Shown here: piece by piece, positions 1 through 44,984 of the stretch | Numbering within the stretch: the first letter of the stretch is position 1 | Layout of the letters: each line of letters starts with the position of its first letter | Position numbers and translations under genes: made by a program | The notes under the pieces: model-generated | The model's database searches: none | Seen by the model: only the letters and a program-made list of their open reading frames with translations | Told to the model about the DNA's origin: nothing | Assembly: GCA_022564515.1 (NCBI GenBank) | Contig: JADFLH010000005.1 | Span: forward strand, 1-44,984 | Length of the DNA stretch: 44,984 nucleotides | Direction of reading: 5' to 3' | DNA from: Nitrososphaerota archaeon | GTDB lineage: Archaea; Thermoproteota; Nitrososphaeria; Nitrososphaerales; Nitrosopumilaceae

Positions 1-317
1 GGACCTGGGTCCGTGTCTCAGTACCCATCTCCGGGCTTCTCCTCTCAGAGCCCGTATCTGTTATAGCCTTGGTGGGCCATTACCTCACCAACAAGCTGAT
101 AGACCGCAGTCCCATCCTATGGCGAAATTCATTTGGATCATAAACCATTCCAGGCATAATGACCTATCGGGTATTATTCTCAGTTTCCCGAGGTTATCCC
201 CGTCCATAGGGTAGATTGACTACGTGTTACTGAGCCGTATGCCTTGTATTGCTACAAAGACTCGCATGGCTTAGTATCAATCCGATAGCAGTCAGGTCCG
301 GCAGGATCAACCGGATT
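1..317 (-). rRNA. rrs: 16S ribosomal RNA, 5' portion (partial)
   Basis: Read on the minus strand, the sequence starting near 317 begins AATCCGGTTGATCCTGCCGG, the universal start of archaeal 16S rRNA. It continues into the conserved 5' domain to the window edge. Only about the first fifth of the molecule is present; the rest and any 23S gene lie outside. The exact mature 5' end is uncertain by one or two bases. It is transcribed divergently from the aminotransferase at 562, with about 240 nt of leader and promoter region between them. Confidence 0.97.
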
Positions 318-522
318 CTGAATTTTAGAAAGTAACATTGTACTTTAATTGGAATTGGACGGAATGCACATAATCTTCACATTTCAGATTTGATCATTTG
401 ATCAGACCCTCATTTTGTATGCGTAACTGGAGGCCCGTGAATCATAAAATTGGCCAAATACCATACTCATCACAAGCGCCGCTCTTGCGTTACGTATGCA
501 AGCAACATAGGCACAACCAATC

Positions 523-533
523 CATATAAACCA
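523..533. promoter_or_regulatory. Shared divergent TATA box (16S rRNA / aminotransferase)
   Basis: The sequence CCATATAAACC reads GGTTTATATGG on the minus strand, where it is a good archaeal TATA box for the rRNA operon (transcript start expected near 500, leader about 180 nt). On the plus strand CATATAAA lies about 33 nt before the TTG at 562 and could serve that gene. The assignment rests on consensus and spacing only. Confidence 0.5.
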
Positions 534-561
534 TGCCTAAATTACTAGATTTTTTCGATCT

Positions 562-1911
562 TTGCGATCAAATATAACTAAAAAACAATCCGTTTTACAT
601 TACTTGAAAAAACTCATTTCGCAATACAGACGAAAAACCAGAAAATCTTCAAAGCTGTTTGAGCTTTCAAAAAAATATCATGTAGATGGAGTTTCTCACA
701 ACATCAGATTTTTCAAGCCATATCCTTTTGTGACAAAATCTGGAAAAGACAAATTTCTCATCGATGTTGATTCAAACAAATATGTTGATTATTGGATGGG
801 TCACTGGGCCCTAATATTGGGCCATGCTCCAAGACCTGTCAAAAAAGAGCTTCAAAAACAGCTTGAAGCAGACTGGATGCATGGGACTGTAAATGAGGCC
901 ACCATTCTGTTTTCAGAAATCCTTGAAAAAAATGTCCCAGTTGCTGAAAAGATTCGATATGTGGTAACTGGGGCTGAGGCTACAATGTATGCAGTTAGAA
1001 TTGCTCGGTCAGTTACTGGCAAAAAGACAATTGCCAAAATTGATGGGGGATGGCATGGGTATTCCTCAGATTTGTTAAAGACAATCAACTGGCCATTTCC
1101 AGAATCTGAAAGCAGCGGCCTTGTTGATGAAAAACATATCGTGTCATTACCATACAATGATTTAGAAAAATCACTTGAAATTTTAAAATCGGTCAAGAAG
1201 GATCTTGCTGCAACAATAATAGAGCCAGTTCTTGGCGGAGGAGGATGTATCCCAGCAACAAAGGACTATCTTTTTGGAATTCAGGAATTTGTTCACAAAA
1301 ACAATTCCTTGTTTTTGCTTGATGAGATTGTTACCGGGTTTCGGTTTAGATTTGGCTGCCTCTATCCAACTATGAAGCTTGATCCTGACATTGTCACACT
1401 TGGAAAGATTGTTGGGGGCGGAATGCCAATTGGGGTAATGGCAGGAAAAAAAGAAATCATGGATATTGCAAATACCAGTGTGAACAAAAAATCAAAACGA
1501 TCGTATGTTGGGGGAGGAACATTTTCTGCAAATCCTGCAACAATGACAGCTGGACATGCTACTTTGTATCATTTGAAAAAGAATCAAAGTTCTCTTTATT
1601 CCAAAATTAACAAGCTTGGGGACATGGCTCGCAAGCAGCTAACCAAGGTCTTTGATGGAAATGTGATAACAACTGGCATGGGTTCTCTCTTTATGACACA
1701 TTTTGCAAAAAAAGGCATTTCTGAAATTACAAATGCTAACCAAGCTGCAAAATGCGATATTGTTCTGTTAAACAACTATCATTTTGAGATGATTGTAAAT
1801 GATGGAATCTTCTTTTTGCCTGGAAAACTAGGTGCAATTTCAAGTGCTCACTCAGATTCTGATATAAAACACATGATTCAATCATCTGCTAGATTTTCTG
1901 AAAAAATTTAG
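562..1911 (+). CDS. Class III PLP aminotransferase, glutamate-1-semialdehyde aminomutase-like
   Basis: The 449-residue protein has the fold-type I aminotransferase landmarks: [14 protein letters not shown] (136-149) for phosphate binding, DGGWHGY (161-167), the pyridine-nitrogen Asp in [10 protein letters not shown] (D254), and the probable Schiff-base lysine in [12 protein letters not shown] (K282). Length and motifs fit the HemL/class III family. It differs from canonical HemL in having a basic N-terminal extension of about 40 residues, so the substrate is open; it may be a paralogue of the porphyrin-pathway enzyme. The start is TTG; no ATG occurs until the middle of the conserved domain. 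It is a single gene with its own promoter beside the rRNA operon. Confidence 0.85.
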
Positions 1912-1937
1912 TACTAGTTCAGCTTATAGGTTCACAA

Positions 1938-2084
1938 ATGGCCGAAAAAAAATCAAAAAAAATGTCAAACACTCAAGATGAATATAATGATGCACTTGCA
2001 TCAGATGATCCAACAAAAATCACAAATGAGGATTTAGAAAATCTCGCAAAAGAGGCCATGAAAAAATTCAAATCACTTAGCTAA
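1938..2084 (+). CDS. Small charged hypothetical protein (48 aa)
   Basis: An ATG-initiated frame of 48 residues starts MAEKKSKKMSNTQDEYNDAL and ends EAMKKFKSLS. It has a lysine-rich N-terminus, an acidic middle and a predicted amphipathic helix (ITNEDLENLAKEAMKKF). It sits 26 nt after the aminotransferase stop, with GC and codon use like its neighbours, and fills most of the gap before the TPR gene. No family is recognised. It has no membrane segment or cysteines, so it is probably a soluble binding or accessory protein, if expressed. Confidence 0.6.
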   Translation: MAEKKSKKMSNTQDEYNDALASDDPTKITNEDLENLAKEAMKKFKSLS

Positions 2085-2127
2085 GTGCCAAATTTTACAT
2101 ACTCTTTTGAGGTATCAATGAGGTATC

Positions 2128-2946
2128 ATGAAATTTTTTGGATCAAAACAAAAGCCAGAGGACTTGATATATCTAGCAATGTCATTGATGAAAAAAAATC
2201 AGGTAAAAGCAGCTATCTCATTTTTTAACAAAGTTCTCAAACAAGACCCAAAAAATCTTGAAGCCTTACATAGCAAAGGACTTGCATTAAACCAAATGAG
2301 AAAATACAGTGATGCAATTACCTGCTTTGACACAATTTTACAAATTAATCCTAAAGATGCTCCAAGCTATAACAATAAGGCAATTGCACTTGCAGAACTT
2401 GGGAATACCCAAGAGGCCTTGGAATTTTATGACAAATCAATTAGTGCTGATCCTAAATATGCCGCCGCTCATTTTAACAAAGGAGTTTTGTTTGATAGAT
2501 TAGCATCTCATAAAGAGGCAATTTCTTGTTTGGAGGACGCAATAAAGCTAGACCCTAAAAAACCAAATGCGCTATTTTACAAGGGAATTGTTTTGGGAAA
2601 AATGAAAAAACATGAAGAGGCCCTAAATTGTTTTAAGCTTGTTTACCGTTCTAATCCAAGACACCTTGATGCATTATTTCATAAGGGAATTGAGCTTGCC
2701 GAGTTAGAAAAACATGAAAATGCTATCAAAATTTTTGATGATCTGCTAAGGGAGAAAAAAGAAAATGCCAATGTCATTTATGCAAAAGCTAGAAGCATGG
2801 CGGCACTTGATGAAATTGGGCAAGCATTAGATTTGTTGAAAAAAGCAATATCCAAAGATCCTAAAACGATTAGGAAATGGGCAAAATCTGAAAAAATCTT
2901 TGAACGGCTCCAAGAAAATGAGCAGTTTAGGAGATTGGTAAGATAA
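2128..2946 (+). CDS. Tetratricopeptide repeat (TPR) protein
   Basis: The 272 residues consist almost wholly of about seven 34-residue TPR units from residue 10 to 250. Each shows the A/G-x-x-A-x-F and D/P-x-x spacing, for example ALHSKGLALNQMRKYSDAI and AHFNKGVLFDRLASHKEAI. TPR arrays are protein-interaction scaffolds. There is no signal peptide, membrane helix or fused enzymatic domain, so the partner cannot be named. A short non-TPR C-terminus (about 250-272) ends in RRLVR. Start ATG; the gene stands alone between the small 48-aa gene and the cupin pair. Confidence 0.9.
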   Translation: MKFFGSKQKPEDLIYLAMSLMKKNQVKAAISFFNKVLKQDPKNLEALHSKGLALNQMRKYSDAITCFDTILQINPKDAPSYNNKAIALAELGNTQEALEFYDKSISADPKYAAAHFNKGVLFDRLASHKEAISCLEDAIKLDPKKPNALFYKGIVLGKMKKHEEALNCFKLVYRSNPRHLDALFHKGIELAELEKHENAIKIFDDLLREKKENANVIYAKARSMAALDEIGQALDLLKKAISKDPKTIRKWAKSEKIFERLQENEQFRRLVR

Positions 2947-3041
2947 TTTTTTTGCGTGTTACCTATTTTCTGGGATTATAATCATATCTTACTTTAATAA
3001 CCAAAAAAATATACTCGTAGTATTACACGTGAATTATTGAA

Positions 3042-3500
3042 ATGAAAGTTTTAAAAGAAAATATTTTTTCAAAAGGAAAAATAAGAAAAGTTAAACCAAA
3101 TTATTTTACAGGCCCAATAGATGCAAGAGAGATTTCAAATGTAAAAGCACCAGAACACAAAATTTATCATGTAACCTTCAAAAAAGGTTCTAAAACAAAA
3201 TTACATTATCATCAAGGCGGTCAAACTTTGATTGTTACAAGTGGAGTAGGAAATTTGGTTTACTTTAAAAAAATTGGCAACGGAAGATCCAAATTCAAAA
3301 TTAAAAAAACAAGAGAAATTAGGCTTGAATTTGGTGATATTGTGTATATTCCCTCCAAAGAATTTCACACACACGGTTCTATCAACAAAAATCAAAATTT
3401 TTCACACATTGCAATAAATTCCTCACCAATTAAAAATCGCGAGCCAAAAACTACGTGGTTTGAATCAGATTTCAAAAGTAATGTCTCAAATATGTTATAA
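3042..3500 (+). CDS. Cupin-domain protein
   Basis: The 152-residue protein has a single cupin barrel. Motif 1 is around residues 54-72 (HYHQGGQTLIVTSGVG) and motif 2 around 100-115 (FGDIVYIPSKEFHTHG), so the usual metal-binding histidines are kept (HYH and a downstream HTH). Such small cupins are often metal-dependent dioxygenases, isomerases or sensors; no substrate is visible. The N-terminal 25 residues are basic. Eighteen bases separate it from a second, unrelated cupin, so the two are probably co-transcribed. Confidence 0.8.
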   Translation: MKVLKENIFSKGKIRKVKPNYFTGPIDAREISNVKAPEHKIYHVTFKKGSKTKLHYHQGGQTLIVTSGVGNLVYFKKIGNGRSKFKIKKTREIRLEFGDIVYIPSKEFHTHGSINKNQNFSHIAINSSPIKNREPKTTWFESDFKSNVSNML

Positions 3501-3518
3501 CAAAAGGTTTCGGTAATT

Positions 3519-3881
3519 ATGCCATTAAAAAAATTACCCGAAGTTCCTGAAATAGAAGGATATGAAGGAACGAAAATTCGTCAAATTTTTCATCCACATA
3601 GTACCCTAAATGGAATTAGATACAGCCTTGCTCATTTTTCATTAGATGAAGGAAAAAAATCTAAACTACACAAAATGAAATCATCTGAGATCTACTATAT
3701 TCTTGAGGGCAAAGGCACAATACATGTTGATGACGAAAAAATCCAAGTCACAAAAGACGATGCAGTGTACATACCTCCAATGTCAGAACAGTTTATTGAG
3801 AACACTGACAAACCCAAATTGAGGTTTTTATGCATAGTTGATCCGGCATGGAGGCGAGAAGACGAAGAATTATTAGAATAA
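3519..3881 (+). CDS. Cupin 2-type protein
   Basis: The 120-residue protein carries the cupin_2 signature SEIYYILEGKGTIHVDDEKI (residues 50-69), followed by DDAVYIPPMSEQFIENT. Compared with metal-binding cupins, it lacks most histidine ligands: motif 1 has HKMKSSE with one His, and motif 2 has Gln where His is usual. It may therefore be a non-catalytic binding protein or bind metal differently. It ends with an acidic tail (RREDEELLE). It likely shares a transcript with the cupin 18 nt upstream. Confidence 0.8.
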   Translation: MPLKKLPEVPEIEGYEGTKIRQIFHPHSTLNGIRYSLAHFSLDEGKKSKLHKMKSSEIYYILEGKGTIHVDDEKIQVTKDDAVYIPPMSEQFIENTDKPKLRFLCIVDPAWRREDEELLE

Positions 3882-3927
3882 ATCCGCCCTCACGTTGTTC
3901 GAAATATTATGAAATTGTTTTTAACAT

Positions 3928-4635
3928 ATGAACATTATTAAAAATATAGTGGATACCCAACAGGCTTTCCAAACACTCAAAGTAAATTCAGATTCATCAT
4001 TTGAGGATGTCAAATCATCATATAGAAAATTAGCACTTGAATTACATCCAGATAAAAACACGATTAGAAACGATGGAAATGAATTCAAGCAGATAGCAGC
4101 AGCATATCATTTCCTAAAAAAGCAATACAAGAGTGGAAATGTTAGAAGAGCCAAGTCCAAGTGGCAGTTTACTGAAACTAATACCAAGAAAAGACGTGAT
4201 TCCAGAAAAAAAACTCGATGGGGGCCTCCTCCAGCTGGCACTCCGGAAGAAGATTGGAGTAGATTCACAAAAGATTTTGAGGAATCAAATCCTAACTGGT
4301 ATAAAGAATATGAAAGAAAGTTTTGGGAACAGTATGACAGTGCAATTAATGCAGATGGCAAAAATGGGGAATTTGAAAAGACTAAAGAGCCAACAAATCA
4401 ACCAAACCTTTTCGTCAATGTTGAACCCTCATTATGTATAGGATGTTGTAGCTGTGAAACAATTGCTCCTGAAGTTTTCCACGTTGACAAATTAAGTAGA
4501 ATGAATCCAAAATCCAGAGTGTACAACTCAAAGGGAGCAGGAATCAATAAGATCATGGATGCTGCTGAAACTTGTCCTACAAAAGCAATTAGTGTTGAAA
4601 ATATAGAAACCAAAGAAAGACTTTTTCCGTATTAA
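3928..4635 (+). CDS. DnaJ-ferredoxin fusion protein (DnaJ-Fer)
   Basis: The 235-residue protein joins two domains. Residues 10-70 form a J-domain with the HPD motif (H40-P41-D42), the part that stimulates the ATPase of DnaK. Residues about 165-225 form a bacterial-type ferredoxin with CIGCCSC (C170, C173, C174, C176) and a distal CPTKAI cysteine (C216). A basic linker with a GPPPAGTPEEDW segment joins them. This architecture is known from Thaumarchaeota and green plants, where it has been discussed as a gene transferred between the plant/chloroplast lineage and Thaumarchaeota. A role in redox-linked or Fe-S protein folding is inference. The distal part has one clear cysteine only, so a 3Fe-4S or single 4Fe-4S cluster is likely. 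Confidence 0.92.
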   Translation: MNIIKNIVDTQQAFQTLKVNSDSSFEDVKSSYRKLALELHPDKNTIRNDGNEFKQIAAAYHFLKKQYKSGNVRRAKSKWQFTETNTKKRRDSRKKTRWGPPPAGTPEEDWSRFTKDFEESNPNWYKEYERKFWEQYDSAINADGKNGEFEKTKEPTNQPNLFVNVEPSLCIGCCSCETIAPEVFHVDKLSRMNPKSRVYNSKGAGINKIMDAAETCPTKAISVENIETKERLFPY

Positions 4636-4636
4636 A

Positions 4637-5047
4637 TTACCGAGACTTTAATTTTTCAAGCAGTTCATTGAATTCTTTATCTGATAATTTGGGTCTATTC
4701 TTAAACATACTATGAACCGGCCCTGCTGAATCTTCCTTGCTCCTTGGAATCAGATGGATGTGCACATGTGGTATTTCCTGTCCACTGTCTTTTCCGTTAT
4801 GAAGTGCCACAAGGGTAGAATTTGTTAGTTTATCAACCTTTGATAGAACCTTTCTGACAGTTTCAAAAAGCTCAGCATTTTCTTCAGGAGGAATTTCTTG
4901 CATTTTTTCATAATGATTTTTTGGAATTACTAAAGAATGACCTATTGCCAAAGGAAAGGCATCCATAAAAGCAAGTGATTTGTTTGTTTTTTCAATTATT
5001 TTTGCAGGAATTTCTCCTTTCACAATTTTACAAAAGATGCAATCCAC
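4637..5047 (-). CDS. HIT (histidine triad) family protein
   Basis: The 136-residue protein opens with CIFCKIVKGEIPAKII, typical of HIT hydrolases, and has the catalytic triad HVHIHLIPR near residue 98. Length and motifs match Hint-like nucleotide phosphoramidases, which hydrolyse AMP-linked or dinucleoside polyphosphate substrates. The paired cysteines near the N-terminus (C4, C7) are the zinc site found in many HIT proteins. It converges with DnaJ-Fer; the two stop codons are 1 nt apart. Confidence 0.93.
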   Translation of the reverse strand: MDCIFCKIVKGEIPAKIIEKTNKSLAFMDAFPLAIGHSLVIPKNHYEKMQEIPPEENAELFETVRKVLSKVDKLTNSTLVALHNGKDSGQEIPHVHIHLIPRSKEDSAGPVHSMFKNRPKLSDKEFNELLEKLKSR

Positions 5048-5101
5048 ATTATTATTAAAAGATAGAGAAATATTAAATCAACTAAATTTCTGGGCTGCCA
5101 A

Positions 5102-5263
5102 TTACCACATTCCACCATCAGAGTCTTGATCATCAGTTTTTTTCGCAGGAACATTTCCATGGGCTTTTTTCAAATGTCTTTTCAATCTCTCCGGAGCATG
5201 AAGCTCAAGGCCACATTCCTTGCATTTTGTCTCGTTTTTGTTTCCCTTTCTAAATAGTCCCAA
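5102..5263 (-). CDS. Single C2H2 zinc-finger mini-protein (53 aa)
   Basis: On the minus strand a TTG-initiated frame gives 53 residues. It contains one C2H2 finger: C14-x2-C17, a hydrophobic LELHAPERLKRH core, then H30-x4-H35. A lysine-rich N-terminus precedes it and an acidic tail ending DSDGGMW follows. The frame is closed upstream by TAG, so TTG at 5263 is the only usual start. A TATA box 25-30 nt upstream fits a leaderless mRNA. Its role as a nucleic-acid or protein binder is inferred. Confidence 0.75.
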   Translation of the reverse strand: MGLFRKGNKNETKCKECGLELHAPERLKRHLKKAHGNVPAKKTDDQDSDGGMW

Positions 5264-5285
5264 TATGGACTAGAGTTTTGAAATG

Positions 5286-5296
5286 CATTATAAAGG
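5286..5296. promoter_or_regulatory. Shared divergent TATA box
   Basis: CATTATAAAGG on the plus strand reads CCTTTATAATG on the minus strand. It lies about 27 nt upstream of the TTG start of the acyl-CoA dehydrogenase gene (5316/5319) and about 27 nt upstream of the TTG start of the zinc-finger gene (5263). Both distances are what archaeal TBP/TFB promoters of leaderless mRNAs give. Confidence 0.6.
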
Positions 5297-5315
5297 ATAT
5301 TAGTAATTCGGAAAC

Positions 5316-6458
5316 TTGTTGAGAATTAAAAATATCACGGTACTAGGTTCTGGCATTATGGGTCATGGCATTGCTCAGGTTTCTGCAACTGCAGGATACA
5401 ATGTGACTCTAAGAGACATTGAACAAAAATTCCTTGATAATGCTATGGAAAAAATCAGGTGGAGCTTGGAAAAACTTGTTTCAAAACAAAAAATTTCTCA
5501 GACGGAGGCTGATGATATTTTCTCCAGAATAAAACCCATTGTGGATCTTAAGGATTCTGTAAAGGATTGTCAGCTCGTCATTGAAGCTGTTCCTGAAATA
5601 CTGGATTTGAAAAGAAAAGTTTACGAAGAGCTTGATCAAGCTGCAAACAAAGATGTGATATTTGCATCAAATACTAGCACCTTGCCTATAACTGAAATTG
5701 CAAACACCACTAGCAGACCAGAAAAATTCATTGGAATTCACTTTTTCAATCCACCCCAATTAATGAAATTAGTCGAGGTCATTCCAGGGCAAAAAACTGC
5801 AAAGGAGGTAGTTGATCTTATTCAGGATTTTGTAAAATCAGTCAAGAAAGAACCTATATTGTGCAGAAAAGATGTCCCGGGATTCATTATTAACAGATTG
5901 TTCATCCCGATGGTGCACGAGGCGTACTATGTTATGGACAGACAACAGTGCCAACTTACAGAAATTGATTCTGCGGTAAAGTTTAATCTTGGATTCCCAA
6001 TGGGGATATTTGAGTTAGCAGATTTCACTGGAATGGATGTAATTCATAAAGCCACTATTGAGATGCATCTGAGAGATAAGAAAGTCATCAATCCACATCC
6101 TAAGATAGAACAGCTTTACAATGAAAAGAAGCTCGGACAAAAATCCGGAGAGGGATTTTACAAATATTCGGCCGATAAGTACGAACGAATTCCATTATCT
6201 GAAGAGCTAGCTGAAAAATGCAATCCAATTCAAATTGTTGCCAATATTCTAAACAATGCTGCATGGCTCATTACAAACCAAGCAAGTGATGTTGCCGAAA
6301 TAGAAAAAGCAGCACAATTGGGTCTTGGATTAAAAAAGCCACTTTTTGAAACTGCAAAAGAATATGGAATGTCAAACATAGTCAATGAATTAAAGCAGCT
6401 GGCAGAAAAACATGGTCAGTTTTATGAACCTGATCCTTTGCTTGTTTCTATGCAGTAA
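5316..6458 (+). CDS. 3-hydroxyacyl-CoA (3-hydroxybutyryl-CoA) dehydrogenase
   Basis: The 380-residue protein has the NAD-binding Rossmann motif GSGIMGHG (11-18), the catalytic His in IHFFNPPQ (H142) with its partner Glu (E154), and the PGFIINRL segment of the 3HCDH family. A second copy of the short C-terminal dimerisation domain follows residue 290. There is no fused enoyl-CoA hydratase domain. In ammonia-oxidising archaea such an enzyme oxidises (S)-3-hydroxybutyryl-CoA to acetoacetyl-CoA in the 3HP/4HB CO2-fixation cycle; that role is inferred from the organism. Two TTG codons in tandem (5316, 5319) are possible starts, both about 25 nt from the shared TATA box. Confidence 0.9.
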   Translation: MLRIKNITVLGSGIMGHGIAQVSATAGYNVTLRDIEQKFLDNAMEKIRWSLEKLVSKQKISQTEADDIFSRIKPIVDLKDSVKDCQLVIEAVPEILDLKRKVYEELDQAANKDVIFASNTSTLPITEIANTTSRPEKFIGIHFFNPPQLMKLVEVIPGQKTAKEVVDLIQDFVKSVKKEPILCRKDVPGFIINRLFIPMVHEAYYVMDRQQCQLTEIDSAVKFNLGFPMGIFELADFTGMDVIHKATIEMHLRDKKVINPHPKIEQLYNEKKLGQKSGEGFYKYSADKYERIPLSEELAEKCNPIQIVANILNNAAWLITNQASDVAEIEKAAQLGLGLKKPLFETAKEYGMSNIVNELKQLAEKHGQFYEPDPLLVSMQ

Positions 6459-6546
6459 TTCTTTCTAGGATAGCTACTAAAAACGAGTTTATTTAATCCT
6501 GAGAATCATGATCCGAGTTAAGTAAAACAATATCATTTCTAAAACA

Positions 6547-7248
6547 GTGGGATTTGATAAGCGAATAGGCATAGGAATAGGAATTGGAGCAGTTGCAGTG
6601 ATTGCTCTAATTATTGTGGCGTATAATTCTCAAACATATGATGATGCGCGTTTAGCAAACCTTATAGCAACATATTATGAGGATGTTGATAGATTATCTG
6701 TAGCCGTAATTCTTCATAATGCAGACGGGGAATTTACAAAGGCTAATGGTCACCTAGAACTTACCATTGAAAAAAATGGACACCAAGTTTATTCTAACGA
6801 GTATGATTTTACAAAAAATGATTTTCTTACATGGGAAAATATTTTTCTAGGAAAACAAAGGGGAGTTCTGATTACTATCGATGAAAGGTTCTCACGTGGA
6901 GATTATGATGTATATGCAAACTTGGAAACAAAATCTAGTAATTGGGAAGGTCTCCATACGACATTCTACTCATTTGAATTTGATCAACAAGATACGATAC
7001 AACCTATTCCAGAACCTGCTGAACAAGTGATTATAGAACCCACACCAGAACCCACATCGGAACCCACACCAGATCCATCAACTCAAACACAACAACCAAG
7101 CTGTGACCCATCATATCCTGATTTCTGTATCCCTTCTCCGCCACCAGACTTGAATTGCAGTGATATTCCACAAAAAAGATTCACAGTCTTACAACCAGAT
7201 CCACATAGGTTTGATGGGAATAAAGATGGAATAGGTTGTGAAAGTTAG
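6547..7248 (+). CDS. Membrane-anchored exported protein with Excalibur-type C-terminus
   Basis: The 233-residue protein starts with GTG and has an N-terminal membrane anchor (GIGIGIGAVAVIALIIVAY, about residues 7-26). A beta-rich extracellular domain follows (about 40-145). Next is a Pro/Glu/Thr-rich linker with repeated PEPT/PDPS units (about 150-185), and the end matches the Excalibur calcium-binding pattern (NCSDI...FDGNKDGIGCES). The DGNKDGIGCE loop is the putative Ca2+ site, with the two end cysteines likely disulphide bonded. Excalibur domains are commoner in bacterial surface proteins. Function unknown. Confidence 0.75.
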   Translation: MGFDKRIGIGIGIGAVAVIALIIVAYNSQTYDDARLANLIATYYEDVDRLSVAVILHNADGEFTKANGHLELTIEKNGHQVYSNEYDFTKNDFLTWENIFLGKQRGVLITIDERFSRGDYDVYANLETKSSNWEGLHTTFYSFEFDQQDTIQPIPEPAEQVIIEPTPEPTSEPTPDPSTQTQQPSCDPSYPDFCIPSPPPDLNCSDIPQKRFTVLQPDPHRFDGNKDGIGCES

Positions 7249-7262
7249 TAATCTGAAAATTC

Positions 7263-7514
7263 TTAATTTGAAAAATAATTCTCTTGTAACCTTTTGTTTA
7301 CTCTACTTAATGCCCTATTTGCTACATCATTGCCATTTTTTGCTCTCAAAACCTTCATCACACTATTGCGAACCCTTCCATATCGTTCCTTGTCCTTGAT
7401 TATTGCTTCCTCACACTCCAATTCACTTAGATTTTGTTTCAATTTCGCTGACATCATCTCGTATTCTCCTGTTTCCTCCTCGTTTGTCTCATCATTCCGC
7501 GTGAACCATCCCAT
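7263..7514 (-). CDS. Small conserved-looking hypothetical protein
   Basis: From the ATG at 7514 the protein is 83 residues: MGWFTRNDETNEEETGEYEM and a basic helical remainder with AIIKDKERYGRVRNSVMKVL. A longer frame from ATG 7544 exists, but a TATA-like TTTTATGTA at 7553-7561 would start transcription near 7530, favouring the shorter form. It is charged, soluble and probably helical, with no known motif. It is divergent from the membrane protein at 7575 and shares the intergenic promoter region. Confidence 0.6.
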   Translation of the reverse strand: MGWFTRNDETNEEETGEYEMMSAKLKQNLSELECEEAIIKDKERYGRVRNSVMKVLRAKNGNDVANRALSRVNKRLQENYFSN

Positions 7515-7574
7515 GTAATTACAGGAACGAAACCGGTATTTCATCTTTATTTACATAAAATCTTTTCAAAAAGG

Positions 7575-8099
7575 ATGGGTAATGAACTGGGTATTATTCC
7601 TTTAGTGACATTACTTACTGCTTTTGGAACTTTAGTCGTTGCAGTTATTTTGATAATACAAGTACGTGTTTCCATTCGTTCCCAAAAGGATGCACACCAA
7701 TCTTTTGAAGATTCAAAAAAATCCTACGAGATTGATATTCTCTTTAAATTGGGTGAAAATTTACAAAAAGAAAAAATGATCTTAATTGCAGGAAATATTG
7801 CTAATGATGAACCAATTATGATAGAAAATGGAGGGAAGTTTAGTGAGTATGACCTAATGCGATATCTCACAATTTTCCAAAACATATACCATTTTACGCA
7901 AATGAAAATTCTAGAACCAACCAACGTGTATACTCAGTTTGGTAATTATTTGATAGGTATTAGTAAAAATGAGGAGATTAGAAATTATATTAAATTAGCT
8001 CAAGAGAATCAAGATTCTAGAACTTGGGAAGGTATTTACACATTAGCGAAACAAATGCAGACGATCTTTGACCAAAGACAAAATCCCTCATCTACATAG
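7575..8099 (+). CDS. Single-pass membrane protein of unknown function
   Basis: The 174-residue protein has one N-terminal transmembrane helix (about residues 4-27: IIPLVTLLTAFGTLVVAVIL). A charged helical cytoplasmic domain follows, with EKMILIAGNIAN, YDLMRYLTIFQNIYHF and LAKQMQTIFDQ. The arrangement resembles small DUF4760-like proteins found near phage-defence and stress loci, but the match is from memory and weak. ATG start; TTTATTTA at 7546-7553 lies 26 nt upstream, fitting a leaderless message. Confidence 0.6.
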   Translation: MGNELGIIPLVTLLTAFGTLVVAVILIIQVRVSIRSQKDAHQSFEDSKKSYEIDILFKLGENLQKEKMILIAGNIANDEPIMIENGGKFSEYDLMRYLTIFQNIYHFTQMKILEPTNVYTQFGNYLIGISKNEEIRNYIKLAQENQDSRTWEGIYTLAKQMQTIFDQRQNPSST

Positions 8100-8160
8100 A
8101 GTTTTTAACTCAACAATCGTTGGCTATAAGTTCAGTTTTAAAGGAAAAAATTAATTCGAT

Positions 8161-8670
8161 TTATTTAGCTATCCTTTCTAAAATCAATTTCACAGCTTCT
8201 TTTGGATTATTGGCCCCAATTATTCTAACATTTTCCTTGTGATCTAGAAATTTATCAATGAATTGTTCACCTATTCCGCCAGTGTTTTGAATCGCAACCA
8301 TTGGCCTTTTGTGCAAATATGCAGCACATATTTCAGAAAGAGTTCCTGTACCCCCGCCAATAATTATTATTCCATCTGCTGAAAGTACATTTAAGAAATT
8401 CCTAGTTAGTCCCATTCCACTTGGAATGACAATGTCACAAAATTCATTTGCCAAGACAGGATCATCTTGTGGAATAATTCCAACAGCAATACCATTGGCA
8501 TCATGAGCTCCGTGACACGCAGCTCGCATTACCCCGCCTAATCCACCTGAAATTAATACAGAACCTGATTTTGCAATCTCCACTCCGGTTTCATAAGCAA
8601 TCTTTTCATGTTCTGAAGTACAACCATCATCATTATGTCCTATAACTAAGATTTGGCGTTTTTTTGGCAT
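8161..8670 (-). CDS. TIGR00725/LOG-like Rossmann protein
   Basis: The 169-residue protein shows VIGHNDDG near the N-terminus, the SGGLGGVMRAACHGAHDA segment (41-58) and GGGTGTLSEI (105-114). These are the nucleotide-phosphate binding motifs of the LOG/molybdenum-cofactor-carrier-like family (TIGR00725). Relatives include cytokinin-activating phosphoribohydrolases and carrier proteins; which activity applies is not visible. Length is normal. It is a single gene, with its 3' end about 60 nt from the plus-strand gene that converges on it. Confidence 0.8.
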   Translation of the reverse strand: MPKKRQILVIGHNDDGCTSEHEKIAYETGVEIAKSGSVLISGGLGGVMRAACHGAHDANGIAVGIIPQDDPVLANEFCDIVIPSGMGLTRNFLNVLSADGIIIIGGGTGTLSEICAAYLHKRPMVAIQNTGGIGEQFIDKFLDHKENVRIIGANNPKEAVKLILERIAK

Positions 8671-8746
8671 TAATTATTTTTTTAAAATCGGTATCAAATA
8701 TCTTTTTAATCATAAAGGATATTAATTCCAAATTAAAACCATAATA

Positions 8747-8872
8747 ATGGAAAAACGTTCAATGCCAATCTGTTTTTCAATGGAACAATACAAAAAGATC
8801 GAAAAATATGCTAAAAAACATGGCATGGTAAATGCAAGTCAGGCAATTGAAAAACTACTAAAAAAGACCTAA
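8747..8872 (+). CDS. Ribbon-helix-helix-like mini-protein (41 aa)
   Basis: The 41-residue frame starts MEKRSMPICFSMEQYKKIEK. It shows a short beta strand (RSMPICFS), helix one (MEQYKKIEKYAKKHG), a turn (MVNAS) and helix two (QAIEKLLKKT). This is the Arc/CopG ribbon-helix-helix layout at minimal length, and such proteins bind DNA as dimers with the strand in the major groove. No toxin or partner gene is adjacent, so it may be an autonomous regulator or a relic of a larger unit. Confidence 0.65.
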   Translation: MEKRSMPICFSMEQYKKIEKYAKKHGMVNASQAIEKLLKKT

Positions 8873-8962
8873 ATGGCGTCATTTCAGTTCTTTTTTTGTT
8901 TTTAAATTTTGAAGCATGAAAAAATATTATATTTTTTAAACAGTGAAGCAGTATAGAAAAAA

Positions 8963-9373
8963 ATGAGATTGCTGAGTAGAAAACCGGTTTTTTGTACAAT
9001 CTGCAGTAAACAGATTTCGCATAAACATAAACCCAAAAAAGATTGGGGAATCAAGGGATTCCTTTGTGGAGATTGTCATCTGGATAAAATAAAAGAATTC
9101 TATGAAAAGAAAATGAAACAGTCATGTTTAAGCTGTGATGTTACGAAAAAGATTAACGATTTGTGGGAGCCTCGCTGGCAGTGGGATATGGAAGGTTTGC
9201 TATGCAAGGAATGTTTTGATAAGAAAGAGGAGGATTTTAACAAAAAAAAGAGCTTTTGTAGCATCTGTGGCACAAAACTAGGTTTCATAAGATACCATCC
9301 AAAAGGAAAATGGAAAATTGATGGACAGTTATGCAAAAGTTGTTGGGATTCAAACAAATTAAAGTCCGGATAG
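8963..9373 (+). CDS. Three-repeat zinc-ribbon-like protein
   Basis: The 136-residue protein consists of three related units near residues 9-41, 53-85 and 97-128. Each has CxxC (FCTIC, CLSC, FCSIC), a W-x-hydrophobic-x-G core (WGIKGFLC, WDMEGLLC, WKIDGQLC) and a closing CxxC. Each unit can bind one zinc, so the protein is a tandem of treble-clef or ribbon modules separated by lysine-rich linkers. It is basic, consistent with nucleic-acid binding. A C2H2 protein gene starts 3 nt after its stop, so the two form an operon. Confidence 0.75.
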   Translation: MRLLSRKPVFCTICSKQISHKHKPKKDWGIKGFLCGDCHLDKIKEFYEKKMKQSCLSCDVTKKINDLWEPRWQWDMEGLLCKECFDKKEEDFNKKKSFCSICGTKLGFIRYHPKGKWKIDGQLCKSCWDSNKLKSG

Positions 9374-9376
9374 AAA

Positions 9377-9580
9377 ATGCGGTTTTTTAGAAAATTTGAA
9401 TGTGAAACATGTCACCAAAAGTTTTCGCAACAAGAAGAATTAATGCAGCATCAGCAGGTAGTTCACTATAAAGATCTTCCATATGATTGCAAGAAGTGCA
9501 ACAAATCTTTTTCAAATATGGAAGAAATGAGAACTCATTTACAAAGAATACACACTTACAAAAAGGATAGGAACAGCTAG
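9377..9580 (+). CDS. Two-finger C2H2 zinc-finger protein
   Basis: The 67-residue protein carries two classical C2H2 fingers: FECETCHQKFSQQEELMQHQ...H (about 7-30) and YDCKKCNKSFSNMEEMRTHLQRIH (about 36-59). The spacing C-x2-C-x12-H-x3-5-H and the conserved Phe/Leu match the eukaryote-like finger. The linker between fingers (YKDLP) is short. Archaeal C2H2 proteins of this size are known from several genomes, with few functions assigned. It is translated right after the zinc-ribbon gene, and its 3' end overlaps Rpo12 on the opposite strand by 4 nt. Confidence 0.85.
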   Translation: MRFFRKFECETCHQKFSQQEELMQHQQVVHYKDLPYDCKKCNKSFSNMEEMRTHLQRIHTYKKDRNS

Positions 9581-9795
9581 ATTGCTTTGACTGATTTTAC
9601 AACTGGTGGTCGTACTTTGGTAAAAACTCTAAAGCCACAAATGCATTTTATTTCTGGCAGTCTACTCAATTCAGTATTAGAAACAACCGTACCACATCTC
9701 AAGCAAGCATAAACTACATCGAATTTTTCAGTTGGAGTGCTTTCTTCTATAGGAGAACTTGGTTCTGTTTCGAGATTTTCTTCTACCATCTTCAT
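9577..9795 (-). CDS. rpoP: RNA polymerase subunit Rpo12 (RpoP)
   Basis: The 72-residue protein has the small zinc ribbon YACLRCG and IKCICGFRVFTKVRPPVVKSVKA, the signature of archaeal Rpo12/eukaryotic Rpb12. The second zinc half-site reads CIC (CxC) rather than the usual CxxC. A Ser/Thr/Glu-rich N-terminal extension of about 25 residues precedes the core. Rpo12 helps tether Rpo3 and Rpo10 in the assembly platform. It is the last gene of the EF-1alpha/S10 set, 35 nt after S10. Confidence 0.85.
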   Translation of the reverse strand: MKMVEENLETEPSSPIEESTPTEKFDVVYACLRCGTVVSNTELSRLPEIKCICGFRVFTKVRPPVVKSVKAI

Positions 9796-9830
9796 TCAGT
9801 AAAATTTTCGATTATTTAAGGCTAACAAAC

Positions 9831-10139
9831 TCACTTTAATGAAAGTTCAATGTAAACGTCGTCAGGAATTTTTAGTCTCATTAACTGTCTTATGGCTCTA
9901 TCATCCGCACCTATGTAGATTATTCTTCGGTGCATTCTCATCTCCCATTTTTCATAAGTTTCAGTTCCACTACCACAGGGAGATTTCCTAGTTGCCACAT
10001 TGAGTTTCTTTACAGGCAGTGGGGTTGGACCTTTTATTTTTACACCTGTTTTTTTCCCAATGCCCATTATTTCAGTACAAACTTGATCTAATCTATGGAG
10101 ATTGATGCTTGTTAATTTGATTCGAGCAGACTGTGGCAT
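9831..10139 (-). CDS. rpsJ: 30S ribosomal protein S10
   Basis: The 102-residue protein matches archaeal S10 (uS10): ARIKLTSINLHRLDQVCTEI at the N-terminus, the conserved KGPTPLPVKKLNVATRKSPC loop and the MRMHRRIIYIGA segment. Length is normal. It follows EF-1alpha by 10 nt, the usual archaeal tuf-rpsJ pair, and is followed by rpoP. Confidence 0.97.
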   Translation of the reverse strand: MPQSARIKLTSINLHRLDQVCTEIMGIGKKTGVKIKGPTPLPVKKLNVATRKSPCGSGTETYEKWEMRMHRRIIYIGADDRAIRQLMRLKIPDDVYIELSLK

Positions 10140-10149
10140 CTACTCTTCA

Positions 10150-11448
10150 CTAAGCTTTGTGTTCTTCAGTGATTTCCTTTACAATACCTGCAGCTATTGT
10201 TGCACCCATATCTCTAAGTGCGAATCTACCCAATTCAGGAAACTCTTGAAAGGTTTCAATACAGGTTGGTCTTACTGGTTTAATCTTTACAATTGCAGAA
10301 TCTCCAACTTTTAGAAATTTTGGATTTTTTTCTTCCACTGCTCCTGAAGATGGATTGATTTTTGCCTCAAACGCTGAAATTGTTGCCGCAACTTGTGATG
10401 TGTGGCAGTGCATTACTGGAGTATAACCCGGTGCAAGAGCTGTAGGATGGTGTATAATTATAATTTGTGCTCTGAATTCTTTAGCAACTTTGGGGGGTGC
10501 ATCGGGAGTTCCCATTACATCGCCCCGTTTGATATCCTTCTTTTCGACACCTCTCAAGTTAAAACCAATGTTGTCACCAGCTTGTGCGGATTCCAATTGT
10601 TGATGATGAGTCTCAATTGTTTTAATTTCTCCAGTTACTCCTGATGGCATAAGAATAATTTTTTGATTGGGTTTCATTTGACCAGTTTCTACACGACCAA
10701 CTGGAACTATTCCAACACCCGTGATTGAATAAACATCCTGAATTGGGACGCGTAGTGGTTTCCCTATTGGCTTTTCAGGAAGCGTAAAGGTATCAAATGT
10801 TTCAAGTAGAGTTTTACCGGTCCACCATGGCATATTTTCCGATTTTTTAACCAAATTATCTCCTTTCCAACCAGATACTGGAATGATTGGAACTTGTTCA
10901 AGTTTGTAACCAACTGATTTGACGAGTTTTTCAGCTTTTTCTTTAGCTGACTTGAAGGCATCCTCAGAATAATTACTGATATCCATTTTGTTGATTGCAA
11001 CAATTATTTGGTTTACCCCCAATGTTTTCAGTAAGAATGCGTGTTCTCTTGCTTGTCCTCCTGGTGCAACTGCTGTGTCTGTTTCTCCTTCTTTTGCTGA
11101 AAGTACCAATACTGCACAGTCAGCCTCAGAAGCACCCGTAATCATGTTTTTCACAAAGTCCCTATGCCCAGGAGCGTCAATTAGGGTGAAAAAATACTTT
11201 TTACTCTCAAATTTTTGAAAAGCAAGATCGATTGTAATTCCTCTTTCCCTTTCATCTTTAATATTGTCCAAAACCCATGCGTACTTGAAAGTTTCACCTT
11301 TTCCTGTCTTTTCTGATTCAACTGCGTGTTGAGCGATAGTTCTTTCATCAACTATTCCCATCTCCATGAGAAAGTGACCCATAGTTGTGGATTTGCCATT
11401 ATCAATATGTCCCGTAATTATCAAGTTTAGATGGTCTTTATTTGCCAT
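10150..11448 (-). CDS. tuf: Translation elongation factor EF-1alpha (aEF1A)
   Basis: The 432-residue GTPase delivers aminoacyl-tRNA to the ribosome. Visible are the P-loop GHIDNGKST (13-21), the switch I region with RGITIDLAF, G3 DAPGHRDF, G4 NKMD, and domains II and III ending in the conserved RFALRDMGATIAAGIVKEI. Ile-Asp-Asn in the P-loop replaces the usual Val-Asp-His. It is the first gene of the tuf-rpsJ-rpoP operon and diverges from the FBP aldolase/phosphatase gene. Confidence 0.98.
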   Translation of the reverse strand: MANKDHLNLIITGHIDNGKSTTMGHFLMEMGIVDERTIAQHAVESEKTGKGETFKYAWVLDNIKDERERGITIDLAFQKFESKKYFFTLIDAPGHRDFVKNMITGASEADCAVLVLSAKEGETDTAVAPGGQAREHAFLLKTLGVNQIIVAINKMDISNYSEDAFKSAKEKAEKLVKSVGYKLEQVPIIPVSGWKGDNLVKKSENMPWWTGKTLLETFDTFTLPEKPIGKPLRVPIQDVYSITGVGIVPVGRVETGQMKPNQKIILMPSGVTGEIKTIETHHQQLESAQAGDNIGFNLRGVEKKDIKRGDVMGTPDAPPKVAKEFRAQIIIIHHPTALAPGYTPVMHCHTSQVAATISAFEAKINPSSGAVEEKNPKFLKVGDSAIVKIKPVRPTCIETFQEFPELGRFALRDMGATIAAGIVKEITEEHKA

Positions 11449-11498
11449 ATCGAAGTCATAATGAGAGGGATTTATTACCTTTCCGATCTTTTCAAAAA

Positions 11499-11507
11499 AC
11501 TATAAGT
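11499..11507 (+). promoter_or_regulatory. TATA-like element before FBP aldolase/phosphatase
   Basis: ACTATAAGT lies about 65 nt upstream of the coding start, giving a predicted leader of about 40 nt. That leader contains AAAGGAG at 11557-11563, a Shine-Dalgarno-like motif that is unusual in this mostly leaderless window. The element is near-palindromic (ACTTATAGT on the other strand) and could also serve EF-1alpha. Confidence 0.4.
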
Positions 11508-11566
11508 CTTTTTAATTTTCTTAGATCAAAATTTTTGAGAAAATTACACATAAATCAAAGGAGATA

Positions 11567-12715
11567 TTGACAGAATTTATGAAAATTACTATTTCGGCTA
11601 TCAAAGCAGATGTTGGTGGTATTGGTGGACATACTAAACCAAGCGATGGTTTATTGGATGCAGTTAGAAAAACAATCAAAAACAATAGAGATTTGTTAAT
11701 TGATCATTACATCGGTTATTGTGGTGATGACGTTCACATAATTATGACGCACACAAAGGGCGTTGACAACAAGGACATTCATCAATTGGCATGGACTGCA
11801 TTTGAGGAAGGTACCAAAGTAGCCAAACAAGAAGGATTGTATGGTGCTGGTCAGGATCTTCTAAAGGATTCGTTTTCAGGAAACATTAAGGGTATGGGGC
11901 CGGGCGTTGCCGAATTGGAATTTGAGGAACGGCCAAATGAGGCATTTACAGTTTTTGCAGCAGATAAAACAGAGCCTGGAGCTTTCAACTATCCATTTTA
12001 TCGAATGTTCATAGATGGGCTGAGTAATACTGGTTTGATTATTAACAAATCTCTTGCAGAAGGGGTAATTATCAACATTATGGATGTTGAAGAAGGAAAG
12101 ATAGCGGAGCTTACCTTATGGGAAGATAAACCAACCATCGAGGCAGCATTAATGTATCCAGGACGATACGTTATTGCTACCGTTAATACTAAAGATGGAG
12201 AACCAATTGTTTCTTCTTCTACAGACAGATTACATAACATTGCTGGAACCTATGTTGGCAAGGATGATCCTATTTGCATTGTAAGAACACAAAAAAAATT
12301 CCCCGCAACTGAAGAAGTCGGAAGTGTTTTTAACAATCCACATTATGTAGCTGGAAATACTAGAGGAAGTCATCATATGCCATTAATGCCAGTTAAATTA
12401 AATTCTGCGGCCACAATTGACTTTTGCATACCTATCGTTATTGCTCTTGTCTTTAGTGTTCATGATGGAAAACTGACAGGACCTTTTGATGGTTTCTCAA
12501 CAGCTGATTGGGACTATATCAGACAGATAGCCACTCAAAAGGCATTAGCAATGAGAAGTCAAGGATTTATTCATCCGGCTACACTTGTTCCATCAGAATT
12601 GGAGTATTCTGAAGGTTACAAGGCAAGGATGGAAAAACTTGAGAGCAAAATGAAACCACTAAAAGATGATAAATCATCGTTTCAGAGAAAAGAATCATAC
12701 GAAGATCCAGATTAG
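11567..12715 (+). CDS. fbp: Fructose-1,6-bisphosphate aldolase/phosphatase
   Basis: The 382-residue enzyme is the bifunctional archaeal FBPA/P, which condenses triose phosphates and dephosphorylates the product to fructose 6-phosphate, making gluconeogenesis unidirectional. Key features are IKADVGGIGGHTKPSD (12-27), CGDDVHIIMTHTKG with metal-binding Asp residues, the MGPGVAELEFEERPNEAF segment, and the Y229/K232 pair in TYVGKDD, which corresponds to the Schiff-base lysine and its tyrosine. The start is ambiguous: TTG 11567 lies 3 nt after the AAAGGAG motif, while ATG 11579 gives MKITISAIKAD, the usual family N-terminus. Confidence 0.96.
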   Translation: MTEFMKITISAIKADVGGIGGHTKPSDGLLDAVRKTIKNNRDLLIDHYIGYCGDDVHIIMTHTKGVDNKDIHQLAWTAFEEGTKVAKQEGLYGAGQDLLKDSFSGNIKGMGPGVAELEFEERPNEAFTVFAADKTEPGAFNYPFYRMFIDGLSNTGLIINKSLAEGVIINIMDVEEGKIAELTLWEDKPTIEAALMYPGRYVIATVNTKDGEPIVSSSTDRLHNIAGTYVGKDDPICIVRTQKKFPATEEVGSVFNNPHYVAGNTRGSHHMPLMPVKLNSAATIDFCIPIVIALVFSVHDGKLTGPFDGFSTADWDYIRQIATQKALAMRSQGFIHPATLVPSELEYSEGYKARMEKLESKMKPLKDDKSSFQRKESYEDPD

Positions 12716-12727
12716 ATGAATTTCAAA

Positions 12728-12817
12728 TCACTGTACCACTTGTTCAAAATTATGAATAATACCGAGAATAGACAATAAAATTGGTACAGAAATTACTATT
12801 ATGTCTCTTCGTTTCAT
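12728..12817 (-). CDS. Possible 29-aa membrane peptide
   Basis: A minus-strand ATG frame encodes MKRRDIIVISVPILLSILGI and a nine-residue end (IHNFEQVVQ). A positively charged N-terminus followed by about 17 hydrophobic residues is what a small single-pass membrane protein looks like, oriented with the N-terminus inside. An AT-rich TATA-like stretch precedes it by about 20 nt. It occupies the gap between two plus-strand genes. Chance cannot be excluded at this length. Confidence 0.35.
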   Translation of the reverse strand: MKRRDIIVISVPILLSILGIIHNFEQVVQ

Positions 12818-12902
12818 TAGATTCGATTTTTAATTTCAAACTTTTTGATTTGTAGTTACAAATAGATTCAAACTTTTATTCGGGATATTGTAAAAATTTA
12901 GA

Positions 12903-14669
12903 GTGGAGTTTATTATTTTAGCTGAAGTCTTCAAGAAAATGGAAGAGACCTCAAAGAGATTAGAATTAACGAAGCTGCTTGTTGATTTATTTGAAAAAAC
13001 ACCACACGAATTAATTTCGAAGATAGTTTACTTAATTCAAGGAAAGTTGCGTCCCGACTTTGAAGGAATTGAGTTAGGGGTTGGAGAAAAACTCGCCATT
13101 AAAGCAATCTCAAAATCTTCAGGAATCCCAATAAAAAGAATTGAGGAGGATTATAGGAAAGTTGGAGATCTAGGTCATGCCGCATCAATAGTTTTAGAAC
13201 AAAAGACTCAAACAACTTTCGTTGTAGAAGATATTACAATTGAGAGAGTTTACGACACACTTTACAAAATTGCCACACTTGATGGTCCAAGATCTCAGGA
13301 TATGAAAATGAAATACATTTCCAGTTTATTAAATGATGCAAATCCGCTAGAAGCTAGATTCATTCTTAAGATTTTGCTTGGAATTTTGCGTTTAGGAATT
13401 GCTGAGAATACAGTTATGGATGCACTTGCAGCAGCGTACACTGGGACAAAAGAAAATCGTGCATTACTTGAAAAAGCATACAACGTTTCAAGCGACTTGG
13501 GAAAAGTTGCAGAAGTAACTGCAAAAAAAGGATTGGATGGAATAAAAACATTCCAGGTAACCGTATTCAATCCAATAAGACCAATGCTTGCTGAAAGAGT
13601 GAAAAGTGAAAAAGAGGCTATGGAAAAGATGGGTAATAAGTTTGCTGCAGAATACAAACTTGATGGCGAGCGAGCACAGATTCATGTGAAAAGCAATGCA
13701 GTAAAATTATTCTCTAGAAGTTTAGAAGACATCACTAGACACTATCCAGATATTGTTGAAAAAATTCCAAAAAATCTCAAGGTCAATGATGCTATTTTAG
13801 AGGCAGAGGTAGTAGCAATTAATGAAGATTCTGGTGAGTATTTACCTTTCCAAGAATTAATGCATAGAAGAAGAAAATACAAAATAGAAAAAGCAGTATC
13901 GGAGTATCCAATCACGGTAAATTTTTTCGATTTGTTATATCTAGACGGAAAAAGTTGTCTTGAGGTAGAATATACAAAAAGAAGAGAGATGCTCCAGAAG
14001 ATTTTATCAGAAAATGAATTTGCCAAACTTGTTCCAATGACAGTTGTTCAAAATGATAATGAGATAGAAGATTTCCTTGAAAATAGCATTAATTCTGGAT
14101 GTGAGGGTTTGATGTTAAAGATGTTAGATGCATCTTATAAAGCAGGGGCTAGAGGGAATTCTTGGCTCAAGTTAAAACGTGAATACAAAAATGAGTTAGG
14201 CGATAGTATAGATCTAATTGTCATCGGGGCCTTCTTTGGGAGAGGAAGAAGAACTGGCAAATATGGTACATTGTTGTTAGCATCTTATGATGATCAAAAT
14301 GATACTTTTCCTAGTATCTGTAAAGTAGGAACTGGGTTTACAGATGAAGATTTAGATCAGTTATATCAATTACTGCAAGACAAAGTAACGCTGAAAAAAA
14401 ATCCAAGAATAGATAGTGAAATGGAAGCTGATGTATGGCTTGAACCAGAATTAGTATTAGAAATTATGGCATCAGAAATCACTCTAAGTCCAATTCATAA
14501 AACCGCAATGAACGCAATAAGAAAAAATAGCGGTCTAGCATTACGTTTTCCAAAGTTTACCGGCAAGCTAAGATTGGAAAAAACACCTGAAGATGCATCA
14601 ACTACACAAGAAATCATAGCCCTCTATAAGGGGCAGAGAAAAGTAATCCAAAACCAAAAGCAGATATGA
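12903..14669 (+). CDS. lig: ATP-dependent DNA ligase
   Basis: The 588-residue enzyme has an N-terminal DNA-binding domain (about 1-210), an adenylation domain with the nucleotidyl lysine in AAEYKLDGERAQIH (K252), and motifs EAEVVA, FFDLLYLDG, EGLMLK and WLKLKREY. An OB-fold C-terminal domain ends at LRFPKFTGKLR. It joins Okazaki fragments and repair nicks. Length and N-terminus fit archaeal Lig. The start is GTG at 12903; no better start lies upstream. Confidence 0.97.
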   Translation: MEFIILAEVFKKMEETSKRLELTKLLVDLFEKTPHELISKIVYLIQGKLRPDFEGIELGVGEKLAIKAISKSSGIPIKRIEEDYRKVGDLGHAASIVLEQKTQTTFVVEDITIERVYDTLYKIATLDGPRSQDMKMKYISSLLNDANPLEARFILKILLGILRLGIAENTVMDALAAAYTGTKENRALLEKAYNVSSDLGKVAEVTAKKGLDGIKTFQVTVFNPIRPMLAERVKSEKEAMEKMGNKFAAEYKLDGERAQIHVKSNAVKLFSRSLEDITRHYPDIVEKIPKNLKVNDAILEAEVVAINEDSGEYLPFQELMHRRRKYKIEKAVSEYPITVNFFDLLYLDGKSCLEVEYTKRREMLQKILSENEFAKLVPMTVVQNDNEIEDFLENSINSGCEGLMLKMLDASYKAGARGNSWLKLKREYKNELGDSIDLIVIGAFFGRGRRTGKYGTLLLASYDDQNDTFPSICKVGTGFTDEDLDQLYQLLQDKVTLKKNPRIDSEMEADVWLEPELVLEIMASEITLSPIHKTAMNAIRKNSGLALRFPKFTGKLRLEKTPEDASTTQEIIALYKGQRKVIQNQKQI

Positions 14670-14735
14670 GTTTAATTCACTAATCATATTTTATACAAGG
14701 ATTTAATTAGCGTCACAAATTTAGAAACCTCTACA

Positions 14736-15389
14736 GTGTATAGCGGGGAACTTGAGGTACAGGCCAAGCGAAAAGCAATCGCTGTTTTGCAGGATGAAAT
14801 TAATAGAATTTTAAACGCAGCAAGGGAACTAGCTACCCTGCCTGAGCTGATGGTAAAAAAAGACAAGCCAAAAATTAAAAACGCGTTAGAACAAATTTCA
14901 ACAATTGAGGAGGATGTAGAAAACCTTCGTCGTAAAATTACAAGAGAAGTTGCAGATGTAGGAGGCCTGATAATGAATAGAGAAAACATACTCAATACGG
15001 CTTATACCATGGATGAAATTGCAGGATATATTACTGGAATCGCCTTCAAGCTTTCAAATGTCAAGCCTTCCGTTTTAAAGAGTTCAAAGATAGACAAAGA
15101 CCTTACCATATTAATGGAACTTGTGGTGGATGAGATTTACAAACTTAATGAGGTAATAAGAAACTTGACCAATAATGAATCTAATGCGATAGACATTGCT
15201 CAAGAAACACAATCTATCGAAAGGGAAATTGATATAAAATATCGTCAAACTACCATTAAACTTCTGAATGAGGTTACTAACACTAAAGAACTTTTGCTGC
15301 TGAAGGATGTGATTGAGGGGATTGAAGAAATGGCTGACAAGTGTCAAAATGTTTCTGATTATTTCATTATGTTAGCATTGAGTCTATAG
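14736..15389 (+). CDS. DUF47/PhoU-like helical protein
   Basis: The 217-residue protein is almost entirely helical, with a central IEEDVENLRRKITREVADVGGL motif and a C-terminal LKDVIEGIEEMADKCQNVSDYF segment. Both are characteristic of the DUF47/PhoU-related family often paired with phosphate transporters. No Pit transporter is adjacent; instead it is followed at 1 nt by endA. The start is assigned to GTG 14736, the only usual codon in the region, about 45 nt after an ATTTTATAC promoter element. Confidence 0.8.
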   Translation: MYSGELEVQAKRKAIAVLQDEINRILNAARELATLPELMVKKDKPKIKNALEQISTIEEDVENLRRKITREVADVGGLIMNRENILNTAYTMDEIAGYITGIAFKLSNVKPSVLKSSKIDKDLTILMELVVDEIYKLNEVIRNLTNNESNAIDIAQETQSIEREIDIKYRQTTIKLLNEVTNTKELLLLKDVIEGIEEMADKCQNVSDYFIMLALSL

Positions 15390-15390
15390 C

Positions 15391-15927
15391 TTGAAAAGTG
15401 AGTTAATAGAAAACCGAATAATCATATGGAATATTGAGGATTCTAGGAAACTCTTTTGCCAAGGCTATTACGGTAAGCCAATTGGAATTCCAAAACCAAA
15501 ACCTGATGAAATCAACGCTCCATTAATTCTGGATCTAATTGAAGGGTACTACTTACTTGAAATGAAAAAAATAACTGTTTACAAAACCAAAAAGCAAGTA
15601 ACAAAACAAAAAATGTTAGAAATTTGTAGAAAACAATATCATGATTTTGATGAAAAATATCTTGTTTACAAAAATTTTAGAGATAAAGGGTACATTATAA
15701 ATCCGGGAATAAAATTTGGCTGTGATTTTGCTGTATATCAAAAAGGACCCGGAATAGACCATGCGCCATATCTTGTGCAAGTTTACAAAAGGAGTGACTC
15801 AATAACCACAACAGGAATAGTTTTAGCTGGCCGACTGGCTACAACGGTAAAAAAACAATTCATTTTTGCTGTTACAAACGGTAAAGATAAAGTGAATTAT
15901 TTATCCTTAGAGTGGTGGAAGGCCTAA
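15391..15927 (+). CDS. endA: tRNA-splicing endonuclease
   Basis: The 178-residue protein has the EndA catalytic triad in order: Tyr in RDKGYIINPGIKFGCDFAVY (about 100), His in GIDHAPYLV (about 125) and Lys in ATTVKKQFIFAV (about 155). It has an N-terminal domain starting RIIIWNIEDSRKLF. The enzyme excises introns from pre-tRNA and processes pre-rRNA at bulge-helix-bulge sites. The length fits the homotetrameric (alpha4) form or one subunit of a heteromer. TTG start 1 nt after the preceding stop, so it is probably translationally coupled. Confidence 0.95.
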   Translation: MKSELIENRIIIWNIEDSRKLFCQGYYGKPIGIPKPKPDEINAPLILDLIEGYYLLEMKKITVYKTKKQVTKQKMLEICRKQYHDFDEKYLVYKNFRDKGYIINPGIKFGCDFAVYQKGPGIDHAPYLVQVYKRSDSITTTGIVLAGRLATTVKKQFIFAVTNGKDKVNYLSLEWWKA

Positions 15928-16301
15928 AATGCCTTTATATGTCCAGCAATTTTATTATAGATTTCAAACATTTCTTTTGTTATTCCAAAATCAAAATGGT
16001 TTTTCCATTTACCACGAATCCTAATCTCATTCTCAGTAGGTTCAACAAAGATCGTTGCATCATTAACCGTTTGTTTTGAGATTAGTTCATTCAATTCAGA
16101 ATCTTGATTTAATGTATAGGCGAGCTTTCCTCCATTCCATATCACCCCTATAACTTTCTTTGATGCAAAGTGACCTTTTACGTCAAGAATTGTTCTAGCT
16201 AAAAAATCCACTGGATTTCCCGTTTTTCTTACTATAAAATGTGCTTGAAATCTATCTTGTGCGCCCCATGTAGATAGATTTTGATCCTGCATTTTTCTCA
16301 A
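15924..16301 (-). CDS. Conserved-looking hypothetical protein
   Basis: The 125-residue protein is mixed alpha/beta, with DVKGHFASKKVIGVIWNGGKLAY in the middle and a C-terminal FGITKEMFEIYNKIAGHIKAF helix. It has no membrane segment or metal motif and I do not recognise a family. Its ATG overlaps the stop of the upstream 78-aa gene by 4 nt, so the two are co-translated. Its own 3' end overlaps endA by 4 nt on the opposite strand. Confidence 0.7.
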   Translation of the reverse strand: MRKMQDQNLSTWGAQDRFQAHFIVRKTGNPVDFLARTILDVKGHFASKKVIGVIWNGGKLAYTLNQDSELNELISKQTVNDATIFVEPTENEIRIRGKWKNHFDFGITKEMFEIYNKIAGHIKAF

Positions 16302-16534
16302 CCCTTTTGAATAATTTGAATAACATCTATGTTGGATTTTTTTGGCTCAACACATCCCCTGTTTGTTACCATTCTTGGTGCTTGAGAAAAATACCTACTA
16401 TAGAAATCTCCTTTTTCCACTTCGTCGGTTCCAATCTCTTTTGCTTGAGCATCTATGCCAATCTCAGCCAATAAGTCACAATATTTTTGAGGCTCTGTCT
16501 TTAAAACAAAAGTGTCTGGTTCTGTATCATGCAT
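16298..16534 (-). CDS. Small hypothetical protein (78 aa)
   Basis: From the ATG at 16534 the protein starts MHDTEPDTFVLKTEPQKYCD and contains GIDAQAKEIGTDEVEKGDFYSRYFSQ and a single NRGCVEPKKS cysteine segment. A longer GTG form from 16555 exists, but the TATA element at 16558-16565 places transcription start at about 16535. That supports the shorter leaderless start. It is the first gene of a two-gene operon with the 125-aa gene. No family recognised. Confidence 0.7.
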   Translation of the reverse strand: MHDTEPDTFVLKTEPQKYCDLLAEIGIDAQAKEIGTDEVEKGDFYSRYFSQAPRMVTNRGCVEPKKSNIDVIQIIQKG

Positions 16535-16557
16535 TATAAAACATGAATTGTACACCC

Positions 16558-16565
16558 AAATAAAG
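16558..16565 (-). promoter_or_regulatory. TATA box for the two-gene hypothetical operon
   Basis: AAATAAAG on the plus strand reads CTTTATTT on the minus strand. Its centre is 26 nt from the ATG at 16534, which decides the start of that gene in favour of a leaderless mRNA. Confidence 0.5.
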
Positions 16566-16618
16566 ATATCAAGAAATCTAGTTTAGATGGTATCAATCCA
16601 AATAAATAATACTAAAGT

Positions 16619-18406
16619 TTGAATTTTTTATTGTTGTTAGATTTTCAAGGAAAGGTTGTTCTAATTACGGGGGGTGGGACTGGAATTGGTAATGCTATTG
16701 CACGAAAATTTGTGGAAAATGGAGCAAGTGTGATTATCCTTGGAAGAAGAAAGAACCCACTGGAAGAAGCTTCAAAATCACTTGAGGAGATAATTGCAAG
16801 AGTTCAAAGTAATGCCTTTGTAAAAATATTTTCTGGAGTAGATGTTAGTGATGAAAAGTCAGTTAATCAAATGTTTGATGCATTAAAGGAATCAAACACA
16901 AATGTTGATATCGTCATTAATAATGCAGGGGTTTCAGGACCTGTAACTTGTTTTGCAAATTCTTCTTTAGATGAATTTAAGAGTACTGTAGCCATCCACT
17001 TAACAGGTACTTTTTGGATTTCTGTTCAGGCTTTAAGAGTTATGAAAAAGGGTTCTAAAATAATTACAATTTCTACATTCTTTTCCGAAGAAAGACCGCT
17101 TGAGCAGCGTCCATACAGATTTAGAGATCCATATACTGCTTCTCAAGGAGCTAAAAATAGATTAGCTGAAGCAATGTCTTGGGAGCTAATAGATCGAGGT
17201 ATAATTTCTATTGCCACAAATCCAGGACCTGTTCACTCTGATAGAATTTACAAAACAGTTTACCCTAAAGCAGCTGCAGAATTTTTGAGAGTTAGTGGTT
17301 TTGAAGATCTAAGTCCAACTGAGGTAGAGTCAGTCAGCAAAGAAATTATTCCATTATTAGGCGAGGATGAAAGTGTAATTAAAGAAGGAATTTCAAAAGC
17401 CGCTGAGCATTTTACAAAAAGCAAAGACGTAGATGTTCAGAAGATTTCTGAAACCTTCTCAAATCTTCTATATAACATTAAAACAATTGCTGAAAAAATT
17501 CAGAAAAACACTTCTAAAATGATTGCAGACGAGCAATTTCTCACACAGTCTCAAGTTGCAAAAACTGTTCTTGAACTGTGTGATGATGAATTAGCAAAGA
17601 TCCTCAATGGAAAAGTCATTCCTGGAGACAGAGTATTTTATCCTGTTAAACCACATATTTCATCATCAACTCCTTCTGTTCATCAACCAGATTTTAGTTC
17701 AAAGACTGTAGTTTTTGCAATCAACGCCACTGATAAAGCCGATTCAGAACGTGCGGAATTTTTAGCACAGAATATTGAAAAAAATGGCGGTAAAGCAGTC
17801 TGCCTAATTTCAGACAGCTGTTCAAAAGAAATTCAGAACTCAATTAGTTCAAAATTTCACTCACATATAGTCAATCTAAAAAATCCTGAGGAGATTGATA
17901 GATGGCTTGAGTCAGCAAATAATATGGGTCAAATAGCTGCCATCATAAACATTACAGGTAAAGTTCCTCAATTTTCAAAACTTGTTGAATTGTCAAGAAA
18001 AGAGTGGGATGAGTTGGTCGACAAGTTCATCAACACTCCTGCCACAGTTATTCATCGTTCCTTAGACTGTTTTGTTCCCGGAGGTGGAAAAGATCCTAGA
18101 TTGTTCAAAGACAAAACTGGAATTATTATAACGATTGGGCCTGATATGCCATCAGGCAGAATTTCTGGTACTCAAAGAGCAATTGTTGAAGTATTTCGAG
18201 GAGCTTTGAGACCATTTACCACTACTGTTAATCAAGAATTAAGCGATGTTCTAAAATCAAAAGTGAGATCATTTTTGGTTCTGCCCGGAACAATTGATGG
18301 TAAAGAACCAGATAATGAAAAGATTGTTCAGGCTATAAACTATTTTGTGTCCGAGCACGCTCCATCTTCAACATCAGTTATATTCTGTGTTGATGAAGAA
18401 AGATAA
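16619..18406 (+). CDS. Tandem short-chain dehydrogenase protein, malonyl-CoA-reductase-like
   Basis: The 595-residue protein contains two SDR (Rossmann) domains. Domain one (about 10-345) keeps TGGGTGIG (17-24), NNAG (101-104) and ISTFFS (151-156). Its catalytic segment reads YTASQGAK: Tyr172 is present, but the usual YxxxK lysine is Gln176, with Lys179 nearby. The NPGPVHSDRIY stretch (201-211) follows, then a helical insert. Domain two (about 362-595) lacks a glycine motif and active site and is probably structural. This two-SDR layout, size and the NPGPV..DRIY and AREFLR-like features recall one half of the bifunctional malonyl-CoA reductase of Chloroflexus. In a 3HP/4HB-cycle archaeon it is a candidate for malonyl-CoA or malonate-semialdehyde reduction. 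The family call is firm, the substrate is inference. TTG start. Confidence 0.8.
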   Translation: MNFLLLLDFQGKVVLITGGGTGIGNAIARKFVENGASVIILGRRKNPLEEASKSLEEIIARVQSNAFVKIFSGVDVSDEKSVNQMFDALKESNTNVDIVINNAGVSGPVTCFANSSLDEFKSTVAIHLTGTFWISVQALRVMKKGSKIITISTFFSEERPLEQRPYRFRDPYTASQGAKNRLAEAMSWELIDRGIISIATNPGPVHSDRIYKTVYPKAAAEFLRVSGFEDLSPTEVESVSKEIIPLLGEDESVIKEGISKAAEHFTKSKDVDVQKISETFSNLLYNIKTIAEKIQKNTSKMIADEQFLTQSQVAKTVLELCDDELAKILNGKVIPGDRVFYPVKPHISSSTPSVHQPDFSSKTVVFAINATDKADSERAEFLAQNIEKNGGKAVCLISDSCSKEIQNSISSKFHSHIVNLKNPEEIDRWLESANNMGQIAAIINITGKVPQFSKLVELSRKEWDELVDKFINTPATVIHRSLDCFVPGGGKDPRLFKDKTGIIITIGPDMPSGRISGTQRAIVEVFRGALRPFTTTVNQELSDVLKSKVRSFLVLPGTIDGKEPDNEKIVQAINYFVSEHAPSSTSVIFCVDEER

Positions 18407-18408
18407 AC

Positions 18409-18513
18409 ATGAAGAAATTTTCTGAACTAAAAGTAGGAGATGAATTTTTTTCTACCTGTAGTATTTCGGAAAAAGAACTTGAAGCTAGAACATATTTTCA
18501 ATCGACTCTATGA
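18409..18513 (+). pseudogene. N-terminal fragment of a MaoC-like dehydratase gene
   Basis: Two bases after the SDR stop, an ATG opens a 34-residue frame, MKKFSELKVGDEFFSTCSIS, ending EKELEARTYFQSTL. The F-x-x-L-K-V-G-D-E-F opening and the following strand and helix are typical of the first residues of MaoC/hot-dog hydratases, which are about 140 residues or more. The frame stops inside the 3' end of the convergent TauE gene, and no continuation is visible. It looks like a truncated gene that was once co-transcribed with the SDR protein. A functional mini-protein cannot be excluded. Confidence 0.5.
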
Positions 18514-19261
18514 ATAACTTTATCGCAGCGATAATGATTACTACAGTTATGAGAATTTGTAATGATCGTTCTTTAATTTCAAGAGACAGTCTAGCTCCTA
18601 TCAAACCCCCTCCGAATGCACCGACTGCCAACAATAACGACTGTAAATAATCCGGATGCCCTAAGATGCTATGAGTAATCAAACCAGAAAATGATGTAAA
18701 CAGCAAGACCAATTGAGATGTTGGTGCGGCATTTTTCATCCCCATTCCCATTGCTATTATCATGAGCGGCACGAAAATTATTCCACCTCCAATACCGAAA
18801 AAGCTAGAAATCATTCCTGCGAAAAAACTTGTTCCTATAACTAGAAGCATTACTTGTTTTGATGTATTGTAATGTTTTGATTCAAATTTTCTTCTCAAAA
18901 AAATGTATATGCTTGATGAAATTAGCACTAATACAAATAGAATTTTGAAAATTCCCGGCGTTACATCAGATGATATGTATGCACCAATTATAGTTCCTGG
19001 AATAGATAATAAACCCAGTTTAAGTCCAATAGAATATTCGATTCTTTTTTGTCGTGAATATGAAATAGTAGATGCTATTGCATTGCTAAAAGTAGCAAAA
19101 AGACTGTTGCTTGCTGCTACAGTAGGCGCAAATCCTGCAAAAGTTAGAACTGGAACCATAATTATCCCGCCTCCTAATCCAATCATTGAACCAAGTATTC
19201 CTGCAACAAATCCTAAAGGAATTAACCATAACTCTTCAATCATTTGTGTACCTGAAAACAA
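18485..19261 (-). CDS. TauE/SafE family (DUF81) membrane transporter
   Basis: The 258-residue protein has about eight hydrophobic helices and the glycine-rich repeats of the family: GFVAGILGSMIGLGGGIIMVP in the first half and GMISSFFGIGGGIIFVP in the second. The family exports or imports sulfite, sulfoacetate and related organosulfur anions; the substrate is unknown here. Starts at ATG 19261 or, seven codons in, at ATG 19243 are both plausible. Its 3' end overlaps the MaoC-like fragment by 29 nt. Confidence 0.92.
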   Translation of the reverse strand: MFSGTQMIEELWLIPLGFVAGILGSMIGLGGGIIMVPVLTFAGFAPTVAASNSLFATFSNAIASTISYSRQKRIEYSIGLKLGLLSIPGTIIGAYISSDVTPGIFKILFVLVLISSSIYIFLRRKFESKHYNTSKQVMLLVIGTSFFAGMISSFFGIGGGIIFVPLMIIAMGMGMKNAAPTSQLVLLFTSFSGLITHSILGHPDYLQSLLLAVGAFGGGLIGARLSLEIKERSLQILITVVIIIAAIKLFIESIENMF

Positions 19262-19393
19262 AACATTTCAGGCTATATGGCGTTTTTCATTAAACTTTTA
19301 AAATCATTCAGATGATTCCGATCCTAATTACTACCCAATTTTTTTCATTTATTTGCATTTTTTCCTAGGTTCAACACGTCTTTGTTATGGGAA

Positions 19394-19888
19394 TTAAATC
19401 GAGATTATTTTTAAAACTGAATTTTCACTAATTCCAAATTTGTACACAAATCCTGCTGTTACCTCTAAAATATATCGTGCCTCATTTTCACTAGAGTTGG
19501 TTCTAGTACACGTTACAGTTTCTAATGCGGATTTACAAGGTGGGACGTTTTCCTCAATGTAAACAACCTTTCCATCACTATCAAACCAGATTATATCAAG
19601 AGGAAACTGCATATTCAACATCCATAAAGAATAGAATCCAGACTCATCAAAAACAAAAATCATTCCTTCATTATATGCAAGTTGTTCTTGAAACATAAGA
19701 CCTCGGACTCTTCGCGGTTCAGTATCAGCAATTTGTACTTCTAAAACATGATCATCTACCTTAATTGTGCCCCTTGGAAATTCGACCGCTTCAAGTTTTA
19801 CGTCACTTGGAATTGAAAGAATTCCCGTTACGCCAATGATAAATGCAGCAAGAGTAATAGGAATTATAACTTGAAGCCTTGTGGGCAT
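19394..19888 (-). CDS. Membrane-anchored DUF192 protein
   Basis: The 164-residue protein has an N-terminal hydrophobic anchor (about 8-26) and a DUF192 domain with RVRGLMFQEQL, EGMIFVFDESGFYSLWMLNM, FPLDIIWFD and KVVYIEENVPPC. Length and motifs are normal for the family, whose biochemical role is not settled. A pair of cysteines (PPC and TVTC) about 10 residues apart in the extracellular domain could form a disulphide. It is a single gene. Confidence 0.9.
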   Translation of the reverse strand: MPTRLQVIIPITLAAFIIGVTGILSIPSDVKLEAVEFPRGTIKVDDHVLEVQIADTEPRRVRGLMFQEQLAYNEGMIFVFDESGFYSLWMLNMQFPLDIIWFDSDGKVVYIEENVPPCKSALETVTCTRTNSSENEARYILEVTAGFVYKFGISENSVLKIISI

Positions 19889-20100
19889 GTCTAGTAATTG
19901 ATGTTTTTCCTTTAAAATATATTAATTTATCCAAGCAATGAATAGATAGTAGAAAATACCACTGCTCAAAGTTCCACAAAATTCTCTTCTCAAATAAAAA
20001 ATCATCATCTGCCTATCTAGACAAAACAATTTCAATACATTTGTTTGAATGCTTTGCATAATCTTAGATAGAGGTGACAAAAATATTAAAAAATGAAAAA

Positions 20101-20724
20101 TTAATCGTCGTATCGTGGTAGTTTGCCGTATTTATCAAACGTTGCTTGCATTTTTTCATCTGCAAGACCATACTTCACATTAAGATTTTTTGTCACCTCG
20201 ATGAGCTCAACTCTTTTTATTGCGGCAATTTTGTTATAAGCATCTCTTGCATCTTGGTAACTTCCACCATTATCTAGAACTCTCTTCATAGCTTCTTGAG
20301 CAGTTTTTACTTTTTCTATATGATAATCAAACATACCCCAATAGACATCATGTACTCTTGTAGGCATTTTAGAAACAAAACTTGTAAATGATGCCCTAGG
20401 AGTGTATTGTTCATAATCTTTATTCATACGGCTGAGCTGTTCATCTAATTTTTGCTTTGCAATCTTTCTTTGCTCTTCAATAAATTTTTGATGTTCCTGT
20501 AACTGTTTTTGCCTCTGTTGTTTTTCAATGATTTGTTGTTTCATTATCTTTATTCCATCTAGAATTTTTTGAGCAAAAGGATTGTTCTTTAACTGGTCGC
20601 CAGAAACAACAGTAAATTCATAGTCTGTTTGTGCAAAGGTCGGATCTGAATTCATTGAGAGAATTAGGATTAGAATTGATGTAAGAGCAGGAGACATTAG
20701 GGAGGATTTTGAAAAAACACGCAT
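20101..20724 (-). CDS. Exported coiled-coil protein
   Basis: From the ATG at 20724 the protein has 207 residues. It has a signal peptide (MRVFSKSSLMSPALTSILIL, cleavage likely after FAQ), then a long Gln/Lys/Arg/Glu-rich coiled coil (about 55-115) and a helical end rich in YNKIAAIKRVELIEV. A second ATG four codons upstream is possible, but a TATA-like AAATAAA near 20750 sits about 25 nt from 20724. No family is recognised; it may be a cell-surface or periplasm-like spacer protein. Confidence 0.65.
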   Translation of the reverse strand: MRVFSKSSLMSPALTSILILILSMNSDPTFAQTDYEFTVVSGDQLKNNPFAQKILDGIKIMKQQIIEKQQRQKQLQEHQKFIEEQRKIAKQKLDEQLSRMNKDYEQYTPRASFTSFVSKMPTRVHDVYWGMFDYHIEKVKTAQEAMKRVLDNGGSYQDARDAYNKIAAIKRVELIEVTKNLNVKYGLADEKMQATFDKYGKLPRYDD

Positions 20725-20923
20725 TGTCAATATCACAAGAGAATTTTATTTAGTCATTGGTAAGAAATGAGTAGAAAGATTAAAGAATGATCACTGAGGA
20801 AATTTTGGAATTAGAAAAATTAAAACCTAAAATTGTTTGAAATGAAAATAAAACTACGCATTAATTCTATTGCCAATATGGTTTGTAAAAACAATCACAT
20901 GATTTTAAAAAATAAAGTTAGCC

Positions 20924-21286
20924 TCACAAAATTGAATTCTTAAAATCATTAATCGATGAAAAAGCGTCTCTTGTATTTTGACCAACATCGGTTATTGTGG
21001 CGCTATTATATTTTTTGTTGAGAAATCTTCCTGCTAGGATCATCGGTGCCCCAATTGCACAAGTAACTCCGGTGGGTTCTGGAACCCAAAGCATAATGAA
21101 ACCGATTTTCTGAAGCTTTTTTCCAGGCGATGGTGCTTTATGTAAGGCACCAAGTGATTTAGCAGTTTTTTTATCATCAATCCTATAAATGTCTGAATAT
21201 ATACTGGCTCTCCTTTTTACGGAATCCGAATATGCTCTAAATTTTTCAAGTTTTTTGGCTAGTGTGTCCTCCATTTCCCTTTTCAT
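20924..21286 (-). CDS. Hypothetical protein with hydrophobic hairpin
   Basis: The 120-residue protein has a basic helical N-terminus (KKLEKFRAYSDSVKRRAS). A hydrophobic centre follows, with IGFIMLWVPEPTGVTCAIGA and PMILAGRFL, which could form a membrane hairpin or buried core around WVPEPTG. The tail is polar. No family is recognised. It is divergent from the DtxR regulator, 127 nt away, so it could be a target of that regulator; this is inference from position only. Confidence 0.6.
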   Translation of the reverse strand: MKREMEDTLAKKLEKFRAYSDSVKRRASIYSDIYRIDDKKTAKSLGALHKAPSPGKKLQKIGFIMLWVPEPTGVTCAIGAPMILAGRFLNKKYNSATITDVGQNTRDAFSSINDFKNSIL

Positions 21287-21380
21287 TTTAAGGCAAAATT
21301 AGTTAAAATTCAAAGATGAAGTTTGGTCACCTGATAGTCAAGATTGCACAACACGAGAAGATTTGAAATTCTGAGATGAA

Positions 21381-21390
21381 GTATATCAAG
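21381..21390 (+). promoter_or_regulatory. TATA box of the DtxR-family gene
   Basis: GTATATCAAG has its TATAT core about 28 nt upstream of the ATG at 21414, consistent with a leaderless transcript. A second AT-rich stretch (AGTATAAATC) is only 14 nt upstream, too close to be the functional element. Confidence 0.45.
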
Positions 21391-21413
21391 TAGATAGTAT
21401 AAATCACAACTAG

Positions 21414-21884
21414 ATGAAAAAAAAAAATATTGAAAGACTAGAGTCCATAAAGGCAGCACATCGATCAGAAAGAATTGGTTCAAGTTCAAGTTCTAGAGTG
21501 GAAGATTATTTGGAAGTAATTTCTGAGTTAGTTGAGCAAAAAGGATATGCCACGACATTGGATATTTCAAGGTACATGAATGTTAGTGCCCCTAGTGTCA
21601 CAAAAATGCTACAAAAACTAGATGAGGATAGATATCTGGAATATGAAAAGTATCAAGGGATTAGCTTGACTTCCAAAGGATCCAATCTTGCGGACGGTAT
21701 ACGTCAAAAACATAAAACACTGTTAGAATTTTTTGAGATATTGGGAATTGATCATGAAATTGCAAATCAGGACGTAGAAGGAATTGAACACCATCTAAAT
21801 CCTAAAACTATCAAACAGCTCCGAAAGTTTATAACGTTTCTAAAATCAAATCCCACAATTTTGACTAACTTCAAAAATCTTTAA
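21414..21884 (+). CDS. DtxR/MntR-family metal-dependent regulator
   Basis: The 156-residue protein has an N-terminal winged helix-turn-helix (about 25-85: RVEDYLEVISELVEQKGYAT, then NVSAPSVTKMLQKLDEDRYL). A metal-binding/dimerisation helix pair follows (HKTLLEFFEILGIDHEIANQDVEGIEHHL), with the HxxxxxFF and EGIEHH ligand pattern of Mn/Fe regulators. It lacks a C-terminal SH3-like domain, so it is MntR-sized. A lysine- and serine-rich N-terminal extension of about 25 residues is unusual. Target genes are not visible beyond its neighbours. Confidence 0.88.
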   Translation: MKKKNIERLESIKAAHRSERIGSSSSSRVEDYLEVISELVEQKGYATTLDISRYMNVSAPSVTKMLQKLDEDRYLEYEKYQGISLTSKGSNLADGIRQKHKTLLEFFEILGIDHEIANQDVEGIEHHLNPKTIKQLRKFITFLKSNPTILTNFKNL

Positions 21885-23691
21885 GAAAAATCCCAATATC
21901 TTCCTGAGAAGACGCTAGCTTCATTAATCGTTTTGATGCGTCAGAACGTTTTGGAATTTTAATTTGACCTTTTCGCCCTATTCTAGAAGTAATAACGTAT
22001 TTCTCATTAACATAAACATCTGCATGCATTCCTGCGTATTCCCTACTCACAGAAAGAATTGTTGCTGTTTTTGATTCTGAAAACGTAAATGGTAATTCAT
22101 AATTTGCTGATTTTTCTTCCTTTATTTCTTTTTCTACAATATCTATGTTTACCTTGAGCATTTTTTCCAGGTTATTGATATTGGAACCGCCTCGGCCAAT
22201 TATAGATGGGATAACCTGTTTGTCTACTTTGACTTTGACACTATTCTCTGACAGTATTTCGACCTCTGCCATGGGATCAAATTTTTTGAAAGCCTCCTTA
22301 ACTTGTTGCTCTGCTAATTGTTCAATACCAAATTTTGAAGATTTTTTTGAAATAGGAACAATTACGTTTTCTTCACCGAACGTATAAATTTCATGTTCCA
22401 AATTGTGGTCCTCAAAATTTCTTACTTCTATCACTGGTCGTGCCAAATCTTGTTCTGCCATGCCGGTTGGAACTTTTACCTTTAATTCTAATTGATACAC
22501 TTGAGCAATTTTACCTTCTTTCACAAAAACCACAGTATCTAGAACATTAGGGATCATTCCAAGCTCAATTTTTCCAATGAATCTCTGAATTGCATCCAGA
22601 GGAGAATTTGCATGTACCACTCCAACCATGCCAACCCCAGCTAACCTAAGATCTGAAAATATTCCAAAATCTTCTCTTCGTCTAACTTCATCAAAAATGG
22701 TGTAATCTGGTCTTACTAGAAGCAAAATATCGGCAGTATTCTCAAAACTTCCTTCCAATCTTGTATACTGTGTAATCCCAAGGTCAACTTGCAAATCTCT
22801 TGGAGATTCAAACGTTTTAACGATTTTACCAGTTTTGTAATAAAAATTCGCAAGACTTGAAGCAAGAGTGCTTTTTCCAGATCCAGGAGGACCTGAAATA
22901 AGAATTCCTTCTGCTCTTTCAGAAAACCTAGACATTAATTTTTCTGATATTCCATATTCGGCCAATGTTAGCTTGACTATTGGATGTTCGATAGTGATTT
23001 CGTATCCATTAGAAAACGGAGGTTGAGTGATTACTATTCTATAATCTTCATATTGGATAACAAGGGCGCCTGCCTTTGAAATTTCAATGCTGCCTGAATC
23101 TGTAATTTTTGATCTTTCAAGAATCTGAGTTGCGATATTATGCAGATAGTCACGAGTTAAAACTTTCTCTTCGAGTTTTATTAATTCAAACAAACCAGGT
23201 TTTCCTCTTTTTGCAAATGGTGGTATGCCCTCTTTGAGATGAACACTCATGGTTTTTGAATCAAAGAATCTTAGGAATTCTAGTTCCTCTTTGACATGTT
23301 CTGGTTTTTGGTAGCATACATCAATTCCGATAGCTTGCGCCACCAATGATTGAGTATAATCAGAAGTGTGAAGAATAGCATTATTTTGTTTGGCTACATC
23401 TTGAATAATTGCATCAATTCTTCCACGTCCAGATAACCTCACATCATCGACACTTGGACGATTTCCCTCAAATTTGATTTTTAACCCATGTTTGCTTGAA
23501 ATTTCTTGTAGTTTTTTGATTTCCTCAAGACCAACAAACCCTTGTTCCTTTTTTTGTGCTGCTTGGGATTGTAACTCGTCTAAGACTGCCATAGGAATTA
23601 TGATTTCCATGTTTTCTAAGGAACCAGCTTCAACTTGTTTAATTACCTGTCCATTAATTATGATGCTTGTATCAACCACAATTTTAGACAA
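21871..23691 (-). CDS. PIN-ATPase-KH domain protein
   Basis: The 606-residue archaeal protein has three parts. An N-terminal PIN domain has the acidic residues D7 and D42-region (VVDTSIIING; VLDEL). A PilT/VirB11-like ATPase has Walker A GPPGSGKS (267-274), the Asp-Glu of FDEVRRRED and a conserved VVHANSPLDA. A C-terminal KH-type RNA-binding domain has IIGRGGSN (497-504). PIN nuclease plus ATPase plus KH suggests an RNA-processing or ribosome-linked function. Its 3' end overlaps the DtxR gene by 14 nt tail-to-tail. It is widely conserved in archaea, function unsettled. Confidence 0.93.
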   Translation of the reverse strand: MSKIVVDTSIIINGQVIKQVEAGSLENMEIIIPMAVLDELQSQAAQKKEQGFVGLEEIKKLQEISSKHGLKIKFEGNRPSVDDVRLSGRGRIDAIIQDVAKQNNAILHTSDYTQSLVAQAIGIDVCYQKPEHVKEELEFLRFFDSKTMSVHLKEGIPPFAKRGKPGLFELIKLEEKVLTRDYLHNIATQILERSKITDSGSIEISKAGALVIQYEDYRIVITQPPFSNGYEITIEHPIVKLTLAEYGISEKLMSRFSERAEGILISGPPGSGKSTLASSLANFYYKTGKIVKTFESPRDLQVDLGITQYTRLEGSFENTADILLLVRPDYTIFDEVRRREDFGIFSDLRLAGVGMVGVVHANSPLDAIQRFIGKIELGMIPNVLDTVVFVKEGKIAQVYQLELKVKVPTGMAEQDLARPVIEVRNFEDHNLEHEIYTFGEENVIVPISKKSSKFGIEQLAEQQVKEAFKKFDPMAEVEILSENSVKVKVDKQVIPSIIGRGGSNINNLEKMLKVNIDIVEKEIKEEKSANYELPFTFSESKTATILSVSREYAGMHADVYVNEKYVITSRIGRKGQIKIPKRSDASKRLMKLASSQEDIGIFLKDF

Positions 23692-23750
23692 CTAAGAAAA
23701 GCTGTCTATCCTACTTTTATTCATAACTAAATTGTCTGCTCAACTACATA

Positions 23751-24113
23751 TTATTTTGAAATCGTGTCTGAAATAACTTTAAGAACATTTTCATAATCAA
23801 AGGGTTTTGAAATGTGTGCTTTTGCCCCTGCCTTCAGACATTGGTTAATTATTTTTGGGTTGTCTACTGCCGTGATAATGATGATTTTTGCATCAGGGTG
23901 TGTTGGCATTAAATTTTTGATTACAGTTAAACCATCCTTTTTTGGCATAGCTAAATCCAGCAAAACAATCTCAGGTTTTAATTTAGAGTATTTTTCTATT
24001 ACCTCATCTCCATTTTTTGCTTCACCAGCCACAGTATGGTGACCAATATTCATAATATCCTTCAGTACAAGCCTTATTGCATCGGAATCATCTGCGATTA
24101 ATACTGAAACCAT
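23751..24113 (-). CDS. CheY-like single-domain response regulator
   Basis: From ATG 24113 the protein is 120 residues, MVSVLIADDSDAIRLVLKDI. It has the receiver-domain landmarks: acidic pair DD (8-9), phospho-acceptor Asp in IVLLDLAMPKKDG (about 52), Thr in IIIITAVD (about 80) and Lys in AHISKPFD (about 102). There is no output domain, so it signals by protein contact like CheY. A longer frame to 24134 lies across the TATA box and is unlikely. Next to it are an HPt gene and a histidine kinase. Confidence 0.93.
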   Translation of the reverse strand: MVSVLIADDSDAIRLVLKDIMNIGHHTVAGEAKNGDEVIEKYSKLKPEIVLLDLAMPKKDGLTVIKNLMPTHPDAKIIIITAVDNPKIINQCLKAGAKAHISKPFDYENVLKVISDTISK

Positions 24114-24136
24114 ATTAAAATCAAATAAAAACATTA

Positions 24137-24144
24137 TTTATAAA
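24137..24144 (-). promoter_or_regulatory. TATA box for the response regulator
   Basis: TTTATAAA is palindromic and sits 27 nt upstream of the ATG at 24113 on the minus strand. This gives a leaderless mRNA and shows that the regulator can be transcribed independently of the HPt gene upstream. Confidence 0.5.
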
Positions 24145-24150
24145 AATAAC

Positions 24151-24513
24151 TTATTCTAAAAATGCTGAATGTTTTGTTTTGATAGTTTTTATAAATTCGT
24201 TCATTCCCAATGTTGAATCTTGCATGAGATTTTTCATCCGTTGATTTGATTCACTGATGGTCTCAAATATCCCATCAACCATGTTGTCTTCCAGAATTTT
24301 TTTTAATAATGAATCGTTAATACTCGCAATTTCACTTATGCCTTTTTTGCCCATCATTGGTGCCAATCCTTTAATTTTATGAAGATGGTTTTTGATCTCT
24401 TGACATTTTTCCTTGATCTCATTATCATTTTTACATGAATCAAGAATTTTAGAAATGCCTTCTAACTCTTCATTGATTTCTTTTTCAGACACTTTTACAA
24501 ATTCATCTGTCAT
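24151..24513 (-). CDS. Stand-alone HPt (CheA P1-like) phosphotransfer protein
   Basis: The 120-residue all-helical protein contains NHLHKIKGLAPMMGKKGI, which fits the HxxKG phosphotransfer motif of HPt/CheA P1 domains. His45 is the probable phospho-acceptor, Lys48 and Gly49 are conserved, and the A-P-M-M-G pattern follows. It has no kinase, receiver or membrane domain. It lies between a CheY-like receiver (same strand) and a histidine kinase (divergent), so a His-Asp-His relay is likely. The domain call is by motif and context. Confidence 0.75.
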   Translation of the reverse strand: MTDEFVKVSEKEINEELEGISKILDSCKNDNEIKEKCQEIKNHLHKIKGLAPMMGKKGISEIASINDSLLKKILEDNMVDGIFETISESNQRMKNLMQDSTLGMNEFIKTIKTKHSAFLE

Positions 24514-24543
24514 ATATGTTCATGAATATTATTTTACCTGCTG

Positions 24544-24553
24544 TTTTTATATT
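24544..24553 (+). promoter_or_regulatory. TATA box for the histidine kinase
   Basis: TTTTTATATT is centred about 28 nt upstream of the ATG at 24577, fitting a leaderless transcript of the kinase. Confidence 0.45.
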
Positions 24554-24576
24554 GTAATAAATTGTAATTCTGCAGT

Positions 24577-26433
24577 ATGAGGATAATAAGCAAAACTTAC
24601 ATACTCGTAGGCGTTCTTATCACGCTTGCAATAATCAACCTTTTACTGCTTTTCCAAATTCAACAGGTTGGAACAGATGAATCTTATTCAATTATTCGTG
24701 CAGGAGACTTGAAAGTAAATACTGAAACAATATCCAGTCTTTCTGCTTCTATAGCAAGCGGAAATGAACAAGATAAAGAGATTTTACAGCTGGAAATAAC
24801 AAACTTTGAACATGTTTTAAGTGTTTTAAAAAATGGCGGTACAATTAGAGGACAGGGTATTGTTACAATTCCTAAAACAATTTCTGCAGAATATGATAAT
24901 GTGTATAATTCTTGGAATTCGTATCAACTAAGTGCCAGCAATGTTGAAGGAACCTCAGTTTTTGATATAGTGGTTGTAAACGCATTAAATTACGTTCAAG
25001 ATAAAAACGGAGAGCTTATTCTTCTAACTGACTCTGTGAGTAAAGAGCTTGAAAGATTAGACAGAGACTATACTAGACATAAAGAAATTGCTTTGGATAT
25101 GAAGGAACATTCTAAAGATTTTGGTCGTCAAGCATTGTTAATTTCAATAGGAGAAGAGAAAGGAGTTAGAGAAGAGATAAAAAAATCCAGAATAGGTTAT
25201 GAAATTGATTTGAGAAAACTTGTTGGAGATTCTGTCTTAGGGCTACCTGCAATTGATGAAGAACATGTACCAGAAACATTAATCAATATTCCACGAGAAA
25301 ATTCAAACGCCTTGAGGCAATTGGAACCATTATGGGACACAATTCAGCTTAGACTAAAAACTTTGGAGGAAAATTCTTTACTTGCTCCTGAGTTTGAATC
25401 TGCAAGACTTGAATTATATTCACAAAAACTAATATTACAATCAAGTATTGATGATTTACTAGACTCTTGGAATGCAGAATTAAATAAAGACCAAAGTCAG
25501 CAACAGATCATAGTTCAGATTTTATTGGGAGTTGATATTTTTGTATTTTTTGTTGTTTTATACACCATAAGGCAATCATTGAGTCCACTGCAAATAATTA
25601 CAACTGGTTTATCACGTGTTAAAGAAGGCATGTACGGTGAAAAAATTGACTACAAAGCTGACAACGAAGTGGGAGATCTTGTAAATTCATTCAATATAAT
25701 GTCAGATACAATTAAACAAAAAGAACTAGAAGCTAAAAAAATGGATATCGCAAAAGATGAATTTCTGGCGATGATTACTCATGAACTTAAAACACCTCTT
25801 GTTCCAATTCAGGGCTATGCCGATCTTCTTTTGAGTGAGCATTTAGGAGAGCTTACTACTATACAAAAAGAAAGATTAACAATAATAAAAGACAGTGCCA
25901 CGTCTTTGTTAGATATAATTTCTGATCTTTTAGATGTACAAAAACTAGAACTTGGACAACTGAGATTGATGAAAGAAAATATTTCTATAAAAAAATCTAT
26001 CGAAAAAGCAATTGAATCTTTTAAACCCAAAGTTATTCAGGATGAAATCAAGCTTGCACTAAATTCACCAGACATCATTGTGACTCATGATCCTGAACGA
26101 ATTGCCCAAGTTATTTCAAATCTTATAAAAAATAGTATTACAGCTGTGAAACCAAAAACAGGTGTCATTCAAGTAAATGTTGAGGAACTACCAACAGAAG
26201 TTAAAATTTCTGTAAATGATAATGGGACAGGAATTCCGATTGATAAACGAAAAGATTTGTTCACAAAATTCTATCAGGTAGATACCACTCTAACAAGAGA
26301 AAGAGCAGGAAGTGGCCTTGGGCTCGCCATTTGTAAGGGAATTGTTAAAAATCATGGTGGAAAAATATGGGTCGAAAGTACTCCAAACGTAGGCTCAACA
26401 TTCATTTTCACTATACCTAAAACACTAACTTGA
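24577..26433 (+). CDS. Membrane sensor histidine kinase
   Basis: The 618-residue protein has TM1 (8-27), a large helical extracellular sensor (about 30-308) with NarX/PilJ-like segments such as LRQLEPLWDTIQLRL, TM2 (311-331) and a HAMP-like linker (332-385). HisKA follows, with the phospho-acceptor in MITHELKTPL (His402). The HATPase has N box ISNLIKNS, G1 DNGTGIPI and G2 GSGLGLAICKGIV. The sensor fold suggests small-ligand or membrane signals; the ligand is unknown. It is divergent from the HPt and CheY-like genes and lacks its own receiver, so those proteins are likely partners. Confidence 0.95.
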   Translation: MRIISKTYILVGVLITLAIINLLLLFQIQQVGTDESYSIIRAGDLKVNTETISSLSASIASGNEQDKEILQLEITNFEHVLSVLKNGGTIRGQGIVTIPKTISAEYDNVYNSWNSYQLSASNVEGTSVFDIVVVNALNYVQDKNGELILLTDSVSKELERLDRDYTRHKEIALDMKEHSKDFGRQALLISIGEEKGVREEIKKSRIGYEIDLRKLVGDSVLGLPAIDEEHVPETLINIPRENSNALRQLEPLWDTIQLRLKTLEENSLLAPEFESARLELYSQKLILQSSIDDLLDSWNAELNKDQSQQQIIVQILLGVDIFVFFVVLYTIRQSLSPLQIITTGLSRVKEGMYGEKIDYKADNEVGDLVNSFNIMSDTIKQKELEAKKMDIAKDEFLAMITHELKTPLVPIQGYADLLLSEHLGELTTIQKERLTIIKDSATSLLDIISDLLDVQKLELGQLRLMKENISIKKSIEKAIESFKPKVIQDEIKLALNSPDIIVTHDPERIAQVISNLIKNSITAVKPKTGVIQVNVEELPTEVKISVNDNGTGIPIDKRKDLFTKFYQVDTTLTRERAGSGLGLAICKGIVKNHGGKIWVESTPNVGSTFIFTIPKTLT

Positions 26434-26531
26434 CAAAATTCTGCTATCTTACTCAGCTCAAAGAAATCAAACTTCGTTAACTAAATTTTCTTACTCTGTT
26501 TAAAAAATTGTGTTTTTAATTATCATTTAAC

Positions 26532-26681
26532 ATGGATGAATTAAAGCCACTTAAGCACAAGACCAATGAAGAATTCTATCCTAACAGTACTGCCTATTTT
26601 GCATCATTGCGAAAAAAAGGAAAAACGGATGATGGTTTTGAAGATGAGTTCTTTTACATTATACCCTCCATTTCTGGCTGA
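26532..26681 (+). CDS. Small hypothetical protein (49 aa)
   Basis: An ATG frame encodes MDELKPLKHKTNEEFYPNST and continues to a C-terminal DDGFEDEFFYIIPSISG. The composition is protein-like, with charged and aromatic residues and an acidic stretch near the end. It is isolated between the kinase and tldD with about 100 nt before it. No family recognised. Confidence 0.5.
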   Translation: MDELKPLKHKTNEEFYPNSTAYFASLRKKGKTDDGFEDEFFYIIPSISG

Positions 26682-26752
26682 ATTTAAAAAAATCCTGTTT
26701 TTAGGGTAAAACTTTCACAAGATTTAGGAATGACAATAAATTATAGAATTTG

Positions 26753-28168
26753 ATGGAATTAGAAGAATTTGCTGATAAGGCAATTGTTTTTGCAGCAAAT
26801 GTGGGTTGCCAATATTGTGATGTTAGAACAGAAAAAATTTCAAAAAAAGGAATAGTGATTGAAAATAGTGAAATAGAATATCCTATTTCTAAAGAAGATG
26901 AAGGATTGGGAATCAGGATATTATATAATGGAGCTTGGGGTTTTTACTCCATTTCAAATCCATCATCATTAAAAATTGTCGAACAGGCCGTAAGCGACGC
27001 TGCAAAGACTGCGCGTTATTACGGCGAAAAAAAGAAAACAAAAGTCCGGCTGGTAGATATTCCAAAAAATATAGACAAAATAGATTATCCCGTATTGGAG
27101 GAACCACATCTAGATGAATTAGTAAAGATTGGTTTCGATTGTAATAAAATTATTCAAACGAAAAAAAGAATTTTTAAAGCTGTCACTAGTTTAAGTTATA
27201 CAACTGTTTCAAAGTATTTTGTAAACTCGGAAGGCTCGAAAATTTTTCAAAACCAGACAGATACCGTTGCTGATCTAGTTGCAACTGCTCATGAATCGGG
27301 TTTAACTCAATCAGTTAACATAACTGAAGGAGGAAGAGGGGGAATCGAAAAAATTACTAAGGAATGTGATATTTTTGAAACTGCCAACTTTATTTCAGAA
27401 AAAGCATCAGAATTAATTGATGCCAAACCAGTAAAAGAAAGCAACTCTACTGTAATATTAAATCCTGATTTTGTTTCCCTACTCACACATGAAATTCTTG
27501 GTCACCCTTCTGAAGCTGACAGAGTTCTTGGAAAAGAAATGGCGTGGGCAGGAGGAGCATGGTGGGCTGGAAAAATTGGAGAAAAAATTGGTTCAGATAG
27601 CCTCAATGTTTTTGATGACCCAACTTTGGAGGGAAGCCTGGGTTGGTATCATTATGATGATGAAGGTGTAAAATCATCTAGGACAAACCTAATCGAACAA
27701 GGAGTACTGACACGCCATCTGCAGAATCGTGAGACTGCAGAAATTTTTGATGATAAACCAAGCGCCAATATGAGAGCAACTTCATACAAATTCATGCCGT
27801 TGATTAGAATGGCATGCACTTGTATTGATAAAGGAGATTGGGAACCTCAAGAAATGATAAAAGAAGTCAAACAAGGCTTCTTGATTTCAAATATGAAAAT
27901 TCCGTCAATAGATATGAACAGACACAACTGGAGTATTTCATGTCAATTTGCTAATAAAATCGAAAATGGTGAAATTACCGATTTGCTTCGAGATGTAATT
28001 GTGCTCGGAAACGCTCCAGAATTTTTTAAATCAATTGATGCATGTGCAAATGATTTCACAGTTAGACCGATTACAAATTGTGGAAAGGGCGATCCTATGC
28101 AATCAATGATTATGGGAAATGGTGGTCCTTCTGTGAGAGGAATGGCTACAGTAAAGAGTGTTGAATAA
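26753..28168 (+). CDS. tldD: TldD family zinc metalloprotease
   Basis: The protein of about 471 residues has the TldD/PmbA fold and the metal site LTHEILGHPSEAD (HExxxH), the mark of the catalytic TldD subunit. Other family segments are GLGIRILYNGAWGFYS and the C-terminal GKGDPMQSMIMGNGGPSVR. TldD acts with TldE in proteolysis of unfolded or modified peptides; no tldE is visible here. TTG 26750 precedes ATG 26753; the ATG is preferred. It is followed 2 nt later by the uracil-DNA glycosylase gene. Confidence 0.94.
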   Translation: MELEEFADKAIVFAANVGCQYCDVRTEKISKKGIVIENSEIEYPISKEDEGLGIRILYNGAWGFYSISNPSSLKIVEQAVSDAAKTARYYGEKKKTKVRLVDIPKNIDKIDYPVLEEPHLDELVKIGFDCNKIIQTKKRIFKAVTSLSYTTVSKYFVNSEGSKIFQNQTDTVADLVATAHESGLTQSVNITEGGRGGIEKITKECDIFETANFISEKASELIDAKPVKESNSTVILNPDFVSLLTHEILGHPSEADRVLGKEMAWAGGAWWAGKIGEKIGSDSLNVFDDPTLEGSLGWYHYDDEGVKSSRTNLIEQGVLTRHLQNRETAEIFDDKPSANMRATSYKFMPLIRMACTCIDKGDWEPQEMIKEVKQGFLISNMKIPSIDMNRHNWSISCQFANKIENGEITDLLRDVIVLGNAPEFFKSIDACANDFTVRPITNCGKGDPMQSMIMGNGGPSVRGMATVKSVE

Positions 28169-28170
28169 CA

Positions 28171-28731
28171 ATGATTTCAAAAATTGAAAAAATAAGACAA
28201 CAAGTCATTGTCTGTAAAAAATGTGAACTCTGCAAATACCGAACAAATGCAGTTCCAGGAAAAGGAAATTTTAATGCAGATCTTTTTTTCATTGGAGAAG
28301 CTCCTGGAAGAAGTGAAGATAGGCTGGGAGAGCCATTTGTTGGTGTTGCAGGGAAAAAATTATCAATTGCCTTTGAGCATGCAGGAATTTCAAGAGATGA
28401 AGTGTACATCACAAATGTCGTAAAATGTAGACCTCCAAAAAACCGAGTTCCAAAAGAAGACGAAGAAAAAGCCTGTCAGAAATACCTCAAATCTGAAATC
28501 GACTTGATAAAACCTAAGATTATCTGCATTATGGGAAATACCGCTTATCGTTCCTTGCTTGGAGGAAACAACATTTTGAAAAATCGTGGTAAAATAATTA
28601 AGAAAAATGGAAATCTTTACTTTTTGTCAGTACATCCTGCAGCAATAATTTACAACCAAGCATTGATGAGTACCTTAAAAAAAGACATGAAATCGTTAGT
28701 AAAAACTCTGAATAGATTGAATGAGGGTTGA
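28171..28731 (+). CDS. udg: Uracil-DNA glycosylase, family 4 type
   Basis: The 186-residue protein has the Fe-S UDG layout: N-terminal CKKCELC (about 14-20), the active-site loop GEAPGRSEDRLGEPFVG, the second cysteine group (VVKCRPPKN and KACQKY), and the C-terminal VHPAAIIYN helix motif. It removes uracil, mainly from deaminated cytosine. The cysteines likely hold a 4Fe-4S cluster. Start ATG 2 nt after tldD; its stop overlaps the TTG start of the next glycosylase by 4 nt, so the three genes look like one operon. Confidence 0.93.
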   Translation: MISKIEKIRQQVIVCKKCELCKYRTNAVPGKGNFNADLFFIGEAPGRSEDRLGEPFVGVAGKKLSIAFEHAGISRDEVYITNVVKCRPPKNRVPKEDEEKACQKYLKSEIDLIKPKIICIMGNTAYRSLLGGNNILKNRGKIIKKNGNLYFLSVHPAAIIYNQALMSTLKKDMKSLVKTLNRLNEG

Positions 28732-29297
28732 AAAAGATGGGAATTATGCCTAGAAAATTTTATGCGAGAGGTACTGTCAAAGTAGCAAGAGAACTACTAG
28801 GAAAAAGTCTTGTTCGAAAGACTGGAAAAAAGACTATTTCTGGTATTATTACTGAAACTGAGGCATATAGATACAAAGATGATCCTGCAAGCCACGCATT
28901 TAGAGGAATGACTGAGAGAAACAAGGCCATGTTTGGTCAAGTCGGGCGAGCATACGTGTATTTCACTTATGGAATGTACTATTGCGTCAATGTTGTTGCA
29001 AAGGGTGAGAAACATGAAGCTGGTGCTGTTTTAATCCGAGCATTAATGCCAAAAAAAGGCATAGATATAATGATAAAAAATAGAAAAACCAACGAGATTT
29101 CCAATCTAACAAATGGACCTGGGAAACTTACGCAGGCTTTAGATATAAACAAAAAACAGTATGGTGTTGATTTAGCAAAGAAAAGTGAACTTTACATTGT
29201 AAATGGATTGGATTTCGGGAAAAAAATTATCACAGATAAAAGAGTTGGGATAAAAAATGGTGTTGATAAGCTCTGGAATTTTAAAATAGAAGTTTAA
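28728..29297 (+). CDS. 3-methyladenine (alkyladenine) DNA glycosylase, AAG/MPG family
   Basis: The 189-residue protein matches the AAG family: YARGTVKVARELLGKSLVR at the start, ITETEAY with the catalytic Glu, then HAFRGMTERNKAMFG, the VYFTYGMYYCVNVV intercalation region and NGPGKLTQAL. It excises alkylated and deaminated purines. The family is common in eukaryotes and bacteria but patchy in archaea. The TTG start overlaps the UDG stop, coupling two base-excision enzymes for uracil and purine damage. Confidence 0.93.
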   Translation: MKKMGIMPRKFYARGTVKVARELLGKSLVRKTGKKTISGIITETEAYRYKDDPASHAFRGMTERNKAMFGQVGRAYVYFTYGMYYCVNVVAKGEKHEAGAVLIRALMPKKGIDIMIKNRKTNEISNLTNGPGKLTQALDINKKQYGVDLAKKSELYIVNGLDFGKKIITDKRVGIKNGVDKLWNFKIEV

Positions 29298-29938
29298 GAA
29301 TTTGAATTGTTTTCATCATCATCATCATCGAGTGTCCAAGGAGCAAATCTTCCAAGAACTTGAGCCCAATCAAGTCTAAACATAAGAATAATAATTACAG
29401 TTAGCGCTACGCCAAAAACTATTACTCCAGCGTAAATTGCAGTTGGATCTTCAACTTGTTCTAGGAGTGGTTCCACTGCATCGCCAAAGAAATGTGAAAT
29501 AATCACAATTATGTAGCTTAAAACTATTTTTCCAGTCAAAGTTGCAACAAAGAATTTTTTTGGGTTGTATTTTGCCAAACCCAATGGTATGTAAACTAAA
29601 TCATCTGGAATTGGAGTAGCAGCGGCAATAAAAGCAGCACTGGCACCATATCTCTTTACTAGACGCTGAAAAGGCATCATTCTTTTTTTGGTTGTTTTTG
29701 TAATTATTCGCCTTCCAGTGTAGCTTATATAGAAAATTATCTGCTTTGCAGCTGTTGCTGTAATTGCTGCAAGAAGAGCCAATATGTGAATGTTATATTG
29801 ATCGCCAACTGCCATGGTTGCAAGTAGGATAAATGATGGAATTGGAACGAATGGGATTAGAGAACCAAAAAAGCTGACAAGACTTAGAAATGGATACCCA
29901 ACTACAGGTGCAAAAGGAAACAGATCAGTAAAATCCAC
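29294..29938 (-). CDS. DedA/VTT-domain membrane protein
   Basis: The 214-residue protein has four to five hydrophobic segments and the VTT (SNARE-associated) features: LVSFFGSLIPFVPIPSFI near the N-terminus and a FIAAATPIPDDLVYIPLG re-entrant segment. The acidic tail is DDDDDEN. DedA proteins are lipid scramblases or flippases or are linked to membrane homeostasis; here the role is inferred. A copy of the dispersed repeat lies directly upstream of its promoter region. Converges with the alkyladenine glycosylase gene, overlapping by 4 nt. Confidence 0.9.
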   Translation of the reverse strand: MDFTDLFPFAPVVGYPFLSLVSFFGSLIPFVPIPSFILLATMAVGDQYNIHILALLAAITATAAKQIIFYISYTGRRIITKTTKKRMMPFQRLVKRYGASAAFIAAATPIPDDLVYIPLGLAKYNPKKFFVATLTGKIVLSYIIVIISHFFGDAVEPLLEQVEDPTAIYAGVIVFGVALTVIIILMFRLDWAQVLGRFAPWTLDDDDDENNSNS

Positions 29939-29974
29939 AAATCAATCATTTTCCACGCATTATTTAACTATAAA

Positions 29975-30000
29975 TTAACATTTGATATGAACTGGTAATC
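29975..30000 (-). repeat. Dispersed 26-bp repeat, copy A
   Basis: On the minus strand it begins GATTACCAGTTCATATCAAA and ends TGTTAA. It lies about 37 nt upstream of the DedA start and immediately before an ATTTATAG promoter element. It matches copy B at 22 of 26 positions. Confidence 0.7.
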
Positions 30001-30101
30001 AACAGTTTTAACGAAATGCTAAAATAATATCCCCACTACACGTTTTACCCCGTGTTTTAGGATTTTTTGGTTTTACCTTTTAGATAATTTCTATGATTTT
30101 A

Positions 30102-30293
30102 CTATTCTAAAGACTTTAGAAGATATTTGTCTTCTGGCAGGTATTTCTCAATAATGGTTTTGAGATATGACTTGTCTGAACCAAAAAGTTTTTTATTTTT
30201 TCTGAGATCATATAAGATTCGCATTAAAATCTCCTTATCCCCTTTGTCATTCTGTATTAGTCCTATGATGGACTTCATGAGATCCTCACTCAT
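30102..30293 (-). CDS. Small hypothetical protein (63 aa)
   Basis: The 63-residue protein starts MSEDLMKSIIGLIQNDKGDK and is helical and charged, with DLRKNKKLFGSDKSYLKTI in the second half. No cysteines or membrane segment. It is single, in the minus-strand run with the DedA gene. Composition and the ATG start support a real gene but no family is recognised. Confidence 0.55.
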   Translation of the reverse strand: MSEDLMKSIIGLIQNDKGDKEILMRILYDLRKNKKLFGSDKSYLKTIIEKYLPEDKYLLKSLE

Positions 30294-30467
30294 ATGATTG
30301 TAAAGGAAGTAGTAATCAAAATTTCTTTCTTAAAAATAAAATTTCTGTGATGGGTAATCATAGTACGATTTGATAATCTATACAGGATTACCTAAAAAAG
30401 ACTCAATTATTTTTTCATATTGTTTGACTCTAGGAAATTTATAGAATCAAAGCATTTGGATTAATAA

Positions 30468-31217
30468 TTGCCTGAAGATAGCGACAAAACCCTTCCTAAA
30501 GACTCTGATTCAGATTACAGTCTGCCGGGTCGTTTTGAGGAGGGTAATTCAGAGTATTTTGATGCAGAGTCTATCAAGTCTAAACCAAAAAACAGGGTAA
30601 TTTTGGTAATTGCAGTAGCTTTTGTGATTGTCTCGTCTGGATTTTTTTCATACTATTTTATGAACCAAAACGAGATTGATTCACGGATAGTTCAAAATAC
30701 CATCAATGTAGATCCTGAAAAAAAATTGGTAAACCAGTATGGTGTGGGTGAATATGGAAGTGATCATGAGCATGCTGCAATTGCAGTTTTTGTGGATGGT
30801 GAGCAGCTAAACTTTGGCCTGCTGCAGTTTCAGCTTTCAAGTAGATACATCCACTTTGAGAATCATAACCCGTACCTCATTCACAAGCATGCAACTGGTG
30901 TTCCATTGGAGATGCTATTTGCATCATTTGGAATGAAGATTACACCGGACTGTATAATATTGAATCATGATGAATCTGCGGACATCAAACCTGGCAGGTT
31001 CTGTACTGGACAAGACCAATCTTTGGTGTTTTATGTTAATGGAGAGGAATACTATTCTGACATATCTCAGTATGTGTTTAAACACAATGACCGAATACTA
31101 GTATCCTTTGGCGATACTGAATCAATCTCAAAACATCTTGCATATTTGGAATCTTTGAAAATCTATGATATTCCAAAAAAGACTCCACAATATTCTGGAA
31201 ATGATATCTCTGTCTGA
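30468..31217 (+). CDS. Single-pass membrane protein with extracellular domain
   Basis: The 249-residue protein has an acidic cytoplasmic N-terminus (about 1-42), one transmembrane helix (about 44-64, VILVIAVAFVIVSSGFFSYYF) and an extracellular domain of about 185 residues. That domain has HEHAAIAVFVDGEQLNF, YIHFENHN, LIHKHATGVPLEMLF and two cysteines likely paired. Similar domains are fused to thioredoxin-like modules in related archaea, from memory. The histidine-rich patches could bind metal. TTG start with TTTATAG about 30 nt upstream. Confidence 0.65.
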   Translation: MPEDSDKTLPKDSDSDYSLPGRFEEGNSEYFDAESIKSKPKNRVILVIAVAFVIVSSGFFSYYFMNQNEIDSRIVQNTINVDPEKKLVNQYGVGEYGSDHEHAAIAVFVDGEQLNFGLLQFQLSSRYIHFENHNPYLIHKHATGVPLEMLFASFGMKITPDCIILNHDESADIKPGRFCTGQDQSLVFYVNGEEYYSDISQYVFKHNDRILVSFGDTESISKHLAYLESLKIYDIPKKTPQYSGNDISV

Positions 31218-31289
31218 CTCCAAAACTAGATCTTTTTACTCTTTGCCTTTTTACTCTGTCGATGAATTCGTTAGGACTCTGAGACATTT

Positions 31290-32003
31290 TTAATCTTGAG
31301 ATTTTTTTGTAATTTCTATTATGGTATGCACATTTCCACCAAATCCAGTTGGTTGTGGCCTTATGATAAATTCATCAACAGCTAATCCATAATTTAACAA
31401 AAATCTCTTTACTTGTTTTACAGATATGTCATTATAATAACATCCATCTTCATCTCTCCAATTCATATTGTGATGTTCAAGTTCTGGATGGTACCCACGG
31501 CATGAATGAATATACGCATATTTTTTACAACATTTCAATAATACATTTAGGAAAAGTTCAATGTCGTATACACAATCAATTACTCCATGAGCATAAACTA
31601 AATCATACTTTGTAGGGAGGTTTCTCTTCAAAAACTCATTTTTAAGATCCATCTTTAAAAAATCACCCGCAAAAAAATCAAATAGAGAATTTTTTTTACA
31701 GTACTCTATTACTGGCTCAGAAATATCAGTTCCAACATATTTTTTTCCTTTGAACATTTCTGGAAATTTAAATGGATAATAGGCTGCACCACAACCTAAA
31801 TCTAATACAGTCTTAATGTCGTATGTTCTTTCTTGAAAATATTCTTGAAAATTTTTGTGAAGTAAAGGTAATTTGTTCCATAGATCATAATACCAATCAA
31901 GTGGTTTTTCTTGCCAAACTTTCCCAAAGTCTGCTTCACCAATCATAAACTTCATTTTTGAGTATAGTGATGAATTTTTAACATAAAGTTTTGGATTGAA
32001 CAT
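31290..32003 (-). CDS. Class I SAM-dependent methyltransferase
   Basis: The 237-residue protein has motif I VLDLGCGAAYYP, motif II YVGTDIS, and the acidic-loop FFAGDFLKMDL. YDLVYAHGVIDCVYDIE takes the place of the post-I region. An aromatic- and charge-rich N-terminal segment (about 1-55) likely forms a lid. Substrate unknown; no neighbouring pathway suggests one. The ATG at 32003 is preceded by an AT-rich promoter. Confidence 0.85.
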   Translation of the reverse strand: MFNPKLYVKNSSLYSKMKFMIGEADFGKVWQEKPLDWYYDLWNKLPLLHKNFQEYFQERTYDIKTVLDLGCGAAYYPFKFPEMFKGKKYVGTDISEPVIEYCKKNSLFDFFAGDFLKMDLKNEFLKRNLPTKYDLVYAHGVIDCVYDIELFLNVLLKCCKKYAYIHSCRGYHPELEHHNMNWRDEDGCYYNDISVKQVKRFLLNYGLAVDEFIIRPQPTGFGGNVHTIIEITKKSQD

Positions 32004-32286
32004 GATTTTTTTGATATTTATTTAATATATTAAATCGTTATGACATTTTTCAACCTTTTCTACAACACAATGATATCTATCCTAATTTTTTAAAACAATC
32101 TTTGAATCTTTGACCTTAACAGAAAAGCCGTAGCCTTTGAGAAATTAAATGTCCAATTAGATCAATTACTTAGATTTGTGGCGAAAATTAAGTAACGGAA
32201 TTAGATATATTACTATAAAAAATTCTGATAATAATAATCAAAACTCCATAATCATTAAAATAGAATATTTTGTCACATAACTCAAA

Positions 32287-32661
32287 TTGATAAAAAAAGA
32301 TAATCAAGAAATCTGCAGAGCTATTGCAAAGATTAGCCAATACATTAGATTTGTAGCTGTAATTGGAAATGGAGGAGAACTTTTGGCCCATTACAGAAGG
32401 CCGGATCTTAAGCCATTACTTGATGCAAAGGACACACGATACCAATTTTCCCACATTGCTATCAAAACTGATATGGAAGCATTTTTTGACAAAAGACTTG
32501 GTCCAGTAGAGTTTGGGTGGGAAGAAAGAAAAAAAGTTCAGACAATTTCATTTGCGCTAAAGAGAAATCGAGTATGGGTTTCAATTGATAAAAAAGTTGT
32601 AAGGACAGAAATTCTTAGAATAATTGATTCATGTTTGCCCATAATGAAACACCATTCTTAA
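32287..32661 (+). CDS. Thaumarchaeal small sensor-like protein, paralogue 1 (DUF6659-like)
   Basis: The 124-residue mixed alpha/beta protein has IRFVAVIGNGGELLAHYRRP, then an alternating helix-strand body with LGPVEFGWEER and a final helix RTEILRIIDSCLPI. The same order of elements appears in the proteins at 33631-33984 and 37659-38090. The profilin/roadblock-like beta core with the G-G turn suggests a small ligand- or protein-binding domain; the DUF number is from memory. It is followed 6 nt later by the exported repeat protein, so co-transcribed. TTG start. Confidence 0.65.
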   Translation: MIKKDNQEICRAIAKISQYIRFVAVIGNGGELLAHYRRPDLKPLLDAKDTRYQFSHIAIKTDMEAFFDKRLGPVEFGWEERKKVQTISFALKRNRVWVSIDKKVVRTEILRIIDSCLPIMKHHS

Positions 32662-32667
32662 AGCTAC

Positions 32668-33543
32668 ATGAAAGAAAATTCCATATTCATTGTTGTGATT
32701 ATTCTTTTACTTTTATCAATTGGTTTTGTCCAAGCTTATGGCCCAGTCTTATATGATCTAGATCTAATAGAGTTAAGCGTATTGGAAACAAATGTCATTC
32801 CGATTGAGGAATGGGTACATGGTCCGCTTGATTATTCAGATATTTTGAAAGTAAAATTCATGATAACAAACAAAGGAGTTGAGCACTATTTTTTACATAA
32901 GAATATGTTTCGAATTGATGTCTTTAAGATCATTGAGGATGAGAGAGGCGAGGATTCAAAAAAAATACCTATAACCAATTATTATCCACAGTATTTGGAA
33001 AATTTCAAACACAGATTTCAGGATATTGAATTAGGTAACAACTTTGATGATTGTGTGTTCATACGTCATGGAATTCCTATCAATGGTTCAAAAATTCTTA
33101 CAGTTTGTTTTGATGTCCTACGAAAATGGGAGGGAGAAGCATTGAAAATCGATGTATCAAAACAATATTATCTGGTTTTAATGGATTCCAGATATTCAAC
33201 CTCCTGTCCTAACTGCAAGGAGATTTTAATACCAACTGATTCTGAACCAGTTGTAGAGCACGCTCAAAAAATTACAAAGATACCTGAATGGGTCAAACGA
33301 GTCGTTAAATTTTGGATAGCAGACCAAGTTGATGATTCTAGTTTTGTTCAAATCATAGAATATCTAGTGCAAAATGAGGTAATATCAATACCCTATGCAG
33401 AAGCATCAGAGGGAGAATCTGTAGATGAAATTCCGAGATGGATTAAGAAGAGCGTCGAGTTTTGGGTAAATGAAAAAATCTCAGATGATGAGCTTACTAC
33501 ATCCCTTGAATGGTTAATCAACAATGGAATAATTCGAGGTTAA
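32668..33543 (+). CDS. Exported protein with two C-terminal PEWVK-type repeats
   Basis: The 291-residue protein has a signal peptide (about 1-24: FIVVIILLLLSIGFVQA). An Ig-like middle region (about 40-180) has CPNC. Two related repeats follow from about 205: IPEWVKRVVKFWIADQVDD and IPRWIKKSVEFWVNEKISDD, each followed by a LEYL/LEWL helix. This repeat is common at the C-terminus of thaumarchaeal exported proteins. Its likely role is attachment or protein contact outside the cell. Same operon as the preceding gene. Confidence 0.75.
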   Translation: MKENSIFIVVIILLLLSIGFVQAYGPVLYDLDLIELSVLETNVIPIEEWVHGPLDYSDILKVKFMITNKGVEHYFLHKNMFRIDVFKIIEDERGEDSKKIPITNYYPQYLENFKHRFQDIELGNNFDDCVFIRHGIPINGSKILTVCFDVLRKWEGEALKIDVSKQYYLVLMDSRYSTSCPNCKEILIPTDSEPVVEHAQKITKIPEWVKRVVKFWIADQVDDSSFVQIIEYLVQNEVISIPYAEASEGESVDEIPRWIKKSVEFWVNEKISDDELTTSLEWLINNGIIRG

Positions 33544-33565
33544 CATTTGATGTGAATTGTAAATC
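33540..33565 (-). repeat. Dispersed 26-bp repeat, copy B
   Basis: On the minus strand it begins GATTTACAATTCACATCAAA and ends TGTTAA. It starts at the stop codon of the exported protein gene and reads away from the next gene's TATA box at 33600. Confidence 0.7.
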
Positions 33566-33599
33566 AGAATTAGTCATTCAGTTACCATTTTTTATTGTA

Positions 33600-33607
33600 T
33601 TTATATG
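33600..33607 (+). promoter_or_regulatory. TATA box of the second DUF6659-like gene
   Basis: TTTATATG is 27 nt upstream of ATG 33631. A longer frame from TTG 33595 would start inside the TATA box, so the shorter start is preferred. Confidence 0.55.
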
Positions 33608-33630
33608 AGGTTAAATCCGAGAAATGGACT

Positions 33631-33984
33631 ATGGATTACAAATCTCTTTATGAAAAAATTTTGGATATCGATACTAAAATTAGATATGTGACAATTTGTG
33701 ACATGGATGGGAGAATCACACACACAGGTCATCGTAAAGGTGTTAAGAAAATCCTCAGTCCAAGGGAGAGTATAGAAGCAATAACCATGGCAACTAATTC
33801 ATGGAAACTTCGTAACAAAGTTTCCAACAAGATTGGTAAGGGAAAATATGCTATCGCCGAGTATGAAAAAATAAAGCGAATTACCATTCCATTTGGTGGA
33901 GAACATCTAATTTATCTCACTACAGAGACTGATGCTGATCATTCTAAGATTATTGATAATATACTCAAATATTTATCAGAATAA
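33631..33984 (+). CDS. Thaumarchaeal small sensor-like protein, paralogue 2 (DUF6659-like)
   Basis: The 117-residue protein starts MDYKSLYEKILDIDTKIRYV. It shares with paralogues 1 and 3 the pattern IRYVTICDMDGRI, a central helix, a strand pair around YEKIKRITIPFGG and a final IDNILKYL helix. The promoter supports this start. Function is unknown; the fold suggests a small binding or sensory module. Confidence 0.7.
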   Translation: MDYKSLYEKILDIDTKIRYVTICDMDGRITHTGHRKGVKKILSPRESIEAITMATNSWKLRNKVSNKIGKGKYAIAEYEKIKRITIPFGGEHLIYLTTETDADHSKIIDNILKYLSE

Positions 33985-34077
33985 TGAAATGAGATTTTAT
34001 ATTTAATTCAAATCAGATTTTTCTTAAACTTTTTTGCAAATCTTGTATAGGGTTACTAATTAGAAACTAGATGATTG

Positions 34078-34107
34078 ATTCAATGCAATTTTCATTGAAT
34101 TTTTTTG
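34078..34107 (+). terminator. Hairpin followed by a T run
   Basis: An 8-bp perfect stem (ATTCAATG at 34078-34085 pairing with CATTGAAT at 34093-34100) with a 7-base loop is followed directly by seven T residues. This resembles an intrinsic terminator. It lies about 95 nt after the nearest upstream stop. Archaeal termination usually needs only a T run, so the hairpin may have another role, such as RNA stability. Confidence 0.4.
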
Positions 34108-34122
34108 AAAAGAATTCTATCT

Positions 34123-34148
34123 GATTGACAATTCGTATCAAATATTAA
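34123..34148 (+). repeat. Dispersed 26-bp repeat, copy C
   Basis: It begins GATTGACAATTCGTATCAAA and ends TATTAA. It is 16 nt after the T run of the hairpin and 136 nt before the next gene. Confidence 0.7.
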
Positions 34149-34283
34149 AAAAGGAAAATGCACAAAATACCCCTCTCATGTTTTGGCTGAGATTGTCACA
34201 AAATAAAACACTTTATGATAATTATTGAATAATGCCCCCAAAACTCCTAAATTACTAGAAAAATATGATTAGAACATTAGAAC

Positions 34284-34574
34284 ATGAATCTTGGAAACAC
34301 ATTAAATGGTATCGGCAAGATATTGTTTGCTGTTGGGTTTACAGCTTCGATAATAAATTTAACTGGACTCGTTGGTGAATTCTCAGAGGGTAGGATTATT
34401 GAATTGAGCGCGATAGGCTTTGCCGGTTTTATTTTAATTGGTATCGGGAGAAAAATGAAAAGAAAAGATAAACTAAATGAAAAACTCGATTCTGATGTTA
34501 AAAAAAACACTGATAAAAATCCTGACTCGGAGACATTTGCAAAAAATACTGATGAAGAAGATTCTAAACCTTAA
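34284..34574 (+). CDS. Small two-helix membrane protein
   Basis: The 96-residue protein has two hydrophobic helices (about 10-31, GIGKILFAVGFTASIINLTG; about 38-57, IIELSAIGFAGFILIGIG). A basic stretch (RKMKRKDK) and a Lys/Asp/Glu-rich C-terminal tail follow. Both ends are probably cytoplasmic. No family recognised. A copy of the dispersed repeat lies upstream. Confidence 0.65.
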   Translation: MNLGNTLNGIGKILFAVGFTASIINLTGLVGEFSEGRIIELSAIGFAGFILIGIGRKMKRKDKLNEKLDSDVKKNTDKNPDSETFAKNTDEEDSKP

Positions 34575-34638
34575 ATTCTCTGTTTTCAAAGCTAGTCCAT
34601 TATTGCATTTAATTTTTAATAAGAATATTAAGTCTAGT

Positions 34639-35061
34639 TTAATTTTCTCCCATAATCTGCAACACGAGATTCCTATCCCTGCTTCTTGTATCTAGTTCAA
34701 TCATAACAATTTGTTGCCATGTTCCCAACAGTAAATGTGAGTCTCTAAATGGAATTGTGATTGATGGTCCTATTAACGATGCTCTTACATGAGAATGGCC
34801 ATTACCATCATGCCACACCTGTTCATGACCATATTCAATATCTTTGGGAGCAATTCTTGCAAGCATTTTTGGAAAATCCCTGAGTAACCCTGGCTCAAAT
34901 TCTATGGTTGTAATAGCAGCAGTAGAGCCCGAAACGAAGATCGTGACATTACCATTTTTGATGTTTGACTCCTCTAAGATTTTTGAGATTTGTGGGGTAA
35001 TGTCTATCATGTCATTTTCCCCTTTTGATTTTACTCTGATACTCTTTGTAATGATTACCAT
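34639..35061 (-). CDS. YjbQ/UPF0047 family protein
   Basis: The 140-residue protein has IFVSGSTAAITTIEFEPGLLRD, DIEYGHEQVWHDGNGHSHVRASLIGPS and a C-terminal LLLGTWQQIVMIELDTRSRDR. These define the YjbQ family, some members of which have thiamine-phosphate synthase activity in vitro. The histidines in DGNGHSH are the likely active-site residues. ATG at 35061 lies about 27 nt after an AATTATAAG promoter element, so the mRNA is leaderless. Confidence 0.92.
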   Translation of the reverse strand: MVIITKSIRVKSKGENDMIDITPQISKILEESNIKNGNVTIFVSGSTAAITTIEFEPGLLRDFPKMLARIAPKDIEYGHEQVWHDGNGHSHVRASLIGPSITIPFRDSHLLLGTWQQIVMIELDTRSRDRNLVLQIMGEN

Positions 35062-35156
35062 AGATAGAATTCTAAGTTCGATTCTTATAATTTTACGGAA
35101 TACTCTATATTTGGATTATTAATATGGATAATGGAAATATAGCTTAACAATTTTCC

Positions 35157-35182
35157 CATTTACAGCTTGAATCAAATGTTAA
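35157..35182 (+). repeat. Dispersed 26-bp repeat, copy F (more divergent)
   Basis: It begins CATTTACAGCTTGAATCAAA and ends TGTTAA, with about four differences from the consensus. It lies between the start of yjbQ and the 3' end of the OppD gene. Confidence 0.6.
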
Positions 35183-35223
35183 TGAATTAGTACTAGTAGA
35201 ACTTTTCGCAAAGAAATGTATCT

Positions 35224-36165
35224 TTATTCTTTGTCCTCAAGTAGCCAGCACTTTACATAACCAGAATCAGTTTTAAAATTTGGGGGATCTTTTTTGCATT
35301 TTTCCATTGCTAACGGACATCTATCTATAAACCGGCATTCAGGTTTTGGGTCAAGTAAACTTGGAGGGATTCCTTTGATGTATGTGGGTTTGTTTCCATA
35401 AAGTGTGGGAATTGACGCCAAAAGACCTTGAGTGTATGGATGTTTTGGATTTTTGAATACATCATATGAGCTTCCAAATTCAACTATTTGGCCCCCATAC
35501 ATTATTCCAATTTTGTCTGCAATTTCTGAAAGTACTGCAAGATCATGTGTGATTATCATGATTGATAGTCCATCTTTTTTTAATTTCTTCAAAAGATTAA
35601 CAATCTGAGCCTGAATTAAAACATCCAGAGCTGTTGTTGGCTCATCAGCAATAACAAATTTTGGTTTTAGGATAAGAGCCATTGCTATTATTACTCTCTG
35701 TTTCATTCCTCCGCTAAGCTCATGCGGATATTTTTTCAAGATATTCTCATCAAGACTTACAGAGTTTATTGCATCAGAAATTACCTTCTCAAAATTTCCT
35801 TCGTATCTGTGTTGTTTTAGAACCTCCACAAACTGTTCTTTTATGGTAAAAACGGGATCGAGTGAGTTCATGGCTCCTTGAAACACCATTGCGATTTTTT
35901 TCCATCTATATCTCTTATCGAATTCTTGTTCTGACAAATCTAAAATTGATTCACCATTAAGATTTATTTTGCCAGAAATAATCTTTCCACCAAGTAGCAT
36001 CCTAATTATTGAAAGTCCCAATGTACTTTTGCCACATGCACTTTCTCCAGCAATTCCAATCGATTCTCCCTCATTTAGTGAAAAACTAACATCTTCTAGA
36101 GCATGAATTTCTCCTTTTGAGGTTTGATATCTAGCGGATAACTTTTCCACGTTAAGGAATGTCAT
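35224..36165 (-). CDS. Oligopeptide/dipeptide ABC transporter ATP-binding protein (OppD/DppD type)
   Basis: The 313-residue ATPase has Walker A GESACGKSTLG, signature LSGGMKQRV and Walker B FVIADEPTTALD. The C-terminal oligopeptide-transporter extension has a cysteine-rich CRFIDRCPLAMEKC motif (Fe-S type in this family). It would power uptake of peptides or nickel-like substrates, but no permease, binding protein or second ATPase lies in the window. It is an orphan here, flanked by yjbQ and divergent aspS. Confidence 0.9.
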   Translation of the reverse strand: MTFLNVEKLSARYQTSKGEIHALEDVSFSLNEGESIGIAGESACGKSTLGLSIIRMLLGGKIISGKINLNGESILDLSEQEFDKRYRWKKIAMVFQGAMNSLDPVFTIKEQFVEVLKQHRYEGNFEKVISDAINSVSLDENILKKYPHELSGGMKQRVIIAMALILKPKFVIADEPTTALDVLIQAQIVNLLKKLKKDGLSIMIITHDLAVLSEIADKIGIMYGGQIVEFGSSYDVFKNPKHPYTQGLLASIPTLYGNKPTYIKGIPPSLLDPKPECRFIDRCPLAMEKCKKDPPNFKTDSGYVKCWLLEDKE

Positions 36166-36282
36166 ATAATTATGTTGAACCCGATACTACATTTTTGTTT
36201 TGCACTAATCTAAAACGACTAATTAGCTAACACAATTTTTAAAACATGCCTTTACTCAAAGTGTGAGATTTGGAAGTAAAAA

Positions 36283-37569
36283 ATGAGGTTTAATCGTACA
36301 CACAACATTGACGAAATTAAATTAGATATGATAGGCCAGAAGGTGATTCTAGGTGGATGGGTAGAAGATCTACGAAAATTAGGCAAAATGACTTTTCTGA
36401 CAATACGTGATGTAACAGGAATAGCTCAAGTAATTGTTAAAGGAGAATTAAATGCCCAGATTGAAAATCTAAACAGACAGAGTGTTCTAAGAATAAGTGG
36501 AACAATTCAAGGAACCAAAGCTAAAGATTTTGATTATGAGGTTAATGCCGAGAAAATTGAGGTTTTGGCTAAAGCGATTCATCCACTACCTATCGATCCA
36601 TTAGGTAGATTGGAAAGTAATATTGACACCAGATTGAACTCCAGAGCTATTGATATGCGTAATCAGAAAACTGCATCAATTTTCAAATTGAGACATCATG
36701 TTTTATCATCAATTCGTAAAACATTAATTGAAAAAAAATTCATTGAGATTAATACGCCAAAAATTATTGGAAGTGCGAGTGAGGGCGGAGCAAATCTTTT
36801 TTCTTTGGATTATTTTGGCAAAACCGCATATCTTGCCCAAAGTCCACAACTTTACAAAGAACAAATGACAATTGGATTAGAAAGAGTTTTTGAAATTGCG
36901 TCCTTTTACAGGGCAGAAAAATCACACACGGGAAGACATCTAGCTGAATTTACTAGTGTCGACATCGAAGCTGCATTCATGGATTATACTGATGTAATGA
37001 GCATCTTGGAATCATTAATTTTAGATGTATACAAATTTACATCAATAAATTGCAAAGAAGAACAAAAAATAATTGGTCATGAAATTAAAGTACGATCATC
37101 ACCATTTGAACGGATAACATATTCCAATGTCTTCGATGAGGTTAAAGCAGCAGGGGTGAAATTAGAATTTGGAGATGATTTGCTTGACTCTCATCTAAGA
37201 ATTGTGGGAGAAAAACATCCTGGATTTTATTTTATTACCGATTGGCCACTTAAACTAAAGCCATTTTACACTCGTGAAAAAGATGATGACCCGTCACTTT
37301 CAAGGTCTTTTGATCTTCAATATGGATATCTTGAACTTTCTTCAGGTGGCACAAGATTGCATGACTCTGAAGTTTTAAAATCGCGCTTAAGGGAACAAGG
37401 GCTTGACCCAGCTCAGTTTGTGGACCATTTGAAAGCATTTGATTGGGGAATGCCTCCACATGCAGGCTGGGGGTTAGGACTCGAACGGTTAATGATGACT
37501 CTAACAGGGATTGATAATGTTAGAGAAGTCATTCTTTATCCTCGAGATCCTGACAGATTAACACCATAA
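36283..37569 (+). CDS. aspS: Aspartyl-tRNA synthetase (archaeal type)
   Basis: The 428-residue class II synthetase has an N-terminal OB-fold anticodon domain (1-105), motif 2 around FYRAEKSHTGRHLAEFTSVD and motif 3 GWGLGLERLMM. The QSPQLYKE and SSGGTRLHD segments bind Asp and ATP. Length fits archaeal AspRS. In the anticodon domain the position after GWV, which in other archaeal AspRS is Trp (discriminating) or His (non-discriminating), appears to be Glu here (GWVEDL). The KAK segment is kept. Whether it also charges tRNA-Asn cannot be settled from this. Confidence 0.95.
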   Translation: MRFNRTHNIDEIKLDMIGQKVILGGWVEDLRKLGKMTFLTIRDVTGIAQVIVKGELNAQIENLNRQSVLRISGTIQGTKAKDFDYEVNAEKIEVLAKAIHPLPIDPLGRLESNIDTRLNSRAIDMRNQKTASIFKLRHHVLSSIRKTLIEKKFIEINTPKIIGSASEGGANLFSLDYFGKTAYLAQSPQLYKEQMTIGLERVFEIASFYRAEKSHTGRHLAEFTSVDIEAAFMDYTDVMSILESLILDVYKFTSINCKEEQKIIGHEIKVRSSPFERITYSNVFDEVKAAGVKLEFGDDLLDSHLRIVGEKHPGFYFITDWPLKLKPFYTREKDDDPSLSRSFDLQYGYLELSSGGTRLHDSEVLKSRLREQGLDPAQFVDHLKAFDWGMPPHAGWGLGLERLMMTLTGIDNVREVILYPRDPDRLTP

Positions 37570-37658
37570 AACTTCCAGATAGTATAAAATAATATTCATC
37601 GACATAATCTTGGATATAATTACAAACTGTTATCAAGTAAAATGATTATTTGAGAATT

Positions 37659-38090
37659 CTATTTTCCAACAAACTCTGACCATTGATAGCCCAAGATTTC
37701 AATTATTCTCCAAGCAATCCTGTCAATATTGACGTTGGATTCTGTAACAACTGCTACCGCATTTTGGTATATGGGAAAACTCATTATTACCACATCTTCA
37801 CGGCGGGAGGCTGAATATTTTACACGACCAAGTTCTTTATCATGTATTTTTCTTTTGGAGATCCTTGAGGCCATCTCTTTAAGTATACTTTCAAGTTGTG
37901 TAGGGTTCAGTTTCAAGTCAATTCCTTGTTTTACCCCCCCCGCAATTAATTTGCCAGAATCATCAATCAGTCCAGCAAATCTGATGCCATGCTCATCTAG
38001 TATTTTTTTACATTTTTGTTCATATTCTTCTTTCATCATTGTAGTTAGTACAATCCCTCCAGTATTTAGAATATTTTCTAAATTGATCAT
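37659..38090 (-). CDS. Thaumarchaeal small sensor-like protein, paralogue 3 (DUF6659-like)
   Basis: From ATG 38090 the protein has 143 residues: MINLENILNTGGIVLTTMMK, then IRFAGLIDDSGKLIAGG, a helix, LGRVKYSASRREDVVIMSFP and a closing helix RIAWRIIEILG. The shared order of strand, G-turn, helix, strand pair and helix makes it a paralogue of the proteins at 32287 and 33631. A longer frame to 38156 exists; a TTAATAA element about 22 nt upstream supports 38090. Confidence 0.65.
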   Translation of the reverse strand: MINLENILNTGGIVLTTMMKEEYEQKCKKILDEHGIRFAGLIDDSGKLIAGGVKQGIDLKLNPTQLESILKEMASRISKRKIHDKELGRVKYSASRREDVVIMSFPIYQNAVAVVTESNVNIDRIAWRIIEILGYQWSEFVGK

Positions 38091-38282
38091 AATCCTATCT
38101 AAGATTATTAAGTATGGTACGAATCTCAAAAGATTAGTGCCATAAGCCGATATCAAATAATCATCTTCGTTGACTATGTTAGTGAACTTTTCTTAGTTTA
38201 GCATGAAGAATGTCATGAGTGAGTATCAAATGTAATCTTAGATAGGATTATGAAAGTCCACCTGAGAATAGACAGAATTTAT

Positions 38283-38600
38283 TTAACTGACTATTTTTTC
38301 TAAACTTTCATAAGGTTTGATTTTGTTTTTCATATACGGAATTAGTTTTCCTAAATCTTCTACCGCATTTTCAATTTGATTTTGCTGGTTCTTACTAAGC
38401 TTAGAACCCATTATTTGTATATACTCGGAAATTTCTATGAAAAGTTTTTGACGCTTAGCTATCAGTTCATGTGCTACTTTAATAGGGTCTGAATAATTAT
38501 TCCAATTCCAGGTAAGTTTTGCAATTTGTTCAGATAACTCCGAAGTTTTTATAGCTTTGAGTAATCCTTCTTCATCAAAATTTTCCGAATCCGTGCTCAA
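38283..38600 (-). CDS. Hypothetical helical protein (105 aa)
   Basis: The 105-residue protein is helical and charged, with LAKLTWNWNNYSDP-like and AKRQKLFIEISEYIQIMGSK segments. A Trp-rich SEQIAKLTWNWNNY region is near residue 30. No membrane helix, metal site or known family. It is isolated on the minus strand, with composition normal for its neighbours. Confidence 0.6.
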   Translation of the reverse strand: MSTDSENFDEEGLLKAIKTSELSEQIAKLTWNWNNYSDPIKVAHELIAKRQKLFIEISEYIQIMGSKLSKNQQNQIENAVEDLGKLIPYMKNKIKPYESLEKIVS

Positions 38601-38775
38601 TGGGAAATTTACATTATTGTCTTACAATAAGATCAGTGTGTAATATTTGAAGAACTACAGTCAATCCTATATTCCAGCGAAAAAATTATAGCTTAAGCGT
38701 AAATTCTTGGGTTTGGGCAAATCCTGTATAGATTATCAATAAATTATAGTACCATTCACGCACCACAATTTGTTA

Positions 38776-38801
38776 CATTAACAGTTCGTATCAAATGTGG
38801 T
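38776..38801 (+). repeat. Dispersed 26-bp repeat, copy D
   Basis: It begins CATTAACAGTTCGTATCAAA. The first 23 bases are identical to copy E at 44763. It lies 78 nt upstream of the zinc-finger membrane gene. Confidence 0.8.
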
Positions 38802-38879
38802 TTAAAAAATTATTTTTCATCTTCATAACCAATTCAATTTCATAAAAAGGATAAATTCAAAAAAATCGAAAATAATCTA

Positions 38880-39235
38880 ATGCATAAATGTGAATTTTGC
38901 GGCTCGGCATTTGGGAACAGAAAATGTTACTTTTGTGAAAGACATTGTTGCACGACTTGCATGATAGAGGACCGTTCAAGGTGCAAGGAATGTTTTATTA
39001 AAAAAAGGAAACTGGATTGGAAAAAAATTCTAAAAAGAAACAAAATTCTTTTGGTATGTAGGGGCTACTTTGGATATATGCAGTGTTTCCTGGACCATTC
39101 ATACCTGGACTTGACCCAGGTTATTACACGGCAACATTGATTGCCGCAATTTTGTTCATGATTCCTATAGGGTTGGCTTTATTTTTCTGGTCACTTCATC
39201 CACCTGCCTCGGACATTAAAAAAGAAAAAGACTAG
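38880..39235 (+). pseudogene. Frameshifted zinc-finger/transmembrane protein
   Basis: The first frame gives MHKCEFCGSAFGNRKCYFCE followed by CCTTCM and CKECF, an eight-cysteine-type zinc finger like AN1. It continues to KRNKILLVCRG before becoming nonsense and stopping at 39138-39140. From about 39066 another frame reads GLLWIYAVFPGPFIPGLDPG, then a clear transmembrane helix (AAILFMIPIGLALFFWSL) ending PASDIKKEKD at TAG 39233-39235. Adding one G to the GGGG run near 39060-39063 would join the two parts into a protein of about 118 residues. It may be a recent mutation, a sequencing error or programmed -1 frameshifting. Its stop overlaps leuB by 4 nt. Confidence 0.75.
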
Positions 39236-40248
39236 ATCAGTCTTTGTATAATTTCGTTTGTAAATTCTGAAGTGGTTTTTTCTCCACCAATATCTTTTGT
39301 TTTTATCCCCTTTGTGATGACATCATATACGGTATTTTCAATCTTATTAGCTATTTCAAAACATTTTTTATCATCGTGTTTTGCCCCAAGCCATTCTAAC
39401 ATCATCTTTATTGATAAAATAAAAGATGTTGGATTTGCTATTTGTTTGCCAGCTATGTCAAAGGCAGCTCCGTGTACAGGTTCAAACAAAGCAAAATTAT
39501 CGCCAATATTTGCAGATGGCGCCATTCCCAATCCGCCTATTACTTGCGCTGCTTCATCAGAGAGAATGTCTCCAAACAAGTTCGTTGTAACAATTACATC
39601 AAATGATTCAGGCTGTCTAATGAGATTCATGGCACAAGCATCAACATACATCTGGTCAAAAGTGATATCGGCATAGTCTTTGGCGACTTCAGCACAAGCT
39701 CTCGAGAATAAACCATCCGTTTTTCTCATTACATTTGACTTGTGAACACAGGTGACTTTTTTTTGCACTCCTCTTTGTATGGCGATTTGGCATGCGTATT
39801 TTGCTATTCTTTTTGAAGCCTTTTCTGAAATAATACGTATTGCAATAGCAGAATTGTTAATTTCGAATTCTTTCCCCACGTACAAATCTTCAGTATTTTC
39901 TCTAACAATTACTAAATCAATATCATCCCGTAATGCTTTCGTGTTTGGGTAGGATTTTGCTGGACGTATATTTGCGAAAAGGTCAAGTGCTCTTCGTAAA
40001 AACACAATTACATCAGCAGCGCTTTCTCCTACTGGCGCTTTTAAACAAGCATCCGATTTTTTTATTGTCTCAAAGGTTTCATCTGGCAAGGTTTTTCCAG
40101 TCTTCTCGAAGGCACTATCGCCTGCATCTAATGGTTTTATTGAGAATTTTAAATCGAGTTTATCATTTATTGTTTCCAATATTTTTATTGCGGATTCGGA
40201 AATCTCTGGGCCTATCCCATCCCCCTTGATTAAAGCAATGTTATACAT
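39232..40248 (-). CDS. leuB: 3-isopropylmalate dehydrogenase (isocitrate/isopropylmalate family)
   Basis: The 338-residue enzyme is a beta-decarboxylating dehydrogenase: IKGDGIGPEI at the start, the substrate-binding LRRALDLFANIRP region and VIVRENTEDLYVG, and the NAD-binding GLGMAPSANIG and EPVHGAAFDIAGK. The ENTED loop resembles archaeal isopropylmalate/isocitrate enzymes, so specificity is set mainly by context. It follows leuA in the same operon, which points to leucine synthesis. Confidence 0.88.
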   Translation of the reverse strand: MYNIALIKGDGIGPEISESAIKILETINDKLDLKFSIKPLDAGDSAFEKTGKTLPDETFETIKKSDACLKAPVGESAADVIVFLRRALDLFANIRPAKSYPNTKALRDDIDLVIVRENTEDLYVGKEFEINNSAIAIRIISEKASKRIAKYACQIAIQRGVQKKVTCVHKSNVMRKTDGLFSRACAEVAKDYADITFDQMYVDACAMNLIRQPESFDVIVTTNLFGDILSDEAAQVIGGLGMAPSANIGDNFALFEPVHGAAFDIAGKQIANPTSFILSIKMMLEWLGAKHDDKKCFEIANKIENTVYDVITKGIKTKDIGGEKTTSEFTNEIIQRLI

Positions 40249-40287
40249 TTTTTCTTGATTCCTTAATTTAGTGATAATTTTTCAAGC

Positions 40288-41805
40288 TCAATTATCAATT
40301 TTTTTTTCTTTAAGTAGTTTTTTGAGCATAATCCTGTTTATGCCATCAATAACAGCTTGAACACTAGTAGTTACAATGTCTTCACCAACCGATTTTGCAG
40401 AAGATGTGTTTCCTTTGGCGTCTTCTACTTTGATAGTAACCTCACATAGTGCATTTGAACCGCCAGATATTGATGCTAATACATATTCTTTGATTCGCAC
40501 CTCCGAAATTTTACCAGTGATTTTTTGAATTGCGTTTAATGATGCATCGACTGGGCCCACTCCATAATCAGTTGCTGTAAAGTCTTTTCCATCAATATTC
40601 AACTTTACAAATGCATAAGGCATCGTGCCAATTCCTGTAGACACCGAAAAACCGGTTAGCTGAACAATTCGTTTTATTCCACGTTCTTTCATAATCTCAC
40701 TAGCTATTGTTAATAACTCAACGTCTGTGATGTGTTTCCCTTGATCGCCCAAATATTTTATCTTATCAAGAATTTGCTTTGCCTGTTCTTTGTCTGGTTG
40801 AACTCCAAACTCCTCAAGCATTGCACACATACCATGAATTCCCGCATGTTTTCCTACCTGAAGCCATCTTTTTCTACCTACAAGTTCAGGACTAATAGGT
40901 TCATAGGTTAATGGATTGTTAAGTATACCATGAGTATGAATTCCAGATTCATGTCCAAAGGCGTTTTCCCCAACTAGTGCCTTGTTTGGTTGAACTGGCA
41001 TACCAATTAATTTTGAAACAAATCTTGATGTATCATACAACAATTCTGTTTTAATACCAGTCTCATATTTTTGATTAAACTGGAGACATTGTAAGGACAT
41101 AACTAGCTCCTCCAAAGAGGCATTTCCTGCTCTTTCACCTATTCCATTTATTGTTACATGTGCACATTGTGCACCCGCTTGGATTCCGGAGATTGCGTTT
41201 GCTACAGCTAAACCAAAGTCATTATGACAATGGACACTTATTGGAAGTTTTGTAGCCTCTATTGCATCTTTTGTTATTTCGGCTATGTATTGGGGGGTAG
41301 AATATCCAACAGTGTCTGGAATATCTATTCTATCAGCCCCTGCTCTTGTAACTTCACTAAACACTTTTTTCAAAAATTCTCTGTCACTTCGGGTTGCATC
41401 TTCAGCTGAAAATTCCACTTGAAGCCCTCTGGATTTTCCATATTCTACAGCTTCAATGGCTTGAGTAAGTACCTCATCTCTACTGAGTTTTAGCTTGTAT
41501 TTCAAATGAGTGTCTGAGGTAGCAATAAATGTGTGAATGTAATTTAGTCCTGAATCGACTGCAACATCAATATCTTTTTTGTTGGTTCTAGCTAAGCCAC
41601 AAATCTCAGCGGATAAATTTGCACTTGTAATCATTTTGATTGCTTGGAGTTCACCATCAGAAATAATTGGAAATCCCGCCTCTATGGCATCAACTCCTAA
41701 TTCGTCTAACTTTTTTGCAATAGTTAACTTCTGTTCAGGGGTTAAAGAAACTCCTGGAGATTGTTCTCCATCCCTTAATGTAGTATCAAAAATTCTTACT
41801 CTCAT
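40288..41805 (-). CDS. leuA: 2-isopropylmalate synthase (or citramalate synthase)
   Basis: The 505-residue enzyme starts with DTTLRDGEQSPGVSLT, has the metal site HCHNDFGLAVAN, a HESGIHTHG segment and the C-terminal LeuA regulatory domain (about 370-505) that binds leucine or isoleucine. It condenses acetyl-CoA with 2-ketoisovalerate. Citramalate synthase is a close relative and cannot be fully excluded. It overlaps ilvH by 4 nt and precedes leuB by 39 nt. Confidence 0.9.
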   Translation of the reverse strand: MRVRIFDTTLRDGEQSPGVSLTPEQKLTIAKKLDELGVDAIEAGFPIISDGELQAIKMITSANLSAEICGLARTNKKDIDVAVDSGLNYIHTFIATSDTHLKYKLKLSRDEVLTQAIEAVEYGKSRGLQVEFSAEDATRSDREFLKKVFSEVTRAGADRIDIPDTVGYSTPQYIAEITKDAIEATKLPISVHCHNDFGLAVANAISGIQAGAQCAHVTINGIGERAGNASLEELVMSLQCLQFNQKYETGIKTELLYDTSRFVSKLIGMPVQPNKALVGENAFGHESGIHTHGILNNPLTYEPISPELVGRKRWLQVGKHAGIHGMCAMLEEFGVQPDKEQAKQILDKIKYLGDQGKHITDVELLTIASEIMKERGIKRIVQLTGFSVSTGIGTMPYAFVKLNIDGKDFTATDYGVGPVDASLNAIQKITGKISEVRIKEYVLASISGGSNALCEVTIKVEDAKGNTSSAKSVGEDIVTTSVQAVIDGINRIMLKKLLKEKKIDN

Positions 41806-42293
41806 GCCCCTTCCCTCTGTAAAGCTGCAATTCCAGTTCTTGCTGTTTCGATTATTCCAAAAGGTCTTGCTAAATCTTCAAAGGCTTTTATTTGATCAGG
41901 GGCTGCTGTTAGTTCCACCATCATAGAATCCTTTTTTACATCATGAACTTTAGCGCCATATGAATTTGCTAATTTGTTAATCTCCATACTGTCACTTGGA
42001 GTATTGATTTTTATCTTAAAAAGTATCAATTCCCTATAAACGGATTTATGCTCATCTAGTTGTTTTACTTCTACAGTATCAATCATCTTGTCAAGTTGTT
42101 TTACTATTTGTCGTATCTGTTTTTCATCACCATGAGTACAGATTGTAATTCTAGAAAATTCAGGATCAGCTGTCACTCCAACTGAAATGGTATCAATATT
42201 GAAGTTCTTTGCTCTGAAAAGGTGTGTAATCTTCCATAGTATTCCAGGTTTATTTTCAACTAAAATTGAAAGTATTACCAACATTGTAATCAC
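41802..42293 (-). CDS. ilvH: Acetolactate synthase, small (regulatory) subunit
   Basis: The 163-residue protein has an N-terminal ACT domain (ILVENKPGILWKITHLFRAKNF) and a second ACT-like C-terminal domain. Length is normal. It binds valine for feedback control and activates the large subunit. Its start overlaps the ilvB stop by 1 nt, and its stop overlaps leuA by 4 nt. Confidence 0.95.
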   Translation of the reverse strand: MITMLVILSILVENKPGILWKITHLFRAKNFNIDTISVGVTADPEFSRITICTHGDEKQIRQIVKQLDKMIDTVEVKQLDEHKSVYRELILFKIKINTPSDSMEINKLANSYGAKVHDVKKDSMMVELTAAPDQIKAFEDLARPFGIIETARTGIAALQREGA

Positions 42294-43993
42294 TATGAAG
42301 GCAATATCATGTCCTTTAATGGGGTTCCTGGTGCTACAAAAGGCAACACATCTTCCTCAGGATCAATTGGAATATCGATAACGGTAGCAACATCACTTTT
42401 TAAACCCACCTTTATTGCATTCTCAAGCTCATCAAGAGATTGGGCTCTAATACCTTGGGCTCCATATGATTCAGCTAATTTTACATAATCAGGACAATTT
42501 TGTTGATCAACTCCTATCATTCTTCTATCATAGAATGTTCTCTGCCATTGTGCAACCATGCCAAGACTATAGTTGTTTATCAAAAATACAATCACTGGAA
42601 TGTCTTCTAATACCGAAGTAGCTAACGAATTCTCTGTCATGTTAAAACTACCATCTCCAGCAATATCAATAACTGGCACATCAGGTTTTGCAACTTTGGC
42701 ACCAATTGCAGCTGGAAAACCCCAACCCATAGTTCCTAATCCTGTTGAGCTAAAGAATGTTCCTGGTTGAATGACATCAAAAAATAGTGAAGCCCACATT
42801 TGATGTTGGCCAACCTCAGTAGTAAGAATAGTTTCATTTGGAATTGTCTCTCTTAACTTTCTTAGAATCTTTGCAGCACTCATCTCGCCGGGATGAATTT
42901 TCAAATTTTCCCGCCAGTAATCTTTGACTTCGTTTACATGTTTCAACCACTTGTTATAATCGGACTTTTTGACTACTTCTTGAGTAAGCTTCTTTAGCAT
43001 AATCCTCAATGAGACTCTGACGTCTCCAACCACCGCTACCTGAGCTGTTTGATTTTTTCCAATCTCTGCGGGGTCAACGTCCATATGAATAATTTTCAAT
43101 CTCTTCTCAAATTCTTCAAATGTCCCCACTGAACGATCTGAAAATCTTGTACCTATTGCCAAAACACAATCAGCTTCTATCATGAGCTTGTTTGCCTCAG
43201 CATGCCCATGCATCCCTATTGGTCCTAGTGACAAGGGATGGTTTTCTGGGAAGGCACCTTTTCCCTTGAATGTTGTAACTACAGGAATCATTAACATTTC
43301 AGCAATTGCTTGAAGCTCAGCAAATGCTGATGAAATGATTACTCCGCCACCTGCTAAAATAATTGGTTTCTCCGCAGAAAGCAAAATTTGAATCGCTCTT
43401 TCAATTTCAGGAATAGCAGGATCAGTCCAGGGATGATATCCTCTAATCTTCACAACATCCGGAAAAATCATTTCAGCTTCATTTTGTTGTACATCTTTTG
43501 GAATGTCAAATAACACTGGTCCTGGCCTTCCACTTTCAGCAATATAGAAACCTTTCTTCACTACTTCAGGAATTTCTGCAGCATTCCTTGGTTGGAATGA
43601 ATACTTGACACATGGATTTGACATTCCAATGATGTCACTTTCTTGAAATGCATCACGTCCAATCATAGCAACTGGAACTTGGCCTGTTACTGCAATCATC
43701 GGTGAAGAATCTGCATGAGCAGTGGCTAATCCAGTCACTATATTCGTTGCACCCGGTCCTGATGTTGCAAAACAAACGCCAGGCTTTCTGCTAACTCGTC
43801 CAAAACCATCTGCCATATGAGCAGCAGATTGTTCATGTCTAGCTAGGATATGACGGATATTACTTTTGTATAACTCATCATACATTGGAAGGTTTGCACC
43901 ACCGGGTAGTCCAAAGACTTGCTTTACGCCTTCTTTTTCCATTGCAAGCATCAAGGCCTTTGCGCCAATCATATTTTCTATATTATTCATCAA
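42293..43993 (-). CDS. ilvB: Acetolactate synthase, large (catalytic) subunit
   Basis: The 566-residue ThDP enzyme has the catalytic Glu in ARHEQSAAHMADGFGR, the FAD-binding central domain and the ThDP motif GDGSFNMTENSLATS...NN. It makes acetolactate and acetohydroxybutyrate, the first step of Val/Leu and Ile synthesis. Two ATG codons in tandem (43993, 43990) are possible starts. It is the first gene of ilvB-ilvH-leuA-leuB; ilvC, ilvD and leuCD are not in the window. Confidence 0.97.
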   Translation of the reverse strand: MMNNIENMIGAKALMLAMEKEGVKQVFGLPGGANLPMYDELYKSNIRHILARHEQSAAHMADGFGRVSRKPGVCFATSGPGATNIVTGLATAHADSSPMIAVTGQVPVAMIGRDAFQESDIIGMSNPCVKYSFQPRNAAEIPEVVKKGFYIAESGRPGPVLFDIPKDVQQNEAEMIFPDVVKIRGYHPWTDPAIPEIERAIQILLSAEKPIILAGGGVIISSAFAELQAIAEMLMIPVVTTFKGKGAFPENHPLSLGPIGMHGHAEANKLMIEADCVLAIGTRFSDRSVGTFEEFEKRLKIIHMDVDPAEIGKNQTAQVAVVGDVRVSLRIMLKKLTQEVVKKSDYNKWLKHVNEVKDYWRENLKIHPGEMSAAKILRKLRETIPNETILTTEVGQHQMWASLFFDVIQPGTFFSSTGLGTMGWGFPAAIGAKVAKPDVPVIDIAGDGSFNMTENSLATSVLEDIPVIVFLINNYSLGMVAQWQRTFYDRRMIGVDQQNCPDYVKLAESYGAQGIRAQSLDELENAIKVGLKSDVATVIDIPIDPEEDVLPFVAPGTPLKDMILPS

Positions 43994-44236
43994 ACATCAA
44001 GTCCATAATTTTAATCGTTAAAAATGGACCACACTTTACAGTATCAGGTCAACTAACAGTACGATACTCAAATTGCCAGTTGTGAGGGTGGTTTTCATTG
44101 TGGTCAATAGTGACGTCTGATGACAATTAATAAACATTGCGAGAAAAACGCTCGTGATTTTTTAGGAAAAACACCCTGTAATTTTTTTTCTATTGCAGAA
44201 GACTTAAACTAACTCTTTGCAGATAGGCATTCGGTT

Positions 44237-44638
44237 TTGTCAGGGAAAGAACAAATCATCAATACGATTGAAAAATTCTTTGAGGCTGGAAAAAGTAAGA
44301 ACTTTGCAATATTGCGTGAAATTCAACTTGATGATTCTAGATTTTCAAGTTTTAGTGATGTTCCACCCTATGACCTAAAAGACTTTGCAACTACTATAGT
44401 ATTAGAGGAATTAAGGTTTGTAAGTATTTCAGATTATGATTATCAAATAAAAAATCCTAAAATTAGCGTCTTTGATGATACGGCAATTGTTGCCTTTGAA
44501 TTACTTCAAAAAGGGATGCTGGTAGATAACAAAGCATTCACAGGTGAAATCATAACATTTGATGAAAGAGCTACTTTTGTTTTGATAAAAAAACCAACTT
44601 GGAAAATAGTTCATATTCATCTATCACAAATTAATTAA
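44237..44638 (+). CDS. SnoaL/NTF2-like protein
   Basis: The 133-residue protein looks like a cone-shaped SnoaL/NTF2 fold: an N-terminal helix (EQIINTIEKFFEAGKSKN), a helix-rich middle, then strands DDTAIVAFELLQKG, FDERATFVLIKK and TWKIVHIHLSQ. Many family members bind small hydrophobic molecules or act as isomerases; no catalytic residues can be assigned. TTG start. It is divergent from ilvB. Confidence 0.75.
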   Translation: MSGKEQIINTIEKFFEAGKSKNFAILREIQLDDSRFSSFSDVPPYDLKDFATTIVLEELRFVSISDYDYQIKNPKISVFDDTAIVAFELLQKGMLVDNKAFTGEIITFDERATFVLIKKPTWKIVHIHLSQIN

Positions 44639-44762
44639 ATTAGTATTAGATTACTGCAATTCGTAAAAAGTAATTGTACCAATACCGCCTCCTTTCCAAC
44701 AAATCAGTCATTATATCTACGTTATCAAATTAAGGTAAAACAACTTCATCGTTATTTATGTT

Positions 44763-44788
44763 CATTAACAGTTCGTATCAAATGTAAA
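44763..44788 (+). repeat. Dispersed 26-bp repeat, copy E
   Basis: It begins CATTAACAGTTCGTATCAAA and is identical to copy D over 23 bases. The 230-base gap 44639-44871 contains nothing else I can name. Confidence 0.8.
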
Positions 44789-44871
44789 TTAAATGAACAA
44801 AAACGAAATCTGAATCTAATAAACTGCTCAAAAATGCCATTTATTTTTGATCTTGATTTGAACACTATTGG

Positions 44872-44976
44872 TTAACGAGATTGTCGCCTAGAACACCCAC
44901 ATTCCACATAAACCACTTTGAACTCTCCACCTGTTTTGATATTATGTGACAATGGTTTACGACATTGTTGACATTC
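44872..44976 (-). pseudogene. Zinc-ribbon-like remnant at window edge
   Basis: Minus-strand frame ending at TAA 44874-44872 reads ECQQCRKPLSHNIKTGGEFK and then YVECGCSRRQSR, with paired CxxC and CxC groups typical of a small zinc ribbon. However, TGA (44979-44977) stands directly before the first residue shown and no start codon lies before the first cysteine pair. It is therefore either a broken gene, or the true start is in another frame beyond the window. Low confidence. Confidence 0.35.
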
Positions 44977-44984
44977 TCAAAACC

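Follow-up and report, generated by a model that had tools for sequence, protein, structure and literature searches.

A protein of ammonia-oxidising archaea related to bacterial malonyl-CoA reductase but half its length, a candidate for a step of their CO2-fixation cycle that has no assigned gene

In the CO2-fixation cycle of the ammonia-oxidising archaea (AOA) one reduction step has no gene assigned to it, and the strongest candidate to date is probably a conserved two-domain enzyme of these organisms. The enzyme is a tandem-SDR protein encoded on the 44,984-nucleotide stretch of archaeal DNA analysed here (the window), and from its sequence and predicted structure we consider it fairly likely to act in the thaumarchaeal HP/HB cycle as a malonyl-CoA and/or succinyl-CoA reductase. 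We also lean, slightly less firmly, towards a fuller reading: that all AOA use it as the malonyl-CoA reductase that has long been missing, and perhaps as their succinyl-CoA reductase too, and that it is a half-length relative of the bifunctional malonyl-CoA reductase (MCR) of bacteria in which the Lys and a Gln of the catalytic helix have been exchanged. If that reading is true, the step is catalysed by related enzymes in Chloroflexota and AOA but by an unrelated one in Sulfolobales.

AOA count among Earth's most abundant autotrophs, and the cycle by which they fix CO2 has been called the most energy-efficient of the aerobic ones. With a gene that is universal in AOA and a definite prediction of its structure and mechanism, the malonyl-CoA reductase question becomes directly testable, and, should the prediction be true, the gene would supply a marker for the thaumarchaeal pathway. 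A compact single-function reductase is also of interest for 3-hydroxypropionate production, and the Lys-to-Gln exchange bears on the Tyr-Arg protonation mechanism proposed for MCR. In the N. maritimus genome model no gene is assigned to malonyl-CoA reductase, succinic semialdehyde reductase or acryloyl-CoA reductase, activities that are present in extracts (PMC6038301); a bioinformatics search in a 2020 metagenome paper gave no malonyl-CoA reductase (PMC6964070), and a 2026 marker-gene resource has none for the thaumarchaeal variant (PMC12894919). As far as the open-licence literature shows, then, the thaumarchaeal malonyl-CoA reductase gene is without a published assignment, in agreement with the initial annotation of this DNA, which had called the reductase less certain than other steps.

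The gene and its protein

The open reading frame lies on the forward strand at 16619-18406, where a TTG start opens 595 codons that end at a stop at 18404-18406; residue numbers below are counted from the TTG at 16619. Its homologues have the N-terminus MLKFQ, which lines up with the TTG at 16634-16636, and the true start is therefore probably that codon, giving a protein of about 590 aa, so that the initial reading stands in its coordinates, its two SDR domains and its 595 codons but probably not in its start. With 112 full-length homologues and an invariant active site, this is a conserved protein and not a chance ORF. Several homologues are split or carry in-frame stops (L036, L045, L062, G124, G146, G230 and G249), and these are probably assembly errors.

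All features of the protein are given here on the forward strand. Its first domain has an intact cofactor site, TGGGTGIG (residues 17-24, 16667-16690), and then the active-site segment S152-T153...Y166-x2-R169-x2-Y172-x3-Q176-x2-K179 (17072-17155), which we placed by homologue alignment and comparison with MCR. Downstream are the motif PGPVHSDR (residues 202-209, 17222-17245), aligned with MCR and contained in NPGPVHSDRIY (residues 201-211), and AEFLR (residues 220-224), so that TGGGTGIG, NPGPV..DRIY and EFLR were all found where the initial annotation had reported them. AlphaFold modelled the full protein with a mean pLDDT of 86.7 and a pTM of 0.88, as an SDR core into which a helical segment is inserted (about residues 208-310, 17246-17554; 104 residues from R209 to V313) and, after the core, a second SDR-like domain (about residues 355-595, 17681-18403); the active-site loop is of low confidence in this model. 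The second domain modelled alone has a predicted SDR fold (pLDDT 93), and a search of about residues 355-595 for TGxxxGxG found none, nor does the domain have a catalytic motif, much as it had been described initially. Significant Pfam matches of the protein were to SDR and other Rossmann families only, with no significant match to the semialdehyde dehydrogenase domains PF01118 and PF02774.

Relatedness to bacterial malonyl-CoA reductase

Sequence and model together indicate that the AOA protein is related to bifunctional MCR and corresponds to one of its tandem-SDR halves. That resemblance, which the initial annotation had put forward, was borne out by PDB profile, HMM-HMM, fold search, motif controls, domain tree and insertion lengths. 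A sequence search of the PDB with the single protein ranked two full-length bifunctional MCRs first, and with a 26-sequence profile both again led, at about 150 bits summed over two domains, although part of this lead is that sum, the best single-domain MCR match scoring 80 bits versus 87 bits for a glucose dehydrogenase. When the full AlphaFold model was compared with the PDB by Foldseek, ranks 1-25 were all MCR (E 4e-25 to 3e-19), whereas the next tandem SDR, 2et6, stood behind all 25 at E 1.7e-17 with a TMq of 0.54 versus about 0.7 for MCR, and single SDRs came at about 1e-13 or weaker; no unrelated double-SDR family gave a better match. HMM-HMM comparison with Chloroflexus MCR, whose sequence was confirmed against PDB chains, gave 2e-19 for the C-half and 6e-18 for the N-half, slightly favouring the former.

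The motifs Y-x2-R-x2-Y and PGP-x4-R are common to the tandem-SDR protein and the two catalytic domains of MCR; neither was found in any of 21 control SDRs, a small set chosen by similarity to the query; the key residues of Y-x2-R-x2-Y and PGP[VI]xxxR are kept in 112/112 homologues. A maximum-likelihood domain tree, built on a small sample with 14 control SDRs for contrast, placed the AOA domain in a clade with SDR1 and SDR3 of MCR (support 98/97) but did not settle whether it is nearer the malonyl-CoA-reducing SDR3 or the semialdehyde-reducing SDR1. The insertion between Ser/Thr and Tyr, which in the AOA protein lies between T153 and Y172, is 19 residues long there versus 18 in the MCR C-half and is absent from the N-half, and the segment after PGP has 104 residues in the AOA protein, 155 in the C-half and 48 in the N-half, the helical insert standing where the C-half has its extra domain, so that in the aligned sequences this insertion and the helical insert both resemble those of the malonyl-CoA-reducing half. 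Searched by itself, the second domain matches generic SDRs, MCR not being among its best 50 matches, and an HMM comparison of this domain with SDR2 and SDR4 of MCR gave nothing significant; therefore it is the layout of the second domain, not its identity, that supports a kinship with MCR.

Compared with the MCR C-half (Chloroflexus 8hjw/8a30/8j29, Roseiflexus 8hi4/8hi5, Porphyrobacter 6k8s), the archaeal protein has the same tandem of an SDR and an inactive SDR, the same cofactor motif and overall fold, and likewise Y-x2-R-x2-Y, the Ser/Thr-Tyr insertion, PGPVxxxR and a helical insert; of the 556 columns aligned, 127 are identical. It differs in its shorter insert, in having Thr where the C-half has the catalytic Ser, and in having Gln for the Lys of YxxxK, with a Lys at +7 instead. 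Bifunctional MCR unites both activities in one protein of 1219-1229 aa with four SDR domains, whereas the AOA protein has 595 aa, two SDR domains and a single cofactor-binding domain. Because length, domain number and Lys all differ, it falls outside the bifunctional MCR family, but it probably works like the C-half. We rejected a peroxisomal multifunctional enzyme type 2 tandem, the (3R)-hydroxyacyl-CoA dehydrogenase 2et6, which also has two SDR domains per chain but, unlike the AOA protein, carries cofactor motifs in both and is a weaker fold match. A generic FabG or glucose dehydrogenase was likewise set aside: there were only superfamily matches in Pfam and NCBIfam, those in NCBIfam far below curated cut-offs, and the motifs differ.

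The active site and the exchange of Lys and Gln

At the YxxxK position the protein reads Y172-T-A-S-Q176, and the Gln is invariant in 112/112 full-length homologues, a point that the initial annotation, which took no account of the catalytic Lys, had missed. Counted from the Tyr, the alignment shows Lys at +4 and Gln at +7 in the MCR C-half but Gln at +4 and Lys at +7 in the AOA protein, and Y172-x6-K179 is likewise invariant among the 112, as are T153, Y166, R169, Y172, Q176, R209 and R224. Y731, R734, Y737 and R773 of Chloroflexus MCR align with Y166, R169, Y172 and R209, respectively, R773 being the equivalent of the CoA-binding R785 of Roseiflexus, while R224 is an Arg at a spacing similar to that of Roseiflexus Arg799, where the alignment is uncertain. 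As aligned, the replacement of Lys by Gln at 176 is the sole break in the catalytic residues of the C-half. In the Roseiflexus C-half, substrate contact and catalysis fall to Ser731, Tyr743, Arg746, Tyr749, Lys753, Arg785 and Arg799, the pair Tyr743-Arg746 has been proposed as proton donor to the CoA thiolate, and replacing Lys753 by Ala abolishes activity (PMC10470521). From Q176 to PGP there are 26 residues, a spacing that fits the classical Lys register as that of K179 does not, and it is therefore K179 that is shifted. The invariant R43-R44 downstream of TGGGTGIG suggests NADPH as the cofactor.

Distribution among archaea

The tandem-SDR protein was found in 184 of 250 genomes sampled from the class, all of them in four families in which 174 genomes carry AmoA, and neither it nor AmoA was found in the 62 sampled genomes of other families, some of which have 4-hydroxybutyryl-CoA dehydratase-type matches. 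Within the four families only four genomes are without the protein, all of them 86-93% complete, and among 300 genomes of the phylum we found no full-length match outside these families. The expected conservation in AOA thus held, confined to the AmoA-bearing families, and the sample did not reveal an absence from genomes with a complete cycle. AOA may share one ancestor, and the distribution therefore amounts to few independent events, so that co-occurrence with AmoA may reflect the common descent of AOA rather than function.

Two unusual frames came to light in the same genomes. In G044, a member of the Nitrosopumilaceae, an SDR match (G044:C1:576097-576678, reverse strand) falls in an open frame of 13,569 residues, which may be either a giant protein or an artefact, and in G132 an HpaB_N domain of the 4-hydroxybutyryl-CoA dehydratase type (G132:C1:943874-944677, reverse strand) falls in a frame of 1265 residues versus about 510 elsewhere, a possible fusion.

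Proposed function and its alternatives

The reaction that we infer would most likely be malonyl-CoA + NADPH -> malonate semialdehyde + CoA, step 2 of the 3-hydroxypropionate/4-hydroxybutyrate cycle, and the same enzyme would perhaps reduce succinyl-CoA at step 10. The first domain would bind NADPH at TGxGTGIG and R43/R44, and R169 and R209 would hold the CoA ester, aided by the helical insert and by the second domain. T153 and Y172 would polarise the thioester carbonyl for attack by hydride, Y166-R169 would protonate the leaving thiolate in the manner of Tyr743-Arg746 of Roseiflexus MCR, and the nicotinamide ribose would be held, in place of the usual Lys, either by Q176 or by K179, which lies a helix turn lower than that Lys would. 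A separate iron-type dehydrogenase would then reduce malonate semialdehyde, and one MCR half would therefore suffice. Work by Otte from 2015 is said to have characterised malonic semialdehyde reductase in N. maritimus, reportedly an iron-type dehydrogenase. Against an MCR function stand the Gln in place of the YxxxK Lys, when Ala at the equivalent Lys of Roseiflexus abolishes activity, a tree that is silent on which half is meant, a generic second domain, the low model confidence of the active-site loop, a co-occurrence with AmoA that common descent may explain, neighbours that include no known cycle genes, and unremarkable codon usage.

Could the protein have another role, or the step another enzyme? 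A role like that of the MCR N-half (8aew, 8hi6, 6k8v), in which malonate semialdehyde or succinate semialdehyde would be reduced to its hydroxy acid, seems to us unlikely. That half shares the tandem layout, a similar length, Y-x2-R-x2-Y and, as PGPIxxxR, the second motif; its SDR1, from which the tree leaves the AOA domain unseparated, likewise has Thr in place of the catalytic Ser. Yet in N. maritimus malonic semialdehyde reduction has reportedly been traced to another protein, as above, the N-half has intact YxxxK and lower profile scores, the Ser/Thr-Tyr insertion, helical insert and profile scores of the AOA protein are all C-half-like, and a classical alcohol dehydrogenase mechanism is less easily squared with the missing Lys, even if no gene is assigned to succinic semialdehyde reductase either (PMC6038301). 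A role for the protein outside the cycle, on another acyl-CoA or a ketone, we regard as distinctly improbable: SDR substrate ranges shift easily, the catalytic Lys is altered and known cycle genes are not among the neighbours, but the gene is kept even in streamlined AOA genomes of 0.8-1.2 Mb with a near-invariant active site, and it matches a gap in a core pathway. Least probable of all, we think, is an enoyl reductase acting as acryloyl-CoA reductase. FabI and InhA have the catalytic spacing Y-x6-K, as in the invariant Y172-x6-K179, but here the classical register falls on Q176 with K179 shifted, the cofactor motif TGxGTGIG is classical and not of the divergent FabI type, and the relationship is to MCR. 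The acryloyl-CoA reductase gene, too, is unassigned (PMC6038301), but for that step there are zinc-type MDRs in the minimal genome G046, candidates from their matches to an acryloyl-CoA reductase model, weak and far below cut-off; hydroxyisobutyrate-type dehydrogenases of G046 are candidates for the succinic semialdehyde step.

The remaining alternative gives the reaction to the single aspartate-semialdehyde dehydrogenase (ASD) of AOA and some other role to the SDR, and we hold it to be a shade less likely than the semialdehyde reductase. In its favour, the Sulfolobales malonyl-CoA/succinyl-CoA reductase (4dpk), which probably catalyses this reaction in the crenarchaeal form of the cycle and is unrelated to the tandem-SDR protein, belongs to the ASD family, and codon usage of the G046 ASD lies in the 95th-99th percentile, on a tiny reference set. 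However, ASD-family proteins number two per genome, one ASD and one ArgC/LysY-like, in AOA as in the non-AOA relatives checked, with a single exception among the latter, and the G046 ASD, the one copy examined, passes the ASD equivalog cut-off and scores 306 bits with Methanocaldococcus ASD versus 190 bits with Sulfolobales MCR; an AOA-restricted, invariant MCR relative would also be left unexplained. Aldehyde dehydrogenase (PF00171) was not found in 12 AOA genomes of four genera (G046, which is closed at 1,232,128 bases, G103, G124, G146, G153, G159, G167, G177, G212, G215, G228 and G233), all of which keep the MCR relative. With aldehyde dehydrogenase missing there and ASD copy number shared with non-AOA, we found no acyl-CoA reductase candidate other than the tandem SDR that is both universal in AOA and specific to them, although ASD may conceivably have a double role. 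A search for LuxC gave weak matches only, overlapping aldehyde dehydrogenase genes. Codon usage of the tandem-SDR gene is unremarkable; as a proxy for expression, codon adaptation drew on a tiny reference set and was unstable between versions, and we therefore did not count it in support. One G046 zinc-type MDR with a weak match to the acryloyl-CoA reductase model (L217:1340-2398, forward strand; G046:321340-322401) has top-percentile codon usage in that genome.

Gene neighbourhood

Genes flanking the tandem-SDR gene include FBPase, PhoU-like, tRNA endonuclease, TauE and the like, among them in the window a fructose-1,6-bisphosphatase family protein (11567-12715, forward strand, PF01950), and no known cycle genes were found among the neighbours. 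We did not draw a function from these flanks, which are uninformative except for a MaoC-like hot-dog partner, truncated here and often lost. Comparison with related loci identifies its remnant in the window (18409-18513, forward strand, 34 codons), where only about the first 26 codons of the partner survive; two further genomes of the genus show a similar truncation and in other families the partner is broken or was not found, so that it is evidently dispensable. In most Nitrosopumilaceae loci the partner abuts the SDR gene: at 85 of them a gene of about 150 residues lies directly 3' of it or overlaps it on the same strand, intact for example at L001:9787-10239. Its profile matches the MaoC-family structure 1q6w weakly (E 2.7e-4), and the partner may therefore bind acyl-CoA.
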